Assembly: GCF_002243645.1 (NCBI RefSeq) | Contig: NZ_CP017704.1 | Span: 4,544,001 to 4,608,000, forward strand | DNA: 64,000 bases | Direction: 5' to 3' | Source: Peribacillus simplex NBRC 15720 = DSM 1321 | GTDB lineage: Bacteria > Bacillota > Bacilli > Bacillales > DSM-1321 | Part shown: piece after piece, positions 1-64,000 of the stretch | How the letters are laid out: each line of letters begins with the position of its first letter | Position numbering within the stretch: the stretch's first letter is position 1 | The notes under the pieces: model-generated | What the model saw: only the letters and a program-made list of their open reading frames with translations | What the model was told of the DNA's origin: nothing | Database searches by the model: none | Translations under genes and position numbers: made by a program

Positions 1-1850
1 ACATAACCTTTCCTAAGCCTTCTTTTGAAGAGTGGAAAGAAGCTACGGAAGCAAGTTTAAAAGGGAAAAGTGTAGAAAAATTAAAAACGAATACATATGA
101 GGACATCACTTTATATCCGCTCTATACAGAAAAGGCGGACGAAAAAGTGGCTGAATTGCCAGGATTATTCCCTTTCACCAGAGGGACGTTCCCAACGGGT
201 TATCATGAAAAACCTTGGCTTGCCGTTCAACCTGTAAGCGGTATCACGGCTGAAGAAGCAAATGAAAAGATGAAGGCTTCATTCAAGCGCGGTCAAAATG
301 TCGTGGCATACCCTGCACGATTGCTTGCCGAGGGAGCAAGGGCTGAAAAATTGTTTAAGGATATCCCATTAAAAGAAATCCCGGTTTTCATTGACCTTAA
401 GGGGAAACAAAAAGGATTATTCCCTCAATTCAATGCTGTTGCCGAAGCACAAAATACCCAATTGAAAGGCGTTATTGCAGAAGATCCCATTGCAGAATGG
501 CTCATTTGCGGTCAGCTGCCAGAAGATACGGATAACTATTTTGCAGAATGGCTGAAGACGATCCAAGATTATCAGAAGGTAGGCAGGGATCTAAAGACTG
601 TTTTGATTAATACGGCAGTCTATCATAATGGAGGAGCTAATGCCGTACAAGAAATAGCGTACGGATTATCGGCGGCCGTCCAATATCTATTGGAAGGGCA
701 AAAACAAGGGCTTTCTATTGCTTCGGTTTCCGAAAAAATAGTTTTCTCTTTTGCTGTGGATTCCAATTACTTCATGTCCATCGCTAAACTGCGGGCTGCC
801 AGAAGGCTTTGGGCAGGTCTTGCAGAAGCTTTCGATACAGCATCGGACCATTTTAAAATGGCGATACATGCCGTTACTTCCGAGTTGACAGAAACGCTAT
901 ATGATCAGCATGTCAATATTCTACGGACCACAAACCAAGCTTTCGCTGCTGCTATTGGAGGCATTCAATATCTTCAAATTCATCCATTTACACACGCAAC
1001 TGGTGAAACCGATGATTTTTCAGAAAGAATTGCCCGTAATACTCACTTGATTTTAAAAGAAGAAACAAATATCACAACAGTGGTCGATCCTGCTGGCGGT
1101 TCATGGTATGTGGAACAATTAACGGATGAATTGGCTGAAAAGGCTTGGGCGAAATTCCTTGAAATCGATGCAGCCGGAGGGATTTTAGAGCTAATTAAAC
1201 AAGGCACCCTTCAGAAAGAAATAGCTGAAGTTTATCAAGGAAGAGTTCAAAATGCGGCGTTCAGAAAAGAAAGTATCATCGGAACGAATGTATATCCGAA
1301 TCCGGCTGATAAGATTAAAACCCCGACACAGGATAACCATGTGTCATATATGAAAGTTGAGAATCCGGCTGGCATTACCCCACTTGCCAAGAATCGGGTA
1401 TCCATTCAGTTTGAACAGATTAGACTTCGGAGTGAAAAGTATAAAGAAATAAGTGGAACGGCCCCAACTATTGGTTTAATTAATTTGAAAAATCTTAAAT
1501 CATATAAACCTCGTGCAGATTTCGTTAAAAGTCTTGCTGCAGCAGGTGGTATTGAAACAATCGGCAGTAAGGGGTGTCAAACGGTTGAGGAAGCAGTCGA
1601 TTATGTAGCTGCGACCAGGCTCCCTATCTATTGTGTTTGCGGCAGTGATGGTGACTACTCGGAATTAGCGCCAATCACCATTAAAGAAATTAAAAAGCAA
1701 TTCCCTGAAATCACTATTTATAGTGCCGGCAAGCAGGAAGAAGAATTGGAGATTACACTAAGTGAAGCCGGAGTCCAAGATTTTATCCATGTTAAAACAA
1801 ATGCAATAGCCATTTTACTGGAATTATTGCAAAAGCTGGGGGTGAACTGA
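1..1850 (+). CDS. mutA: Methylmalonyl-CoA mutase small subunit, 5' end cut by window edge
   Basis: The reading frame is open from base 3 to the TGA at 1848-1850, so the true start lies left of the window; the GTG at 147 is internal. The small subunit of heterodimeric methylmalonyl-CoA mutase keeps the (beta/alpha)8 barrel fold: motifs such as [31 protein letters not shown] and [13 protein letters not shown] parallel those in the next gene. The C-terminal ~130 residues resemble a cobalamin-binding domain but lack the DxHxxG motif. Within the family this marks the non-catalytic partner that supports the B12-bearing large subunit. mutB starts one base after the stop, so the two are almost certainly co-transcribed and translationally coupled. 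Confidence 0.93.
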
Positions 1851-1851
1851 A

Positions 1852-4044
1852 ATGAAAATACCGAATTTTTCTGCTATAAATCCTGCTAAGTCTGAGAATA
1901 AAGGTACGGTGGAAGCATGGAAAAAGGAAGCCGAAAAAGCAGTTGGGAAAAACATTGAGGATCTTCTGTTTGAAACCAATGAACAAATAAAAATCAAACC
2001 TCTTTATATTGAGGAAGATAATCGTGACTTGGAGCATATGGAAAGCGTGCCAGGCATCGCTCCTTTTACAAGAGGGCCCTATCCTTCGATGTATGTCAAT
2101 CGTCCTTGGACGGTACGTCAGTATGCAGGTTTTTCAACTGCTGAAGAATCCAATGCATTTTACAGACGTAACCTGGCGATGGGGCAAAAAGGGCTCTCAG
2201 TTGCCTTTGATTTAGCTACACACCGCGGTTATGACTCCGATCATCCACGCGTTGTCGGTGATGTGGGGAAGGCGGGAGTTGCCATTGATTCCATTCTTGA
2301 CATGAAAATCTTGTTTGACGGCATTCCGCTTGATCAGATGTCCGTGTCAATGACGATGAACGGTGCTGTATTACCCATCCTTGCATTTTATATCGTTACA
2401 GCTGAAGAACAGGGCGTAACACAGGATAAGCTATCAGGCACGATTCAAAATGACATCTTAAAGGAATACATGGTTCGGAATACGTATATCTACCCACCTG
2501 AAATGTCCATGAAAATCATAGCTGATATATTCGAGTATACATCCAAATATATGCCCAAGTTCAATTCAATTTCCATCTCCGGTTATCATCTGCAAGAAGC
2601 GGGGGCGCCGGCTGATATTGAACTTGCCTATACGTTGGCGGATGGGCTTGAGTATGCACGTACCGGAATGAAAGCAGGTATTGATATCGATAAATTTGCA
2701 CCACGCCTGTCATTCTTCTGGGCTGTAGGAATGAACTATTTCATGGAAGTGGCGAAAATGAGGGCGGCTCGTTTCATTTGGTCAAAACTGATGAAACAAT
2801 TCGAACCGAAAAATAATAAAGCGATGGCATTGAGGACTCATTCCCAAACATCCGGCTGGAGCCTTTCCGAACAGGATCCGTTTAATAATGTCGCAAGGAC
2901 CCTTATTGAAGCGCATGCTGCTGCACTTGGGCATACACAGTCCCTGCATACGAACGCATTGGATGAGGCCATTGCCCTGCCAACGGATTTCTCGGCACGC
3001 ATTGCACGTAACACACAGCTATATCTGCAGGAGGAAACCGGGATTACAAAAGTAATCGATCCATGGGCGGGTTCTTACTATGTAGAATCGCTCACAAATG
3101 AATTGATCGATCGGGCTTGGGCTCACATAGAAGAAATCGAAGGTCTTGGAGGAATGGCGAAGGCAATAGAAACCGGTCTTCCAAAAATGAGGATCGAGGA
3201 AGCGGCTGCAAAGCGTCAGGCTAAAATCGATTCTCAAGATGAAACGATCGTTGGCGTCAATAAATATCGTTTGAAAAAAGAAGATCCGATTGAAATACTG
3301 GAAATTGATAATACAGCAGTTCGCGAAAGTCAGCTTAAGCGTTTGAGCGAATTAAAAGCGAAACGTGATCAGGCAAAGGTGGATGAAGCTCTTCAAGCGC
3401 TATCCATGGCTGCCAAAACTGGTGAAGGTAACCTTCTTGAACTGGCTGTGCAAGCTGCAAGAGTACGGGCTTCATTAGGTGAAATCTCCGATGCGATCGA
3501 AGAGGTGGCTGGACGTCACAAAGCAACGATCCGGTCTATCAGCGGCGTATATAGCTCGGCATACTCAAAAGAAGCTGAAATTGAGGAAGTCGTCCGCATG
3601 ACGAAAGAGTTCCTTGAAAATGAAGGAAGAAGACCGCGTTTGTTAATGGCTAAAATGGGTCAGGACGGTCATGATCGTGGAGCTAAAGTAGTAGGAACGG
3701 GGTTTGCGGATTTAGGCTATGATGTCGATATCGGTCCATTATTCCAAACACCGAAAGAAACCGCCATCCAGGCCGTGGAAAATGATGTGCATGTAGTCGG
3801 AATGAGTTCGCTTGCTGCCGGTCATAAAACATTGTTGCCGCAGCTTATGACGGAACTGAAGAACTTGGGCCGTGAGGACATTATAGTGATCGTAGGCGGC
3901 GTCATCCCTGCACAGGATTATGATTACCTAATGGAAAATGGCGCTACAGCCATTTTTGGACCTGGTACGGTCATTCCACAGGCAGCAAAGAAAGTGCTTC
4001 AGGAAATATACAATCGCCTCGGATATGAGGAAGTGGCCCAATAA
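1852..4044 (+). CDS. mutB: Methylmalonyl-CoA mutase large (catalytic) subunit
   Basis: The 730-residue protein interconverts (R)-methylmalonyl-CoA and succinyl-CoA using adenosylcobalamin. The N-terminal ~550 residues form the substrate barrel ([50 protein letters not shown]). The C-terminal ~130 residues are the B12 domain, with D605-G-H607-D-R-G610; H607 is the expected lower axial cobalt ligand, and GG at 682-683 lies in the nucleotide-tail groove. Length matches the family. The start is the ATG one base after mutA, with a GGGGGTGA site inside the mutA end. The stop overlaps the meaB start (TAATG), so mutA-mutB-meaB form one operon. B. subtilis lacks these genes. Confidence 0.97.
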
Positions 4045-5171
4045 TGAGTGAAGACAAGAAGCCCGAATGGGTCGATCTTAACAATCAGGAAGGTTTTGCT
4101 TCTTCATTAAAGCCAGGTGTTGAATTAGCAGCAAGCCATAACAAACCTTCAAAAAGCAAATTCGTCAAAAAACATAATGTAAACATACCGGTCCATGAAC
4201 TTAAAGAGGGAATCATAAAAGGGGACAGGGCCAAGCTAGCTAAAGGGATTACATTGGTTGAAAGCAATGCATCCCAACACTTAGATCATGCACAGGAATT
4301 ATTGCATGCCATCCTTCCTCATACAGGGAACTCGATTCGCATCGGGGTTTCCGGAGTGCCCGGTGCCGGAAAAAGTACCTTCATCGAGACGTTCGGAACC
4401 TACTTATGTGACAGGGGCCATAAGGTTGCTGTTCTAGCCGTCGATCCAAGCTCTTCGATCAATGGTGGAAGTATACTAGGCGATAAAACAAGGATGGAGG
4501 AGCTTGCAAAAAACCCCCATGCCTTCATAAGACCCTCACCATCCGAAGGCACTCTGGGAGGGGTTCACCGCAAAACGAGGGAAACCATGTTGCTTTGTGA
4601 AGCGGCAGGATTTGATGTGATACTGATAGAAACTGTCGGGGTCGGTCAAAGTGAGGCTATAGTTCGAAGTATGGTCGACTTCTTCATGCTCCTTGTCCTT
4701 ACAGGTGCCGGAGATGAATTACAAGGGATGAAAAAAGGGATTCTGGAACTTGTGGACGGAATTGTGGTCAATAAAGCCGATGGAGAGAACATTCCACTGG
4801 CGAATAGGACTAAGTCCGAATATAGCAGAATCTTGCACTTCCTTCAGCCAGCAACAAAGGGATGGGCAGGAAAGGCATATACTTGTTCCGCGATAACCGG
4901 TAAAGGAATTCCTGAGCTTTGGGATGTATTGAATGAATTTTCCGATATGACCAAGGAATCAGGTGTTTTTCAAGAACGGAGAAGAATGCAATCTAAGGAA
5001 TGGCTTTATTCATTGATGGATCACCAGCTTAAAACGATGTTTTATAAAAATGAAACCGTCAAGAGTCTTCTCCCAATACTCGAAAATCAAGTGATGTCAG
5101 GGAATAAAACGGTTACTGCTGCTGTTAAGCAGGTCTTTCAATCTTTTACCGATACATTTAAGTCAAATTAA
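4044..5171 (+). CDS. meaB: Methylmalonyl-CoA mutase-associated GTPase MeaB (ArgK family)
   Basis: MeaB-type G3E P-loop GTPases chaperone adenosylcobalamin loading and protect the mutase from inactivation. The protein has 375 residues. The Walker A motif GVPGAGKS spans residues 104-111, the switch/Walker B segment reads ETVGVGQSE, and the guanine-specificity motif NKAD follows at about 233-236. The first ~65 residues, rich in lysine and serine, precede the core helical region. The start codon overlaps the mutB stop by one base, and a strong terminator follows directly, closing the operon. Confidence 0.95.
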   Translation: MSEDKKPEWVDLNNQEGFASSLKPGVELAASHNKPSKSKFVKKHNVNIPVHELKEGIIKGDRAKLAKGITLVESNASQHLDHAQELLHAILPHTGNSIRIGVSGVPGAGKSTFIETFGTYLCDRGHKVAVLAVDPSSSINGGSILGDKTRMEELAKNPHAFIRPSPSEGTLGGVHRKTRETMLLCEAAGFDVILIETVGVGQSEAIVRSMVDFFMLLVLTGAGDELQGMKKGILELVDGIVVNKADGENIPLANRTKSEYSRILHFLQPATKGWAGKAYTCSAITGKGIPELWDVLNEFSDMTKESGVFQERRRMQSKEWLYSLMDHQLKTMFYKNETVKSLLPILENQVMSGNKTVTAAVKQVFQSFTDTFKSN

Positions 5172-5176
5172 ACAGA

Positions 5177-5225
5177 AAAAGGATGGGGCATGCGTGGATT
5201 GTCTCCCAGCATGCCCCATCCTTTT
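5177..5225 (+). terminator. Terminator of mutA-mutB-meaB
   Basis: An inverted repeat (GGATGGGGCATGC at 5181-5193 and its complement at 5209-5221) is flanked by A5 upstream and T4 downstream, six bases after the meaB stop. It could work in both directions. Confidence 0.9.
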
Positions 5226-5380
5226 GTAAGTCTTGTTGTTACACACATGATTCCCGCTGCCCTTTCGTTTTAAACATGTTCGGAAACGGTTTATGCGGTT
5301 TTAACAGGTAAATTTATTGAATCACGAAGTGGCAATTGTTATGATAGGATTGAAGAGAAAACTTGGAAGGAGCAAATGCC

Positions 5381-5818
5381 ATGAATATGGATTTTAATTT
5401 TTTAATGAACGACGTAGTCAAACAGGCTCGCGATGAGATAAAGACTGCTGGATATACAGAATTGACTACTCCCGAGGAAGTAGAGGAAGTATTTGCACAA
5501 AAAGGAACGACACTTGTTATGGTAAACTCCGTTTGTGGCTGTGCTGGTGGAATAGCTAGACCTGCAGCGGCTCATGCAATCCATAATGATAAACGCCCAG
5601 ATCAGCTTGTAACCGTTTTTGCTGGGCAGGATAAAGAGGCGACGGAGAAAGCCCGTGATTATTTCGAAGGGTATCCGCCATCATCCCCATCATTTGCATT
5701 GCTGAAAGATGGAAAAATCATCACCATGATAGAACGCCATGAAATTGAAGGGCACCACCCGATGTCTGTAGTTGAAAAATTACAAGACTACTTCGATCAA
5801 TATTGCGAAGAAGTGTAA
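5381..5818 (+). CDS. brxB: Bacilliredoxin BrxB (YqiW, YphP/YqiW family)
   Basis: Bacilliredoxins remove bacillithiol from S-bacillithiolated proteins during oxidative stress in the cytoplasm. The 145-residue protein has the thioredoxin-like fold signature and the unusual CGC active site (V51-C52-G53-C54, then AGGIARPAA). [19 protein letters not shown] and [18 protein letters not shown] are highly conserved in YqiW. The in-frame TTG at 5363 has no ribosome binding site, whereas ATG 5381 follows GGAAGGA at a good distance and gives the usual MNMDFN start. It stands alone between the mut operon and the art transporter, matching B. subtilis yqiW next to artPQR. Confidence 0.95.
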
Positions 5819-5833
5819 CCTATAGCGATAAGT

Positions 5834-5857
5834 AAACCCGCCCATTCGGCGGGTTTT
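5834..5857 (+). terminator. First (left) copy of brxB terminator hairpin
   Basis: Stem AAACCCGCC (5834-5842) / GGCGGGTTT (5848-5856) with loop CATTC. The T-tract is weak and interrupted (TTTTAGTTTG). The same hairpin with one loop change recurs at 6356-6378, on the far side of the repeat element. Confidence 0.8.
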
Positions 5858-6355
5858 AGTTTGACGGCAAAATGGGGGTTCGGAGTGCTCTCACCCGAAC
5901 CATGATTTTAAAACAAGACTGGATTATCCTTTATGTTTTTTAATGTTTTAAGAAATCAACTGAATGTTAGGTTTGTTAAAATAGAACGTTGATTTCCACT
6001 CCAGGTACTCGCTTTCCGCGGGCGGTCAGCCCTCGGCGCTCCTTGCGCCTAGGGGGTCTCCCTTGGACACGCATTCCCCCGCAGGAGTCTCGTACCTTCC
6101 TGTCCAATCAACTGGAATGTTTTTTAAAACTTTAGGCAAACTGGATCTTCTTAAATTTGGATGAAACCCTTATTAGATTGAAGAAATTTGCGACACTCCT
6201 GCCGAATAACTGGCTAGCCAAGACCCCGTAGGCGCTTGCGGCGAGAAGGCTTGGCAGACAGTCGGCGGAAAGGGAGTGAATTTCTGAAATTAACTGGAAT
6301 TTTTTTAAGAAAAAACTGTATGCAAACTAGATTTTCTTCTAGTTTGTCCAGTCTG
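5858..6355. repeat. Dispersed palindromic repeat, copy R1 (tandem/compound)
   Basis: This is a ~500-base non-coding element. It opens with AGTTTGACGG and a hairpin (GGTTCGG 5877-5883 / CCGAACC 5895-5901), then an A/T-rich segment shared with the copy at 35622. A GC-rich block at 5988-6112 is bounded by GTTGATT and AATCAAC and is the inverted counterpart of the block at 62523-62645. A second GC-rich block at about 6192-6290 (GGCTAGCCAAGACCCC, GGCGCTTGCGGCGAGAAGG) matches copy R2. It closes with the hairpin CAAACTAGA (6323-6331) / TCTAGTTTG (6338-6346) and CAGTCTG. A decayed version of that closing hairpin near 6135-6160 suggests two modules in tandem. No protein is encoded. Confidence 0.85.
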
Positions 6356-6382
6356 AAACCCGCCCAATCGGCGGGTTTTTTT
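6356..6382 (+). terminator. Second (right) copy of brxB terminator hairpin
   Basis: Stem AAACCCGCC (6356-6364) / GGCGGGTTT (6370-6378), loop CAATC, followed by a long T-run. It is near-identical to the hairpin at 5834 but has the better T-tract. Confidence 0.85.
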
Positions 6383-6523
6383 ATTCATGAATTTGCATAA
6401 GTCAGGAACATTTGGGAAAGAAGATAGATAAGGATGTCGATATATTCCCTTTGGTGAAAAAGCGCGGATCTCAGAAATAAAATTATAGCAATATTCTGAA
6501 AAATGAATCTATTATTTACGTTA

Positions 6524-6551
6524 TTGAATAATTATTAGAGTGTGTTAAAAT
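6524..6551 (+). promoter_or_regulatory. Candidate artP promoter with overlapping ArgR/AhrC-like box
   Basis: A possible sigma-A promoter reads TTGAAT (6524-6529), 16-base spacer, TAAAAT (6546-6551). The -35 lies in TTGAATAATTATTAG, close to the arginine-repressor box (TGAAT, 4 A/T bases, ATTCA). A perfect half site TATGAAT follows at about 6563. Arginine-responsive control fits the art genes but is inferred from the match only. Confidence 0.4.
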
Positions 6552-6643
6552 ACACATTAGTGTATGAATATTAGTTATTCGAAATTTAACTAAATCAAAT
6601 TTAATAACAAGAGAATTGAAAATATCATTTTGGAGGAATAATA

Positions 6644-7453
6644 ATGAAGTTGAAAAAGCAGTTAGCATTGTTGCTTACTTCTGTTTTATTAGTAGGTATT
6701 TTAGCGGCATGCGGAACATCAGAAAAAGAAGATAAGAACACAGCTGACAAAGAAGACAAAAAGGTCCTGGTAATGGGAACATCTGCGGATTATCCGCCAT
6801 TTGAATTTGTTGAAACATCTAAAAGTGATGAAATCAAAGGATTTGACATTGATATCGCTAAAGCAATCGGAAAAAAATTAGGTTATGAGGTCCAAGTGAA
6901 GGACATTGACTTTAATAGTCTTGTGCCTGCCCTGGAGAATAAATCGGTCGATTTCGTTATCTCTGGAATGACTCCAACAGAAAAACGTGAGCAATCAGTC
7001 GATTTCAGTGATATTTACTATACAGCTAAAAACATGATCATCACGACAAAGGACAGTAAAATCAAAACTGTTGAAGATTTAAAAGGGAAAACGGTAGGCG
7101 TACAGCTTGCATCCATTCAGGAGACATTGGCAAATGACTTGAATAAATCCCAAGATATCGGGATGAAAGTTGAAAAACGGAATCGTATTCCTGAGGTTGT
7201 ACAAGAAATGTCAACAGGACGTTTTGACGCCGTGATTATGGAAGATACTGTGGCAAAAGGCTACTTGAAAGATAATAAAGAATTGGTGGGCCATTTGATC
7301 GAGTCCGGTGAACAAGATGCCGGTTCGGCAATCGCTTTCCAAAAAGGAAGCAAGTTAACTGAAGAATTCAATGCCGAGTTGAAAAAAATGTTAGAGAATG
7401 GTGAAATGGAAAAATTAATAATAAAATGGTTCGGTGGCAGTGAAACTGAATAA
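6644..7453 (+). CDS. artP: Amino-acid ABC transporter substrate-binding lipoprotein (arginine type, ArtP)
   Basis: This 269-residue extracellular solute receptor captures a polar amino acid, probably arginine by synteny, for uptake through ArtQ/ArtR. It begins with a lipoprotein signal peptide and lipobox LAAC (lipidated Cys23), then an acidic/lysine linker and a SBP_bac_3 fold (MGTSADYPPFEF, GFDIDIAKAIGKKLGY, DFVISGMTPTEKREQSVDFS). GGAGG lies 8 bases before the ATG. A hairpin with T5 separates it from artQ, which would let the receptor be made in excess over the membrane parts, as is usual for such systems. Confidence 0.9.
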   Translation: MKLKKQLALLLTSVLLVGILAACGTSEKEDKNTADKEDKKVLVMGTSADYPPFEFVETSKSDEIKGFDIDIAKAIGKKLGYEVQVKDIDFNSLVPALENKSVDFVISGMTPTEKREQSVDFSDIYYTAKNMIITTKDSKIKTVEDLKGKTVGVQLASIQETLANDLNKSQDIGMKVEKRNRIPEVVQEMSTGRFDAVIMEDTVAKGYLKDNKELVGHLIESGEQDAGSAIAFQKGSKLTEEFNAELKKMLENGEMEKLIIKWFGGSETE

Positions 7454-7470
7454 TACAGAGAGATGAAAAG

Positions 7471-7508
7471 CGTTCAGAAGAGATTTAGTATGCCTTCTGA
7501 ACGTTTTT
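7471..7508 (+). terminator. Intercistronic hairpin/attenuator between artP and artQ
   Basis: Stem CGTTCAGAAG (7471-7480) / CTTCTGAACG (7494-7503), then T5. It sits inside the operon, so partial termination is likely. Confidence 0.75.
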
Positions 7509-7584
7509 CCGCGCTTTATTGTTAGTTAAATGAAGCAGGAGGAAGGACCTAATATAACGGCCTTCATAAGAGAGGATGAATGGA

Positions 7585-8244
7585 GTGAATCTGGAATTTG
7601 AAAGGATTATACCTTCCCTTCCATATATCCTGGAGGGAATACCGACTACATTAAAGGTTGTAGCGGTAGCGGCAGTAATCGGATTTGTTTTAGGAATATT
7701 ATTATCTATACTTAAAATCAGCAGAATCAAGCCCTTAAATTGGATTGCTGACTTTTATACATCCATTTTTCGCGGTACCCCTTTGGTGCTGCAATTAATG
7801 CTGATATATTTTGGTTCACCACAAATATTAGGGATTCAAATCGAAGCGTTCCAAGCAGCATTTTTAGCATTCGGGCTAAATTCAGCGGCATACATCTCTG
7901 AAATTATCAGGGGAGGCATTTTAGCTGTCGATAAAGGCCAACGAGAGGCTTCGCTTGCACTTGGGGTTCCTTATTCAGGGATGATGCTTAATATTATCCT
8001 TCCGCAGGCCATCAAGAATATCCTGCCGTCCCTTGTTAACGAATTGATTTCCTTAACGAAGGAATCAGCCGTTGTCACAATTATTGGATTAGGGGATATC
8101 ATGCGCCGTGCTTATATTGTCGGCGGTGAGACATATAAATTCTTCGAACCGATATTATTTGCCGGCCTCATTTATTATGTGATGGTCATGGTTCTCACCA
8201 TCTTAGGCAAAGTGATTGAAAGGAGAATGAGACGCAGTGATTAA
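7585..8244 (+). CDS. artQ: Amino-acid ABC transporter permease (ArtQ)
   Basis: This His/Glu/Gln/Arg/opine-family permease (~219 residues) forms the membrane channel of the art transporter. Several membrane segments are evident, and the cytoplasmic EAA loop reads [22 protein letters not shown], the contact site for the ATPase. An ATG exists at 7576, but AGAGG lies directly against it; GTG 7585 has the same AGAGG at a proper distance and gives the usual MNLEFERI start. The stop overlaps the artR GTG start by 8 bases, showing translational coupling. Confidence 0.9.
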
Positions 8245-8959
8245 AATTGATGGACTCAAAAAAAATTATGGTAAGCTCGAAGTATTAAAAGGAATCAGCA
8301 CCGAGATAGGGCAGGGTGAAGTGTTAGCGATCATCGGTCCTTCCGGTTCGGGAAAATCAACTTTCTTACGCTGCATCAATATGCTTGAAATTCCAACTGA
8401 TGGTCAAATCAGGTTTAAAGATCAAATCATCACTGAAAAAAAGACCAATATCATGAAAGTGCGTGAAAATGTCGGAATGGTATTTCAGCATTTTCATTTA
8501 TTTCCACATAAAACAGTACTTGAGAATCTGACATATGCACCTATGAAGGTGAAAAAACTATCAAAGGCTGAGGCTGTAAAACAAGCTCGTGAGCTCTTGA
8601 ATAAAGTCGGTTTGGCCGATAAAGAATCGGCTTACCCGAATCGTCTGTCAGGCGGGCAAAAACAAAGGGTTGCGATTGCACGGGCATTGGCAATGAACCC
8701 GGAAGTAATGCTTTTCGATGAGCCCACTTCAGCGCTTGATCCTGAGATGGTAAAAGAAGTGCTCGAGGTTATGAAGTCATTGGCACATACAGGGATGACC
8801 ATGCTGATCGTAACGCATGAAATGGGATTTGCAAAAGAAGTGGCCGATCGAGTACTATTCCTGGACGGGGGTCTGCTCGTTGAGGAAAGTGCTCCGGAAG
8901 AATTCTTTTCCAATCCAAAAAGCCAGCGTGCAAAAGACTTCTTGGAAAAAGTTTTATAA
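8237..8959 (+). CDS. artR: Amino-acid ABC transporter ATP-binding protein (ArtR)
   Basis: This 240-residue ATPase drives the art transporter. Walker [10 protein letters not shown] is at residues 34-42, the ABC signature LSGGQ at 137-141, Walker B ends in D161-E162, and the switch histidine lies in VTHEMGFA. The GTG start overlaps artQ and has AGGAG 11 bases upstream. A strong terminator follows, ending the artPQR unit. Confidence 0.94.
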
Positions 8960-8985
8960 GCTAAAACAAATAGTATATAATTGAG

Positions 8986-9016
8986 AAAAAAGGTAACGTT
9001 TAGGTTACCTTTTTTA
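8986..9016 (+). terminator. Terminator of artPQR
   Basis: Stem AGGTAAC (8991-8997) / GTTACCT (9004-9010), preceded by A5 and followed by a long T-run. Confidence 0.88.
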
Positions 9017-9150
9017 TTTTTTTCCTATAATGTATTTTTGCGTGAATGTATTTAGAAAAATTGGAAATTTAACTCGCAAAGGACTGTGAAAATATCTGAT
9101 TTCCTGATAGTATTATAATAGATAGAGAAAGAGCCAGGTGATACATAACA

Positions 9151-10140
9151 ATGTTTAAAATCGGATACAGGACGATTAAAACTGCTTTGGGGGCCACCCT
9201 GGCAATTATTATTGCGCAAATGCTTAATCTCGAATATTTCTCTGCTGCGGGAATCATTGCGATCTTATGCATTCAAGTTACAAAAAAGAAGTCGGTGTAT
9301 GCCTCCTGGCACCGGTTTTTAGCTTGTTTGATTGCAATGACCTATGCATCCCTATTGTTTCAGTTCATCGCATTTCATCCGCTGATAATAGGTTTGATCC
9401 TCTTGATTTTCATTCCAACGACAGTTGCCTTGAAGATTAATGAGGGGATTGTGACGAGCAGCGTCATCATCATGCACCTATACGGGGCGGGTGACATCAC
9501 TTTTTCCCTGCTGATCAATGAAACGATATTAATTGCAGTTGGAGTTGGAGTGGCGCTTGTCATGAATCTGTACATGCCCAGTGTCGATGACAAACTGCTT
9601 GCCTATCAGGAAAGTATCGAAACGAACTTTAGTGCGATCTTGATGGGAATTGTCCGCTATTTAAGGGATAATGATCACACATGGGATGGTAGGGAAATCA
9701 CCGAAACAGCCAATCTTCTTAATCAAGCCAAAAGCCTTGCCTTCAGGGACGTGGAAAATCATTTTTTAAGGGAAGAAGACCTGTATTACCATTATTTCAA
9801 AATGCGTGAAAAGCAATTTGAAATAATTGAACGAATTCTTCCCCTGGTCACGAATATTCCGTTGGTCGTCAAGCAAAGCGGGATAGTGGCTGATTTTATA
9901 GAAGATTTGGCAGAAAACGTACACCCACAAAATACGGCTATCCTTTATCTGAAGAAGCTTGAAGAAATGGAGATTCATTTTAGGGGAATGGCACTGCCGC
10001 AAACACGGGAAGAGTTCGAATCTAGGGCCGCATTACTGCAGCTCATGAAGGAAATGGAGCGCTATTTATTGTTGAAGCATTCCTTCAAGGGATTACCCAA
10101 GCTAACCAGCAACCGAATGAAAAAGAGGCACTTGGCTTAA
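9151..10140 (+). CDS. yqjA: Aromatic acid exporter family protein YqjA (DUF939)
   Basis: This 329-residue integral membrane protein of the YqjA/ArAE_1 family has about four N-terminal membrane helices in the first ~150 residues (for example LGATLAIIIAQML, LIIGLILLIFIPTTVALKI). A soluble, mostly helical C-terminal domain follows (from about 155). Transport function is inferred from the family name; no substrate is established for the Bacillus protein. AGGTGA precedes the ATG by about 10 bases. Same strand as the L,D-transpeptidase gene 32 bases downstream, probably co-transcribed. Confidence 0.85.
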   Translation: MFKIGYRTIKTALGATLAIIIAQMLNLEYFSAAGIIAILCIQVTKKKSVYASWHRFLACLIAMTYASLLFQFIAFHPLIIGLILLIFIPTTVALKINEGIVTSSVIIMHLYGAGDITFSLLINETILIAVGVGVALVMNLYMPSVDDKLLAYQESIETNFSAILMGIVRYLRDNDHTWDGREITETANLLNQAKSLAFRDVENHFLREEDLYYHYFKMREKQFEIIERILPLVTNIPLVVKQSGIVADFIEDLAENVHPQNTAILYLKKLEEMEIHFRGMALPQTREEFESRAALLQLMKEMERYLLLKHSFKGLPKLTSNRMKKRHLA

Positions 10141-10172
10141 ACTAAGCAAAAAAGTAAAAGGAATTGATACAA

Positions 10173-10688
10173 ATGAAATGGATCCTTTCTTTGTTGCTTA
10201 TGCTATCTTTGTGGCCGTTGCAGGTACAAGCCCAACCTCAATCGGTTAAGCCTGGCGATCCGTTTATCATCATCAATAAAGCCAACAATAAATTGGCGTT
10301 CATTGATGATAACGAAGTCAAGGAGATTCTGCCGGTCGGTACGGGAAAGAGTCAGGAACTGACACCTGAAGGGATTTTCACGGTCAAAGTAAAAGCGGTC
10401 AATCCATATTACCGGAAAAAAAATATTCCTGGCGGCGATCCCAGGAACCCTCTGGGGTCGCGGTGGATTGGATTCGATGCACGAAATACCGATGGGAGGA
10501 TTTACGGCATACATGGTACGAATCAGCCATCATCAATTGGTAAATATATTTCTAATGGCTGTGTACGGATGCATAAATCCGATGTAGAGCGCTTGTACGA
10601 AAAAGTCCCCATCGGCACTAAGGTGTTGATCACCATATCGAACGAGGATTTCAAAACGTTGGCAAAGAAAAACGGAGCGATAAAATAA
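10173..10688 (+). CDS. Secreted L,D-transpeptidase (YkuD domain)
   Basis: The 171-residue exported enzyme is predicted to make 3-3 peptidoglycan cross-links or attach to meso-DAP peptides. It has a cleavable signal peptide (MKWILSLLLMLSLWPLQVQA) and a YkuD domain with the catalytic signature HGTNQ...S127-N-G-C130-V-R132; C130 is the nucleophile. It lacks the LysM domain of YkuD itself and is closer to the short YciB/ErfK-like forms. A TTG at 10164 is in frame, but ATG 10173 is better placed after AAAAGGA and starts exactly at the signal peptide. Confidence 0.88.
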   Translation: MKWILSLLLMLSLWPLQVQAQPQSVKPGDPFIIINKANNKLAFIDDNEVKEILPVGTGKSQELTPEGIFTVKVKAVNPYYRKKNIPGGDPRNPLGSRWIGFDARNTDGRIYGIHGTNQPSSIGKYISNGCVRMHKSDVERLYEKVPIGTKVLITISNEDFKTLAKKNGAIK

Positions 10689-10690
10689 AG

Positions 10691-10716
10691 AGAGGGAAGC
10701 TTTTGCTCCCCTCCCC
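10691..10716. terminator. Weak hairpin between convergent L,D-transpeptidase and prli42
   Basis: Imperfect stem GAGGGAAGC / GCTCCCCTC with loop TTTT between two genes reading towards each other. No good T-run; low strength. Confidence 0.4.
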
Positions 10717-10729
10717 ATTACGGTGTCTA

Positions 10730-10825
10730 TTACAGAAGAAATGCGATACCTGATAATAAGCTAGTTAATAACATTGAGATAAGCATTAAATACACGACGA
10801 TCTTTCTGATTTTCTTGTTTCCCAT
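10730..10825 (-). CDS. prli42: Stressosome-associated membrane peptide Prli42
   Basis: This is a 31-codon gene on the minus strand. The product begins MGNKKIRKIVVYLML, with a basic N-terminus followed by one hydrophobic helix ending in a short GIAFLL tail. This is the pattern of Prli42 (DUF4044 type), which in Listeria anchors the stressosome at the membrane through its N-terminal basic residues. A clear AGGGAGAG ribosome binding site stands 6-12 bases before the start. It is divergent from mce. The assignment rests on remembered family sequences; a purely hypothetical single-pass peptide is the alternative. Confidence 0.75.
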   Translation of the reverse strand: MGNKKIRKIVVYLMLISMLLTSLLSGIAFLL

Positions 10826-10995
10826 ATGCTCTCTCCCTTAATACAGTTTAATTGATTTTATTTTAACTTGAACATTTAGTAGAAACAAGTAAAAGTATAA
10901 TGTTCATATTATTCCGAATCTTAAAAGACTTTAATGCAAGATTAGTAGTATTTTAATGGAGTCATCCAATAGTACATAGCATGGGGGTTTTAATG

Positions 10996-11418
10996 ATGAT
11001 TAAAAATATCGATCATATCGGTATTGCCGTCAAGTCACTAGATGAAGCCTTGCCGCTTTACACGGAAACGTTGAACTTGAAACTTGAAGGAATCGAGACA
11101 GTGGAGAGCCAAGGAGTGAAAGTGGCCTTCATCTTGGCAGGCAATACCCGTTTGGAGTTGTTGGAAGCGTTGTCACCTGCAAGCCCAATCGCCAAATTCA
11201 TCGAAAAACGCGGTGAAGGGATTCATCATGTGGCACTTGGCGTCGATGACATCGAAGATAGAATAAAAGAGATCAAAGAAGCTGGATTGCGCATGATTGA
11301 TGATTCATCAAGAAAGGGAGCGCACAATGCGGATGTTGCTTTCGTTCATCCCAAGTCTACCGCGGGTGTATTATATGAGCTTTGTGAACAAGCATTATCA
11401 AAGGAGGAGCAGGAATGA
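10996..11418 (+). CDS. mce: Methylmalonyl-CoA epimerase
   Basis: This vicinal-oxygen-chelate enzyme (140 residues) converts (S)- to (R)-methylmalonyl-CoA, linking propionyl-CoA carboxylase to the mutase encoded at 1852. VOC metal ligands are visible in DHIGIAV, GIHHVALGVDDI and LYELCE. In-frame starts exist at 10981, 10993 and 10996; the GGGGG at 10983-10987 can only serve the last two, and 10996 gives the usual MIKNIDHIG. It overlaps the next gene by 4 bases (ATGA). Confidence 0.93.
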   Translation: MIKNIDHIGIAVKSLDEALPLYTETLNLKLEGIETVESQGVKVAFILAGNTRLELLEALSPASPIAKFIEKRGEGIHHVALGVDDIEDRIKEIKEAGLRMIDDSSRKGAHNADVAFVHPKSTAGVLYELCEQALSKEEQE

Positions 11419-12965
11419 CAGACATATATGATACGATCAATGACCTATATGACAGACGCCGCAAAGTGGAAATGGGCGGCGGTGAAGAAAGAATCGATAA
11501 GCAGCATGAAAAGGGAAAACTTACTGCAAGGGAAAGAATTGAACTTTTAGTTGATCCAGGTACCTTCATAGAGCTTAATCCTTTTATAAAACACCGTAAT
11601 ACCAATTTTGGCATGGAAAAGGAAGAAGGGCCGGGAGAAGGTGTCGTCACCGGTTACGGAAAGGTCAACGGCCGCGACATTTATCTGTTTTCACAGGATT
11701 TTACTGTTTTTGGCGGTGCACTCGGTGAAATGCATGCTCTGAAAATTGCCAATGTTATGGATTTGGCAGCGGAGAATGGAGCCCCTTTCATAGGTTTGAA
11801 CGATTCTGGCGGTGCGCGTATTCAAGAAGGCGTAGTTTCGCTTGACGGATATGGCCAAATATTTTACCGGAATTCCATTTATTCAGGGGTTATTCCACAG
11901 ATTTCGGTTATTATGGGACCTTGTGCAGGCGGAGCCGTATATTCCCCAGCCATTACCGACTTTGTCTTCATGGTTGAAAAAACGAGCCAAATGTTCATAA
12001 CAGGTCCTAAAGTCATTGAAACGGTTACGGGTGAAAAGATTTCATCTGAAGGACTGGGTGGAGCGACTGTACATAATACCATAAGTGGTAATGCCCATTT
12101 CAAGGGAGCATCTGAGGAGCAAGTATTGGCGGACGTTAGACGTCTCCTAAGCTATCTTCCACAAAATAATGAAGAGAAGCCGCCGGTTTTGGAAGCCGAC
12201 GATGGAGATGACTACCGTCCGGACTTAACGGATGTAGTCCCTTATGAAGGGATCCGTCCATATGATGTTCGGAAAGTATTGAAGCAGGTTGTCGATGAGG
12301 ATTCCTTTATGGAAGTTCAAGAGGGCTTTGCGAAAAATATAGTGGTCGGCTTGGCGCGGATCAAAGGAAAATCAGTGGGGCTTGTCTGTAACCAGCCAAA
12401 GGTGTTGGCAGGGGGACTTGATATTGATTCATCAGATAAGGCTGCCCGTTTTATTCGTTTCTGTGACTCGTTTAACATTCCGCTAATTACTTTTGAGGAC
12501 GTTTCAGGGTTTTTCCCGGGTGTTAAACAAGAACATGGCGGAATCATTCGCCACGGTGCAAAGCTGCTATACGCTTATTCGGAAGCAACAGTACCAAAAT
12601 TGACGATCATTCTCCGTAAAGCATACGGGGGAGCTTACGTGGCTCTTAATAGTAAATCCATCGGTGCGGATCTTACGTTTGCATGGCCGAATGCTGAAAT
12701 TGCAGTAATGGGTTCTGCTGGAGCGGCAAATATCATTTTTGCCCGTGAAATTCAAAATAGCGAAAATCCGGAAGCGACACGTGCAGCAAAAATTGAAGAA
12801 TACCGTGAGAAGTTCGCCAATCCATATGTTGCCGCAAGTCTTGGAATGGTGGATGATGTTATTGATCCTCGTGAAACCAGGATTAAGATCATTCAATCTC
12901 TTGATATGCTACGTAACAAAAAAGAAACTCGACCATGGAAAAAACACGGAAATATCCCGTTGTGA
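11415..12965 (+). CDS. yqjD: Propionyl-CoA carboxylase beta / acyl-CoA carboxyltransferase (YqjD)
   Basis: The 516-residue carboxyltransferase moves the carboxyl from biotin to an acyl-CoA, most likely propionyl-CoA given its pairing with mce. Both halves of the crotonase-like fold are present: the N-domain with GGALGEMHALK, GLNDSGGARIQEG and GPCAGGAVYSP, and the C-domain with DVSGFFPGVKQEHGGI and AYGGAYVALNSK. Length is typical for PccB. The start overlaps mce and the GGAGGAG site is in mce. No biotin carboxylase or biotin carrier gene lies nearby, so that partner must be encoded elsewhere. A terminator follows. Confidence 0.92.
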   Translation: MTDIYDTINDLYDRRRKVEMGGGEERIDKQHEKGKLTARERIELLVDPGTFIELNPFIKHRNTNFGMEKEEGPGEGVVTGYGKVNGRDIYLFSQDFTVFGGALGEMHALKIANVMDLAAENGAPFIGLNDSGGARIQEGVVSLDGYGQIFYRNSIYSGVIPQISVIMGPCAGGAVYSPAITDFVFMVEKTSQMFITGPKVIETVTGEKISSEGLGGATVHNTISGNAHFKGASEEQVLADVRRLLSYLPQNNEEKPPVLEADDGDDYRPDLTDVVPYEGIRPYDVRKVLKQVVDEDSFMEVQEGFAKNIVVGLARIKGKSVGLVCNQPKVLAGGLDIDSSDKAARFIRFCDSFNIPLITFEDVSGFFPGVKQEHGGIIRHGAKLLYAYSEATVPKLTIILRKAYGGAYVALNSKSIGADLTFAWPNAEIAVMGSAGAANIIFAREIQNSENPEATRAAKIEEYREKFANPYVAASLGMVDDVIDPRETRIKIIQSLDMLRNKKETRPWKKHGNIPL

Positions 12966-12979
12966 TTCAACATTGCAAG

Positions 12980-13009
12980 GAGCCCAAACTATCTGTTTTG
13001 GGCTCTTTT
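12980..13009 (+). terminator. Terminator of mce-yqjD
   Basis: Stem GAGCCCAAA / TTTGGGCTC (12980-13005) followed by TTTTCC. Confidence 0.85.
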
Positions 13010-13200
13010 CCATACTGGGGAAGATATCATTCTAAAGAAAACCATTTATAAGTCATCATTCACCTTTTTAAAACGGCCTTCTGGCAGGGAAATGACCAGC
13101 ACGCTTTTTAAAGATGGGGTCTTCCTTTTCACATTATTTGCCGGGGCGCCGCTTTTAGAAGTATAATTAAAGAGGAAAACTTTTTTGGAGGTTTTATTTT

Positions 13201-14322
13201 ATGATTAATGAAGAACGTTTAGTTAATGAATTTATGGAATTGGTGCAGATTGATTCCGAAACGAAAAATGAAGCAGCCATCGCCAAAGTGCTGAAAGAAA
13301 AATTCGGGGCACTGGGTGTAGAAGTTTTTGAAGATGATACAACAGCAGTTACCGGTCATGGTGCAGGGAATTTAGTATGTACTTTAAAAGGTATGAAAGA
13401 AGGCGTGGATACCATTTATTTCACCTCCCATATGGATACGGTTGTACCTGGGAACGGAATCAAGCCTTCCATCAAAGATGGATACATAGTTTCAGACGGA
13501 ACGACCATTTTAGGGGCGGATGACAAAGCTGGATTAGCGGTCATGTTAGAAACGCTTAAAGTGTTAAAAGAACAGAATATCGAACATGGTACAATCGAAT
13601 TCATCATTACAGTCGGTGAAGAATCTGGCTTGGTTGGGGCAAAGGCATTGGATCGTTCCCTTGTAACGGCTAAATTCGGTTTTGCTCTTGATAGTGATGG
13701 AAAAGTGGGCAATGTAGTTGTTGCTGCACCTACTCAGGCGAAAGTGTCTGCAACCATTTTAGGCAAGACTGCTCACGCTGGTGTCGCTCCCGAGAAAGGC
13801 GTTTCGGCCATTACGATCGCTGCCAAAGCAATCTCTAGAATGCCATTAGGCAGAATCGACGATGAAACGACAGCAAATATCGGACGTTTCCAGGGTGGAC
13901 AGCAAACCAATATTGTTTGTGACCATGTTGAAATCCTTGCAGAAGCAAGATCCTTGATTCCTGAAAAAATGGAAATACAGGTAGCGAAAATGAAAGAGGC
14001 ATTCGAGACTGCAGCCATAGAAATGGGCGGACGTGCTGAAGTTGAAGTTAACGTCATGTATCCTGGTTTTAAATATGGTGCTGGTGATCATGTAGTCGAA
14101 ATCGCAAGAAAAGCAGCAGAGAAAATCGGCCGTCCATGCGAGCTGGTTAAAAGCGGCGGAGGAAGCGATGCGAATGTCATTGCGGGCTTTGGCATCCCTA
14201 CTGTCAATCTCGCAGTGGGCTATGAAGATATCCATACTACGAATGAAAGAATTCCAGTTGAGGAATTAACGAAGTTAGCTGAAATGGTTGTCAGTATCAT
14301 CAAAGAAGTATCAGGGGAATAA
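13201..14322 (+). CDS. yqjE: M20 family metallopeptidase YqjE (peptidase T-like)
   Basis: This 373-residue cytoplasmic di-zinc aminopeptidase/tripeptidase of the M20B type has its metal and catalytic residues in TSHMDTVVPG (His, Asp), LGADDKAG (bridging Asp), VGEESGLVGA (Glu pair), FALDSDG (Asp) and DIHTTNERIP (C-terminal His). The dimerisation/lid insert lies between about residues 180 and 290. GGAGG stands 10 bases before the ATG. The substrate is not determinable from sequence; PepT-like tripeptides are likely. The gene downstream has decayed. Confidence 0.9.
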   Translation: MINEERLVNEFMELVQIDSETKNEAAIAKVLKEKFGALGVEVFEDDTTAVTGHGAGNLVCTLKGMKEGVDTIYFTSHMDTVVPGNGIKPSIKDGYIVSDGTTILGADDKAGLAVMLETLKVLKEQNIEHGTIEFIITVGEESGLVGAKALDRSLVTAKFGFALDSDGKVGNVVVAAPTQAKVSATILGKTAHAGVAPEKGVSAITIAAKAISRMPLGRIDDETTANIGRFQGGQQTNIVCDHVEILAEARSLIPEKMEIQVAKMKEAFETAAIEMGGRAEVEVNVMYPGFKYGAGDHVVEIARKAAEKIGRPCELVKSGGGSDANVIAGFGIPTVNLAVGYEDIHTTNERIPVEELTKLAEMVVSIIKEVSGE

Positions 14323-14359
14323 TCACCCGTAATATGACAGGGAGATGGAGGGGAGTTTC

Positions 14360-14660
14360 CTGAGTAAATCAATAAAGGTTGTCGTATTTCTTGCAGAGGA
14401 CGGGGAATATGCCTTGCCGATTGAATCCGTGTTTCCATCGAAAAACCTGATGCCTTGCTTTCCTGGGTTTCTTGCAACCAGGTAAATCAGCTCTCGGCAA
14501 TGATGGTCAAATGCGGAATGCAATTAAGACGGCCTCCATCAAACCATTGTCCAGGAACCCGTGAAATCCTTAAATTTTTCCGAAATACCCTTTTACGGTG
14601 TCTTATTAAGCTATCAAAAAACAAAATATATTCAAGGTGTTGCCGTTTGATTACTGATCA
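14360..14660 (+). pseudogene. Frameshifted remnant of a CheW-like gene
   Basis: After GGAGATGGAGGGG, a frame opening at 14360 with CTG (perhaps once TTG/ATG) encodes SKSIKVVVFLAEDGEYALPI followed by ESVF. This looks like the first two strands of a CheW domain (K-V-V-V-F, Y-A-L-P-I-E-x-V). A single-base change near 14433 breaks the frame; the next frame continues SIEKPDALLSWVS and then loses similarity, with further stops beyond about 14490. A terminator-like hairpin at 14724 probably ended the original gene. No intact chemotaxis neighbours are present. The identification depends on ~24 residues. Confidence 0.4.
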
Positions 14661-14723
14661 TTGATCAGCAAAAAAACTCGTATATATTTGCCAAGGTGTT
14701 CAAAGTATTGAAGGAATTTATGT

Positions 14724-14754
14724 ACAGTCATCAATGACATGATGGCTGTTTTTC
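14724..14754 (+). terminator. Terminator downstream of decayed CheW-like gene
   Basis: Stem ACAGTCATCA (14724-14733) / TGATGGCTGT (14740-14749), one G-T wobble, followed by T5. Confidence 0.7.
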
Positions 14755-14877
14755 TTGGAGTGGAAGCATCTTTCACCGTGGTTACCAAAGATAAATAGGG
14801 GTACCTTAATAGAAATGGTTTTTTATTGGCCCTATTATCCTGTGTTTTTTATTTTTACAAGGATGTGACGGTCAAAC

Positions 14878-16152
14878 ATGAAGGACATGTATCCCAAAAA
14901 TGGCAGGGTCATTCTCCATGTAGACATGAATAGTTTCTATGCTTCAGTGGAAATGTCATATGATGTTTCATTGAAAGGTAAACCGCTTGCCATTGCAGGC
15001 AATGTTGAAGAGAGAAGGGGCATAATCGTCACCTGCAGCTATGAGGCGAGGAAGTTCGGGGTTAAAACGACCATGCCGATTTGGCAGGCGAAAAAACTAT
15101 GTCCCCAATTAGTCATTCAGAAACCGAATTTCGAGCGCTATCGAAAGGCATCACTGGCTATTTTCGATGTTTTGAGGCAATATACAGAGATGGTTGAACC
15201 GGTTTCGATAGATGAGGGGTATCTGGATATTAGTGAATGCGCCGAATTGGGTTCGCCTTTAGATATAGCCAATAGCATTCAGGAAAGAATTTTTAATACG
15301 ATGGATCTCCCTTGCAGCATCGGGATTGCCCCTAATAAATTTTTGGCCAAAACTGCTTCTGATATGAAGAAGCCAATGGGAATCACCGTGTTAAGGAAAC
15401 GGGACATTTCAGAAAAACTCTGGCCTTTACAAGTGGGCGAGATGCATGGCATCGGGGATAAGACCTCGGAAAAGCTTCAAACCATCGGGATAATGACGAT
15501 CAGGGACCTTGCACACGCCAATGATAGTCAACTTAAACAGCTTCTTGGGATCAATGGCATCCGTTTAAAAGATAGGGCTAATGGAATCGACCCAAGGGTA
15601 GTGGATCCCGAAGCGATTTTTGAGCATAAGAGCATTGGGAACTCGACAACTCTTCCTCATGACTCCACCAATCAAAAAGAACTGATCGGTGTATTGGAAA
15701 AGCTTTCCGGGAAGGTAGCCGTCCGTTTGAGAAATAAACGCCTGCTTGGTCAAAAAATAGGTGTGACGATCCGTTACAAAGACCGCCGCACAATAACGAG
15801 AAGCAGAACGGTTCCTAATCCAGTTTTTGAAAAAAAGGATATTTTGGATGGAGCTATCGATCTCTTTATGAAAAATTGGAATGGGGAAGGAATCAGGCTT
15901 CTTGGTGTCACTGCCTATGATGTCATCGAAAAAGAGTCGGCCTTCAAGCAACTGGATATTTTCTCCTTTCAAGAGGATGCGGAAAAAGAACCTCTGTATG
16001 AAGCGATGGAACACTTGCAAAATAAGTACGGAGAAAATATTATTAAAAAGGGATTACCCTTGAAAAACCGTTCAATTGGAACAGACACTAGCTTCAGTAA
16101 AGATTTCTTTGAGCAATCCAGGAGGAATGATTCTTCTTTTGACAAAGAATAG
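14878..16152 (+). CDS. dinB: DNA polymerase IV (DinB, YqjH / PolY1)
   Basis: The 424-residue Y-family translesion polymerase carries acidic catalytic residues in HVDMNSFYASVE and SIDEGYLDIS. The helix-hairpin-helix thumb reads MHGIGDKTSEKLQTIGI, the little-finger domain follows, and the sliding-clamp binding motif QLDIF sits at residues 358-362. About 60 residues extend past the clamp motif. Start at ATG after AAGGATGTGACGG. No LexA box is seen just upstream, unlike the second Y-family gene at 31507. 42 bases before gndA. Confidence 0.94.
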   Translation: MKDMYPKNGRVILHVDMNSFYASVEMSYDVSLKGKPLAIAGNVEERRGIIVTCSYEARKFGVKTTMPIWQAKKLCPQLVIQKPNFERYRKASLAIFDVLRQYTEMVEPVSIDEGYLDISECAELGSPLDIANSIQERIFNTMDLPCSIGIAPNKFLAKTASDMKKPMGITVLRKRDISEKLWPLQVGEMHGIGDKTSEKLQTIGIMTIRDLAHANDSQLKQLLGINGIRLKDRANGIDPRVVDPEAIFEHKSIGNSTTLPHDSTNQKELIGVLEKLSGKVAVRLRNKRLLGQKIGVTIRYKDRRTITRSRTVPNPVFEKKDILDGAIDLFMKNWNGEGIRLLGVTAYDVIEKESAFKQLDIFSFQEDAEKEPLYEAMEHLQNKYGENIIKKGLPLKNRSIGTDTSFSKDFFEQSRRNDSSFDKE

Positions 16153-16194
16153 CGTACAAGCTGTGTAAAGATATAGAGAAGGGAAAGATGAATC

Positions 16195-17607
16195 ATGTCA
16201 AAACAACAGATTGGCGTTATCGGACTAGCCGTAATGGGCAAGAACCTTGCATTTAATATTGAAAGCAGGGGATATTCAATTTCCGTGTATAATCGCTCAG
16301 GATCAAAAACGGACGAAATGATGAAGGAAGCGGAAGGCAAAAACGTAACAGCTGCATATACGCTTGAAGAATTCGTCAATTCTTTGGAAACACCACGCAA
16401 AATTTTATTGATGGTTAAAGCCGGAGCGGCAACAGATGCAACAATCGAGCAATTAAAACCGTTGCTTGAAAAAGGCGATATCGTTATTGATGGAGGGAAT
16501 ACGTTCTTCAAGGACACTCAGCGCCGCAATGAGGAGTTAAGCCAGTTGGGCATTCATTTCATCGGTACAGGCGTCTCAGGTGGGGAAGAAGGAGCTCTAA
16601 CGGGTCCGTCCATCATGCCTGGAGGCCAAAAAGAAGCATATGAACTTGTTGCACCGATCTTGAAGGATATTTCAGCTAAAGTCGATGGTGATGCTTGCTG
16701 TACGTATATCGGACCGGATGGAGCAGGTCATTATGTGAAAATGGTACATAATGGTATTGAATACGGTGACATGCAGTTGATTTCCGAATCTTATTTCCTT
16801 TTAAAAAATCTTCTTGGACTATCTGCTGAAGAATTCCATGAAGTCTTTACGGAATGGAATAATGGGGAACTGGATAGCTATCTAATTGAAATTACTGCTG
16901 ATATTTTCAATAAATATGATGAAGAAACTGGCAAGCCGATGGTCGATGTCATCTTAGATAAAGCTGGCCAAAAAGGAACAGGGAAATGGACAAGCCAAAG
17001 TGCGCTTGATCTTGGTGTTCCACTTCCAATCATTACGGAATCCGTATTCGCTCGCTTTATTTCAGCAATCAAGGACGAGCGTGTTGAAGCGAGTAAAATC
17101 CTTCGCGGTCCAAAAGCCGAATCATTTACTGGAGATAAAAAGGCTTTGATTGAAAGTATCCGTAAGGCACTTTATATGAGCAAGATCTGTTCCTATGCAC
17201 AAGGCTTTGCACAAATGAAGGCAGCATCCGAAGAAAATGACTGGAACTTACAATATGGGGAAATCGCAATGATTTTCCGTGGCGGATGTATCATTCGTGC
17301 ACAATTCCTACAAAAAATCAAGGAAGCGTACGATCGTGAAGCGAACTTGAATAACTTGCTTCTTGATCCTTATTTCCAAGGGATCGTTGAAAGCTACCAA
17401 GGAGCTTTACGTGAGGTGGTATCAACAGCAGTGATGAACGGAATTCCGGTTCCTTGCTTGTCATCTGCACTTGCCTATTTCGACAGCTATCGTACAGAAA
17501 CGCTGCCAGCTAACCTGATTCAAGCTCAGCGTGACTATTTTGGAGCTCATACTTATCAACGCATTGATAAAGAAGGAACGTTCCATACCGAATGGATGGA
17601 AAAATAA
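16195..17607 (+). CDS. gndA: 6-phosphogluconate dehydrogenase, decarboxylating (YqjI)
   Basis: The 470-residue enzyme converts 6-phosphogluconate to ribulose 5-phosphate and CO2, reducing NADP+. The N-terminal Rossmann motif reads GLAVMGKN with the cofactor-selecting NRSGSK loop. Catalytic Lys and Asn lie in [18 protein letters not shown], and the substrate motif [10 protein letters not shown] is present. Length fits the short-chain homodimeric form. It pairs functionally with zwf, encoded in the opposite direction 0.8 kb away. A terminator follows at once. Confidence 0.96.
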
Positions 17608-17614
17608 AAAGTTC

Positions 17615-17658
17615 AAGCCGGCTTAAAAGGGGATTCCCTTTTATACCGGCTTTTTTTG
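17615..17658 (+). terminator. Terminator of gndA
   Basis: Stem AAGCCGG (17615-17621) / CCGGCTT (17646-17652) with an inner AAAAGGG/CCCTTTT extension, then T-run. Confidence 0.85.
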
Positions 17659-17711
17659 TTAAGGAATCCAGTTGTAATATTCATCATGTAAGGACCTCGA
17701 ATGTACAGAAA

Positions 17712-17742
17712 AAAAGAGTGCGCTTCTATGCGCCCTCTTTTT
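17712..17742 (-). terminator. Terminator of the 57-residue minus-strand gene
   Basis: Stem AAAGAGTGCGC / GCGCCCTCTTT with one mismatch, A-run on one side and T-run on the other; can act on both strands, lies just after the minus-strand stop at 17746. Confidence 0.7.
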
Positions 17743-17745
17743 TTA

Positions 17746-17919
17746 CTATCTCCGATGCTCTACAAGGTCAATGACCCCTAATACAACATGTGCCAAACCG
17801 AAACCAAAAACCGTATTAGCTACCATTTTGTTTGAGCCCCGGGTCTGCTTCATTGCATAACCCGCAGCTGTCACGGCTGTGCCCAACGCTGTTGGAATTA
17901 ATCCTTCACGAATGTCCAT
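17746..17919 (-). CDS. Small conserved-looking protein, 57 aa, unknown function
   Basis: A short minus-strand gene with a very good ribosome binding site (GGAGGG, 7 bases before ATG) and its own terminator. The product begins MDIREGLIPTALGTAVTAAG. It has two glycine/alanine-rich hydrophobic stretches (about 7-22 and 38-53) separated by a basic segment (KQTRGSNK), suggesting a hairpin membrane protein. I recall similar short proteins in other bacilli but know no function. Confidence 0.7.
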   Translation of the reverse strand: MDIREGLIPTALGTAVTAAGYAMKQTRGSNKMVANTVFGFGLAHVVLGVIDLVEHRR

Positions 17920-18223
17920 CGTTTAATCCCTCCACGTCGAAGTTAGTGGTGCCGTCACTGGCACCTTTTCTAGTGTAACCTTAGCAAGACCTTAACATTC
18001 TTTTTCAATAAAGAGATCAAAAGGGTGAAAATGATAAAAAAGAACTAGTTGTAAATAGTGCCAATTAATTTACCTTTTTTAGGGAAAACGTAGTATGATG
18101 TATGTCATTCATCCTTGCTTTTTAGGTTTAAACACCTGCGGAAAAAGGAATATAAACATTGAAAGAGATGGACGGACTGTAGGATACAGTAGGCAGAAAG
18201 AAGAGAGAAGGAGCGGATGACTT
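17920..18223. other. Intergenic region between divergent small genes
   Basis: 304 bases separating a minus-strand gene (start 17919) from a plus-strand one (start 18224). It holds a hairpin GGTGCC/GGCACC with TTTTC (17948-17969), which belongs to neither gene as a terminator, and A/T-rich sequence that must contain two promoters. I cannot place either promoter with confidence. Confidence 0.5.
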
Positions 18224-18385
18224 ATGTTCATCATCTGGTGGGCTGTAGCCATTTTTATATTTTTCATTGCCTTAGAATCTGGTGTTTCATTTTGGCTTAA
18301 TTCAGAAATAGAGGAAGAAATGTCTAAGCCCAAGGAAATGTTTGATATTATCCGGGATAAATTGCTGAGGAAGAGTGTTTCATGA
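18224..18385 (+). CDS. Small single-pass membrane protein, 53 aa, unknown
   Basis: The ATG at 18224 follows GAAGGAG at 10 bases. The product has one N-terminal membrane helix (MFIIWWAVAIFIFFIALES) and a charged C-terminal half with a helical EIEEEMSKPKEMFDIIRDKL region, presumably cytoplasmic. An out-of-frame ATG at 18217 is too close to the ribosome binding site. The gene converges on zwf and shares a hairpin terminator with it. No family recognised. Confidence 0.6.
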   Translation: MFIIWWAVAIFIFFIALESGVSFWLNSEIEEEMSKPKEMFDIIRDKLLRKSVS

Positions 18386-18392
18386 ATGAAAA

Positions 18393-18422
18393 AAGGGATG
18401 CAGATTCAAATCTGCATCCCTT
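18393..18422. terminator. Bidirectional terminator between 53-aa gene and zwf
   Basis: Perfect stem AAGGGATGCAGAT (18393-18405) / ATCTGCATCCCTT (18410-18422), with A-run upstream and T-rich sequence downstream. Confidence 0.85.
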
Positions 18423-18429
18423 CTTCATT

Positions 18430-19929
18430 TCAATCATCATTATTTTCGTTTTTCTTGACTTGCCACCAAATATGTCCATCTTCTGCAAGGAGTTCATCGG
18501 ATGCAAGTGGACCTGTGGATCCCGCTTCATAGTTAGGGAAAGACTCGTCTTTAGTGTTTTCCCAGGCATTAGAAATGGTATCGACGAACTTCCATGAGAG
18601 GGCAACCTCGTCCCAGTGCGTAAAGTTTGTAGCATCCCCGCGCATACTGTCAAACAATAGCTTTTCATATGCCTCGGGAGAATTGATGTGTTCGATCCCT
18701 TTGTTTGAGACGGTCAGCTTCATTGGCTTTGTATTGGATGTCGTCCCGGATTTCTTAACATTTAAGTACAGTGTTATACCTTCGTCAGGCTGGATATTGA
18801 TAACGAGAAGATTCGGGTTCAGCGTTTCTTCCGTTTTATAATACAGATTCATTGGGATATCTTTGAATTGAACAACGATATTCGTTGATTTGACATCCAT
18901 TCTCTTACCGGTACGGATATAAAAAGGAACACCTGCCCATCGGAAGTTATCAATCATCAATTTACCCGCAACATAGGTCTCTGTGTTGGATTCGGAATTT
19001 ACGTTATGTTCATTGCGGTAGGCCGGAAGTGTTTGATCATCTATCGTACCTTCACCATACTGGCCACGGACGAAGTATTGATTGACTTCTTCCACTTTCA
19101 TTGGTCGAAGTGAACGCAATGCCCGCACTTTTTCGCTTCGAATCTCTTCTGTCGTCAAAGCGATCGGGGGTTCCATGGCAAGCAAGGCCACCATTTGCAG
19201 CAGATGGTTTTGGACCATATCCCTTAGGGCACCGCTGGTTTCGTAATAACGGCCACGTTCTTCAACGCCAAGTGTTTCGCTTGAAGTTACCTGGATGTTA
19301 GATATATATCTGTTATTCCAAAGCGGCTCGAATAGGGCATTGGAAAAACGTATGACCTCAATATTTTGTACCATTTCTTTACCTAAATAATGATCGATAC
19401 GGTAGATTTCATCTTCGGCGAATGCAGTTCGAATCTGTTCATTCAATTTTTGTGCTGTTTCGAAACTGTGTCCAAATGGCTTTTCTATGACCAGGCGCTT
19501 ATATCCATTCGTGTCAGTTAGGCCTTGAGCTTTTATCTGTTCGGCAATCGTTCCGAAAAACTCAGGTGCCATCGCCAAATAGAAGATCCGGTTTCCTTCT
19601 AATTGATATTGTCCGTCTAATTTTTTGGCAATGTCTTTTAATTGCAGGTATGATTCCGAACTGGAGACGTCATGGGAGTGATAATGGAAATGGGAAATGA
19701 ATTCATCGACCCTTTCTTCCGCATGTCCGAACGTAAGTATCGAGTCCTTTACACTTGTTTGGAACTCCTCGTTCGTCAATGGCCTCCTTGCCACTCCAAC
19801 GACGGCGAACTTATTGATTTTCTCTTTTTGAAATAGTCGATATATGGAAGGAAACAATTTCCTTTTCGCTAAATCTCCGGTAGCACCAAAAATCATGATC
19901 AATGCTGTGGGTTTATTATTTTCTGTCAT
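18430..19929 (-). CDS. zwf: Glucose-6-phosphate dehydrogenase
   Basis: The 499-residue enzyme oxidises glucose 6-phosphate to 6-phosphogluconolactone with NADP+, the entry to the oxidative pentose phosphate pathway. The coenzyme motif GATGDLAKRKLFPS is at residues ~15-28, the substrate motif EKPFGHS near 170, and the active-site motif RIDHYLGKE (His base) near 200. Length is normal. A GAGG site stands ~8 bases before the ATG. It is transcribed alone and away from rnz, unlike gndA on the opposite strand. Confidence 0.96.
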   Translation of the reverse strand: MTENNKPTALIMIFGATGDLAKRKLFPSIYRLFQKEKINKFAVVGVARRPLTNEEFQTSVKDSILTFGHAEERVDEFISHFHYHSHDVSSSESYLQLKDIAKKLDGQYQLEGNRIFYLAMAPEFFGTIAEQIKAQGLTDTNGYKRLVIEKPFGHSFETAQKLNEQIRTAFAEDEIYRIDHYLGKEMVQNIEVIRFSNALFEPLWNNRYISNIQVTSSETLGVEERGRYYETSGALRDMVQNHLLQMVALLAMEPPIALTTEEIRSEKVRALRSLRPMKVEEVNQYFVRGQYGEGTIDDQTLPAYRNEHNVNSESNTETYVAGKLMIDNFRWAGVPFYIRTGKRMDVKSTNIVVQFKDIPMNLYYKTEETLNPNLLVINIQPDEGITLYLNVKKSGTTSNTKPMKLTVSNKGIEHINSPEAYEKLLFDSMRGDATNFTHWDEVALSWKFVDTISNAWENTKDESFPNYEAGSTGPLASDELLAEDGHIWWQVKKNENNDD

Positions 19930-20158
19930 GTTAAAACCTCAACTTTCCGTTAAATCTGTCTATAAAGTTGGAATTCCCCTATGTGTACCAATTTCTAATT
20001 TTACGTTTAGCTTTCCCTCAAAGCAATCAATTTGCGCATTTTTTCTCATATTTCATTAAAAGTTTAATTTGGGTTTTGGTTTTAATGGGTCATAAATGAA
20101 AGAGCACCTTGGTTATGCTATAGTTAAGTCATAAAGTATTTGCAACGGAGGTAGTATC

Positions 20159-21100
20159 GTGGATTTTGTTTTATTGGGTACAGGCGCTGGCGTTCCGGCT
20201 AAAGCGCGTAATGTGACATCAATCGCCCTTCAATTATTGGAAGAGCGAGGGACGGTTTGGTTATTCGATTGTGGGGAAGCAACACAGCATCAAATTTTAA
20301 AAACGGCGGTCAAACCGCGAAAGGTTGAAAAAATCTTCATCACCCATTTACATGGTGACCACATCTTCGGACTCCCTGGATTTTTAAGCAGCAGATCTTT
20401 TCAGGGCGGAGTGGAGAAATTGACCGTATATGGTCCACAAGGCATAGATGCATTTATTAAGACGAGCTTACAGGTGAGTGGAACTCATTTAAAATATCCC
20501 TTGGAAATCATCGAAATAGAGGAAGGCACAGTGTTTGAGGACGAACAATTCACAGTGACGGCCATGTCGCTTGATCATGGCATTTACAGCATCGGTTACC
20601 GGATTGTGGAAAAAGATCGTCCGGGAAGCTTACTGGTTGACCGGCTGCGGTCCGAAGGTGTGAAGCCGGGGCCGCTTTTTAAAGCATTGAAAAATGGGCA
20701 AACAGTCTGTCTCGACGATGGCCGTGTCTTAAATGGGAAGGACTACCTCAGTGCTCCGCAAAAAGGCCGGATCATCACAATTCTTGGTGATACAAGAATG
20801 TGCAGCAATGCTCTCATTCTCGCGGAATCGGCGGATTACCTTGTTCATGAAGCTACTTTTTCGGCGGAAGAATCTGAATTGGCTTCAGCCTATTATCATT
20901 CGACCACCGTTCAGGCTGCAGAAACGGCTTTGAACGCGGGAGCCAAGCATCTAATCCTTACCCATATCAGCTCACGGTATACTCCGGAGGATGCTGAGAG
21001 GTTAAGAAAGGAAAGCGAAGCGATCTTTTCAAACACGATAATGGGTGAAGATCTAATGGCAATTAAAGTTCCTTTATATTCAGAGGAATCGGGCAGCTGA
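20159..21100 (+). CDS. rnz: Ribonuclease Z
   Basis: tRNA 3'-end endonuclease of the metallo-beta-lactamase fold, 313 residues. The zinc motif reads [14 protein letters not shown]; later ligands sit in MSLDHG, GDTRMCS (phosphate/metal loop) and LTHISSRY. It acts on tRNA precursors lacking encoded CCA. The start is GTG with GGAGGT 6 bases upstream, giving [11 protein letters not shown]. Divergent from zwf. Confidence 0.95.
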
Positions 21101-21164
21101 AATCAAAGCCGATGTTTGATATAATTAATCAATTGTTTCATTGGAGACTTAAAGGAGTGTAAAT

Positions 21165-21983
21165 ATGACTGATAATAGCGACCTACATACTAAAGCAATG
21201 GATTTTCTCTTAAAAACTAGCCGGACTTTTTTCATTCCAATCAGCTATCTTCCAAAGGGATTACAAGAGGCCATTGGAGCTGCATACCTTTGCATGCGAG
21301 CCATCGATGAAATCGAGGATCACCCAGGTCTTCCTGCAGATAATAAGGTTTCCCTGTTACAAGCTCTTAGTGAGATGCTTGATGCGGATTACAGGGAAGA
21401 AGATCTTCAATCGTTATTTGAACCATATAAGGATGATCTGCCCGAAGTGACCCTGCTTCTTTCGGATTGGATTGAATTTTGTCCTCCCGGTGCAAAAGCC
21501 AAAGTCTTGGAGTCGACAAAGGAAATGGCTGAAGGCATGGCAAAATGGGTTACTAAGGACTGGCAAATCCATAATAAAGAAGAGCTCGATGATTACACAT
21601 ATTATGTTGCAGGTTTAGTGGGAGTCATGCTGTCTGATATGTGGAACTGGTACGATGGAACCGAAACGGACCGTGAACTTGCCATTGCATTTGGCCGTGG
21701 TCTTCAAACGGTCAATATCCTGCGTAACCGTGAGGAAGATGCAGAACGCGGTGTAAACTTTTATCCGGATGGCTGGGGTTTCGACGAGATGCTTGCCCAT
21801 ACGGAACATAATCTTGCATTAGCCGATGCATACATTGGAGAGATTGAAACGAGAGAGATCATCCACTTCTGTAAAATACCCTTGGAATTGGCAAAAGCCA
21901 CATTGAAAGCCCTAAAAGAAGGCAAAGAAAAAATCGATCGTACTACAGTTACCGAAATTGTCAGCCAGGTTGTCGAACACTAA
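21165..21983 (+). CDS. Squalene/phytoene synthase family protein, second Asp motif altered
   Basis: A 272-residue all-helical trans-isoprenyl diphosphate synthase fold. The first aspartate-rich motif is intact (D48-E-I-E-D52, in CMRAIDEIEDH). The second, normally RDxxED, reads NILRNREEDAERG, with Asn188 at the first aspartate and D192 kept. Condensing enzymes use both motifs to bind diphosphate-Mg2+. Loss of one Asp leaves open a true synthase, a prenyl phosphatase such as B. subtilis YisP, or reduced activity. No carotenoid or hopanoid genes are adjacent. Start ATG after AAAGGAG; a terminator follows. Confidence 0.85.
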   Translation: MTDNSDLHTKAMDFLLKTSRTFFIPISYLPKGLQEAIGAAYLCMRAIDEIEDHPGLPADNKVSLLQALSEMLDADYREEDLQSLFEPYKDDLPEVTLLLSDWIEFCPPGAKAKVLESTKEMAEGMAKWVTKDWQIHNKEELDDYTYYVAGLVGVMLSDMWNWYDGTETDRELAIAFGRGLQTVNILRNREEDAERGVNFYPDGWGFDEMLAHTEHNLALADAYIGEIETREIIHFCKIPLELAKATLKALKEGKEKIDRTTVTEIVSQVVEH

Positions 21984-21991
21984 TTTTTCAT

Positions 21992-22032
21992 AAAGCTGCT
22001 GTGAAACCATACCTTTCACAGCAGCTTTTTTC
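21992..22032 (+). terminator. Terminator after squalene-synthase-like gene
   Basis: Perfect 15-bp stem AAAGCTGCTGTGAAA / TTTCACAGCAGCTTT (21992-22028) followed by T's. Confidence 0.9.
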
Positions 22033-22080
22033 ATTTTTTACATTCAGAACTCAAAAAATTCTAAAAAGTTAAAAAATATA

Positions 22081-22110
22081 TTGGAATAATTGGGACTAAA
22101 CGATTATAAT
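22081..22110 (+). promoter_or_regulatory. Predicted sigma-A promoter of the TrpXYZ-type operon
   Basis: TTGGAA (22081-22086), 18-base spacer, TATAAT (22105-22110), 77 bases before the first start codon. No T-box, TRAP repeat or other known amino-acid sensor is visible in the leader. Confidence 0.55.
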
Positions 22111-22186
22111 TTAGGAAATAAAAGCGAAAAAGTTGACGTCGCTAGAAAAAACCTAATCTTAAATAAGAAAAAAGCGGGGGGAAAAT

Positions 22187-23182
22187 ATGAAAAAGAAATT
22201 ATATTCAACTGCAGCTATGACATTGGTCGCAGGGTTATTATTGGCTGGGTGTGGAAATGACAAGGAAAAAGATGCGGCAAAGGATGACAGCAAAAAGGAT
22301 ACCTTCAACATTGGGGTAACACAAATCGTTCAGCATGATTCGCTGGATCAGGCTTATGAAGGATTCCAGGCGGCATTGAAGGACAGTGACATCAATGCCA
22401 AATATGATCTTCAAATTGCACAGGGTGACCAAAATAACAGTCAAACGATCGCCAATAACTTTGTTGGGGATAAAGTGGATTTAATCTTTGCCAATTCTAC
22501 TCCTAGTGCTCTTAGCGCTTTGAATGCGACAAAGGATATACCAATCGTTTTTACATCGGTTACCGATCCTGTAGCGGCGGAGCTCGTTACATCTTTGGAT
22601 AAGCCAGGCGGAAATGTGACGGGTACGACGGATTCCCATCCTGAAGCCATTGCCAAATCAATGAAATTCCTAGCTGAAGAACTTGGCGCCAAGACAATTG
22701 GGACCGTTTATAATACAGGGGAGCAAAATTCCGTCGTCCAAATAAAAAATGTGAAAGCGGAAGCGAAAAAAGCGGGATTGAAAGTCGTGGAAGCATCCGT
22801 CTCCACTTCAGCCGAGGTTAAACAGGCAACGGAATCATTAATCGGAAAAGCCGATGCTTTCTATATCATTACTGATAATACCGTTGTCTCCGCACTGGAA
22901 TCGGTCATTTCGGTGGCAAATGATAAAGATATTCCATTGTTTGTTGGTGAGCTTGATTCCGTGAATGCTGGTGGTTTTGCAGCCTATGGCTTCAGTTACT
23001 ATGATATTGGTTATGAAGCGGGGCAAAAAGCGGTTGAAATCCTGAAGGATGGCAAAAAGCCTGGAGATATCCCGGTTCAATATCCACAAAAACTGAAATT
23101 GGTCATCAATGAAAAAGCAGCAAAAGATATGGGTGTTGAAATAAAAGAAGAATGGAAAGCAGATGCTGAGTTTGTAAAATAA
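22187..23182 (+). CDS. ABC transporter substrate-binding lipoprotein (TrpX/ABC_sub_bind family)
   Basis: The 331-residue exported solute receptor has a lipobox ending LLAGC (lipidated Cys22). The mature part has the two-lobed periplasmic-binding-protein fold of the ABC_sub_bind family (FNIGVTQIVQHDSLDQAYEG, FTSVTDPVAAELV, GTTDSHP, YGFSYYDIGYEAGQ). Related streptococcal systems are called TrpXYZ and suspected to move tryptophan; the real substrate here is unknown. First gene of a three-gene operon with permease and ATPase. Confidence 0.85.
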   Translation: MKKKLYSTAAMTLVAGLLLAGCGNDKEKDAAKDDSKKDTFNIGVTQIVQHDSLDQAYEGFQAALKDSDINAKYDLQIAQGDQNNSQTIANNFVGDKVDLIFANSTPSALSALNATKDIPIVFTSVTDPVAAELVTSLDKPGGNVTGTTDSHPEAIAKSMKFLAEELGAKTIGTVYNTGEQNSVVQIKNVKAEAKKAGLKVVEASVSTSAEVKQATESLIGKADAFYIITDNTVVSALESVISVANDKDIPLFVGELDSVNAGGFAAYGFSYYDIGYEAGQKAVEILKDGKKPGDIPVQYPQKLKLVINEKAAKDMGVEIKEEWKADAEFVK

Positions 23183-23214
23183 ACTCTGCTTTTGTTCGGG
23201 GAAGGAAGAAAAAA

Positions 23215-24246
23215 ATGTTCTCAGCCTTATTCAACTCTTTTGAGTCGGGAATGATTTATGCGATCATGGCACTTGGTGTCTATTTAACATTCAGGATTCT
23301 CGACTTCCCGGATATGACAGTGGAAGGCAGTTTTGTGACAGGGGCGTCTGTTGCTGCCATTATGATCGTTAACGGTTTCTCGCCGATCGTTGCCACGTTA
23401 AGTGCAATGGTGGCTGGGTTCATCGCTGGGACGATAACGGGGTTCCTGCATACGAAAGGGAAAATCAATCCTCTTTTGGCAGGTATCTTAATGATGATCG
23501 CGCTCTACTCAATCAATTTGAGGATCATGGGTGCATCCAACATTCCGTTGCTTTCTCAAACAACCATTATCACGAATATCCAGGATGCCTGGGCTGCCAC
23601 CGGGCTGGACAATTTGTTGAATGGTCTTTTATCATTCGTGGGTCTCGGTGACAGCCTTCCAAAAACGTGGGCAATATTAATCGTTATGCTGATTGTGGCT
23701 GTAGTCATCCAAGCTGGAATGTCAGCTTTTTTAAAAACGGAAATTGGTCTTGCTTTACGGGCGACTGGTGATAATGAAGCTATGGTCAAGAGTTTTTCCG
23801 CCCATACCGGCAACATGAAGATCCTGGGACTTGCAATCGGAAATGCACTAGTGGCTTTCTCGGGATCCTTGGTTGCCCAATATAACGGTTTTAGTGATAT
23901 AGGCATGGGGATTGGAATCATCGTAATCGGATTGGCATCCGTCATTATCGGTGAGGCTTTATTTGGTGCAAAAACGATTGCTCGTGCGACGCTTGCGGTT
24001 ATTGGAGGGGCGATCATTTACCGAATCGTCGTAACTTTGGCGCTTCGCGTAGAATTTCTTGAAACAGGTGATGTTAAATTAATTACGGCACTTATTGTGG
24101 TCGGGGCACTTGTCATTCCTAAAATTTCCGATAAACAAAAGGAAAAAGGCCGGAAGAAAAGGCGGCTTAAAGAAATACAGATGCGTCATGATGGGACTTT
24201 ATCGAAAGGGGGGGAAGAATATGCTTCGATTAAATCAGATTTATAA
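23215..24246 (+). CDS. ABC transporter permease (TrpY-like, branched-chain permease superfamily)
   Basis: The 343-residue permease has 8-9 hydrophobic segments and the BPD_transp_2 signature (LDFPDMTVEGSFVTGASVAA near the N-terminus, LALRATGDNEAMVKSF in the cytoplasmic coupling loop). It ends in a strongly basic tail (KQKEKGRKKRRLKEIQMRHDG). GGGGAAGGAAG precedes the ATG. The last 26 bases overlap the ATPase gene in another frame. Confidence 0.88.
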   Translation: MFSALFNSFESGMIYAIMALGVYLTFRILDFPDMTVEGSFVTGASVAAIMIVNGFSPIVATLSAMVAGFIAGTITGFLHTKGKINPLLAGILMMIALYSINLRIMGASNIPLLSQTTIITNIQDAWAATGLDNLLNGLLSFVGLGDSLPKTWAILIVMLIVAVVIQAGMSAFLKTEIGLALRATGDNEAMVKSFSAHTGNMKILGLAIGNALVAFSGSLVAQYNGFSDIGMGIGIIVIGLASVIIGEALFGAKTIARATLAVIGGAIIYRIVVTLALRVEFLETGDVKLITALIVVGALVIPKISDKQKEKGRKKRRLKEIQMRHDGTLSKGGEEYASIKSDL

Positions 24247-25015
24247 GGTCTTCAATGAGGGAACACCAGATGAAAAGCTAGCCCTTGGAAATCTGGAACT
24301 GCAGATGACAAAAGGTGAATTCGTAACAGTCATCGGAAGTAATGGAGCAGGTAAATCGACGTTGATGAATATGATTTCCGGTAAGATTCTCCCTGATGCC
24401 GGTGAAGTCATCATTGATGGTGAAAACGTATCGGCAATTGAAGAACATGCCCGTGCTAAAATGATTGGCCGCGTTTTTCAGGATCCCATGCTAGGTACGG
24501 CACCACATATGACGATTGAAGAAAATATGGCGATTGCCTATGGCAGAACCAATAGAAGAGGGTTAGGCTTTGGGGTGACAAAAAAACGGAAAGAACTTTT
24601 TAAAGAATGTTTGGGTACCCTTCATTTAGGCTTGGAAAACCGGATGACTGCAAAAGTGGGATTATTATCAGGAGGGGAGCGCCAGGCACTATCATTGCTG
24701 ATGGCGACCTTCACCGACCCTAAAATCCTGCTTCTTGATGAACATACAGCAGCACTTGATCCTTCACGGGCAGAGCTCGTTACAAATCTGACGAAGGAAA
24801 TCGTCGAAAAGAACCAGTTAACGACTTTGATGGTGACTCATAATATGCAGCAGGCAATCGATCTTGGAAATTCCTTGATCATGATGGATAAGGGACAGAT
24901 CATTTTTGAAGCTAGAGGCGCTGAAAAGCAGAAGCTAACCGTTGAAAAGCTGCTTAACGAATTCCAGCGCATCAAAGGCGAAAAAATGCTCAATGACCGT
25001 TCAGTGTTGATTTAA
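24221..25015 (+). CDS. ABC transporter ATP-binding protein (TrpZ-like)
   Basis: The 264-residue ATPase has Walker A GSNGAGKST, signature LSGGERQ (followed by ALSLLMAT, typical of this subgroup), Walker B LLLDEHTAALDP and switch VTHNMQQA. An open frame extends upstream to 24095, but ATG 24221 has a GGGGGGGAAG site at proper distance and starts with the usual strand-forming MLRLNQIYKVFN. It overlaps the permease end by 26 bases. A strong terminator closes the operon. Confidence 0.9.
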   Translation: MLRLNQIYKVFNEGTPDEKLALGNLELQMTKGEFVTVIGSNGAGKSTLMNMISGKILPDAGEVIIDGENVSAIEEHARAKMIGRVFQDPMLGTAPHMTIEENMAIAYGRTNRRGLGFGVTKKRKELFKECLGTLHLGLENRMTAKVGLLSGGERQALSLLMATFTDPKILLLDEHTAALDPSRAELVTNLTKEIVEKNQLTTLMVTHNMQQAIDLGNSLIMMDKGQIIFEARGAEKQKLTVEKLLNEFQRIKGEKMLNDRSVLI

Positions 25016-25022
25016 GATGATG

Positions 25023-25071
25023 AAAAGGCCCGACCCAGTGAGATTAATCTTGGGTCAGGGCCTTTTTATTT
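25023..25071 (+). terminator. Terminator of the TrpXYZ-type operon
   Basis: Stem AAAAGGCCC-GACCCA / TGGGTC-A-GGGCCTTTTT (25023-25068) followed by T-rich sequence. Confidence 0.85.
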
Positions 25072-25164
25072 TGGGGTAATTAATCAGGTCAGTTTCTATT
25101 ACTGAAGAAATGCTTGGCATAAGAAAAATGGCTATCGTGGGGTGATCTTGAACGATCTTGAATG

Positions 25165-25716
25165 TTAATCGCTGTCGGCTGTGCTCCATGATGAACTATC
25201 GTTCTTTTTGTTTCCAAAAATCATTTTTATGAATGGCCTTTTCTTCGTCTTTTTAGTGGCAGCAGCTTCTTCAGCCGCGAGGAAATAATCAAATGGCTGA
25301 CCTATTGGTGTTTCTAACGCTTCGATACGGGCTTCGAGCTTCTTAACGAGTTTGTGCATTTCTTCCATTTCACTTCTGTGCTGTAAAATCTGATAGGATA
25401 CAACATCGTCCGCTTTTGTTTTCAGTCCATTTTCAAGCCTGATGACCCGTTCAAGCAGTTGATCATGTTCTTTATTCGGTTCGGAGTGTTTTTGGATGGT
25501 TGCTTTTCTAATCTTTTTCTCTGAGATGCTGACCTTTTGGAGAATGATGCCCTCGTTCAGCTGATCTTGGATTTTTCTCAATAATGCAATGTCTTCATCC
25601 GAAAACTGGTAGTGGCCAAGTTGATTCCGTTCTACTTCCATGTTCAATTGGGTGACCCAGCGTTGAATCGTACTATGGGAAACATTCAGTAACCGGGCAA
25701 CTGCACTTGTATTCAT
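25165..25716 (-). CDS. racA: Chromosome-anchoring protein RacA
   Basis: The 183-residue sporulation protein ties the origin region to the cell pole in the axial filament. The N-terminal MerR-like helix-turn-helix (MNTSAVARLLNVSHSTIQRW, then NQLGHYQFSDEDI) matches RacA. A central coiled coil at about 85-150 (LLERVIRLENGLK, MEEMHKLVKKLEARIEALE) and a basic C-terminal tail follow. The frame is open 21 codons upstream, but ATG 25716 follows AAGGGGGAA. A sigma-H-type promoter lies ~24 bases before the start. In B. subtilis racA (ywkC) sits at a different locus. Confidence 0.85.
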   Translation of the reverse strand: MNTSAVARLLNVSHSTIQRWVTQLNMEVERNQLGHYQFSDEDIALLRKIQDQLNEGIILQKVSISEKKIRKATIQKHSEPNKEHDQLLERVIRLENGLKTKADDVVSYQILQHRSEMEEMHKLVKKLEARIEALETPIGQPFDYFLAAEEAAATKKTKKRPFIKMIFGNKKNDSSSWSTADSD

Positions 25717-25739
25717 CGAGATTCCCCCTTTTGGTTGTT

Positions 25740-25768
25740 GAATTCGAGAAGTATGAGGGAATTCCTTT
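25740..25768 (-). promoter_or_regulatory. Sigma-H-type promoter of racA
   Basis: On the minus strand AAAGGAATT (25768-25760), 11-base spacer, CTCGAATTC (25748-25740) fits the sigma-H pattern RnAGGAwww-N11-12-RnnGAATww with one mismatch. It is 24 bases upstream of the racA ATG, fitting racA's known expression at the onset of sporulation. Confidence 0.6.
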
Positions 25769-25821
25769 ACAGATGACAAAACATGTATTCATTCGGCAAA
25801 GAAAGTGGAATTCTTACGTAA

Positions 25822-25874
25822 TTTGCAAAAAGCGGCTCCAAGGTGGAATTACCCTTGGAGCCGCTTTTTGCAAA
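25822..25874. other. Perfect 22-bp inverted repeat between divergent genes
   Basis: TTTGCAAAAAGCGGCTCCAA plus GG (25822-25843) and its exact complement (25853-25874) around a 9-base loop. It has internal A5/T5 runs like a strong bidirectional terminator, yet it lies upstream of both flanking genes (racA leftward, the VOC gene rightward), so it ends no visible gene. Confidence 0.75.
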
Positions 25875-26000
25875 TGGTGAGCGTTGTTAGGAACTTTAAG
25901 AAGCATTTGTGATGATGTGCCTGATGGTCAATCAAGCTAAAAAGGGAAAAGTGATCCAGATGTCGAATTACCCTTAAAACATGGAAAAAGGAGGACTAGT

Positions 26001-26432
26001 ATGAACAGGATCAACATTATAACTTTAGGTGTCAGGGATATTACTGAATCATTAAGGTTTTACCGGGACGGGTTGGGATTCCATACATCGATTAAAGAGG
26101 ACGAACCCGCAATCGTTTTTTTTAATAATGCCGGAACGAAACTTGCTTTGTATCCTTTAGAGGAGCTAGCAAAAGACATCAATCAGAAAGAACCGCCTAA
26201 GAAAAATGGTTTCCCGGGTCTTACGCTCGCTTATAATGCTAAATCAATTGAAGAAGTGGATGATGTGATCAACAAGGCTGAAAAGGCTGGGGGAACAATC
26301 GAGAAATCTCCTCAGGATGTTTTTTGGGGAGGATACAGCGGATATTTTTCAGACCCCGATGGTTACTATTGGGAGGTTGCGTATTCAAAGGATTGGAGTT
26401 TTGATGAAAATGATATGCTGATTATAAAGTAA
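26001..26432 (+). CDS. Glyoxalase/bleomycin-resistance (VOC) family protein
   Basis: The 143-residue vicinal-oxygen-chelate fold protein has two beta-alpha-beta-beta-beta modules (IITLGVRDITESLRFYRDGLG; LTLAYNAKSIEEVDDVINKAE) and the family's C-terminal motif FSDPDGYYWEVAYSKDW. The expected metal-ligand His at the start of strand 1 is absent (NIITLGV), so metal binding is uncertain. It corresponds by position to B. subtilis yqjT. AAGGAGG precedes the ATG. Substrate unknown. Confidence 0.8.
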   Translation: MNRINIITLGVRDITESLRFYRDGLGFHTSIKEDEPAIVFFNNAGTKLALYPLEELAKDINQKEPPKKNGFPGLTLAYNAKSIEEVDDVINKAEKAGGTIEKSPQDVFWGGYSGYFSDPDGYYWEVAYSKDWSFDENDMLIIK

Positions 26433-26483
26433 CGCTCACACCGGAAGGATTACCCCTTAGAAAAAGTCCGGATCATAAAAAGG

Positions 26484-26527
26484 GCTGTTGCTTGGCCACG
26501 GCCGTACGGGAGTGGCCAAGCAACAGC
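26484..26527. terminator. Terminator between VOC gene and proI
   Basis: Perfect 16-bp stem GCTGTTGCTTGGCCAC / GTGGCCAAGCAACAGC (26484-26499, 26512-26527). The A-run on the left becomes a T-run on the minus strand, so it mainly serves proI. Confidence 0.85.
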
Positions 26528-26535
26528 ATGCGCTC

Positions 26536-27381
26536 TTACTGTGAAACTACATATTTGGCTAGTTCTTTACTTATTTGATCTCCCATTCGCTTCGATTGCT
26601 CCGTCGCTTCTTGTACACAGGCAATGAATGCTTCTTCCACTTGATGTGCTTGAAGTGCTTTCAGACCTGCTTCAGTCGTTCCGCCTGGTGAAGTTACTTC
26701 TTTTCTTAGTACGGCAGGCGTTTTAGGTGATTTCTGTAACATATCGGCCGCACCCATCAGTGTCTGGAGAATCAATTGCTTAGCGGTTTCGGAATCGAGA
26801 CCTATTTTTTCTGCTGATTTTTCCAATGCCTCGACCAAGTAATAAATATAAGCCGGACCGCTGCCTGATAAGCCTGTTACCGCATCTAGCTGGGTTTCGT
26901 CGACGACTGCCACCGTACCTACCGTTTCGAAAAGGGTAATCGCCGTTTGTAATTGCGATTCTTTCGTATGACAGTTAGCCGCAAGGGCCGTTGCTGATTT
27001 TCCTACCGCTGCCGATGTATTAGGCATGGCACGGACGATCGAGAACCGCTTATTGGCGATTCCTTCCAAGCTTGTTGTATGAACCCCGGCAACAACGGAA
27101 ATGAACAGCATTTCTTCACGAATGTATTCTTTTATTGATTGCATCGTTTCTAAAATATCTTTCGGTTTCACCGCCAGTACGACAAGGTTTGCATCCTGTA
27201 CTAATAGCTGCAGCGATCTTGTAGCAGTTACACCATATTGGTTCTTTAAATAATCGAACCGATCATCATTTGATTTATTTGTTACAAAAATATTTGCTGG
27301 TTCAATTACCTGTTGGGTCACCAGCCCCGAAATAATTGCTTCTGCCATCGATCCAGCTCCGATAAACGCGATTTTTTTCAT
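26536..27381 (-). CDS. proI: Pyrroline-5-carboxylate reductase ProI
   Basis: The 281-residue enzyme reduces pyrroline 5-carboxylate to L-proline with NAD(P)H. The Rossmann motif FIGAGSMAEAI starts at residue 5; the C-terminal helical domain has the family signature SGSGPAYIYYLVEAL and KEVTSPGGTTEAG. The frame extends 16 codons upstream, but ATG 27381 follows AAGGAG and gives the canonical start. A proline-type T-box leader precedes it, so expression should rise when tRNA-Pro is uncharged. It maps where B. subtilis has proI (yqjO). Confidence 0.96.
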   Translation of the reverse strand: MKKIAFIGAGSMAEAIISGLVTQQVIEPANIFVTNKSNDDRFDYLKNQYGVTATRSLQLLVQDANLVVLAVKPKDILETMQSIKEYIREEMLFISVVAGVHTTSLEGIANKRFSIVRAMPNTSAAVGKSATALAANCHTKESQLQTAITLFETVGTVAVVDETQLDAVTGLSGSGPAYIYYLVEALEKSAEKIGLDSETAKQLILQTLMGAADMLQKSPKTPAVLRKEVTSPGGTTEAGLKALQAHQVEEAFIACVQEATEQSKRMGDQISKELAKYVVSQ

Positions 27382-27424
27382 ATTTTCCGCTCCTTTTTCT
27401 TTTAAATTTCGGCCTTTTTTGAAA

Positions 27425-27685
27425 AACAAAAAGACCCCTCATCCAATAAAGGACGAAAGGTCTGCTTCCGTGGTACCACCTTTGTTCAACTTTTCCATTA
27501 TAAATAACAGAATAGCTGCACTTGATTCCTCTAACGCGGGAATTACGTCAGGTTTTCCTGAAGGCTCATAAGGTAGGTTCAATAATGAGGGGGCGATGAA
27601 GCCTTTCAGCACATTCCGAGCTTCACTCTCTTTACGCCATCAATAATTTACTTGGCCTTAATCAAAGCCACGCCGTCTTTAATTA
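27425..27685 (-). promoter_or_regulatory. T-box leader (proline) upstream of proI
   Basis: On the minus strand the leader carries the T-box core AAAGGTGGTACCACGG, followed by ACCTTTCGTCC and a terminator (AGACC...GGTCT) with a T-run at about 27425-27465. Upstream is a long structured stem I with GAACCTACC, where CCT (Pro) followed by A is the probable specifier. The core pairs with the uncharged tRNA acceptor end to switch the terminator to an antiterminator. Proline specificity is inferred from the codon and the gene controlled. Confidence 0.9.
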
Positions 27686-27691
27686 CTTGTG

Positions 27692-27721
27692 ATTATGAAG
27701 GATATATCAGTACTCTGTCAA
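27692..27721 (-). promoter_or_regulatory. Sigma-A promoter of the proI T-box transcript
   Basis: TTGACA (27721-27716), 18-base spacer, CATAAT (27697-27692) on the minus strand, placing transcription start near 27685, at the edge of the T-box leader. Confidence 0.7.
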
Positions 27722-27889
27722 TGATAATATATGCATGGACGATAAAAAGTAGACATGAATTATGTGAAAATAATGACAGTAATTAAAAATACATGTAAAA
27801 TGGTAATTATACATGATAAGTATAATTAGAATCCTGTTTAGCGTATAAAAAGATTTATATAAATATAATTTTCTAAGGTGGAAAAGATT

Positions 27890-28858
27890 ATGGCGAATTG
27901 GAATGGAGATATTGCAAAAATTGCCTTGCCCACACCGTTTGCAGTGGGTGATGTGAATGTTTATGTAGTTAAAGGGGATGCTCTAACGTTAATCGATACT
28001 GGAGTGAAAACAAAACGATCAAAGGAAGCCTTGACTAACGGACTTGGGGATTTGGGTCTGAAACTGACTGATATCGAACAAATCATTTTAACCCACCATC
28101 ATCCTGATCATGCTGGTGCACTCGATTTCTTTGAAAAGGAAATCCCGGTTTATGGACACAAAAACAATCAGCGCTGGCTGACTATCAGTGATGATTTCCT
28201 TGAAACCCATAATCGTTTTTTCCTTGATTATGCCAAAAAGTTCGGAGTGGCAGAAGAGCTGAAAAATAAACTGATCCATAACCGCGACGAAATCAGTTTC
28301 CTTAGTGAACGGAAGCTGCATGGATATTTGGCTGAGGGGGATGAGCTCCCTGGTCTTCCAGGCTGGAAAGTGATCGAGACTCCAGGCCATGCGCAAAGCC
28401 ATTTATCTTTTTACCGGGAAAGTGACGGGGTCATGATCGCTGGCGATCACTTGCTTGCAAAGATTTCACCTAATCCATTAATGGAACCACCTTTACTTCC
28501 CGGAGGCATGAGACCTCGTCCATTACTGCAATATAATGCATCACTTCAGAAATTATTAGATTTTTCCATATCCACTGTTTATTCCGGACATGGATCTGAA
28601 GTGGAAGGAGATGCGGTTGCCGACTTGATTCAATATAGATTCGAGCGTCAGCATAACCGTGCCATGCAGGTGAAAAGCATGCTTCAAGATAAGCCTTTAT
28701 CGGCCTTTGAAGTGTGTCAGCAGTTGTTTCCGAAAGTATACCTTCAGGAAGTGGGCCTGACACTTTCTGAAACGGTCGGTCAGCTGGACTATTTAGAAGA
28801 CTTGGGTGAAGTCCAAACAGAAATCCAATCAGGGGTCATTCTGTATTCAATCGCTTAA
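27890..28858 (+). CDS. yqjP: Metallo-beta-lactamase fold hydrolase YqjP
   Basis: The 322-residue MBL-superfamily protein has zinc motif LTHHHPDHAGALDF, later ligands in ETPGHAQSH and GDHLL, and a C-terminal GHGSE histidine. A winged-helix-like C-terminal region from about 245 (PLSAFEVCQQLFPKVY) is typical of the LACTB2-like branch. GTG 27878 is in frame, but ATG 27890 follows AAGGTGG at 8 bases. Substrate unknown. The short-chain dehydrogenase yqjQ begins 22 bases downstream, likely the same transcript. Confidence 0.88.
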   Translation: MANWNGDIAKIALPTPFAVGDVNVYVVKGDALTLIDTGVKTKRSKEALTNGLGDLGLKLTDIEQIILTHHHPDHAGALDFFEKEIPVYGHKNNQRWLTISDDFLETHNRFFLDYAKKFGVAEELKNKLIHNRDEISFLSERKLHGYLAEGDELPGLPGWKVIETPGHAQSHLSFYRESDGVMIAGDHLLAKISPNPLMEPPLLPGGMRPRPLLQYNASLQKLLDFSISTVYSGHGSEVEGDAVADLIQYRFERQHNRAMQVKSMLQDKPLSAFEVCQQLFPKVYLQEVGLTLSETVGQLDYLEDLGEVQTEIQSGVILYSIA

Positions 28859-28880
28859 TGTTCGCAAGGAGGCCACTTTT

Positions 28881-29672
28881 TTGAATAAGTTGCAAGGCAA
28901 AGTTATTGTTATTACGGGTGCTTCCGGAGGGATTGGCAAGGAAGTTGCCATTCAAAGTGCAAAGCAGGGAGGCCGTCTCGTCCTCTTGGCCAGAAGCATG
29001 GATAAATTATTGCTGCTAAAGAATGAACTGATCACCCAATATGGGATTGATGCATATGCCTATAAGCTTGACGTTGCAGACACTGATCAGGTGACAAATG
29101 TATTTAATGACATCCATGCGCAAATAGGTGAAGTGGATGTGTTGGTTAACAATGCTGGTTTCGGCACGTTTAAAGAAGCGCAGGATACGGAATTGAATGA
29201 AACGAAAGCAATGTTTGCTGTCAACGTCATTGGATTAATGGCCTGCACAAAACTGGTTCTTCCGTATATGAAGCAGAGAAAATCGGGGCATATCATCAAT
29301 ATCGCTTCACAGGCCGGTAAAATCGCCACTCCTAAATCAACATTGTACTCTTCGACCAAGTTCGCAGTTCTTGGATATTCAAACGCACTTCGGCTCGAGC
29401 TGATGGAAGATCGTGTTTTTGTGACCACCGTCAATCCTGGCCCCATAGAAACGAATTTCTTTAACATTGCGGATGAATCAGGTACATACTTAAAGAACGT
29501 TGAAAAATTCATGCTTAAGCCTGGAGATGTCGCTACTAAAATCGTAGCGGCGATGCTGACCAATAAGAGGGAAATCAATCTCCCTGGCTGGATGAATTTA
29601 GCTGGGAAATGGTATAACATGTTCCCAAAGATCACCGAAACATTAGGGAAAAAAGCATTTTTTAAAAAGTAG
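28881..29672 (+). CDS. yqjQ: Short-chain dehydrogenase/reductase YqjQ
   Basis: The 263-residue classical SDR has cofactor motif TGASGGIG, structural NNAG and active-site Y-S-S-T-K with upstream Ser (INIASQAGK). The C-terminal region carries the long substrate-loop of DltE/YqjQ-like enzymes. The start is TTG 28881, the only start placed correctly after AAGGAGG (28866-28872); a frame opening at 28806 would overlap yqjP. Substrate unknown. Confidence 0.9.
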   Translation: MNKLQGKVIVITGASGGIGKEVAIQSAKQGGRLVLLARSMDKLLLLKNELITQYGIDAYAYKLDVADTDQVTNVFNDIHAQIGEVDVLVNNAGFGTFKEAQDTELNETKAMFAVNVIGLMACTKLVLPYMKQRKSGHIINIASQAGKIATPKSTLYSSTKFAVLGYSNALRLELMEDRVFVTTVNPGPIETNFFNIADESGTYLKNVEKFMLKPGDVATKIVAAMLTNKREINLPGWMNLAGKWYNMFPKITETLGKKAFFKK

Positions 29673-29710
29673 GCTAGTTCAAAAAGGCGAAAGATGGTCT
29701 AATAATAGGC

Positions 29711-29742
29711 AAAGGGGAATGTCGATGACATTCCCCTTTTTT
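29711..29742 (+). terminator. Terminator of yqjP-yqjQ
   Basis: Stem AAAGGGGAATGTC / GACATTCCCCTTT (29711-29739) with T-run. Confidence 0.88.
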
Positions 29743-29822
29743 ATGAAATAACGGAAGTTTTATTCTGAATAAATTGGTAACTATTTCATGGGGAATCCGT
29801 CTATTTCTTAGGAGGGATTTTC

Positions 29823-30350
29823 ATGAAGATGATTGTAAAGCTTTTTATATATATTATTGTTGCCTTTATTCTGGTTAGCTGTCAATCCTCTGATTGGAAC
29901 ATGCATGAAGCCATAGATAAGGGGGAAGAAGGTTTCATTACGGATCTTGACGATAAAAGGATTTTGATTAAAGGGACGTACTATAAGGTGACCAATGATA
30001 CATATATTCAAGATCAACATGGTAATGACCTCGATTTCTCTGACCTGGAGATCGGGATGAAAGTGAAACCATGGCATCGGGGTGGGGTGAAGAAATCATT
30101 TCCTGGGAAAGCGGAGGCGGAATTGATTCTTGTTTTGACGGATGAAAAAAGCTTAGCCGAACAAAGGGCGGTCACTGCTGCCCTCGATCATGTCAGCAAA
30201 GCGGAAAGTCAGCGATTCATGGTTCTTGATGTCGTCCATTTGCCCTCAGAGCATGTTTATAATATCGAAATGATGAATCGTTCCAACTTAGATTCATCAT
30301 TCATCGTGACTGTAGAGGATTTAACGGATGAAATATTATATATAAAATAA
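29823..30350 (+). CDS. Lipoprotein with DUF3221-like domain
   Basis: The 175-residue predicted lipoprotein has an N-terminal hydrophobic stretch ending in lipobox LVSC (Cys20). A small beta-rich domain (EGFITDLDDKRILIKGTYYK, DLEIGMKVKPWHRGGV, FPGKAEAELILVL) is the YobA-type DUF3221 pattern. The C-terminal half is unassigned. GGAGGGA precedes the ATG. It is followed by its own terminator, so monocistronic. Function unknown; a surface role follows from the lipobox. Confidence 0.75.
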   Translation: MKMIVKLFIYIIVAFILVSCQSSDWNMHEAIDKGEEGFITDLDDKRILIKGTYYKVTNDTYIQDQHGNDLDFSDLEIGMKVKPWHRGGVKKSFPGKAEAELILVLTDEKSLAEQRAVTAALDHVSKAESQRFMVLDVVHLPSEHVYNIEMMNRSNLDSSFIVTVEDLTDEILYIK

Positions 30351-30352
30351 AT

Positions 30353-30391
30353 CAAAAAAACCGGACTGAATCGAATTCAGTCCGGTTTTTT
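30353..30391. terminator. Terminator after DUF3221-like lipoprotein gene
   Basis: Perfect stem AAAACCGGACTGAAT / ATTCAGTCCGGTTTT with flanking A- and T-runs; also usable from the minus strand by the convergent NlpC/P60 gene. Confidence 0.88.
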
Positions 30392-30432
30392 TATGGGATT
30401 TCGCTCGCAGGGATGAGCTCATGTCCTGGATT

Positions 30433-31101
30433 TTATAAAGTTTTCGCACCTAAATATTTTGGTTTCCAATAAGAATTATCCATATCCGTGATGGTTATTC
30501 CTTTTGAAGACGTAGCACTAATGAATTGACCATTTCCGATATAGATCCCAACATGGGATACTCCTGTTCTTCCAGAAGAAGTATCAAAGAATACAAGATC
30601 ACCTTTAGCTGGTGAAGATACTTTTAAACCCGTATTGGAATAGAGCAAGGATGTTGTACGCGGTAAGGTAATTCCTTGTGATTTCTGGAATACGTAATAG
30701 ACGAAGCCTGAGCAGTCGAATCCAGTTGGTGTTGTTCCGCCCCATTTGTAGGGTTTGCCTATTAAGGTTTTTGCATAGCTGATCAAGCTTGTATTATTGA
30801 CCTTATAAACACCAAGCGCATTAAATGTGCCACGGCCGGCAATTCCATCGGCAGTTAACCCTTTGGCTTTTTGGAATTTTTTTACTGCGGATACAGAATA
30901 GGTACCATAATATGTAGTCAGTGAACCTGAATATGTGAAATAACCTTTGGTTTTTAAAAGTTGTTGTAGTTGTTTGACATCACTATGTGTCATTCCGGGT
31001 CTGAGGGTTTGGTCTCCAATATTGGCAAAGGCTTGCAGTGGGGTTAGCATCATGGCAGATGCAACAGCAGCTGAAGCGATCCATTTCTTCATAATTTTCA
31101 T
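30433..31101 (-). CDS. NlpC/P60 peptidoglycan endopeptidase with N-terminal PG-binding domain
   Basis: The 222-residue secreted cell-wall hydrolase carries a signal peptide (to about residue 26), then a PG_binding_1 repeat (LRPGMTHSDVKQLQQLLK, KKFQKAKGLTADGIAGRGT). The C-terminal NlpC/P60 domain has catalytic C130 in GFDCSGFVYYVF and H183 in SHVGIYIG, predicted to cut D-Glu-meso-DAP links. ATG at 31101 and the in-frame ATG three codons later are both possible after AGAGAGGA; the second has better spacing. The 400-base region upstream separates it from the divergent SOS polymerase. Confidence 0.9.
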   Translation of the reverse strand: MKIMKKWIASAAVASAMMLTPLQAFANIGDQTLRPGMTHSDVKQLQQLLKTKGYFTYSGSLTTYYGTYSVSAVKKFQKAKGLTADGIAGRGTFNALGVYKVNNTSLISYAKTLIGKPYKWGGTTPTGFDCSGFVYYVFQKSQGITLPRTTSLLYSNTGLKVSSPAKGDLVFFDTSSGRTGVSHVGIYIGNGQFISATSSKGITITDMDNSYWKPKYLGAKTL

Positions 31102-31438
31102 TTCCTCTCTATCTATCTCTCTATTATTCTTAACAATATTATCCTACAATACCATTATGACAATTAGACATAATTTTGGTTACAGTTTCATTACAAAAAA
31201 TGAGCATTAAGACTAAAGTTTAAATAGACGAAAGCCTGTTGAATAGGGTGAAAAAAATTAAAAAAACTAAGTATAAGGATCTATTGAAAATTATTCAAGC
31301 TACCAATTGATTCTTTTTTAAAAAACTATTTGGATTTATAGTATAAATTTGGTATATTATCCATTTTTAGTATTTATTATATTTTTCAAGGAAATTACAA
31401 TAAAAAGTAGAAATTTGTATGAAAACTTCCATTGAATA
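31102..31438. other. A/T-rich intergenic region upstream of NlpC/P60 and polYB genes
   Basis: About 340 bases of very A/T-rich sequence between divergent genes. Apart from the LexA boxes at its right end I see no repeat, RNA or coding signal. Promoter(s) for the minus-strand hydrolase must lie in its first ~150 bases. Confidence 0.5.
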
Positions 31439-31491
31439 AGAACGTATATTCGGTTAAAGTTGTGAATATAATAAAAGCGAACGTATATTCT
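31439..31491 (+). promoter_or_regulatory. Two LexA (DinR) boxes flanking a -10 element
   Basis: GAACGTATATTC occurs twice, at 31440-31451 and 31479-31490; the second is CGAACGTATATTCT, close to the Bacillus LexA consensus CGAAC-N4-GTTCG. TATAAT (31467-31472) lies between them, so LexA bound at either would block the polymerase. The boxes are 39 bases apart, on similar helix faces if ~10 bp/turn. Confidence 0.75.
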
Positions 31492-31506
31492 TGTTAGGGT
31501 GAAGAA

Positions 31507-32766
31507 ATGATGGATTATGGGACGATGCCGAAACAATCAATTATGTGTATCGATATGAAAAGTTTTTATGCAAGCTGTTCAGCGGTCATGCTTGGTCTGG
31601 ACCCGCTTGATTGTTATCTGGCGGTGGTTGGTGATTTGAAGAGAACAGGGAGCATTGTGCTTGCGGCTTCTCCAAAGATGAAGAAGGAATTTGGCATCAA
31701 GACAGGTTCGCGGATGTTTGAGATCCCGAATGATCCAAGGATTGTGGTCGTTGAACCTAAAATGGCGACCTATTTAAGGGTCTCGACGGAAATCACCCGC
31801 TTGTTCAACCGTTATGTGCCCAAAGAAGCGATTCACGTATATAGTGTGGACGAAAGTTTTGTGAAAGTCGATGGTGCCGCTTCTTTATGGGGAGATGCCC
31901 GGATGATAGCTGAAAAGATAAAAGATGAAATCGAACGGGAATTACAGCTCCCCTGTGCCATTGGAATTGGACCGAACATGCTTATGGCAAAACTTTGCCT
32001 TGATTTGGAAGCCAAACATAAAGGGATTGCAGAATGGAAGTATGAGGATGTGCCAAGCAAACTTTGGCCGATTTCCCCGCTTCGTGAAATGTGGGGGATC
32101 GGCAGGCGCGTAGAAAAAACCCTTCATGGAATGGGAATATTTACCGTTGGGCAGCTTGCCAATTATGATCTTGAATTACTTGAAGCGAAGTTTGGAATTA
32201 TGGGCAATCAGCTTTACCACCATGCGTGGGGAATAGATTTATCTGATATGGGGGCAGCGATCATCGAAGGGCAGGTCAGCTTCGGCAAAAGTCAAATCCT
32301 GCTGCGGGATTATAAGGAGGAGCAGGAGGTAAAGCAGGTCATGCTGGAAATTTGCGAAGAAGTTGGAAGAAGGGCACGCACCCATCGCAAGGCAGGAAGG
32401 ACGGTGAGCCTAAGCATTGGCTACAGCAAGGATGAGTTTGGCGGAGGTTTCCATCGTTCACGTTCGATTAGCGAACCGACCAACATTACGATGGAGTTAT
32501 ATAAAGTGTGCCTGGAGCTTTTTCATGAGAACTATAAGCAAAAAACGGTTCGGAGCATAGAGGTAAGACTCTCGAATATTGTGGATGATAACGAAATGCA
32601 GCTGACTTTATTTGATGCTTCGCGCTGGAAGAAGCGGGAATTGAGTTACACGGTTGATCGAATCCGCCATAAATATGGAGCCAAATCGCTATTGCGTGCA
32701 GTTTCGTATACGGAAGCGGGGACAGCCGTTTACCGAAGCAGGCTGCTTGGTGGGCATAAGGCGTAA
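31507..32766 (+). CDS. yqjW: SOS-inducible Y-family DNA polymerase (PolY2/YqjW, UvrX-like)
   Basis: The 419-residue UmuC-type lesion-bypass polymerase has palm motifs CIDMKSFYASCSAV and YSVDESFVKVDG, a thumb HhH (MWGIGRRVEKTLHGMGI) and a C-terminal little finger. A possible clamp motif MQLTLFDAS lies near residue 365, matching the QLxLF type. Two LexA boxes in the promoter put it under DNA-damage control. The next gene, a YolD-like partner, starts 26 bases downstream, as in B. subtilis yqjW-yqjX. Confidence 0.93.
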   Translation: MMDYGTMPKQSIMCIDMKSFYASCSAVMLGLDPLDCYLAVVGDLKRTGSIVLAASPKMKKEFGIKTGSRMFEIPNDPRIVVVEPKMATYLRVSTEITRLFNRYVPKEAIHVYSVDESFVKVDGAASLWGDARMIAEKIKDEIERELQLPCAIGIGPNMLMAKLCLDLEAKHKGIAEWKYEDVPSKLWPISPLREMWGIGRRVEKTLHGMGIFTVGQLANYDLELLEAKFGIMGNQLYHHAWGIDLSDMGAAIIEGQVSFGKSQILLRDYKEEQEVKQVMLEICEEVGRRARTHRKAGRTVSLSIGYSKDEFGGGFHRSRSISEPTNITMELYKVCLELFHENYKQKTVRSIEVRLSNIVDDNEMQLTLFDASRWKKRELSYTVDRIRHKYGAKSLLRAVSYTEAGTAVYRSRLLGGHKA

Positions 32767-32792
32767 GAGTGACTTTGAAGGGAGGGAAAAGA

Positions 32793-33125
32793 ATGATTCG
32801 TGATCGCGGCCGTATCAAATGGACATCGATGATGTTGCCGGAGCATGTGAAGATGCTTCGGGATTGGGTGGTGGAAGATGGCTATGAAACGAAGCGCATC
32901 CTGGATGAGCAGCAACTGGAAGAAATGAATGCGGTAATGGGGGAAGCGATGGAGGAAAGAAAGGATGTCACGATTGCTCATTATGAAGGAAACCGGTATC
33001 AGCTGTTAATCGGCAGGATCCATTATTATAATGAGCTTAGCCACAAGCTTCACATCGTTGATCGGTTTGATCGGGCTCACTATATCAGGCTTTCCGATAT
33101 AGCGGATGTAAGGATAATGGAATGA
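32793..33125 (+). CDS. YolD-like protein (YqjX)
   Basis: The 110-residue YolD-family protein (MIRDRGRIKWTSMMLPEHVK; YQLLIGRIHYYNELSHKLHI) is of the kind regularly encoded right after UvrX/YqjW polymerases. YolD proteins are thought to assist or substitute for UmuD in these Gram-positive systems; biochemistry is limited. ATG 32793 follows AGGGAGGG; an in-frame GTG at 32769 has no site. Co-transcribed with the polymerase and therefore under LexA. Confidence 0.88.
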   Translation: MIRDRGRIKWTSMMLPEHVKMLRDWVVEDGYETKRILDEQQLEEMNAVMGEAMEERKDVTIAHYEGNRYQLLIGRIHYYNELSHKLHIVDRFDRAHYIRLSDIADVRIME

Positions 33126-33132
33126 TGAGCGG

Positions 33133-33166
33133 AAGGGCTGTTCCCAAGGGACAGCCTTTCATTTTC
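33133..33166 (+). terminator. Terminator of polYB-yolD operon
   Basis: Stem GGCTGT / ACAGCC extended by AAG/CTTT around CCCAAGGG, followed by TTTCATTTT. Confidence 0.65.
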
Positions 33167-33344
33167 GAAACGACATCGTGATGAAAGGAATCACGTGACA
33201 TAAGAGAATCAGCATTTGTTAGCACGGTCAATGAAGAATGTGATTTTCGTATGGGTGATCTTGCAAAAGGAAGCAGTTTCTTTAACAGAAGCGTTTTTAT
33301 CGTTTATAATGGGGGAATGCAAAGACATCGGGAGGTGTGCAATC

Positions 33345-33668
33345 ATGTATATTGAATGGACGGAAACAGCGGCTGAGAAAATAGCCCATAAGGTACAGGG
33401 ACAAGAAGGATATTTACAGTTGAAATATGATACTGATGGCTGTGGCTGCGTGGTAAGTGGTGTGACGGCGCTATGGTGGGTCAACGAACCTGAAGAAGGT
33501 ACCGAAAAAGTGGAAACAAACGGAATTTCTCTATATGTGGAGAAATCAAAAATGATTTTTCTTGATGAAGTCATGAAAATAGACTTTGTTCCGGAAGCGA
33601 ACAGCTTTCAATTAAAAAGTCCGAATCAAATCTTAAATCCGAGGATGAGCTATTTTAATAAAATCTAA
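33345..33668 (+). CDS. yqkB: HesB-like iron-sulfur biosynthesis domain protein YqkB
   Basis: The 107-residue protein of the Fe-S_biosyn (HesB/IscA-like) fold carries a CGC pair (DTDGCGCVVSG) but lacks the three-cysteine pattern of true A-type carriers; function unknown. The frame opens at 33216, but ATG 33345 follows GGGAGGTG and gives the standard 107-residue length. Weak hairpin AGAGGG/CCCTCT at 33678-33700 follows. Confidence 0.85.
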   Translation: MYIEWTETAAEKIAHKVQGQEGYLQLKYDTDGCGCVVSGVTALWWVNEPEEGTEKVETNGISLYVEKSKMIFLDEVMKIDFVPEANSFQLKSPNQILNPRMSYFNKI

Positions 33669-33709
33669 ATGAAGCAAAGAGGGAATCTTGAATACCCTCT
33701 CTCTTCTTC

Positions 33710-34609
33710 TCAGACAAGTTTTAGAAACTGATCGATTTGATCTTCATATTCTTTTGGATTTTCATTATAAGATTGAGCGTGGGCCCCTTTTTTAGCGATG
33801 TACAGCTGCTTTGGGCCCTCTTTTGCTGCATATAATTCCGCTGTCATGGAAGCGGGAATGAAACTGTCATTTTCACTATGGATGAAGAGCACGGGGTTTC
33901 GGATATTTTTCATATAATCGATTGGGGACACTTCATTGGTCCAATATCCATCACGGAGTTTGATGAACGTACGCCCAAGCGGAAACACGGTCCAAGAGGG
34001 AAGTGGGACTACATGCTTAAGCTGGTGTTTGATCTGATCCTCGAAATTTGAAAATGGACAGTCGGCAATGTAAAAGTCAGCACCATCTTCAAGCATTCCG
34101 GCATATAAAAGCAGGGTTACGGCCCCCATGGATTCTCCATGAATGCCAATATGAAGGTCGGGACCTTTACGTCTTTTCAATTCATCGATTACGGCTTTCA
34201 GGTCGAATTTTTCATAATGTCCATAACTGCTCGTCTTGCCACCGGAATCCCCATGCCGGCGGTGGTCATAAATGATTGCATTGAAGCCCCGCTTAAGAAA
34301 AATATTCATGTACTTAATCGAATTGACTTTATTCTCCGTCACACCATGAGAAATGACCACCCACTTATTGGTATCATGCGGTTCGATAAACAAGCATTTC
34401 AAGGAATATCCGGATGGAGACGATACCCAAATTTCCGTTTTAGGCAAATTATCAAAATCCTCCGTGATCAGGCGTTTAGCCATAATTTCACGATTCTGGA
34501 TAAAATCATCTTCCTTCTTTTTCATGTACATGATCCGATTGGAAAAATAAATGCCGACGCCGATGATATACGATAGGATTCCAGCCAGTGTAAACCACCA
34601 TTTCTTCAT
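33710..34609 (-). CDS. yqkD: Alpha/beta hydrolase YqkD, membrane-anchored
   Basis: The 299-residue serine hydrolase has an N-terminal membrane anchor (WWFTLAGILSYIIGVGIYF), then an alpha/beta-hydrolase core: oxyanion loop ISHGVTEN, nucleophile elbow GESMG, acid in HSENDSFIP and base His in KKGAHAQSY. Probably an outward- or inward-facing membrane-bound esterase/lipase of the BAAT/YqkD type; substrate unknown. Divergent from yqkE. Confidence 0.88.
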   Translation of the reverse strand: MKKWWFTLAGILSYIIGVGIYFSNRIMYMKKKEDDFIQNREIMAKRLITEDFDNLPKTEIWVSSPSGYSLKCLFIEPHDTNKWVVISHGVTENKVNSIKYMNIFLKRGFNAIIYDHRRHGDSGGKTSSYGHYEKFDLKAVIDELKRRKGPDLHIGIHGESMGAVTLLLYAGMLEDGADFYIADCPFSNFEDQIKHQLKHVVPLPSWTVFPLGRTFIKLRDGYWTNEVSPIDYMKNIRNPVLFIHSENDSFIPASMTAELYAAKEGPKQLYIAKKGAHAQSYNENPKEYEDQIDQFLKLV

Positions 34610-34738
34610 GAAAGGTCCTCCTCAGTGATTTTCTTTATTTTACCATGAGGGAAATGGGAAAACACTGTTTGAAAACCATGACGAGGAAAACGGCAGTCGT
34701 GATATAATAATTTCATAAATGGCCAGGGGGGGTTAAGG

Positions 34739-34999
34739 ATGAAAAAGAAACAGCAGCGAAATCAAAATCAAAGCAAAAGCCAAGATAAAGATTCATCTTC
34801 ATTGAAACTTGGTGATATGATCAATCAAGATATCATGTCCCAGCTTCGTCAAAAGCAAAAGGAACTTAATGAGGCTGAACAAGAAAAAAGGGCAGCGGAA
34901 GAAGAAAAAAAACGCGAAGAAAGAAAGCGGCGGGAGAAGAATAAATCATTCGAAGAACTATTGGGTGAAAGCAATCTGAACTGGAAGAACTATAAATGA
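34739..34999 (+). CDS. yqkE: YqkE family small coiled-coil protein (DUF3886)
   Basis: The 86-residue, highly charged protein has an N-terminal Lys/Gln-rich stretch, a central Glu/Lys/Arg coiled coil (about 38-72, QEKRAAEEEKKREERKRR) and the conserved end KNKSFEELLGESNLNWKNYK. The GGGGGGTTAAGG site precedes ATG. Function unknown. Followed by a weak GGGAGC/GCTCCC hairpin at about 35004-35045. Confidence 0.82.
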   Translation: MKKKQQRNQNQSKSQDKDSSSLKLGDMINQDIMSQLRQKQKELNEAEQEKRAAEEEKKREERKRREKNKSFEELLGESNLNWKNYK

Positions 35000-35150
35000 A
35001 GAGCAGGGAGCAGTTTAAGTTTTAAGAGGGCTGGCTCCCTTTTTCTGTTCAGGACTTGCTGATATCCCTTTATTTTATAAAGTATAACGATTATATTAAA
35101 GATAAGTTCGATATGCTTTCATATCGGATGGACTACTATTAGCTGGTGAT

Positions 35151-35591
35151 ATGATGCAAAGTAAAATAGAAAAAGTACTGGAAGACCAATTATGTTTCCT
35201 GCTTTATGCAAGTTCAAGGGAAATGACGAAGAAATATAAACCGCTGCTTGATAAACTCGAAGTGACATATCCTCAATATCTTGTTCTTCTTCTATTATGG
35301 GAACAGGATACACTTACAGTAAAAAAACTAGGGGAGCTCCTTGCCCTCGACTCAGGAACGCTTACCCCCATGTTGAAACGAATGGAGCAGAATGGCTTGA
35401 TTGTCCGTGAACGTTCGACTGAAGATGAACGGTCTGTCATGATTAAGTTGACGGAAAAGGGAATTGGATTACAGGAAGAGGCCTGTTTCATTCCCGATCG
35501 CATTTCAGCTATGTCGGGTGAGGATAAGAAGGTGGTTGAGGATTTAAAGGCTTCACTGATCCAACTATTGAAAACATTACAGGAATTTTAG
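35151..35591 (+). CDS. ohrR: Organic-hydroperoxide-sensing MarR repressor OhrR
   Basis: The 146-residue winged-helix regulator represses ohr and releases DNA when its N-terminal cysteine is oxidised by organic peroxide and then S-thiolated. The sensor is C15 in EDQLCFLLYASSREMTK; winged helix about residues 50-105 (VKKLGELLALDSGTLTPMLK). It has a single cysteine near the N-terminus plus C100s region ACFIP, so it may be the 1-Cys type. ATGs at 35151 and 35154 are equivalent; the first puts the sensor at position 15 as in B. subtilis. ohr lies convergently downstream beyond a repeat element. Confidence 0.93.
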   Translation: MMQSKIEKVLEDQLCFLLYASSREMTKKYKPLLDKLEVTYPQYLVLLLLWEQDTLTVKKLGELLALDSGTLTPMLKRMEQNGLIVRERSTEDERSVMIKLTEKGIGLQEEACFIPDRISAMSGEDKKVVEDLKASLIQLLKTLQEF

Positions 35592-35596
35592 CAAAG

Positions 35597-35621
35597 AGAC
35601 GCTTGGGAAACCCAAGCGTCT
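35597..35621. terminator. Left copy of ohrR terminator hairpin
   Basis: Perfect stem AGACGCTTGGG (35597-35607) / CCCAAGCGTCT (35611-35621), loop AAA, but followed by GAGTTTACG, a poor T-tract. Duplicated at 35907 beyond the repeat. Confidence 0.8.
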
Positions 35622-35906
35622 GAGTTTACGACAGGAGGTTCGGATTGGTCTCACCCCGAACCATGATTTTAAAAGAAGACTTGTTTATCCTTTATGTTTT
35701 TTATTTTATATAGAAGAAACTCTCACTAGATTGAAGAAATTGGGAACTCTCCTGACTGGCTAGCCGAGACCCCACAGACGCTTGCGGCGAGGAGGCTTGG
35801 CAGACAGTCGTCGGAAAGGGAGCGAATTTCTAAAATCAACTGGAACGTTTTTTAAATAAAAAACTGCAGACTAAACTCGCTTTTCTTCGAGTTTGTCTGC
35901 AGTCTG
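35622..35906. repeat. Dispersed palindromic repeat, copy R2
   Basis: This is a 285-base non-coding element of the same family as 5858-6355. It opens with GAGTTTACGAC and hairpin GGTTCGG / CCGAACC, then ATGATTTTAAAAGAAGAC and TTTATCCTTTATGTTTTTTA. The GC-rich core is ACTGGCTAGCCGAGACCCC...CGCTTGCGGCGAGGAGGCTT. It closes with the hairpin CTGCAGAC.TAAACTCG (35864-35879) / CGAGTTTGTCTGCAG (35888-35902) and TCTG. It lacks the extra 125-base block present in R1. No coding capacity. It separates the convergent ohrR and ohr genes. Confidence 0.85.
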
Positions 35907-35935
35907 AGACGCTTGGTAACCCCAAGCGTCTTTTT
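35907..35935. terminator. Right copy of ohrR terminator hairpin
   Basis: Stem AGACGCTTGG (35907-35916) / CCAAGCGTCT (35922-35931) with T5. Differs from the left copy at two loop-side positions. Confidence 0.85.
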
Positions 35936-35960
35936 GTCGGATATTCACGAAGAAGATCCG

Positions 35961-36386
35961 TTAATCTACATCTATTTCAAAGGCGACATCCACATTGCCA
36001 TTAATTGCTTTTGAATAAGGACACATTTGATGTGCTTTATGAACAAGGGTTTCGAATGTCTCCTTGTCGACCCCGGATCCCTTCACGGCCAAAGTTACAG
36101 CCAAGCTGTACTGATGCATCTCACCCATCAATAGGCTGACGCTTGCGGTGACTTTGGAATCGAAAGAAACGCGTTCAATTTTACCAACTGATTGCAAAGC
36201 ACTATCAAAACATGCAGCATATCCAGCTGCAAAAAGCTGTTCCGGATTAGATGCTTCAGGCATCTGTTTAGCCCTTGGTGTTCCAGGCATTGCAATATCA
36301 ACCGTGAAGTTGCCATCAGCTGAAATTGCCGTTCCTTCTCTTCCGCCATCAACTGTTACAGACGTTGTAAATAATGTTTTTGTCAT
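35961..36386 (-). CDS. ohr: Organic hydroperoxide resistance protein Ohr (OsmC family)
   Basis: The 141-residue peroxidase reduces organic hydroperoxides with a Cys pair, one in GYAACFDSAL (peroxidatic, ~C59) and the other in HQMCPYSKA (resolving, ~C122). It has the OsmC/Ohr fold with GREGTAISADG and NPEQLFAAGYAAC signatures. An OhrR-type operator overlaps its promoter. GGGAGAA-type site before the ATG. Convergent with ohrR. Confidence 0.93.
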   Translation of the reverse strand: MTKTLFTTSVTVDGGREGTAISADGNFTVDIAMPGTPRAKQMPEASNPEQLFAAGYAACFDSALQSVGKIERVSFDSKVTASVSLLMGEMHQYSLAVTLAVKGSGVDKETFETLVHKAHQMCPYSKAINGNVDVAFEIDVD

Positions 36387-36422
36387 AATTTTTTCTCCCT
36401 TATCTTCTTATTTTTAATTGTG

Positions 36423-36461
36423 CACAACTGAATTGTACAACACTAATTTTAAATTGTCCAA
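36423..36461 (-). promoter_or_regulatory. ohr promoter with overlapping OhrR operator
   Basis: Minus strand: TTGGAC (36461-36456), 18-base spacer, TACAAT (36437-36432). The -10 is part of TACAATTCAGTTGTG (36437-36423), matching the OhrR consensus TACAATT-N-AATTGTA with two mismatches. Confidence 0.7.
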
Positions 36462-36674
36462 TGAAAAAGTTGAAAAAACATTTGTATGAAGTAATCGATC
36501 AAAATTGGTTTGGAGAGGGATTGGAATGATAGGAAACTTGAAAGCGGTACAGAAGCAGCATGGCGAAAAAATGGAACGGAAAAAGGCTGCCTATCACGTT
36601 GGTTAAACGGAGATAGTGCAGCCTAAATGTCATCCTGACATTCATTTGAAACATATAGTTTAGTTCTATTCTTT

Positions 36675-37583
36675 TTAATCCCGGTGACTTTCATATTTGT
36701 TTGCTTTGGTCAACTGCTTCAAGATATCCAACTCAGTTTTGGACAGTGAAGGGTTGTTAGCGGCCTGGCAGTTCTCACGGAGCTGCTGTATTGAGCTTGC
36801 TCCTGGTACAACGGTAGCGACGCTTTGATGGGACAATACATATTGAAGTGCCGTTTCATTCAACTTCCTATCAGAAAGTTTGTCCTTTATGTGCGGAAGC
36901 AAATCTTTAAGTTCGTGATAGCTATAATCAAGGTATCCATCCTCATTTGCCTTTTCAAGCATTTTTTCACTGAGCAGCCCTTTGGCAAGGGGGCCACGGG
37001 CAATGATGCTGATCTGTTTGTTGGCCAAAAGGGATATCCACTCTTCTGGGCGGCGGTCAAGTAGATTAAACTGCATCATCACGGAATCAAGCTCAGACTT
37101 TTCAGTGAATTCCTTGATTACATTCGGACGAATCGAGGAAATTCCATAATATCGGATATAGCCTTCTTTTTTCAAATCTTCAAATGCTTCTACCGTTTCT
37201 CCGATATTGTCTGAAATGGTGCCGCCATGTAACTGATAAAGATCAATATAATCAGTCCCCAATCGCTTTAAGCTATCTTTTACTGCCGTTTTAATATAAG
37301 CGCCAGATGGATCCCAGCTCCAGGCATCTTTATTCTCATTCCAGCGGTTTCCGACCTTGGTGGCTATGTATACCTTATCGCGGACCGATTTTAAATTCTT
37401 TCCGACGATTTCTTCATTCATACCGAAATCATATAAGTCAGCAGTATCAAAGTAATTGATTCCTTCATCTAAAGCGGCCTGTATGATTTCGGATGCCTGA
37501 TTTTCAACAGTCCCCAATGACATGCATCCGAGCCCAATTTCAGAAACTAGCAAGTCTGAATTTCCTAGTTTTCGTTTTTTCAT
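36675..37583 (-). CDS. yqkF: Aldo/keto reductase YqkF
   Basis: The 302-residue NADPH-dependent (beta/alpha)8 reductase has catalytic Asp/Tyr in YFDTADLYDFG, Lys in IATKVG and His in YQLHGG; the cofactor site SSIQQLRENCQA lies near the C-terminus. The frame opens 38 codons earlier, but ATG 37583 follows GGGAGTGG and gives MKKRKLGNSDLLVSEIGLG. Downstream partner of mciZ on the same strand (gap 56 bases), as in B. subtilis. Substrate unknown. Confidence 0.9.
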   Translation of the reverse strand: MKKRKLGNSDLLVSEIGLGCMSLGTVENQASEIIQAALDEGINYFDTADLYDFGMNEEIVGKNLKSVRDKVYIATKVGNRWNENKDAWSWDPSGAYIKTAVKDSLKRLGTDYIDLYQLHGGTISDNIGETVEAFEDLKKEGYIRYYGISSIRPNVIKEFTEKSELDSVMMQFNLLDRRPEEWISLLANKQISIIARGPLAKGLLSEKMLEKANEDGYLDYSYHELKDLLPHIKDKLSDRKLNETALQYVLSHQSVATVVPGASSIQQLRENCQAANNPSLSKTELDILKQLTKANKYESHRD

Positions 37584-37639
37584 GTTATCCACTCCCTTTA
37601 CATTCATTGTAAAGGAGAAATCCATTTCACTCAAAGAAT

Positions 37640-37801
37640 TCACTTGATCCGTTTTAGAGGAGTGGACGGCACCTGATCGTGTATGTCGGCAATCCAATCA
37701 TTGATATAGACATATTGACTTTGTAATTGTTTTAGTTTTTGAAGGATTTCCCAACTCTTTCCGGATAAAGTAACGCTTTTTTCCAATACGTAAACTTTCA
37801 T
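37640..37801 (-). CDS. mciZ: FtsZ inhibitor MciZ (mother-cell inhibitor of FtsZ)
   Basis: This is a 53-codon minus-strand gene between yqkF and nudF, exactly where B. subtilis has mciZ. The product MKVYVLEKSVTLSGKSWEIL, followed by QKLKQL and NDWI, keeps the MKV...V.L.GK.WEI..KLK...DWI pattern of the 40-residue B. subtilis peptide. That peptide caps FtsZ filaments in the sporulating mother cell. The present protein has ~13 extra C-terminal residues (HDQVPSTPLKRIK). GGAGGGCG stands before the ATG; a sigma-E-like -10 (CATACATT) lies 30 bases upstream. Confidence 0.8.
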   Translation of the reverse strand: MKVYVLEKSVTLSGKSWEILQKLKQLQSQYVYINDWIADIHDQVPSTPLKRIK

Positions 37802-37830
37802 TAAATCGCCCTCCATCTCTATTATGGTAA

Positions 37831-37838
37831 AATGTATG
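37831..37838 (-). promoter_or_regulatory. Candidate sigma-E -10 element for mciZ
   Basis: CATACATT on the minus strand (7 of 8 to CATACAmT), 30 bases upstream of the mciZ start. A -35 (TTCTAAT-like) is weak. mciZ is a sigma-E gene in B. subtilis. Confidence 0.45.
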
Positions 37839-37876
37839 AGGAATCATGCAGCAATTAGAACAGAGGAGTGGTCAGG

Positions 37877-38428
37877 ATGAAAAAATTTGAAGAAAAAACG
37901 CTGTCTTCGGAAAAAATCTTCACAGGAAAGGTAATCAGCCTGCAAGTGGATGATGTAGAGCTTCCTGATGGGAAAACGGGTAAACGTGAAATAATCAAAC
38001 ATCCGGGAGCGGTTGCCATCATAGCTCTCACGGCAGAAAATAAAATCATCATGGTTGAACAGTACCGTAAAGCGCTGGAGAGAAGCTTGGTGGAAATTCC
38101 TGCAGGAAAGCTGGAAAAAGGCGAAGAACCGGTTTTGTCGGCTGAACGGGAGCTGGAAGAGGAGACAGGTTATGAATGTGAAAAAATGGAGCACATCATA
38201 TCCTTCTATACATCCCCAGGTTTCGCCGATGAATTGGTCCATCTGTATGTGGCCCACAATTTGAAAAAGAAAGAAAATGCGGCTCCACTGGATGAAGATG
38301 AATTTGTCGAGATGCTTGAACTCACGTTGGAGGAAGCTCAAGCTTACATGGATGAAGGGAAGATCCAGGATGCCAAAACGGCATATGCAGTTCAGTATCT
38401 GCAGTTGAAAAAGGCGATGACATCATAA
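37877..38428 (+). CDS. nudF: ADP-ribose pyrophosphatase NudF (Nudix)
   Basis: The 183-residue Nudix hydrolase splits ADP-ribose into AMP and ribose 5-phosphate. The Nudix box runs from G (AGKLEKGEEP) through RELEEETGYE; the ADP-ribose-specific Pro lies ~15 residues after the box (SPGFADE). GTG 37868 is in frame, but ATG 37877 is correctly placed after GAGGAG. The next gene follows with no gap, so it is translationally linked. Confidence 0.93.
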   Translation: MKKFEEKTLSSEKIFTGKVISLQVDDVELPDGKTGKREIIKHPGAVAIIALTAENKIIMVEQYRKALERSLVEIPAGKLEKGEEPVLSAERELEEETGYECEKMEHIISFYTSPGFADELVHLYVAHNLKKKENAAPLDEDEFVEMLELTLEEAQAYMDEGKIQDAKTAYAVQYLQLKKAMTS

Positions 38429-39628
38429 ATGAAAGAGTTTTACGCTGACCTGCATATCCATATAGGCAGAACGAGAAGCGGAAGGGCCGTTAAAATAACA
38501 GGTGCTAAAACGTTAACCTTCAGCAAAGTGCTGCAAGTGGCAAGTGAAAGGAAGGGTCTTGATCTGATCGGGATAATCGATTGCCATTCTCCTGAAATTA
38601 TCGAAGAGATCGAAGCGGGGATTCTGGTTGGCGAGATCACGGAAAAGATTGAAGGCGGACTTCAATACAAGAATACAACCATCATTCCAGGCTCGGAGAT
38701 TGAAATTTATGATCAGAATTGTAATGGACCGATCCATGTCCTCGCCTATTTTCCCACTTTAAAAGCGATGAAGGAATTCTCCTCATGGATGAGCGGACAT
38801 GTCAAAAATATCACCTTGAGCTCCCAAAGGATTTATTGTGATGGAAGAACGCTGCAAAAGATCGTGAAGTCACTGGGCGGCCTGTTTATCCCGGCACATG
38901 TTTTCACCCCATTTAAAAGCTTGTATGGAAAAGGGGTGCGATCCAGCCTGACAGAAGTATTCGATCCGAAGCTAATTGATGCCATCGAACTTGGTTTAAG
39001 TTCAGATACAGAAATGGTCAAGGATATCGAGGAGTTGGACTCCTATGTATTCGTGACAAATTCCGATGCGCATTCGCTTGGGAAAATCGCTCGTGAATAT
39101 CAAAAAGTCCTGCTTGAAGAACCAAGTTTCAATGAGCTGGCAAAAGCCCTTAAAGAAAAAGGGAATCGTAAGGTGACCAGTAATTATGGATTGAACCCCT
39201 TATTGGGAAAGTATCATCAAACCGTATGTTCAGGGTGCTTACATCAGGTATTGAGGGATAGTGAACAATGTCCCGAATGTGGTAATAAATCCATTATTAA
39301 AGGGGTATCGTCCAGGATCGAAGAACTCTCCATTTCCGAGATGGAAGGAAGATATGGAAGGGAAAGGCCGCCATATATCCATCAAGTACCACTCGATTTC
39401 ATTCCAGGACTCGGACCTAAATCCATGGAAAAACTGCTGGTGGCATTTGGAACAGAGATGAATATCCTTCATGAAGTTACGCTTGAACAGCTCATGGAAA
39501 TCGTTCCTGAAAAATTGGCGGGCTACATCGATTCTGCCAGAAAAGGAACGCTTTCTTTTGAAGTGGGGGGCGGAGGAAAGTACGGAAAGGTCAAAAAGGA
39601 ATTACTGAAAAAAAGCCCTGACAGATGA
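38429..39628 (+). CDS. Endonuclease Q family protein (PHP domain + zinc finger + HhH)
   Basis: The 399-residue DNA-repair nuclease of the EndoQ type nicks 5' of deaminated bases (uracil, hypoxanthine, xanthine) and abasic sites. Domains: an N-terminal PHP metal-binding domain (DLHIHIG, IDCHSPE, IPAHVFTP, TNSDAHSLG) to about residue 240; a four-Cys zinc finger (CSGCLHQ...CPECG, about 270-290); and a C-terminal helix-hairpin-helix (IPGLGPKSMEKLLVAFG). EndoQ is known mainly from Thermococcales and a few bacilli. It starts directly after the nudF stop. A perfect terminator overlaps the last codons. Confidence 0.78.
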   Translation: MKEFYADLHIHIGRTRSGRAVKITGAKTLTFSKVLQVASERKGLDLIGIIDCHSPEIIEEIEAGILVGEITEKIEGGLQYKNTTIIPGSEIEIYDQNCNGPIHVLAYFPTLKAMKEFSSWMSGHVKNITLSSQRIYCDGRTLQKIVKSLGGLFIPAHVFTPFKSLYGKGVRSSLTEVFDPKLIDAIELGLSSDTEMVKDIEELDSYVFVTNSDAHSLGKIAREYQKVLLEEPSFNELAKALKEKGNRKVTSNYGLNPLLGKYHQTVCSGCLHQVLRDSEQCPECGNKSIIKGVSSRIEELSISEMEGRYGRERPPYIHQVPLDFIPGLGPKSMEKLLVAFGTEMNILHEVTLEQLMEIVPEKLAGYIDSARKGTLSFEVGGGGKYGKVKKELLKKSPDR

Positions 39629-39647
39629 GGTCTGTCAGGGCTTTTTT
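39609..39647. terminator. Bidirectional terminator between EndoQ and GNAT genes
   Basis: Perfect stem AAAAGCCCTGACAGA / TCTGTCAGGGCTTTT around TGAGG, A-run and T-run on both sides, between convergent genes. Confidence 0.9.
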
Positions 39648-40209
39648 AGTTTGATGTTTTTGCATAAATGGAGGTGTCCCGTACTTCCTTGCCGTCTGCA
39701 CTAAGGCAGTCGTTACGCAAAATTCCTTCAAGGGTATACCCCAGCTTCTCGGGAATACTTTTGCTGGCAATATTATTAGGGTCACAGCGGATTTCGACTC
39801 GTTTTGCGCCATAATGGTAAAAGGCGAATTTAGTTAACTTTTCCACTGCCTCCGTTATGTAGCCTAGTTTACTATATCTCGTATCAATCCAATAGCCAAT
39901 TTCGAATTTAGGGATATCCCAGTTAATTCGGTGCAAACCAGTGGAACCGATGAATTGATCGTCTTCTTTCCTATAAATATGGAGTCTAATATCCTCTTTT
40001 AAAATAAAGTCCGAAAAGGACTTAAGGACGTTCTGTTCAGAAGTTTCCAAAGAAACATCTTGATGGGCAAACGGCAGCCATTGTTTCAATTCAGGTTTAG
40101 GATGGACAATGGCTTCGTGAACGTCCAGGCCATCGCCAGGCTGACAAGGTCTTAGATATAATCGTGGGGTTTCAATTTTTTCGGGGAAATCCATTAATAT
40201 AGCTTTCAT
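39646..40209 (-). CDS. GNAT family N-acetyltransferase (RimJ/RimL type)
   Basis: The 187-residue acetyl-CoA-dependent acetyltransferase has ETPRLYLRPCQPGDG at the N-terminus, FIGSTGLHRINW and IGYWIDTRYSKLGYITEA (pyrophosphate-binding loop region), then RVEIRCDPNNIASKSIPEKLGY. Closest to ribosomal-protein serine/alanine acetyltransferases, but the acceptor is unknown. ATG 40209 follows GGAGG and is preferred over the in-frame upstream ATG at 40227. Confidence 0.82.
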   Translation of the reverse strand: MKAILMDFPEKIETPRLYLRPCQPGDGLDVHEAIVHPKPELKQWLPFAHQDVSLETSEQNVLKSFSDFILKEDIRLHIYRKEDDQFIGSTGLHRINWDIPKFEIGYWIDTRYSKLGYITEAVEKLTKFAFYHYGAKRVEIRCDPNNIASKSIPEKLGYTLEGILRNDCLSADGKEVRDTSIYAKTSN

Positions 40210-40290
40210 ATCCTGCCTCCATATCATTGATGTGGAAAATTATAACATAAAATGGGTTCAAGGTGTTCGGCTGATGGGTAAGTTTTCTTA

Positions 40291-40319
40291 GCATAAACGA
40301 GAGAGTGAAAACATAGATT
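40291..40319 (+). promoter_or_regulatory. Candidate sigma-E promoter of spoIIM
   Basis: GCATAAA (40291-40297), 14-base spacer, CATAGATT (40312-40319), a partial fit (about 5/7 and 6/8) to the sigma-E consensus, 29 bases upstream of spoIIM, which is a sigma-E gene in B. subtilis. Confidence 0.4.
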
Positions 40320-40347
40320 CTAGTAAGCGGAGTTGGGAGGATGAAAG

Positions 40348-40995
40348 ATGAAAAAAAAATCTGTCGTACAAAATGCCGTAATGAAACATATTAACGAACA
40401 TTCCTCATTATATGTCTTTATCACTGTGCTTTTTTTGATGGGTGTCATTTTTGGGGCAATATTGGTGAATAGTTTGAGCTTTACCCAAAAGGAAGACTTG
40501 TTCTATTATTTATCGCAATTTTTCGGACAAGTATCCAAAGGTGAATTTGCATCTTCGCATGATATGTTCAGCCAAAGTATTATGCATAATATAAAATATA
40601 TCGGGGTCATCTGGATTCTCGGAATATCGGTCATCGGTTTGCCTGTCATCCTGGTTTTGTTATTTATAAAAGGGATGGTTGTTGGATTCACAGTCGGCTT
40701 TTTAGTCAATCAAATGGGATGGAGCGGGTTCTTATTATCGTTTGTCGCTATTCTGCCCCAAAATATATTCATCGTCCCGATATTCATCGTAATAACCGTC
40801 CTTGCCGTCTCACTATCAATGAAAATGATCAGCCGGATTTTCCTTAAGCAGGTTCGTGAACCGCTGAAGCCGATAATTTCACGGTATATTTTCTCATTGG
40901 TTTTGTCGGGGTTATTTTTGATTACAGCTGCTGCATTTGAAGCGTACCTATCTCCTTCTTTAATGAAAAATGTCGTAAGTTTATTGGGTCATTGA
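40348..40995 (+). CDS. spoIIM: Stage II sporulation protein M (SpoIIM)
   Basis: The 215-residue polytopic membrane protein has about five membrane segments (FITVLFLMGVIFGAIL, GVIWILGISVIGLPVILVLL, LLSFVAILPQNIFIVPIFIV, YIFSLVLSGLFLITAAAFE). With SpoIID and SpoIIP it forms the septal DMP complex that drives engulfment. GGGAGG is 7 bases before ATG 40348; an out-of-frame ATG at 40341 is too close. Small hairpin with T-run follows. Position next to fur matches B. subtilis. Confidence 0.94.
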   Translation: MKKKSVVQNAVMKHINEHSSLYVFITVLFLMGVIFGAILVNSLSFTQKEDLFYYLSQFFGQVSKGEFASSHDMFSQSIMHNIKYIGVIWILGISVIGLPVILVLLFIKGMVVGFTVGFLVNQMGWSGFLLSFVAILPQNIFIVPIFIVITVLAVSLSMKMISRIFLKQVREPLKPIISRYIFSLVLSGLFLITAAAFEAYLSPSLMKNVVSLLGH

Positions 40996-40998
40996 TGG

Positions 40999-41026
40999 AA
41001 ATTTACCGTTCGCGGAAATTTTTTTA
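40999..41026 (+). terminator. Terminator of spoIIM
   Basis: Stem AAATTTACCG / CGGAAATTT around TTCG (one bulge), followed by T7. Confidence 0.7.
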
Positions 41027-41046
41027 TCATTAACAAGAAATCTATT

Positions 41047-41074
41047 TTGACAGTTTTCCCTCTTTTGATATAAT
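41047..41074 (+). promoter_or_regulatory. Sigma-A promoter of fur
   Basis: TTGACA (41047-41052), 16-base spacer, TATAAT (41069-41074): both hexamers perfect, 35 bases before the fur ATG. Confidence 0.75.
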
Positions 41075-41108
41075 GGATAGGATAGCGGCGCGGGAGGGAA
41101 TATTAGGT

Positions 41109-41564
41109 ATGGAAATAGAAAACAGAATTGATAGGATAAAAAAGCAGTTACACTCGTCCAGCTACAAATTAACGCCTCAGCGAGAAGCGACCGTCCGCGT
41201 TTTACTTGAGCATGAAGAGGATCATTTAAGCGCAGAAGACGTTTACCTCCTTGTCAAAGAAAAGTCGCCGGAAATAGGATTGGCAACAGTTTACCGTACG
41301 CTAGAGTTGCTGACTGAATTGAAGATAGTAGATAAAATTAACTTTGGAGACGGGGTTTCCCGTTATGATTTAAGACAAGAAGGAGCTGCGCATTTCCATC
41401 ATCATCTTGTTTGTGTGGAATGTGGTGCGGTAGATGAGATCCAGGAAGACCTACTTGAAGACGTAGAAGACATTGTGGAACGCGACTGGAACTTCAAGAT
41501 AAAAGACCATAGATTAACCTTTCATGGCATTTGTCATCGATGTCATGACAAAGAAGAAAATTAA
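41109..41564 (+). CDS. fur: Ferric uptake regulator Fur
   Basis: The 151-residue Fe(II)-dependent repressor of siderophore and iron-transport genes has an N-terminal winged helix (LTPQREATVRVLLEHEEDHL; GLATVYRTLELL) and metal/dimer domain HFHHHLVCVECG with structural Zn cysteines C102/C105 and C142/C145. An upstream in-frame ATG at 41073 lies inside the -10 and cannot be the start; ATG 41109 follows GGGAGGGA and gives MEIENRIDRIKKQLHSSSYK. Distinguished from PerR by near identity to Bacillus Fur. Confidence 0.96.
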   Translation: MEIENRIDRIKKQLHSSSYKLTPQREATVRVLLEHEEDHLSAEDVYLLVKEKSPEIGLATVYRTLELLTELKIVDKINFGDGVSRYDLRQEGAAHFHHHLVCVECGAVDEIQEDLLEDVEDIVERDWNFKIKDHRLTFHGICHRCHDKEEN

Positions 41565-41580
41565 GGTGAATGAAGTTGGG

Positions 41581-41607
41581 CCTTTTCCATTTAATGGAGA
41601 AGGTTTT
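41581..41607 (+). terminator. Terminator of fur
   Basis: Stem CCTTTTCCAT / ATGGAGAAGG around TTA, then TTTT. Confidence 0.75.
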
Positions 41608-41729
41608 CTGCATTTTAAAAGCCTATTTTCTCAAGTAAGAGCTGTTTTCGTTTTCTCCTTTCCGAAACACGTATAAAACTTGTCCGGTTGGGCATAGATT
41701 GATACAAAGGATCGAATGGGAGGGGAAAG

Positions 41730-41960
41730 ATGATGAAAACATCATTATCGCTTTTTTTGCACACGGCTAAAGTGATGGTTCTCTTTGTTAGCTTCACTGT
41801 TCTTTTTTATATAGGAATGGTATGGTTAAATCAGGAATATCAAAGTTATCATCGTTATGATGAACCGAAAGGCATGGCTGTAAAAGTATCGAAGGCTGTT
41901 GATACCGGTGATGATGCATGGCTTGAACGCTTAATGTTGTTTTATTTAAACGGGGAGTAA
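41730..41960 (+). CDS. yqzK: YqzK family protein (DUF4227)
   Basis: The 76-residue protein has one N-terminal membrane helix ([19 protein letters not shown]) and a short soluble tail. It sits between fur and xerD as in many bacilli. GGGAGGGGA precedes the ATG. The stop codon overlaps a candidate xerD start (TAATG), so it is coupled to xerD. Function unknown. Confidence 0.85.
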
Positions 41961-41965
41961 TGAAT

Positions 41966-42859
41966 ATGGAGAATCAAATTAGGGATTTCATTCATTTTTT
42001 AACCATTGAAAAAGGACTTGCCAAGAATACGCTCGTCTCGTATGAGCGTGACTTAAGATCATATTGGAGCTATCTGAAAGATGTTGAAACCATTGAAGAG
42101 TGGAATGATTCACGGCGGGGGAACATCCTGCATTTTCTAATGCATTTGAAGGATCAAGGGAAATCATCGAAGACGGTGGCGCGTCATATAGCCTCCATTC
42201 GGTCTTTTCATCAATTTCTTCTAAGGGAAAAAGTAACCGATCAGGATCCGTCCATACATATAGAAACGCCAAAACCGGAACGAAGCCTTCCAAAGGTATT
42301 AAGCATGGAAGAGGTTGAAGCACTATTGGAAGCACCGAAGAAAATGGATGAATTCGGTTTACGCGATAAGGCGATGCTAGAACTGATGTATGCGACGGGT
42401 ATGCGTGTCAGTGAGTTGATATCCATGGATGTGAGTGATGTCCATGCATCGATGGGTTTTGTCCGTTGTGTAGGGAAAGGGAATAAAGAGAGGATCATTC
42501 CGATTGGACAAACTGCATTGGGTGCGATTCAACATTATATGGAAAGTTCCCGGGGGAAAATGGCTAGCCCCAAGCACAGGACAGATTCACTTTTTTTGAA
42601 TCATCATGGAAACAGGCTGACAAGGCAGGGATTTTGGAAGATTCTAAAAGGACTTGTAAAATCGGCACAAATAGAAAAAGAAATAACACCGCATACACTA
42701 AGACATTCTTTCGCGACACATCTATTGATGAATGGGGCTGATTTACGTGCCGTCCAAGAAATGCTTGGTCATGCGGATATTTCGACAACTCAAATTTATA
42801 CACATATTACGAACGTACGGATCAAGGATGTATATTCAAAATTCCATCCGCGAGCTTAA
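41966..42859 (+). CDS. xerD: Site-specific tyrosine recombinase XerD
   Basis: The 297-residue partner of CodV/XerC resolves chromosome dimers at dif. It has an N-terminal SAM-like core-binding domain ([20 protein letters not shown]...), then the catalytic domain with the complete set R147, K171, H243, R246, H269 and Tyr278 ([26 protein letters not shown]). ATG 41960 overlaps the yqzK stop, but GGGGAG is better spaced for ATG 41966, giving the usual MENQ. A housekeeping gene, not a phage integrase. Confidence 0.95.
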
Positions 42860-42995
42860 AAGAATAGTAGAATGATAGAGAGGTTGTGAATTTAACTGTG
42901 AGGCAGTTGAAGGAGCAGCCTTTTTTCCTGCTATAATGGCTGCTGATGATTCTTGCCAGTCTAATGGCACTTTGTTTCATTCCGAAATATATTAT

Positions 42996-43024
42996 TTGTC
43001 TCCATCATGGTAATCGTTTACAAT
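42996..43024 (+). promoter_or_regulatory. Candidate deoB promoter overlapped by a cre-like site
   Basis: TTGTCT (42996-43001), 17-base spacer, TACAAT (43019-43024). GGTAATCGTTTACA (43009-43022) fits 13 of 14 cre positions (TGwAAnCGnTnwCA) and covers the spacer/-10, suggesting CcpA repression. The leader to the deoB ATG is ~110 bases and contains GTCAG-ACTT-CTGAC (43032-43045). Confidence 0.5.
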
Positions 43025-43142
43025 GTAGAGAGGTCAGACTTCTGACGTTCTCGCGATTTCATTTAAATGAAGAGTAACTGAGCAGAATAAGGGTATTATA
43101 GGGAGTATAAAAAGTGATTTACTATTTTAGGAGGAATGACTT

Positions 43143-44345
43143 ATGAAAGGGAATTCAGCATTTAAACGAATATTTGTAATAGTTATGGATTCAGTTGGAA
43201 TTGGCGAAGCACCTGATGCAGATTTATTCGGCGATAAAGGGGCGGATACACTCGGCCATATTGCAGAAAAAATGAATGGATTGAACATGCCGACTCTCGC
43301 AAAATTGGGTTTAGGCAATATCCGTGAAATCAAGGGAATTGATAAAGCTCAGCAACCTCTCGCATACTATACGAAAATGAAGGAAGCCTCTACAGGAAAA
43401 GATACGATGACTGGACATTGGGAAATCATGGGATTGAACATATCGACTCCATTCCGTGTATTTCCAGATGGTTTCCCTGAATTATTAGTCAATGAACTCG
43501 AGGCGAAGATGGGTCGGGGGATTATTGGGAACGTCCCGGCAAGCGGCACGGAAATCATTGAAAGGCTTGGCGAGGAACATATGAAAACGGGTGCGCTGAT
43601 CGTATATACATCAGCTGATTCCGTATTACAGATTGCTGCACATGAAGATATCGTCCCGATAGACGAATTATACAAGATTTGTGAAATTGCCCGTGAAGTG
43701 ACAATGGCTGATGAGTTCAAGGTTGGACGCGTGATTGCCAGACCGTTCACAGGTGAACCGGGCAACTTCAAAAGAACGCCAAACCGTCATGATTATGCAT
43801 TGAAGCCTTTTAACCGGACAGTAATGGATGAGTTGAAAGATTCTGGATATGATGTGCTCGCAATCGGGAAGATCTCGGATATCTTTGATGGGGAAGGCGT
43901 CACTGAATCATTACGGACCGTATCCAATATGGATGGAATGGATAAATTAATCCAAACGGTAGAACAGGATTTCAAAGGGTTAAGTTTCCTTAATCTGGTC
44001 GACTTCGATGCTTTATACGGTCACCGCCGCGATCCCGAGGGATACGGTAAGGCATTGGAAGAATTCGATGCTAGGATGCCGGAAGTCCTTGATAAACTGA
44101 AAGAGGATGATTTATTGATCATCACTGCAGATCACGGGAATGATCCGGTCCATGAAGGAACCGATCACACACGTGAATATGTACCATTATTAGTCTATTC
44201 CAAACGATTTACAGAAGGTGCCGAACTCCCGATAAGAGATACATTTGCTGATATTGGGGCGACGGTCGCTGCTAATTTTGATGTGAAAATGCCTGCCTTC
44301 GGGAAAAATATATTGGGCGATCTAAATTTAGGGGAGATTAAATAG
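43143..44345 (+). CDS. deoB: Phosphopentomutase DeoB (Drm)
   Basis: The 400-residue alkaline-phosphatase-superfamily mutase interconverts ribose (deoxyribose) 1- and 5-phosphates. Metal ligands lie in [12 protein letters not shown], the nucleophile Thr in [10 protein letters not shown], and the others in [14 protein letters not shown] and ITADHGNDP...[17 protein letters not shown] precedes the ATG. punA begins immediately after the stop, so nucleoside phosphorolysis products feed straight into the mutase. Confidence 0.96.
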
Positions 44346-45158
44346 ATGTTTAATAAAATAGAGACTGCTGCGTCATTTATAAAAAGTAAAATTGAAGGTT
44401 CTCCGGAGATAGGACTGATCCTTGGTTCCGGACTTGGAGTATTGGCGGATGAAATTGAAAATCCCATAACGATTCCATACCACGAAATTCCGGAATTCCC
44501 TGTATCGACTGTTGAAGGACATGCTGGACAGCTTGTCATTGGACATTTAAGTGGCAAAAAAGTTGTAGCCATGCAAGGACGTTTCCACTTTTATGAGGGT
44601 TACTCTATGGAGAAGGTCACTTTTCCTGTACGTGTAATGAAACTTCTTGGTGTTGAGCAGCTAATTGTAACGAATGCTGCCGGAAGCGTTAATGAAAGCT
44701 ATGAACCAGGTGACTTGATGCTCATTACGGATCATATTAATTTAATGGGGGCAAACCCATTGATTGGTCCTAATGAAGAGCGTTTCGGCCCTAGATTCCC
44801 TGATATGTCGGAGGCTTATAATAAAGACCTTCGGGCGCAAGCAAAAAAAATAGCAGCTTCACTAGGATTGGATATTAAAGAAGGCGTCTATATCGGAAAT
44901 ACAGGACCGACCTATGAGACACCAGCAGAAGTGAAAATGGCAAGGATCCTTGGCGGGGATGCAGTTGGTATGTCGACAGTTCCGGAAGTTATCGTAGCAA
45001 GGCATAGTGATATGAAGGTGCTCGGAATCTCATGCCTTACCAATATGGCCGCAGGCATTCTGGATCAGCCTTTGTCGCATGAAGAGGTAATTGAAACGAC
45101 AGAAAAAGTGAAAAGCAGTTTTCTGGAATTTGTTAAGAATATCGTTAAAGACATATAA
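44346..45158 (+). CDS. punA: Purine nucleoside phosphorylase (PunA/PupG)
   Basis: The 270-residue trimeric-type PNP cleaves guanosine/inosine (and deoxy forms) to base plus ribose 1-phosphate. Phosphate-binding [11 protein letters not shown], substrate motif [31 protein letters not shown] and base-binding GPTYETPAE are visible. The start codon abuts the deoB stop, with GGGGAG in the deoB end. Operon with deoB; pdp follows 68 bases later. Confidence 0.95.
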
Positions 45159-45226
45159 AACGAACCAAAAAAAATACAAGTACACCTAAAGAGAAGCGGT
45201 GTCTTAAAAAAAGTGGGGATTCTAAT

Positions 45227-46531
45227 ATGAGAATGGTAGATTTAATCGAGAAAAAGCGTGATGGAAAGGCTCTTACTACAGAAGAAATACAGTTCATCAT
45301 CAAAGGGTTTACCGATGGATCGATTCCGGATTACCAAATGAGCGCTTGGTCAATGGCTGTTTATTTCAAAGGCATGAATGAGCAGGAACGTGCTGATCTA
45401 ACCATGGCAATGGTCGAATCAGGAGATCAAATTGATTTATCGATGATTGAAGGAATTAAGGTCGATAAACATTCTACAGGCGGTGTTGGCGATACCACAA
45501 CTCTGGTGCTTGGACCATTGGTTGCTGCTGTAGGTGTTCCAGTGGCAAAAATGTCAGGACGCGGTCTTGGCCATACAGGCGGAACGATCGATAAGTTGGA
45601 GTCTGTAAAAGGATTTCATGTCGAAATAGAAAATGACGAGTTCATTCGACTTGTTAATAAAAATAAGATAGCTGTCATTGGACAAAGTGGTAACCTGACT
45701 CCAGCCGACAAAAAGTTATATGCATTGCGCGATGTTACGGCTACCGTTAACAGTATCGGCTTGATTGCTGGCTCGATCATGAGTAAGAAAATCGCAGCTG
45801 GTGCTGATGCAATCGTACTTGATGTTAAAACAGGAGCGGGCGCTTTCATGAAAACTCTCGAAGATTCCGAAGAGTTGGCGCATGCAATGGTTAGCATTGG
45901 AAACAATGTGGGGCGAAACACGATGGCTGTCATTTCCGATATGAGCCAACCGTTGGGTTACGCAATCGGAAATGCTTTAGAAGTGAAGGAAGCCATCGAT
46001 ACGCTTAAAGGAGAGGGACCGGAAGATTTAACGGAACTTTCTTTAACACTAGGAAGCCATATGGTGTATCTTGCCAAAAAGGCTAGCTCGCTGGAAGAAG
46101 CAAGAACCTTGCTGGAAAAAGCGATTAAGGATGGTTCTGCACTTAACTCATTCAAGGTTTTCCTGGAAGCGCAGGGAGGCGATGGTTCGGTTGTAGATCA
46201 GCCGGAAAAACTACCGCAGGCTGCCCATACTTTCGAGCTGGAAGCGAAAGAGGACGGATATGTATCGGAAATCATCGCTGATGAAGTAGGAACGGCAGCC
46301 ATGCTGTTAGGCGCCGGGCGGGCGACAAAAGAATCAGAGATTGATTTGGCAGTCGGACTGGTACTTCGTAAAAAAATCGGGGAAACGGTGGCAAAAGGTG
46401 AATCCCTTGTGACGATTTACAGCAATTTTGAAGATGTTTCAAAGGTAAAAGAAAAATTGTATGAGAGCATTGCGATTTCAAAAGAGAAAATAGAAAAACC
46501 TACATTGATCTATAAAGAGATCATGGAATAA
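45227..46531 (+). CDS. pdp: Pyrimidine-nucleoside phosphorylase
   Basis: The 434-residue phosphorylase of the thymidine phosphorylase family acts on uridine, thymidine and deoxyuridine. The family signature [17 protein letters not shown], glycine-rich phosphate loop [13 protein letters not shown] and [13 protein letters not shown] are present. GGGG-type site before ATG. It is the third salvage gene after deoB-punA and is closed by two tandem terminators. Confidence 0.95.
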
Positions 46532-46542
46532 ACATTTTCCAA

Positions 46543-46572
46543 AAAAAGGCCGCGCTTTTGAGCGGCCTTTTT
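46543..46572 (+). terminator. Terminator 1 after pdp
   Basis: Stem AAAAAGGCCGC / GCGGCCTTTTT (46543-46553, 46562-46572) with flanking A/T runs. Confidence 0.88.
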
Positions 46573-46594
46573 ACGTCTATCCCATTGAATGTTT

Positions 46595-46624
46595 AAAAGA
46601 GGATGCCCATGCGCATCCTCTTTT
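46595..46624 (+). terminator. Terminator 2 after pdp
   Basis: Stem AAAAGAGGATGC / GCATCCTCTTTT (46595-46606, 46613-46624) around CCATGC; tandem backup insulating dacF. Confidence 0.82.
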
Positions 46625-46738
46625 AATTTGGTTAATTTTGTTACTTGTTATCCAGTATATGTTCAAATTTCATCTTTATTTGTATAAAAATGGGTTTAAT
46701 GGAAAAAATAAAATCTATAAAGATTGGAGGGTATGGAG

Positions 46739-47905
46739 ATGAAGCGGATTCTTTCTCTATTTTTAACCGTATTGGTAGCAATGGGTTTTAGCATCCCGCA
46801 TACAAAAGCAGCTGAAGAAAAAGGAGTCGAATTGGCGGCAAATGCTAAATCCGCTATTTTGATTGAACGGGATACAGGTACTGTTCTCTATGATAAAAAT
46901 GCAGATGTTCGTCTTTCACCGGCAAGCATGACGAAAATCATGACGATGCTGCTGATCATGGAGGCAATCGATAAAGGCGAACTTAGCATGAAGGAGAAAA
47001 TCAGGACTAGTGAGTATGCAGCATCGATGGGCGGTTCCCAGATCTTCCTCGAGCCAGGTGAAGAAATGACCACAGAACAAATGCTCAAGGGCATCTCGAT
47101 TGGTTCGGCGAATGATGCATCGGTGGCGATGGCTGAACGTCTTGAAGGATCGGAAGAAGAGTTTGTTAGGAAAATGAACAAAAAGGCGAAAGACCTCGGG
47201 TTGAAAAATACAAAGTTCCAAAACGCAACAGGCCTTCCTGTTAAAGATCATTACAGTTCTGCACATGATATGTCGATCATGGCGAAGGAATTATTGAAAT
47301 ACGATACGATTACAAGGTTCACGGGTACATATGAAGATTATCTCCGTGAAAATACCGAAAAGAAATTCTGGCTTGTCAATACGAACAGATTGGTGAAATT
47401 TTATCCTGGGGTCGATGGACTGAAGACAGGATTCACAAATGAAGCGAAGTATTGTTTGACAGCGACTGCTAAAAAAGGGAATATGCGTGTCATTGCCGTC
47501 GTTTTCGGAGCTGTTTCTCCAAAGGAACGAAACGCTCAGGTCACCAAGATGCTGGATTATGCATTTTCACAATACATCACATACCCTATTTATAAACGCG
47601 GCGAGGTGTTAGGTGAAGCTAAGTTAAGTAAAGGCGAAAAGAAATCCGTGGTGGGAGTGACGAGTGAACCTATTTCAGTTTTGACAGCCAAAAACGGAAC
47701 GGCAAAGGACTTTACAAAAAAAATCACGCTTGATAAAGATTTGGATGCCCCGATTAAAAAAGGTGATGAAATTGGGACGCTTGAATTGAAGAAAAATGGT
47801 AAGGTGTATGTCGAATCTCCGATTGTTGCGAAGGAAACTGTTGAAAATGCCAGCTGGTGGCAATTGTATAAACGGGCTTTCGGCATGTTTACCCAGGCGA
47901 AATAG
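46739..47905 (+). CDS. dacF: Sporulation D-alanyl-D-alanine carboxypeptidase DacF
   Basis: The 388-residue penicillin-binding protein 5-type carboxypeptidase has a signal peptide (to about residue 25), active-site SPASMTK (S-x-x-K), a second motif SANDA in place of the usual SxN, and K-T-G in DGLKTGFT. The C-terminal PBP5_C beta domain ends with an amphipathic membrane-anchor helix (ASWWQLYKRAFGMF). Upstream in-frame codons exist, but ATG 46739 follows GGAGG at 8 bases. It directly precedes spoIIA as in B. subtilis, where dacF is forespore-expressed. Confidence 0.92.
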   Translation: MKRILSLFLTVLVAMGFSIPHTKAAEEKGVELAANAKSAILIERDTGTVLYDKNADVRLSPASMTKIMTMLLIMEAIDKGELSMKEKIRTSEYAASMGGSQIFLEPGEEMTTEQMLKGISIGSANDASVAMAERLEGSEEEFVRKMNKKAKDLGLKNTKFQNATGLPVKDHYSSAHDMSIMAKELLKYDTITRFTGTYEDYLRENTEKKFWLVNTNRLVKFYPGVDGLKTGFTNEAKYCLTATAKKGNMRVIAVVFGAVSPKERNAQVTKMLDYAFSQYITYPIYKRGEVLGEAKLSKGEKKSVVGVTSEPISVLTAKNGTAKDFTKKITLDKDLDAPIKKGDEIGTLELKKNGKVYVESPIVAKETVENASWWQLYKRAFGMFTQAK

Positions 47906-47971
47906 AATAAATTGTCGCAATGCCTGTTAATCGTACTAATTTAGGCGAAACTCCACTAGTTTTGCTAGTAA

Positions 47972-48001
47972 GGAGGAATCGGCAGGTGAAAAAGAGAATT
48001 T
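47972..48001 (+). promoter_or_regulatory. Sigma-H promoter of the spoIIA operon
   Basis: GGAGGAATC (47972-47980), 12-base spacer, AGAGAATTT (47993-48001), a close match to RnAGGAwww-N11-12-RnnGAATww, 36 bases before spoIIAA. Upstream TGTCGCA (47913) and AGGCGAA (47943) resemble Spo0A boxes (TGnCGAA) with one or two mismatches. spoIIA is the classic sigma-H/Spo0A~P operon. Confidence 0.78.
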
Positions 48002-48036
48002 GACTCTTTATAAGACAGTGAAGGAGGCTGTATATA

Positions 48037-48387
48037 ATGAGTCTTACGATTAATATGGAGGCGAAAAATCGCGTATTGTGCATTCGTCTCAAAGGTGATT
48101 TAGATCATCATACAGCAGAAAAATTGAAAAACCAGGCAGAGGCAGCCATTCAAAAGCATAATATCAAGCATATTATCCTTAACATGGAAGAATTGGATTT
48201 TATGGACAGTTCAGGACTCGGAGTTATTCTAGGGCGCTATAAGCAGGTAAACAAAAAGCAAGGTGAAATGGTGGTCTGTGCAATTTCTCCAGCAGTAAAG
48301 CGGTTATTTGAGATGTCAGGGTTGTTTAAAATTGTTAAAATGGAACTATCCGAAAAAAACGCTTTGCAAAGACTGGGGGTTGCCTAA
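48037..48387 (+). CDS. spoIIAA: Anti-sigma-F factor antagonist SpoIIAA
   Basis: The 116-residue STAS-domain protein, when unphosphorylated, displaces sigma-F from SpoIIAB in the forespore. The phospho-site motif is FMDSSGLG with Ser58 as the SpoIIAB/SpoIIE target. GGAGG is 10 bases before the ATG. First gene of spoIIAA-AB-sigF; the stop is 1 base before the spoIIAB ATG. Confidence 0.97.
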
Positions 48388-48388
48388 G

Positions 48389-48829
48389 ATGAAAAATAAA
48401 ATGGAAACGAAATTTTCTGCACTTAGCCAAAATGAATCTTTTGCCAGGGTAACTGTTGCGGCTTTCATCGCCCAACTGGACCCGACGATGGATGAATTGA
48501 CAGAGATCAAGACTGTCGTGTCGGAAGCCGTTACAAATTCGATTATCCATGGGTATGAGAGTGATCCGGAAGGTTGGGTCTACATTTCAGTGGTCATCGA
48601 AGGAGATACTGTGGAATTGACCATCCGGGATGAAGGACTGGGCATTGAAGATGTCGAGGAGGCTAAACAGCCGTTATTTACGACAAAACCCGAACTTGAA
48701 CGTTCCGGTATGGGATTCACCATCATGGAAAACTTCATGGATGAAATCAATATAATTTCCCATAAGGGCGAAGGCACGATCATTCGATTAAAAAAGCACT
48801 TAACTACAAGCAGAGCTTTGTGCAATTAA
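48389..48829 (+). CDS. spoIIAB: Anti-sigma-F factor and serine kinase SpoIIAB
   Basis: The 146-residue GHKL-fold kinase holds sigma-F inactive with ATP and phosphorylates SpoIIAA. N-box [12 protein letters not shown]1 box RDEGLGIED and G2 region [11 protein letters not shown] are intact. ATG 48389 lies one base after the spoIIAA stop, with GGGGGT in the spoIIAA end; the open frame upstream overlaps spoIIAA and is not used. Confidence 0.97.
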
Positions 48830-48842
48830 GGGAGACTTGCAT

Positions 48843-49610
48843 ATGGATGTGGAGGTTAAAAACGAGAAGAGCAAGAAAGGCCAGCCCCATTTAAAAGATG
48901 AGGAATTGCGGAATTTAATCCAACGCAGCCAGAGCGGTGACCAAGATGCGAGGAATCTGATTGTAAATAGCAATCTGAGGCTTGTATGGTCAGTCGTGCA
49001 AAGATTCCTCAATCGAGGTTACGAACCGGATGACCTTTATCAAATAGGCTGTATTGGTCTGTTGAAGTCCGTGGATAAATTTGACTTATCGTTTGAAGTG
49101 AAATTCTCAACGTATGCTGTGCCTATGATTATTGGTGAAATCCAACGTTTTATCCGTGATGACGGAACGGTTAAAGTGAGCCGGTCATTAAAGGAAATGG
49201 CGAATAAAATTCGCAGGGCCAAAGAGGAACTTTCAAAGACGTATGGCCGTGTTCCGACTGTCAATGAATTGGCGGAACACCTTGAGCTGTCGCCAGAGGA
49301 AATCATCATGGCCCAAGAAGCTAGCAGGAGCCCTTCATCCATCCATGAAACGGTTTACGAAAATGATGGAGATCCGATTACTCTTCTTGACCAGATTGCC
49401 GACCATAATGAAACATCCTGGTTCGATCAAATCGCTTTGAAAGAAGCCATACATGAATTGAATGAACGTGAAAGGCTGATTGTTTTCCTGAGGTATTATA
49501 AAGATCAGACGCAATCAGAAGTGGCGGCAAGGCTTGGTATTTCCCAAGTCCAGGTGTCAAGGCTGGAAAAGAAGATTCTTCAGCAAATGAAAAACCACAT
49601 GAATCAGTGA
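48843..49610 (+). CDS. sigF: RNA polymerase sporulation sigma factor SigF (SpoIIAC)
   Basis: The 255-residue early-forespore sigma factor has region 2 (NLRLVWSVVQRFLNRGYEPD, then DLYQIGCIGLLKSVDKFD, KFSTYAVPMIIGEIQRFIRD), region 3, and region 4 with helix-turn-helix YYKDQTQSEVAARLGISQVQ. The in-frame TTG at 48837 is ignored because GGGAG fits ATG 48843 and yields the standard MDVEVK start and 255-residue length. The terminator overlaps its stop codon. Confidence 0.98.
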   Translation: MDVEVKNEKSKKGQPHLKDEELRNLIQRSQSGDQDARNLIVNSNLRLVWSVVQRFLNRGYEPDDLYQIGCIGLLKSVDKFDLSFEVKFSTYAVPMIIGEIQRFIRDDGTVKVSRSLKEMANKIRRAKEELSKTYGRVPTVNELAEHLELSPEEIIMAQEASRSPSSIHETVYENDGDPITLLDQIADHNETSWFDQIALKEAIHELNERERLIVFLRYYKDQTQSEVAARLGISQVQVSRLEKKILQQMKNHMNQ

Positions 49611-49627
49611 TTCATGTGGTTTTTTTA
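49593..49627 (+). terminator. Terminator of spoIIA operon
   Basis: Perfect stem ACCACATGAATCA / TGATTCATGTGGT containing the sigF stop codon, followed by T7. Confidence 0.9.
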
Positions 49628-49895
49628 TTGACCTGAAAATAAATCTTGATTTTAGGAAAAAGTAAAAGTGATTCCTTATCAGGTAGGATGAAAATATGAG
49701 TGGGGATCGAATTTTTTAGTTGAATTTAGGATTAAAAACGAATATTATAGTAAAGGTCGCGTTTCTCATTCGTTTTTTATCTTTCTTTCAACGAATAATG
49801 ATCACGAAAAGCGTCGATGCAGTACAATTTTAGGACACCTTGCCTTTTCGTGCAAACGGTTGTCGGTGTTTCCTTTAGATCTGGAGGTCTAAAAA

Positions 49896-51191
49896 ATGTT
49901 TATGGAAAAGTTTTTCTCCCTGAAAGAAAATGGGACGGATGTCCGTACAGAAGTCATGGCGGGTGTTACGACATTTTTAACTATGGTTTATATCCTTATT
50001 GTGAATCCGGCTTTATTGTCTTCAATCGGAATTCCATTTGAACAAGTTTTCATGGCAACGGTCATATCAGCGGTGATTGGTACCCTTATCATGGGGCTCG
50101 TTGCAAAATACCCGATTGCGATAGCACCAGGTATGGGTTTGAATGCTTATTTTGCCAGCGTGGTGGGGGCACAGGGCCTCTCATACCAGACTGTATTCGG
50201 TACGGTTTTCATTGCTGGTTTGCTATTTCTATTAATTAGCGTGACAAGCTTGCGTAAAATGATAATTGATGCGATTCCTAACTCATTAAAATATGGCATC
50301 ACATCCGGAATTGGTTTATTCATTGCGTTTATCGGATTGAAAAATGCTGGAATCGTAGTGCCTAATGAATCAACGATGGTGACGCTTGGCGATTTGCATC
50401 AGCCTGGAACCGTTTTAGCGTTAGCAGGCTTATTCATTACCTTGATTTTTATGGCCCGTAATATTAAAGGGGCAATTTTCATTGGTATGATCATTACGGC
50501 AATCATTGGCTACTTTATCGGTTTGCTCAACTTCGATGGGGTCTTATCTGTACCTCCAACACCGGTATTTTTCGATATCGATATTGCTGGGGTCTTCACG
50601 AATTCTTTATATTCAATTGTTTTCGCCTTTTTACTTGTGACGATCTTTGATACGACAGGAACCTTGATTGGCGTGACGGAACAGGCAGGACTAACGAAAG
50701 ATGGGAAAATCCCTCGTGCCAAGAAAGCCTTTTTAGGTGATGCGATTGCGACGACAGTCGGCTCGATGTTTGGTACAAGCCCTTCAACGGCCTATGTTGA
50801 ATCGAGCACGGGAGTGGCCGCAGGCGGACGTACGGGATTAACCGCTACTGTCGTGGCAATCTTGTTTGCTGCATCGATTTTCTTTTCTCCATTAATATCG
50901 GCAATTTCTTCAGTTCAAGCAATTACAGCTCCGGTTTTAATCATCGTAGGATGTTTCATGATGGAAGGACTGGCTAAAGTCAATTGGAAAATTTTTGATG
51001 AAGCTTTTCCGGCATTTGCGATCATTTTAACGATGCCGCTTACTTCAAGTATATCTACAGGGATTGCAATTGGGTTCATTACATATCCCCTTATGAAGGT
51101 ATTCAGTGGAAAAGGAAAATCGGTACATCCGCTCATTTATATTTTTGGATTGATATTTTTGGTTCAGCTGATTTTCTTCCCCACTCATTAA
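49896..51191 (+). CDS. Guanine/hypoxanthine permease (PbuG/PbuO, AzgA-like NCS2)
   Basis: The 431-residue nucleobase transporter of the AzgA branch has 12-14 predicted membrane segments. Signatures: VMAGVTTFLTMVYILIVNP, PGMGLNAYFASVV, DTTGTLIGVTEQAGL and GTSPSTAYVESSTGVAAGGR. It probably imports purine bases, fitting the purine salvage genes 5 kb upstream. GGAGGT precedes the ATG. No purine riboswitch is visible; the 285-base leader holds only a GGACACC...GGTGTTT hairpin (about 49832-49875). The gene lies between sigF and spoVAA, adjacent in B. subtilis. Confidence 0.9.
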   Translation: MFMEKFFSLKENGTDVRTEVMAGVTTFLTMVYILIVNPALLSSIGIPFEQVFMATVISAVIGTLIMGLVAKYPIAIAPGMGLNAYFASVVGAQGLSYQTVFGTVFIAGLLFLLISVTSLRKMIIDAIPNSLKYGITSGIGLFIAFIGLKNAGIVVPNESTMVTLGDLHQPGTVLALAGLFITLIFMARNIKGAIFIGMIITAIIGYFIGLLNFDGVLSVPPTPVFFDIDIAGVFTNSLYSIVFAFLLVTIFDTTGTLIGVTEQAGLTKDGKIPRAKKAFLGDAIATTVGSMFGTSPSTAYVESSTGVAAGGRTGLTATVVAILFAASIFFSPLISAISSVQAITAPVLIIVGCFMMEGLAKVNWKIFDEAFPAFAIILTMPLTSSISTGIAIGFITYPLMKVFSGKGKSVHPLIYIFGLIFLVQLIFFPTH

Positions 51192-51207
51192 TGTATGAAT
51201 GTAAATC

Positions 51208-51245
51208 AAAAAGACATGCTGTCATTGCAGCGTGTCTTTTTTTGT
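51208..51245 (+). terminator. Terminator of purine permease gene
   Basis: Stem AAAAGACATGCTG / CAGCGTGTCTTTT with one wobble pair, followed by T-run. Confidence 0.85.
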
Positions 51246-51281
51246 TTTCAATTTAGTAATATTTGGACATGGTTCACTTTC

Positions 51282-51312
51282 TGCATTTTCAATCAGTTTC
51301 CAATCCATACTA
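51282..51312 (+). promoter_or_regulatory. Sigma-G promoter of the spoVA operon
   Basis: TGCATT (51282-51287), 18-base spacer, CATACTA (51306-51312): close to the sigma-G consensus TGhATr-N17-18-CATwhTA, 32 bases before spoVAA, a late forespore operon in B. subtilis. Confidence 0.75.
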
Positions 51313-51343
51313 CTAGCATAAGGAAATAAAAGGTCGGGATGTG

Positions 51344-51967
51344 ATGATAGTGGCAGTTGTATATATCAGGATGAGGAACCGTGTACAAGTAAAGGGAAAT
51401 CAAACGGTGAGGATAAAAGATATTGCAAGGATAATCGGACCTGAAGAAGTGATTACCATAATTGAAGAAATCATATTATTAACGGTCAAGAAGGAAGATA
51501 GGAATATTATTGTCATTGATTTGGCTCAAGTTATCATGGCCATCCGCAAAATGGATCAGAATATTGAAGTGGAGACATTCGGGCCCTCCCAAACGATCAT
51601 CGAAATCATCCTCTCGAAAAAGAAAATGTCATACCTGACATTCGCCTTAGTTTGGTTTTTGTTATTTGTCGGCGGCGGGATGACGATCATGAATTTTCAT
51701 GTGGATGTCAGCATGGGGGAAGTGCATCAAAAAATCTTTACTATAATAACGGGAAAAGTGGAAGATAAGCCGTTATTGATCCAAATCCCATACAGCTTCG
51801 GTCTTGGTATAGGCATGATTCTATTTTTTAATCACTTCTTTAAAAAACGCTTCAATGAGGAACCTAGTCCGCTCGAGGTTGAAATGTTCAACTATCAGCA
51901 GGATTTGGACAGTTATGTAATCATGAATGAAAATAAGGAGAACGTGCGCCGCCTTGATGACCGGTAA
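51344..51967 (+). CDS. spoVAA: Stage V sporulation protein AA
   Basis: The 207-residue membrane protein of the dipicolinic acid channel locus has an N-terminal soluble domain (RVQVKGNQTVRIKDIARIIG) and two membrane segments (LTFALVWFLLFVGGG; LIQIPYSFGLGIGMILFF) before the conserved PSPLEVEMFNYQQDLD tail. GTG 51341 and ATG 51344 are adjacent possible starts; ATG is preferred. Overlaps spoVAB by 11 bases. A sigma-G promoter lies just upstream. Confidence 0.92.
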   Translation: MIVAVVYIRMRNRVQVKGNQTVRIKDIARIIGPEEVITIIEEIILLTVKKEDRNIIVIDLAQVIMAIRKMDQNIEVETFGPSQTIIEIILSKKKMSYLTFALVWFLLFVGGGMTIMNFHVDVSMGEVHQKIFTIITGKVEDKPLLIQIPYSFGLGIGMILFFNHFFKKRFNEEPSPLEVEMFNYQQDLDSYVIMNENKENVRRLDDR

Positions 51968-52379
51968 AATCATCTTCGGAATCTTTGTCGGTTTAGCCGG
52001 GGGTTTTGCGACAGGTGCTGGTTTTGTAGCGTTTTTAACTGTACTTGGGGTGATTCCGAGACTGACTCAACTGACAAAAACAATGAAAATGATACATTAC
52101 TACGAAGGCGCTATCATTGCCGGCGTTGTCGCAGGAACATGGTTCGGATTACAGGAAACGGAATTTTCCCTCCCGCATTTTTTATTAATTCCGATCGGTT
52201 TGGCTGACGGGATCTTTAATGGGATGCTTGCTGCTGCCTTAACTGAAGTCCTGAATGTATTTCCGGTTCTGTCAAAGCGAATCGGAATTCAAGAGAAAAT
52301 CATTTATCTGTTAATGGCACTCGTATTGGGAAAAATAGCCGGATCATTATTCCAATGGATTTATTTTGTCGATTTATAA
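51957..52379 (+). CDS. spoVAB: Stage V sporulation protein AB
   Basis: The 140-residue polytopic protein has about four membrane segments (IIFGIFVGLAGGFATGAGFV, EGAIIAGVVAGTWFGL, IPIGLADGIFNGMLAAALTE, LLMALVLGKIAGSLFQWIYF). Its start lies inside the spoVAA end, so translation is coupled; no strong ribosome binding site of its own. In B. subtilis spoVAC, AD and AEB follow; here the next gene is spoVAEA 43 bases on. Confidence 0.9.
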   Translation: MTGKIIFGIFVGLAGGFATGAGFVAFLTVLGVIPRLTQLTKTMKMIHYYEGAIIAGVVAGTWFGLQETEFSLPHFLLIPIGLADGIFNGMLAAALTEVLNVFPVLSKRIGIQEKIIYLLMALVLGKIAGSLFQWIYFVDL

Positions 52380-52422
52380 GTTTATGAGGTAACTATTCCT
52401 GATGATGAAAGGTAGGCCCAAG

Positions 52423-53004
52423 ATGGTGACCAAAAGAAAAGTGATATTGATTACGGATGGAGATGAGTATGCGAAACGGGCTGTCGAGCATGTAGCCAAG
52501 GAAATTGGGGGAAGATGTATCTCCATGTCCCAGGGTAATCCATCACGATATACGGGCTTGGAGCTAGTTGAATTAATAAAAAAGGCGAAGTATGATCCTG
52601 TATTGGTCATGTTTGATGATAGCGGTTTTATTGGTGAAGGATCCGGCGAACAGGCAATGAAGGTAGTTACCGGTCACCCTGATATTAATGTCCTTGGAGT
52701 GATAGCGGTCGCTTCAAAGACTAGAAGGGAAGAATGGACCAAGGTGGATATCTGTATTGACCGTGATGGCAATTTGACACCGAACGGGGTTGATAAATAC
52801 GGCGCCGAGGAATTTGAACTGGGCAAGATTACAGGAGATACGGTGTATTGCATCGATCAATTGCATGTTCCCATAGTAGTGGGGATAGGGGATATCGGAA
52901 AAATGTCCCATCAGGACGATTTTAAAAGAGGAGCACCAATAACGAAGCTAGCGGTGGAAATCATATTGGAAAGGAGTGGTCATGATGACTTCAGAAAAAC
53001 CTGA
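52423..53004 (+). CDS. spoVAEA: Stage V sporulation protein AE, soluble type (SpoVAEA)
   Basis: The ~193-residue soluble protein ([68 protein letters not shown]) matches SpoVAEA rather than the membrane-bound AEB. Starts at 52402, 52405 and 52423 are in frame; ATG 52423 after AAAGGTAGG gives the usual MVTKRKVI start. The end overlaps spoVAF by 20 bases. Confidence 0.9.
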
Positions 53005-54475
53005 AAACATGAAACCGATTCCGAGTAGGGTAGCGGAAGTTGACGCGTACATGAAAGAGAAAGTAGGTCTGGGCGTCAGCTTCGACTTAGGGGTAAGAAG
53101 GATAAAGGTCCTTAGAAAAGATGTGCATCTTTACTATATAAACGGGTTGACGGATACAGAGTTCATCATGGAAATCCTCGAATCTCTTATTCATAACAAA
53201 AATGCTGAAATCTTGACTACTAAAGTTTTTGATGCAGTCAAAGATTTGCTCGTACACCAATCCGTTGAAGAAATAAAGACGATGGATGAGCTTGTTGATC
53301 AGGTATTATCCGGTTTAATCGTCATTGTTGTTGATGGTAAACCAATAGGATTGGTTGTAGATGTCAGGAGTTATCCCGGGAGACAGCCAGTAGAACCCGA
53401 TACGGAAAAAGTCGTCCGTGGATCAAGGGATGGTTTTGTTGAGAATATCATCGTTAACACAGCGATAACAAGACGGAGGATCCGGGATGAAAGATTACGT
53501 TTCGAAATGTTGCATGTAGGGGAACGATCGAAAACGGATATATCCATCGGCTACATTAAAGATATTGCCGATCCAGATTTGATAGATATCATTCGTAAGG
53601 AATTGAATAGTATTGAGGTTGATGGCATAACGATGTCTGATAAAACGATCGAAGAGTTCATCGTCAAGCAAAGATATAACCCATACCCGCTTGTCAGATA
53701 CACGGAACGGGCTGATGTGGCGGCAACGCATTTGCTTGAGGGGCATGTCCTTATTTATGTGGATACGTCACCGAGTGTCATCATTACCCCGTCCACTCTT
53801 TTCCATCACATGCAACACGCTGAGGAGTATCGGCAGGCACCTGCCGTTGGAACCTTGGTGCGCTGGGTCCGGTTTCTCGGGATTTTCGTTTCATTATTCT
53901 TACTGCCGATTTGGTTATTGTTTTGTTTAGAGCCTTCCCTCCTGCCGGAGAAGTTCGAGTATATCGGGCCGAATGAGAAAACGCATATACCCATTATAAT
54001 CCAAATCTTCATTTCCGATATTGGGATAGAATTTTTAAGGATGGCAGCCGTACATACCCCGACCCCGCTTTCTACGGCAATGGGCTTGGTTGCGGCAGTT
54101 TTGATAGGACAGATAGCGATAGATGTTGGCCTATTTGTTCCTGAGGTGGTTCTCTACGCTTCCGTAGCGACAATCGGTACATTTGTCACTCCAAGTTTGG
54201 AATTAGGGGTTGCAAATAAAATTTCCCGTTTAGTCCTGCTAGTGTTGGTTGCTTTATTTAAAGTGCCTGGCTTAATTATAGGCATCACACTCTACATTAT
54301 TATGCTTACTAATATAAAAACGTTAAATACACCTTATTTATGGCCGCTTCTCCCGTTTCAGCCAAAGGCCTTGTCACATATAATATTTAGAAGGCCTTAT
54401 CCAGGTACTATAGAACGTCCGAGTATTGTACATCCCCAGGATCTATATAGGCAGCCGAGAAAATCTAAAGGTTGA
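52985..54475 (+). CDS. spoVAF: Stage V sporulation protein AF (GerA-family)
   Basis: The 496-residue GerA-family protein has a large N-terminal soluble domain (to about 290) and a C-terminal membrane domain of 4-5 segments ([57 protein letters not shown]). It is related to germinant-receptor A subunits and thought to modulate germination or DPA release. AAGGAG fits ATG 52985 best. Last gene of this spoVA cluster. Confidence 0.93.
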
Positions 54476-54744
54476 TGTTGTCGAAAAGTTGTGGTAATTT
54501 AATTTTATTCGGATAAAGCGGTAATGTTAGGCTTCACAAAGAGATAGAGCAACTATGACTCTTTGGAGTTTAAACCAATCTGTCTTTCCCTTCGAACTAC
54601 TAAGCAGTCATAGAGAACAATATTTAGGATTCGGATGAGGCTTGTTCATATAGAGGACCCTTTATCACTTAAGCAGGGTTTCTTTATTTGAGGCTGCCTC
54701 ATTTCTTATTAATCTTTAGTTTTAAGTCAGGAAGGTGAGGCTAT

Positions 54745-56073
54745 ATGCATTTGTACGGAACCGGTGGTGTCAATGAACATGGACATCTGGAGATTGGCGG
54801 AGTGGACACGATCGAACTGATCGAAAAATTTGGTACACCATTATATGTTTATGATGTAGAGCTAATTCGCGAACGGGCAAGAGGGTTCAAGAAAACTTTT
54901 GAGGAATTGGGGATTTCAGCTCAAGTTGCTTACGCAAGTAAGGCCTTTTCTTCGATTGCCATGATCCAGTTGGCTGAGCAAGAAGGACTTTCTCTCGATG
55001 TTGTCTCAGCGGGGGAATTGTATACGGCAATTAAAGCAAATTTCCCAACTGAACGGATTCACTTTCATGGAAATAACAAAAGTGAAGAAGAGCTACATAT
55101 GGCTTTGGATTATGACATTGGCTGTATAGTAGTCGATAATTTTTCAGAGTTGACACTGTTGGAGGAAATTTGTACAAACCGTGAACAAAAGGTGAAAATC
55201 CTACTTCGTGTAACACCAGGTATCGAAGCCCATACGCATGATTATATCTTGACAGGGCAAGAAGATTCGAAATTTGGTTTTGATCTTATAAACGGCCAGG
55301 CCGAAGGAGCCCTTCGACAAGCACTGCAAAGTGAATTTCTGGAAGTTCTAGGACTGCACTGTCATATCGGTTCCCAGATTTTTCAAACGACCGGTTTCCT
55401 TCTTGCAGCCCAAAAAATTATCGGTAAGTTGAATGATTGGCATGGCTCGATAGGGTTTCAACCAAAGGTATTGAATCTCGGAGGAGGATTCGGGATCCGG
55501 TATACACAAGAGGATGACCCGCTACCTGCGTCTCAATATGTCGAGGAAATCGTCAGGGAAGTGCAGAACCTGATTGCTGATTCTGATTTAGTGATGCCAG
55601 AAATCTGGATCGAACCAGGGCGTTCATTAGTCGGAGACGCCGGTGTGACACTGTACAAGGTAGGTTCAGAAAAGGAAGTGCCTAATGTCCGTAAATATAT
55701 TGCCGTTGATGGGGGCATGAGTGATAATATACGTCCAGCTCTTTACGAAGCAAAGTATGATGCAATTCTTGCAAACCGGCCACTTGACCCTGTAGAAGAG
55801 ACAGTGTCCATTGCTGGGAAATGCTGCGAAAGCGGAGATATGTTGATTTGGGATTTACCATTGCCAAAAGCTGGCCGCGGTGATGTCTTAGCGGTATTTT
55901 GTACAGGGGCATATGGATATTCCATGTCTAATAATTACAATCGGATTCCAAGACCCGCTGTCGTCTTTGCCGAAAATGGAGAAGCACGGTTGGTCATCAA
56001 ACGCGAGACGTACGAAGATCTTATCCATTTGGATTTGGCCCTTCATGAAGCGGCAGTCGTCAATAAAGAATAA
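54745..56073 (+). CDS. lysA: Diaminopimelate decarboxylase
   Basis: The 442-residue PLP enzyme makes L-lysine from meso-diaminopimelate. The PLP Lys lies in VAYASKAFSS; HCHIGSQI and GGGFGIRYTQEDDP bind cofactor phosphate; GKCCESGD holds the active-site Cys, and CTGAYGYSMSNNYN closes the site. GGAAGGTGAGG precedes the ATG. The 270 bases before it contain an inverted repeat (ACTATGACT / AGTCATAG) but no recognisable lysine riboswitch. In B. subtilis lysA follows spoVA in the same way. Confidence 0.96.
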   Translation: MHLYGTGGVNEHGHLEIGGVDTIELIEKFGTPLYVYDVELIRERARGFKKTFEELGISAQVAYASKAFSSIAMIQLAEQEGLSLDVVSAGELYTAIKANFPTERIHFHGNNKSEEELHMALDYDIGCIVVDNFSELTLLEEICTNREQKVKILLRVTPGIEAHTHDYILTGQEDSKFGFDLINGQAEGALRQALQSEFLEVLGLHCHIGSQIFQTTGFLLAAQKIIGKLNDWHGSIGFQPKVLNLGGGFGIRYTQEDDPLPASQYVEEIVREVQNLIADSDLVMPEIWIEPGRSLVGDAGVTLYKVGSEKEVPNVRKYIAVDGGMSDNIRPALYEAKYDAILANRPLDPVEETVSIAGKCCESGDMLIWDLPLPKAGRGDVLAVFCTGAYGYSMSNNYNRIPRPAVVFAENGEARLVIKRETYEDLIHLDLALHEAAVVNKE

Positions 56074-56105
56074 AAAAAGGATGGCATTGGCCATCCTTTT
56101 TTTAT
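56074..56105. terminator. Bidirectional terminator between lysA and ypuA
   Basis: A-run, stem GGATGGC / GCCATCC and T-run between convergent genes (56074-56105). Confidence 0.87.
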
Positions 56106-56110
56106 TTGAT

Positions 56111-56980
56111 TCAACTGAAAAGTGATTTGATCGCGTCTATTAAACTACTGAAGACTTCTTTCAATTTATCAAGAAACGATTGACCCTCTTCGGATTCAAG
56201 AAAATTGGAAAGCTTATCTTTAGCTGCAGTAAGCTGATCACCGACAGCGTTCCAATCAATATCCAATTCTTTTAGCTTATTGAATAAATCAATTAAACTT
56301 TGGACTTGATCATCATTTAAGGCGATTCCAAGGTCTTTTGCTGAAGACTCGACAACCTCGCGGACCTCTTCGGTATTGGCTGGTGGATTTGCAGCCATTT
56401 CCTCTTTGATTTTCGTAACCAGTGCAGAGGCTTCCTCTGTACCGATTTCGTCACCCAATTTTGCTGTTTTCACCATTTCTTCATTCGCTGCCTGTTTCAC
56501 ATCTTCAGGAATCTTCTTGTCGGCAGAGATTTCATAGGCTTTAATGACCCCTGTCAAAGCCGCTGTACCGGAAACGGGTATAGGTGCGGTGACATAAACG
56601 GTAGCATCTTTTACTCCAGCAGTTGCCAGTGCATTGATATACATTTCATCGGAAACCCAGTTAATGTTTTTCGACTCCAGTTTAAGTCCGGTATCTTTTT
56701 CCTCCAAAGTAATGGCAGAAGATGAAATCGCTTTTGTACCGATCAGACGGCTAGCGATATAGTCTCCTAAGTATTCATGTTCCTCCGCATTTGTAACCGT
56801 TAGAACCTCAACATCATTAGGTGCTTTCATTTCTGATAAAATCATATTTTTTTGTTCATTTGTCAAATTCTCACCAAGTGTGACGATCATTTCACCAACA
56901 GCTGCATCTGCAAAAGCTTTATATGGCAATAATAGACATAATAAAATGGTTACAATGACCCATTTATTCATTTTTTTCAT
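56111..56980 (-). CDS. ypuA: YpuA family secreted protein (DUF1002)
   Basis: The 289-residue exported protein has a signal peptide (VTILLCLLLPYKAFA) followed by the DUF1002 domain (GEMIVTLGENLTNEQKNMIL; SSAITLEEKDTGLKLESKNI; DATVYVTAPIPVSGTAALTG) and a helical C-terminus. Function unknown; likely cell-envelope associated. AAGGAGG precedes the ATG. Position after lysA matches B. subtilis. Confidence 0.88.
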   Translation of the reverse strand: MKKMNKWVIVTILLCLLLPYKAFADAAVGEMIVTLGENLTNEQKNMILSEMKAPNDVEVLTVTNAEEHEYLGDYIASRLIGTKAISSSAITLEEKDTGLKLESKNINWVSDEMYINALATAGVKDATVYVTAPIPVSGTAALTGVIKAYEISADKKIPEDVKQAANEEMVKTAKLGDEIGTEEASALVTKIKEEMAANPPANTEEVREVVESSAKDLGIALNDDQVQSLIDLFNKLKELDIDWNAVGDQLTAAKDKLSNFLESEEGQSFLDKLKEVFSSLIDAIKSLFS

Positions 56981-57319
56981 GATAATCCTCCTTAACTTTT
57001 CCTGCTGAATTGGGAATCTTTCAATAAAAGGGCGGCACTTTATATCAGATTCATAGTATTTGACGAAACAAAGGATAAAAAAGATACATATTTTCCGGAA
57101 AAAAATTTATATAGCCCAAGAAAGCTATGTTTTTTTAACGAAGAAGTTGGGTGTATCTTTGTCTTTTATACCTAAGAAGGGCACTCAATGAACCTATATC
57201 ACTTTACCAATGTAGTAAAATTGAAGCAAGATTGCAAGGATATTTGTCAGATTGTGTTAAGTTATAGTAGAATGAATTCGTTATTTAAATATTTGGACCA
57301 TTCATAAAGGGAGTATGGG
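56981..57319. other. Intergenic region between ypuA and a small-peptide gene
   Basis: About 340 A/T-rich bases between divergent genes. It must hold the ypuA promoter and one for the small gene at 57320. I see no RNA motif, repeat or coding signal. Confidence 0.45.
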
Positions 57320-57406
57320 ATGAGGAAAAGTAATAAGACTCTTTTACTTATGATGCTTATTATCGCTTTGATGTGGGGAATCGTATACTGGCTATTTATC
57401 GCTTAG
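57320..57406 (+). CDS. 28-residue single-pass membrane peptide
   Basis: ATG at 57320 follows AAAGGGAG at 6 bases. The product is a basic N-terminus (MRKSNKTLL) followed by one membrane helix (LMMLIIALMWGIVYWLFIA) to the end. Too short for family assignment, and chance cannot be excluded, but the ribosome binding site and topology argue for a real small membrane peptide. Confidence 0.45.
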   Translation: MRKSNKTLLLMMLIIALMWGIVYWLFIA

Positions 57407-57562
57407 CATATAGCACATCGATAAATCAAGTGCTGAAAGTGATGTTGAAACGAACGAGGTTTTTATGTATGATGTAAATGTTATATGTGAGGATTATTAT
57501 TCAAAGCAAATTAATTGGAAACAGAAAGATAATAAAAACGTTATTTAGTAACGAGGGATATT

Positions 57563-57901
57563 ATGTTGATTAAGTATAAGAAAAGTTATGAGAAGTTTGC
57601 CATGGGATTATTATCTTTCATGCCAAATGAAAAAGAGATAAAAACGCTTCGAAATACGATGAAGAATTATGAAACGGATGAAAATCTACAGCTGTTCTTA
57701 TGGAAAGATGAAGAGATTACTGGCTTGATCGGGATAGAAGTCTCTCCAAACCACATTGAGATACAACATATATCTGTAAATCCATCCTTTCGGAAGCAAG
57801 GTATCGGTAAAACGATGGTCAGGGCCATCAAGGAACAATATCCTGACAAAGAATTAAAAGCAAATGAGTTTACGGAAAGCTTTCTTGACAAGTGTGAATA
57901 A
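57563..57901 (+). CDS. ribT: RibT-like GNAT acetyltransferase
   Basis: The 112-residue small acetyltransferase fold protein has FAMGLLSFMPNEK at the N-terminus, IGIEVSPNHIEIQHISVNP and the acetyl-CoA loop RKQGIGKTMV. It matches RibT, encoded at the end of the riboflavin operon in B. subtilis in this very chromosomal position. Here ribD-ribE-ribAB-ribH and the FMN riboswitch are absent from the neighbourhood. Its reaction is not established. Confidence 0.82.
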   Translation: MLIKYKKSYEKFAMGLLSFMPNEKEIKTLRNTMKNYETDENLQLFLWKDEEITGLIGIEVSPNHIEIQHISVNPSFRKQGIGKTMVRAIKEQYPDKELKANEFTESFLDKCE

Positions 57902-57920
57902 TTTTGAATATGAAAGCTTG

Positions 57921-57954
57921 AATGGAGGACCACCTTTAAGGGCGGTCCTCCATT
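57921..57954. terminator. Terminator between ribT and ypuF
   Basis: Stem AATGGAGGACCACC / GGCGGTCCTCCATT with one mismatch; contains the last codons and stop of the convergent ypuF gene. Confidence 0.75.
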
Positions 57955-58472
57955 CTTGTTTTTCTAAGGGATAGCTGTCGAGCTCTTTCAGAAATGACAT
58001 CCGAACGATCGCGCATTAGATGCTTATCGACTATTGATGAATTAGCCATGTCGCTATCTGCACCCCATATGTACCCTTCATGCAAACACATGGATTGGCA
58101 TTTTTCGATCAAGCTTTGATCCGATATCGGCAGATTAATGCTTTCATATGGCTTTGGTGATAACATTCGCTCATGGGTGTCCTCGAGCAATTTGAACAGT
58201 CGTTCTGGATCGAGTCCCAACTTCAGGAGCTCGGTCTTTTTAGAGTGAAGATTTGACAGGGCTTTAGACAGGGTCCTTGCAGCCCCTTTTTTGTTTCCCC
58301 TACGATCATGATACAGGGCAACCGCAATTTGAATGAGCCCGACCCAATGAGAGTCACGCTCTTTTGGTGCGGTTTCCTTCCAATATTCTTCAAGAATTTC
58401 ATGACATTCGAAGTAATCCCTTGTCCCATGGAAATGGAAAAGGAAAGAAAGGTAGTCTTCCGCGTAATTCAA
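57936..58472 (-). CDS. ypuF: DUF309 family protein YpuF
   Basis: The ~178-residue protein has the DUF309 helical motif (FHGTRDYFECHEILEEYWKE; LIQIAVALYHDRRGNKKGA) with conserved His/Glu that could bind metal. The C-terminal ~60 residues are not conserved in my recollection. The frame starts with GTG 58481, but TTG 58472 is the codon correctly spaced from AGGGGTG. Function unknown; in B. subtilis ypuF sits just upstream of scpA (ypuG). Confidence 0.8.
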   Translation of the reverse strand: MNYAEDYLSFLFHFHGTRDYFECHEILEEYWKETAPKERDSHWVGLIQIAVALYHDRRGNKKGAARTLSKALSNLHSKKTELLKLGLDPERLFKLLEDTHERMLSPKPYESINLPISDQSLIEKCQSMCLHEGYIWGADSDMANSSIVDKHLMRDRSDVISERARQLSLRKTRMEDRP

Positions 58473-58596
58473 TAGGAGCACCCCTTTTGTTTGATGGAAT
58501 CAAGTAAGGTAAGGCAAAAAGCAATTTTCCATAGCTTAACACACGCAATGTATACTCAATAAGTTTAGCATAGAATTTTTTCTTGGAAAATAAAGA

Positions 58597-58621
58597 AAGC
58601 CGATTGCAAGGCAATCAGCTT
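58597..58621 (-). terminator. Terminator of the YjcZ-type gene
   Basis: Minus-strand stem AAGCTGATTGC / GCAATCGGCTT with one wobble, followed by TTTCTTTATTTT. Confidence 0.75.
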
Positions 58622-58638
58622 GATTCATCAGCCTTCAT

Positions 58639-58731
58639 TTAACACCAAGAAGCACCGACGATAACTAATAAAATGAACAATACTACAATAAACGCGAATC
58701 CGCCGCCGTGTCCAAAACCACCTGCACCCAT
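58639..58731 (-). CDS. YjcZ family sporulation peptide
   Basis: This is a 30-codon minus-strand gene with an ideal AAAGGAGG site. The product starts MGAGGFGHGGGFAF and ends in one hydrophobic helix (IVVLFILLVIVGASWC), the composition and layout of the YjcZ/YhfH-like small spore proteins found in many copies in bacilli. Function unknown; expression in sporulation is by family. Confidence 0.8.
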   Translation of the reverse strand: MGAGGFGHGGGFAFIVVLFILLVIVGASWC

Positions 58732-58946
58732 AATGAGTACCTCCTTTGTTCTGCTATTCTTACATTTCTAGGTTATGTTGGATTTCGGAATGTGATTGGG
58801 CATCAACCCATTTGTCGGAAATCCATTTAAAGAACTTTTCTGAGGACAGTAAATTATTATTTGGATAAAGGGCGGCAATCCACTATACTTGATAAGTAAA
58901 AGAAATAGGCCTTTATCGGCCAATTAGATTTAAATGAGGTAATTTA

Positions 58947-59714
58947 ATGGGTTATAATATTAAAATTGACGCTTTCGAAGGTCCGATGGATTTACTCCTG
59001 CATTTGATTAATCGCCTGGAAATAGACATCTATGATATTCCGATGGCTGATATAACAGATCAATACCTAGGGTACATCCATACGATGCAGCATCTGGAAT
59101 TGGATGTGGCCAGCGAATATCTGGTGATGGCTGCAACACTGCTTGCCATCAAGAGTAAAATGTTGCTGCCAAAGCATGAGGATGAACAATTGATTGATGA
59201 AGATGGGGAAATATTTGAGGAAGATCCACGGGATGAGCTTGTGGAAAAACTATTAGAATATAAAAAGTATAAATTTGCAGCTGAAGAATTAAAAGGGATG
59301 GAAGAAGAGCGCAGCTTGATGTTCACTAAACCCCCAAGTGATTTATCTGTTTATGTTAAAGAAGCGGAAAGTGATAAACAAGAGTTGAACGTAAGTCTAT
59401 ACGATATGTTGGGGGCTCTGCAAAAACTGCTGCGAAGGCAAAAAATTCAAAAGCCTCTTTACACGAAAGTAACGAAACAAGAGATATCGATAGAGAAACG
59501 AATGGATGAAATCATGATTGAGTTACAATCAATTAAAGGGAAGAAAAGTTTTTTTGAACTGTTTTCGCTCCCGGTTAAAGAGCATATCGTCATCACTTTT
59601 ATGGCGGTGCTGGAACTGATGAAATTAAATGAAATCATCGTTGAACAGGAAGATAATTTTTCGGAGATCATGATTGCTGCTAAGGAAGGTGTAGAACCAG
59701 TTGGAAGTTATTAA
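58947..59714 (+). CDS. scpA: Segregation and condensation protein A (ScpA kleisin)
   Basis: The 255-residue kleisin bridges the Smc head domains with ScpB for chromosome condensation. N-terminal domain YNIKIDAFEGPMDLLLHLIN; helical LDVASEYLVMAATLLAIKSK; acidic linker around 85-100; C-terminal winged helix (VITFMAVLELMKLNEIIVEQ). TGAGGT precedes ATG. Overlaps scpB by 14 bases. Confidence 0.96.
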   Translation: MGYNIKIDAFEGPMDLLLHLINRLEIDIYDIPMADITDQYLGYIHTMQHLELDVASEYLVMAATLLAIKSKMLLPKHEDEQLIDEDGEIFEEDPRDELVEKLLEYKKYKFAAEELKGMEEERSLMFTKPPSDLSVYVKEAESDKQELNVSLYDMLGALQKLLRRQKIQKPLYTKVTKQEISIEKRMDEIMIELQSIKGKKSFFELFSLPVKEHIVITFMAVLELMKLNEIIVEQEDNFSEIMIAAKEGVEPVGSY

Positions 59715-60282
59715 TTGGAAAGGGATTCTTGAGGCATTATTGTTTGCTGCCGGAGATGAAGGGCTCTCCATCAAACAAATTGCCTCTGTCCTGGAAATTA
59801 CGGAATATCAAGCAACGGACATCGTTGAAAGTTTAAAGGAAGAATATATATCGGATGTACGCGGGATTCAGGTGATTGAAATAGCGGGTGTTTATCAAAT
59901 GACGACAAAGAAAGAGCACTCGGATTACTTGAAAAGACTAGTGGAAACATCAAGCACTCAAGGCTTGTCCCAGGCGGCTTTGGAAACACTCGCTATCATT
60001 GCCTATAAGCAGCCGATTACTAGAGCTGAAATTGATGAAATTCGCGGAGTGAAAACGGAACGCCCCATTCATACGCTTGTCACTAAAGTCTTAATAAAAG
60101 AGGTCGGACGTGCTGAAGGCTCAGGCAGGGCTTATTTATATGGGACAACAAAAGAGTTTTTGGATTACTTCGGCCTGAATTCCATAGATGAATTACCGCC
60201 TCTAGCCGATAATTCGGATGATAGCTTTGAAAATGGTGAAGCCGATCTGTTTTTTGAAAAATTTCAGCAAACAATCGAATAA
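59701..60282 (+). CDS. scpB: Segregation and condensation protein B (ScpB)
   Basis: The 193-residue dimeric tandem winged-helix subunit of Smc-ScpAB has WKGILEALLFAAGDEGLSIK and SQAALETLAIIAYKQPITRAEI (signature), and GRAYLYGTTKEFLDYFGL. The start is TTG 59701, inside the scpA end, with AGGAAGG about 10 bases upstream. A 35-residue acidic C-terminal tail (DNSDDSFENGEADL) is not part of the core. Confidence 0.95.
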   Translation: MEVINWKGILEALLFAAGDEGLSIKQIASVLEITEYQATDIVESLKEEYISDVRGIQVIEIAGVYQMTTKKEHSDYLKRLVETSSTQGLSQAALETLAIIAYKQPITRAEIDEIRGVKTERPIHTLVTKVLIKEVGRAEGSGRAYLYGTTKEFLDYFGLNSIDELPPLADNSDDSFENGEADLFFEKFQQTIE

Positions 60283-60337
60283 CATTTTTCTTTAAATTGT
60301 GATAATATAGAAAAAAATGAATGCGGGGGGATTGCGG

Positions 60338-60754
60338 GTGCAAATTGTAGCATGCAATGGATTTGGGCTTGAAAAGGAAAAGTCAAATTCACCTGAGGAC
60401 TTCTTTAATCGATCCGTTATACAATTCATAAAGGATGGAGAAGAAAAGACGCTGAATGTACTGTATCTTCGCTATTTTGATGAGATGGTAACTCGTTGGA
60501 CCCCATATCCCGCCAATCCTATATTCAAAAGCCCTAACAGAGATATTTATATGGCTGATATCATTGCCATGGTCTGTCTACTCAAAGACCCGAGCCTGGT
60601 TAACCGAAAACGTATATATATAAATGCAGAAAAAGAGCTGGCTGGTTATTTCGAAAATATAGATTTTGAAAAATTGGAGAAAGTGTTTATATCTATTGAC
60701 CAAGCTAAACCATATGATATAGAATCACATGTTGACTATTTTATTCAATCTTAA
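60338..60754 (+). CDS. Unrecognised protein between scpB and ypuI
   Basis: A ~138-residue protein with no family I recognise. ATG 60317 is in frame, but the GGGGGG run at 60324-60330 fits GTG 60338 (8 bases). The sequence has an alternating soluble pattern (SVIQFIKDGEEKTLNVLYLR; DIYMADIIAMVCLLKDPSLV; FEKLEKVFISIDQAKPYDIE), no membrane segment and no signal peptide. It reads in the same direction as scpAB and ypuI, with ypuI 23 bases downstream, so co-transcription is likely. Confidence 0.7.
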   Translation: MQIVACNGFGLEKEKSNSPEDFFNRSVIQFIKDGEEKTLNVLYLRYFDEMVTRWTPYPANPIFKSPNRDIYMADIIAMVCLLKDPSLVNRKRIYINAEKELAGYFENIDFEKLEKVFISIDQAKPYDIESHVDYFIQS

Positions 60755-60776
60755 TCATTTTGAGGAGGGTTCACGG

Positions 60777-61265
60777 TTGGGGAATACATTGGTAAAATCT
60801 CAGCTTGAGGATGTAAAAGGCTTTTTAGAAACGACAGTGGCTCAGTTAGAAGAATTTATAAATGAGACGACCTATTCTAAGCTGCAAGAGGAAAAAAGCG
60901 GGGATGAAACCTATTATAAAGGGATTCTTTCTAGTTTAAGAAGAATGCTTGTAAGTTGTGAAGAGGGCTTGGAGGCTTGCCAAATCGTTCTGAAAAATGA
61001 TGTTTTCAATAAAGCTGCAGCTGAAAAGACGCTTTATAGAGTTTATCATCAATGTATCGAAGAATACTTTTCCCCAAAATCAGATCGGTGGTTTGAGGAC
61101 AGCAGATCTGCCTATACAGGAAAAAACTCGATTAAATTTCACCAAAGTGTACCTGACAGCATTATATCCATTCTGAAGGCCGTGGAAAGTGGATTCCAGA
61201 CCATGCGTGAAGAATTGGAGTTTTATGAAACGGATTACCGGACGAAAATGTTACAGTCAAGATAA
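60777..61265 (+). CDS. ypuI: YpuI family protein (DUF3907)
   Basis: The 162-residue, mainly helical cytoplasmic protein has the well-conserved block LSSLRRMLVSCEEGLEAC and YHQCIEEYFSPKSDRWFEDS, then RSAYTGKNSIKFHQ. The start is TTG 60777 after GAGGAGGGT; an upstream in-frame start would overlap the preceding gene without a site. Function unknown; follows scpB region as in B. subtilis (ypuG-ypuH-ypuI). Confidence 0.87.
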   Translation: MGNTLVKSQLEDVKGFLETTVAQLEEFINETTYSKLQEEKSGDETYYKGILSSLRRMLVSCEEGLEACQIVLKNDVFNKAAAEKTLYRVYHQCIEEYFSPKSDRWFEDSRSAYTGKNSIKFHQSVPDSIISILKAVESGFQTMREELEFYETDYRTKMLQSR

Positions 61266-61267
61266 TG

Positions 61268-61303
61268 AAACAGCTAGGCTTAATAGGCCTTGCTGTTTTT
61301 TTT
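61268..61303 (+). terminator. Terminator of scpAB-ypuI region
   Basis: Stem AACAG.TAGGC / GGCCT.CTGTT around TTAATA, imperfect, followed by T8. Confidence 0.75.
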
Positions 61304-61386
61304 AGCTATAAATGGAATCTCCGCTTAATCGAAACATAAAATACTTTGATGATTTATGTGCATAAAGGTTAAGAGGAGGTTGCAAG

Positions 61387-62262
61387 ATGTCTGAAGTAAG
61401 AGATTATTCTAAAGAGGTAAGTGATTGGGTTGATGGAGTGATGGAATATCTTGAGAAGATCGATATCACCGATTCGCCATTGCTGTCAAATATTGAACGG
61501 CTTTCCGAGTTGACAAAAGATATGGATGAGGAAGAAATGGATTATGAGGATATGGTCCTGATTGAAGAAGAGATGGCTCGGGTCTACGAGGAAATTGAAG
61601 AACTTGCTAGGGAATTCAATATACAGGAAAGGCAATCAGTGCCGATTGGGAAGCATACGCTACCGCCGTTACCTTATGCCTATGATGCGTTGGAACCGAC
61701 GATTTCAAGGGAAATCATGTATCTGCACCATGATAAGCATCATCAAGCATATGTAGATGGTCTGAATAAAGCGGAATTGATGATGAAAAAAGCGAGGGAA
61801 ACGAATGATTTTTCCTTGTTGAAACATTGGGAAAAGGAAGCAGCCTTTCATGGATCAGGCCATTATCTCCATACGCTGTTCTGGGAAGTGATGATTCCGG
61901 GAGGGGGCGGACAGCCAAGAGGGGATTTACTTAAACAGATTGAGATGGATTTTGGAAGCTTTGCAGCTTTTAAAAGTCATTTTAGTGAAGCTGCCAAGCA
62001 AGTAGAAGGTGTTGGCTGGGCAATTTTAGTCTGGGTTCCGCGTGCGCGGCGGCTAGAAATACTTCAATCGGAATTGCATATGGTTTTGACCCAGTGGGAT
62101 ACGATCCCAATCCTTGTTCTTGATGTATGGGAACATGCTTATTACCTGCAATATAAAAATAATCGGGCAGCATATGTGGACAAATGGTGGGACATTGTAA
62201 ACTGGCCAAAAACAGCCGTAAGGTTCACCGAAGCGAAAAAGCTTATTTGGAAAAAGCAATAA
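61387..62262 (+). CDS. sodF: Fe/Mn superoxide dismutase with N-terminal extension (SodF-like)
   Basis: The 291-residue superoxide dismutase has an ~88-residue acidic, helical N-terminal extension ahead of the normal SOD fold (TLPPLPYAYDALEP). Metal ligands are H114 (YLHHDKHH), H162 (GHYLHTLFW), D246 and H250 (DVWEHAYYLQYKNNR). By alignment to E. coli MnSOD, the second-sphere Gln146 corresponds to His231 (SELHM), and the GGH region reads GSGHY, so metal preference is unclear. AAGAGGAGG precedes ATG. Monocistronic with a perfect terminator. Confidence 0.9.
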   Translation: MSEVRDYSKEVSDWVDGVMEYLEKIDITDSPLLSNIERLSELTKDMDEEEMDYEDMVLIEEEMARVYEEIEELAREFNIQERQSVPIGKHTLPPLPYAYDALEPTISREIMYLHHDKHHQAYVDGLNKAELMMKKARETNDFSLLKHWEKEAAFHGSGHYLHTLFWEVMIPGGGGQPRGDLLKQIEMDFGSFAAFKSHFSEAAKQVEGVGWAILVWVPRARRLEILQSELHMVLTQWDTIPILVLDVWEHAYYLQYKNNRAAYVDKWWDIVNWPKTAVRFTEAKKLIWKKQ

Positions 62263-62336
62263 CTAAAATATAGGAAAGTCTTTGGAGAACCAATTACAAA
62301 TATACGAGTCGTGAAGGTTAGTTTCAGTTTGTAGAC

Positions 62337-62374
62337 AAGGGTTTCGGAATGGTTTCATTCCGAAACCCTTTTTA
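62337..62374 (+). terminator. Terminator of sodF-like gene
   Basis: Perfect 15-bp stem AAGGGTTTCGGAATG / CATTCCGAAACCCTT around GTTT, then T-run. Confidence 0.9.
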
Positions 62375-62522
62375 AATCAATGGCGCCCTTCATTTTACGA
62401 CGATGGTACCATTTGATCTAAACTAATCATCTCGCTGAAAAAAGCATCTTTATCACCTTAATACTTGTATTTTAAAACAAATAACTGAAGGTAAAAGTTG
62501 TTTTATCTAAAAGTTAAACAAA

Positions 62523-62718
62523 GTTGATTGGAATGGGTGTGCGAGGCTTCTGCGGGAAAAGCCCGTCCAAGGGAGACCTCACAGGCGCAAAGGCGCAGAG
62601 GGCGGACCGCCCGCGGAAAGCGAGTGCCCTACGCTCCAATCAAACGTTGGAGTTTTTACAGACCCTCAAAAAAACTGAAGACAAACTTGATTTTCATCGA
62701 ATTTGTCTTTAGTCTGAC
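62523..62718. repeat. Dispersed palindromic repeat, copy R3
   Basis: A non-coding block opens with GTTGATTGGA and runs through GCTTCTGCGGGAAAAGCCCG, CCAAGGGAGACCTCACAGG and GGCGGACCGCCCGCGGAAAG to TCCAATCAAAC (62645). It is the reverse-orientation homologue of 5988-6112. The tail GAGTTTTTACAGACCC... leads into the closing hairpin AAGACAAA / TTTGTCTT (62678-62708) and AGTCTG as in R1 and R2. Open frames across it are chance. The rest of 62375-62522 shows nothing recognisable. Confidence 0.82.
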
Positions 62719-63049
62719 ACGAGTCATGAAGTTTCGTTTTTTTTTTTTGCCTGAAATTTTGTATCAAGAATTTTTTAGGGAAAATCTGGGAAAGATATGA
62801 AGAGGGAGCAGCAAATTTTATTTGAAAGCGACTTATGATTCTCATTTGGATATTATAATTAGATTGAAAAGGAGATGATATCATCTCACGAAATAATGAG
62901 CATGTGTCTTATTTAAATCCTTGAAATAACATTGGAAATGTGTTAAATATGCTACTTTTAAGTACTATGGGTTTTTAAAAATAATTAATTTATATCAATA
63001 TAAAAACTGTGACCAATTTGTGAACTTAAAAATTATTAAGGTATATTTA
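62719..63049. other. A/T-rich intergenic leader region before ahpC
   Basis: About 330 bases with a T12 run (62738-62749) and strongly A/T-rich sequence. No gene or RNA family recognised; the ahpC promoter with PerR box begins at its right end. Confidence 0.5.
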
Positions 63050-63080
63050 TTGACTAGTTTCTATTTAATAATTATTATAA
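63050..63080 (+). promoter_or_regulatory. ahpC promoter with PerR box
   Basis: TTGACT (63050-63055), 17-base spacer, TATTAT (63073-63078). TAATAATTATTATAA (63066-63080) matches the PerR box TTATAAT-N-ATTATAA at 14 of 15 positions and covers the -10, so peroxide should derepress the gene. Confidence 0.75.
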
Positions 63081-63121
63081 ACAGGAGCAGATAAAAAAAT
63101 TAGCTATTGGAGGAATTTATT

Positions 63122-63685
63122 ATGTCATTGATCAATAAACAAGTTGAAGATTTTAAAGTACAAGCTTACCATGCAGGAGAATTCAAAGAAGTTACACTTG
63201 AAGATGTTAAAGGAAAATGGGCAGTATTCTTTTTCTACCCAGCTGACTTCTCTTTCGTATGTCCAACTGAATTAGCTGATCTTCAAGATAACTATGAAAC
63301 ATTCAAGGAAATTGGTTGTGAAGTTTACTCAGTTTCAACAGATACTCATTTCAGCCACAAAGGGTGGGCTGATGCTACTGATACAATCGGTAAAATCCAA
63401 TATCCAATGTTAGCTGACCCAGCAAACGTTTTATCCCGTCAATTCGGTGTATTGATTGAAGAAGATGGATTGGCTCTACGTGGAACTTTCATCGTAAATC
63501 CAGAAGGACAAATTAAAGCATACGAAATTAATGACCTAGGAATTGGCCGTAATGCTGAAGAACTTGTAAGAAAAGTTCAAGCTGCACAATTCGTAGCGGA
63601 ACATGGAGATAAAGTTTGCCCTGCAAAATGGACTCCAGGTGAAGCTACTCTTGAACCAAGCCTAGACCTTGTAGGTAAACTTTAA
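63122..63685 (+). CDS. ahpC: Alkyl hydroperoxide reductase subunit C (peroxiredoxin)
   Basis: The 187-residue typical 2-Cys peroxiredoxin of the AhpC class has peroxidatic C47 in FFYPADFSFVCPTELADLQD and resolving Cys in GDKVCPAKWTPGEATL; the catalytic Thr/Arg environment is intact. The frame extends 5 codons upstream, but ATG 63122 has GGAGGAA at 9 bases and gives the usual MSLINKQVEDFKVQAY. A terminator hairpin separates it from the flavoprotein gene that probably reduces it. Confidence 0.97.
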   Translation: MSLINKQVEDFKVQAYHAGEFKEVTLEDVKGKWAVFFFYPADFSFVCPTELADLQDNYETFKEIGCEVYSVSTDTHFSHKGWADATDTIGKIQYPMLADPANVLSRQFGVLIEEDGLALRGTFIVNPEGQIKAYEINDLGIGRNAEELVRKVQAAQFVAEHGDKVCPAKWTPGEATLEPSLDLVGKL

Positions 63686-63776
63686 TTTTAATGGGATGGT
63701 CCATTTAAACAGGTAATGGACATACCCAGCATTGATTACGATTACTGGGACAATTCGTCCTACAAGATCTTATGAC

Positions 63777-63813
63777 AAAAGGCACTTACCTAAAATAAGT
63801 GCCTTTTGTTTTT
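63777..63813 (+). terminator. Terminator/attenuator after ahpC
   Basis: Perfect stem AAAAGGCACTTA / TAAGTGCCTTTT around CCTAAAA, then GTTTTTC. Confidence 0.88.
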
Positions 63814-63862
63814 CAAAATAATCAGTTTTGCACGTATTATCATTCAGCAAGGAGCACAAAAG

Positions 63863-64000
63863 ATGAAAAAAATATATGATTTATTAATTATTGGTGGCGG
63901 ACCTGCGGGCCTCTCAGCCGGCGTTTATGCAGGAAGAGCTAAGTTAAAAACAATAATTCTTGAAAAAGGGACTGGCGGCGGACAAGCTGCAACTACGTCG
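63863..64000 (+). CDS. Thioredoxin-reductase-like flavoprotein, 3' end cut by window edge
   Basis: Forty-six codons are visible. The product begins [20 protein letters not shown], with the FAD dinucleotide-binding motif [16 protein letters not shown] and then [13 protein letters not shown], as in thioredoxin reductases and the C-terminal part of AhpF. The FAD domain starts at residue 5, so the tandem thioredoxin-fold N-terminal domain of normal AhpF is missing. AAGGAG is 8 bases before ATG. Likely the electron donor system for AhpC, perhaps through a separate small redoxin. Confidence 0.85.

Follow-up and report, generated by a model that had tools for sequence, protein, structure and literature searches.

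A non-autonomous IS1182-family element between two copies of a terminator hairpin in Peribacillus simplex, and whole-hairpin duplication within one transposase clade

Results and discussion

R1 lies exactly between two terminator hairpins

The window, meaning the whole 64-kb stretch of Peribacillus simplex DNA analysed here, contains an open reading frame at 5363–5818 (151 aa; brxB is a putative name) that is followed by a hairpin present twice, at 5834–5856 (AAACCCGCCCATTCGGCGGGTTT) and at 6356–6378 (AAACCCGCCCAATCGGCGGGTTT). The two copies are 23 bp each with one mismatch in the loop, in agreement with the coordinates and the single difference reported in a preliminary description made from the letters alone. 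Both sequences occur only once in the window, and hand arithmetic puts the chance of a 24-mer pair with at most one mismatch within 1.2 kb at about 2e-7. The palindromic repeat of about 500 bases that was said to lie exactly between them, here called R1, measures 499 bp (5857–6355) and abuts both hairpins without a gap. The features of the locus are as follows:

5834..5856, + strand: left terminator hairpin, the left target-site duplication, 23 bp; T-tract shortened by R1
5857..6355, + strand: R1, non-autonomous IS1182-family element (MITE), 499 bp; assigned from ends, flanks, genome copies and empty sites
5857..5876, + strand: decayed left terminal repeat of R1; 5 of 20 mismatches against the insertion sequence (IS), first base T for C
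5967..6135, - strand: inverted copy of the repeat from the right end of the IS; 81% identical
6126..6355, + strand: right part of R1; aligns to the final 242 bp of the IS, 67% identical
6342..6355, + strand: right terminal repeat of R1 with a small deletion, from comparison with the IS
6356..6378, + strand: right terminator hairpin, the right target-site duplication; complete T-tract

A terminator scan of 5700–6600 listed two terminator-like sites where shuffles expect 0.9, namely the right hairpin (6355–6379) and a weak site on the opposite strand (6204–6191). The left hairpin at 5834–5856 was not listed; R1 cuts its T-tract to TTTT, which matches the earlier remark that the left copy has a broken tract and the right copy a good one. 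The region 5820–6390 is strongly self-complementary (folding z of -8.0 against 100 of its own shuffles), and R1 looks palindromic because one repeat of about 170–240 bp sits in it twice in opposite orientation. This palindromic repeat, found in both orientations inside R1 (5967–6135 and 6126–6355), also forms the right end of the IS and is abundant in the genome. No open reading frame of 100 aa or more was found inside R1. An Rfam search of the 64-kb window gave no family at gathering score, and a loose threshold applied to 5800–6420 gave 11 weak matches, all below gathering score and mostly to leaders or sRNAs placed over hairpin and T-tract.

An autonomous partner in the same genome

A full-length IS is present in the same genome as two identical 1752-bp copies (L061, positions 1170–2921, and L062), each with a transposase frame of 455 aa. 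The transposase scores 468.9 bits against the curated NCBIfam IS1182 model, for which the cut-off is 270, placing the IS in that family, and it has Pfam matches to DDE_Tnp_1_6, DUF772 and DDE_Tnp_1; transposases up to 98% identical occur among relatives in Peribacillus records. Terminal inverted repeats are present at both ends of the IS (CAGTTTGTAGACAAA and CAGACTGTAGACAAA) and recur in decayed form in R1. Each 1752-bp copy is flanked by a perfect duplication, of AAAAGGCCAGACATTGCTGTCTGGCCTTTT in one case and of a different hairpin, 23 bp long, in the other.

Both halves of R1 match the right-hand noncoding end of this IS: the right 230 bp of R1 are 67% identical to it over 249 aligned columns, and the left end of R1 agrees at 15 of 20 positions. 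As it has ends in common with the IS but lacks a transposase, R1 is a MITE, and the mobile, non-autonomous element postulated in the preliminary description has thus gained an autonomous IS1182-family partner. The shared ends and the same type of target duplication suggest that the IS transposase would move R1 in trans.

Copies of the element in the genome

At least 69 matches to the R1 region were found in the 5.65-Mb chromosome, with 40 of 107 candidates scored. A 16-base right-end pattern with at most two mismatches found 73 sites, against one for the reversed control; four of these, which are left ends belonging to the IS or to its relatives and were picked up by a pattern that is itself nearly palindromic, were dropped and 69 kept. 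R1 is absent from the 73, as a small deletion has altered its right end. Left ends, paired at no more than 5 of 20 mismatches within 1.9 kb and picked by left-end match alone, were found for 30 of the 69 right ends, giving elements of 169–1752 bp, and the remaining 39 had no passing left end.

The flanks of the 30 paired copies were then compared with each other. A flank match score of at least 7 was reached by 23 copies and by 2 of 868 cross-pairings, which were made between loci separated by more than 5 kb; a score of at least 12 was reached by 16 copies and by none of the 868. The flanking hairpin differs from site to site, and these 23 copies uphold the proposal of a terminator-targeting element that duplicates the hairpin, for which a survey of flanks over all genome copies had been suggested. 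The accompanying expectation, that copies should not lack a flanking duplication, stood for the same 23 and failed for the other seven, in which no clear duplication was found and which we read as decayed. In the first 42 bases past the right end, a folding energy of -8 kcal/mol or lower was found at 43 of the 69 sites compared with 11.7% of dinucleotide shuffles, and a stem of at least nine pairs in the right flanks of 32 of the 69 compared with 14% of shuffles; fold energy was used beside the stem count because nine pairs are too strict for short terminators.

Three copies were seen in the window (at 5.8, 35.6 and 62.3 kb), all with flanks of this kind, the third being diverged. The second and third copies have the following features:

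35597..35621, + strand: left hairpin of the second copy, 25 bp
35622..35906, + strand: second element copy, left boundary set by eye
35907..35931, + strand: right hairpin of the second copy, 25 bp
62304..62324, + strand: left flank of the third copy, diverged duplication
62325..62716, + strand: third element copy, 392 bp
62717..62737, + strand: right flank of the third copy, diverged duplication, with a T-tract behind it

Empty and filled sites in relatives

The gene preceding R1 is present in all 36 genomes of the genus, this one included, and its locus was examined for 30. Nine of these loci (L052–L060) have another intergenic region and were left unscored, so that 21 were comparable. Five of the 21 are element-free with a single hairpin (L033, L038, L043, L045 and L051), 11 have the element between two hairpins (the right copy with point changes in L036, L037 and L041), four are decayed and one is unlike the others (L049). 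The forecast that an empty site should show one hairpin was therefore borne out at all five empty sites, alongside one hairpin per side at the 11 filled ones, and an element-free site with two hairpins, named beforehand as the contrary observation, was seen in none of the genus genomes compared.

On a midpoint-rooted tree of the flanking genes, three of the empty sites (L045, L051 and L043) fall outside the filled group. The empty L038 is nested with three filled rows in a group of four (support 100/100), and the empty L033 stands beside two filled rows (support 80/85). The position of L033 and L038 inside the filled group points to precise loss of the element, leaving one hairpin, or to replacement by an empty allele; a loss would presumably have passed through the hairpin repeats. 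The decayed sites (L046, L047, L048 and L050, from genomes G017, G014, G018 and G030, respectively) carry the same element type behind the same gene and form a separate clade, their element being either an old insertion or a separate second hit on the same terminator. At the R1 site of L034, L036 and L037 (G024, G008 and G006), two or more repeat units lie between the hairpins, indicating that the element expanded in place.

At the site occupied by the IS copy L061, 13 relatives (L213–L218 and L220–L226) have a bare single hairpin, as judged by eye. A further relative (L219, G019) has a single hairpin interrupted by what appears to be a different insertion sequence, so the same terminator has also been hit by other elements. 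Two others (L227 and L228, from G013 and G014) have element-like left ends, AAAAAGGTTGGGAATGACC and AAAAAGGTTCGGAATCGTC, after the hairpin, suggesting that short elements related to it inserted separately at the same terminator. At the site of L067, one relative is element-free with one hairpin (L288) and three have the right end of the element ahead of the hairpin (L283–L285).

Related IS copies across species

A scan of one genome per species, covering 84,980 species, yielded 363 transposase relatives, and the best 80 of the 363, from 13 genus names, were analysed. Both element ends, anchored on the terminal repeats, were found in 77 of the 80, and a duplicated hairpin of 16–35 bp (median 26) flanks 71 of the 80. 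Every one of the 71 duplications has a different sequence and abuts the element ends, and 69 are perfect; none of 1902 between-locus pairings under the same selection reached the score. The nine failures were due to the ends in three cases (L140, L162 and L167) and to the duplication in six (L142, L149, L165, L192, L198 and L199), but when the search was not anchored on the ends, L140 and L142 did show a hairpin duplication and L192 an imperfect one.

The centre of the hairpin is the centre of the duplication in 68 of the 71, symmetric positions of the duplications pair at 86% as compared with 40% in shuffles, and the first and last bases are complementary in 55 of the 71. Since the two centres coincide, duplication length follows the target structure. 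Purines are preferred at the edge of the duplication, with A at position 1 in 59 of the 71, and recognition may therefore involve more than structure.

Distribution within the IS1182 family

Among 149 genomes of the window's phylum, matches were present in 91 and above the cut-off in 24. In a tree of 52 transposases, all 30 rows with hairpin duplication fall in one clade of 34 (support 100/99), two of the 30 being the same IS of this genome. The four clade rows in which no hairpin duplication was seen (L199, L244, L246 and L309) mean that the duplication label must change four times on the tree. A hairpin duplication is seen in none of the 18 sampled rows outside the clade, these being single copies whose element ends are not independently defined, and only the clade was interpreted because long branches lie outside it. 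Whole-hairpin duplication is thus limited to one clade among the sampled rows.

Single loci from the phylum search have a hairpin duplication in 6 of 30 cases (L239–L243 and L254). In a check of multi-copy elements by eye, those of G072 and G174 and one of the G056 types duplicate hairpins, with the exception of one of the seven G072 copies (L272), and no duplicated hairpin was seen in the multi-copy IS1182 members of G124, G151, G050, G038, G130 and G182 or in the second G056 type. Given these members and the count among the single loci, duplication as a behaviour of the whole family was rejected. The clade extends beyond one phylum, since a member on a Rhizobium plasmid is flanked by a perfect hairpin duplication of 19 bp; a Peribacillus plasmid copy has one of 24 bp. 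At L254 (G104) the duplication is an imperfect, G+C-rich hairpin of 35 bp, with ends CAGACTGTCGAAAA. A 39-bp duplication at L265 (G183) has no hairpin at its centre and is accompanied by no matching inverted ends.

Proposed mechanism and alternatives

In a DDE reaction both 3' ends of the element join the two target strands, and repair of the gaps makes the duplication, the length of which is fixed for most DDE transposases by the spacing of the two strand transfers. The length here tracks the hairpin and so suggests that DNA structure is what is recognised. We consider it very likely that R1 is an IS1182-family non-autonomous element inserted in the terminator of the upstream gene, and that the transposase of its clade targets stem-loops and duplicates the whole hairpin.

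The DDE transposase of the clade would recognise the target stem-loop (a terminator) and not a sequence, each element end would be joined to one strand at a 5' foot of the stem-loop, and repair would then leave a full stem-loop on either side; the target-site duplication would thus be the hairpin, which would also set its length. Joining of both ends at the feet is the most likely geometry, and an extruded cruciform would be the simplest reading of the form recognised. Seen from the upstream gene, the first hairpin has lost its T-tract and the second, past the element, forms a complete terminator. Whichever way transcription runs, the U-tract is missing from the hairpin reached first and present on the one beyond the element, which accounts for the broken and good T-tracts; termination should therefore continue beyond the element and, as far as the sequences allow, would be kept after insertion. 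Insertion should cost little because the hairpin beyond the element is a complete terminator, and because the duplication is long the element could later be lost precisely, restoring one hairpin.

On balance, and with less confidence, we favour a broader proposition, that this clade of Bacillota (with one alphaproteobacterial plasmid) reads a DNA stem-loop and joins at its feet, that the fold and not the enzyme sets the duplication length (16–35 bp), and that terminators are a self-renewing safe haven. If this is true, each insertion leaves termination intact, turns one target into two and is exactly reversible by recombination between the hairpin copies. The abundant repeat of these Bacillaceae genomes would then be explained as passengers hidden in terminators at little cost, and annotated double terminators may be insertion scars.

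The same duplication could arise if the target were recognised through transcription, as a paused polymerase or an RNA hairpin, in place of a DNA cruciform. Of the 71 duplications, 69 are preceded by an A-tract or followed by a T-tract and 56 have a gene stop no more than 120 nt away on one side or both, so that nearly all are terminators, which fits such targeting; a left-side gene stop was found at 41 of the 71 as against 26 of 280 control points further left, the control covering the left side only. However, no clear strand bias emerges when the adjacent genes are considered (24 duplications with a gene on the left only, 15 on the right only, 17 on both sides and 15 on neither), a symmetric duplication requires that both strands be read, and terminators may merely be the commonest intergenic hairpins. 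We regard transcription-linked recognition as unlikely, while it fares better than the other alternatives.

Far less probable is an insertion beside the terminator with a short duplication or none, the second hairpin having arisen later through recombination, slippage or gene conversion. Hairpins in general are prone to such events, but perfect duplications in 69 of 71 cases, all abutting the element ends, speak against a later origin, and the two IS copies of this genome, which are recent because they are identical, already carry theirs. The view that the hairpins belong to the element itself, with no duplication of the target, derives some appeal from the R1 locus alone, where element and hairpins look like one unit; it is refuted by hairpins that are specific to their sites, 71 different ones in 71 IS copies, and that are single in empty sites. 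RNA-mediated insertion in the manner of group IIC introns, which also go behind terminators, was rejected because the full-length IS encodes a DDE transposase between terminal inverted repeats and the window has no Rfam family at gathering score.

Comparison with known systems

Group IIC introns insert at terminator hairpins by an RNA-mediated route, behind the stem and without duplication; the R1 clade shares these targets and differs in the other respects. Bacterial MITEs (RUP, Correia elements and others) are short, non-autonomous and moved by the transposase of a related IS, and they have short, fixed target duplications. R1 resembles them in being short and non-autonomous, whereas its family duplicates a hairpin of 16–35 bp. 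For IS1182, ISfinder lists duplications of 0–60 bp, and its curators may have seen single cases.

Within the IS1182 family, the available excerpts for ISCaa15 (PMC3196728) and ISPse1 (PMC3281130), both of the DDE type like the IS of R1, list 4-bp direct repeats. ISEfa7, an IS1182-like element of Enterococcus faecium plasmids, has a transposase that is 54.8% identical and falls inside the clade, and its left end starts CAGACTGTAGACAAAG (by eye); in the one copy examined no hairpin duplication was found, and the second end was not within 450 bp. According to the accessible part of a 2025 paper, IS1182-related transposases act with or without target duplication or deletion, by sequence or by structure (PMC12056078).

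The closest comparison is with IS1272, TnSha1 and TnSha2, IS1182-family elements of staphylococci (Furi 2016, PMC4923244; Wan 2017, PMC5678879). As described in the parts of these two papers available, they target inverted repeats or terminator hairpins of at least 21 bp with no common sequence, often just behind genes, as does the R1 clade (PMC4923244, PMC5678879). In our data the inverted-repeat targets likewise have no sequence consensus, with 71 different hairpins and a purine preference at the edge only. The IS1272 transposase is given there as 548 aa, compared with 455 aa for the IS here. In contrast to the R1 clade, which duplicates the whole hairpin, the staphylococcal elements delete or replace it without target duplication (PMC4923244, PMC5678879), the deletion being partial in the cases of Furi 2016 (PMC4923244). 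Removal of the hairpin without duplication does not describe the R1 sites, where filled sites have two hairpins and empty sites one.

The pathway proposed for IS1272 in the available text of Wan 2017 removes the stem-loop, and duplication of the whole stem-loop is drawn as an alternative, pathway b, for which that text gives no case (PMC5678879). The same source states that palindromic targets were mentioned by Siguier et al. without detailed data (PMC5678879). Our literature search, with most subscription journals outside its reach, found no report of whole-terminator duplication as an observed result. That IS1182-family ISs hit hairpins is thus already known, and whole-hairpin duplication of a length set by the target structure is apparently new. 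The R1 clade supplies the duplicating outcome drawn in the IS1272 model and, since one family gives both deleting and duplicating outcomes, the two modes can be compared.
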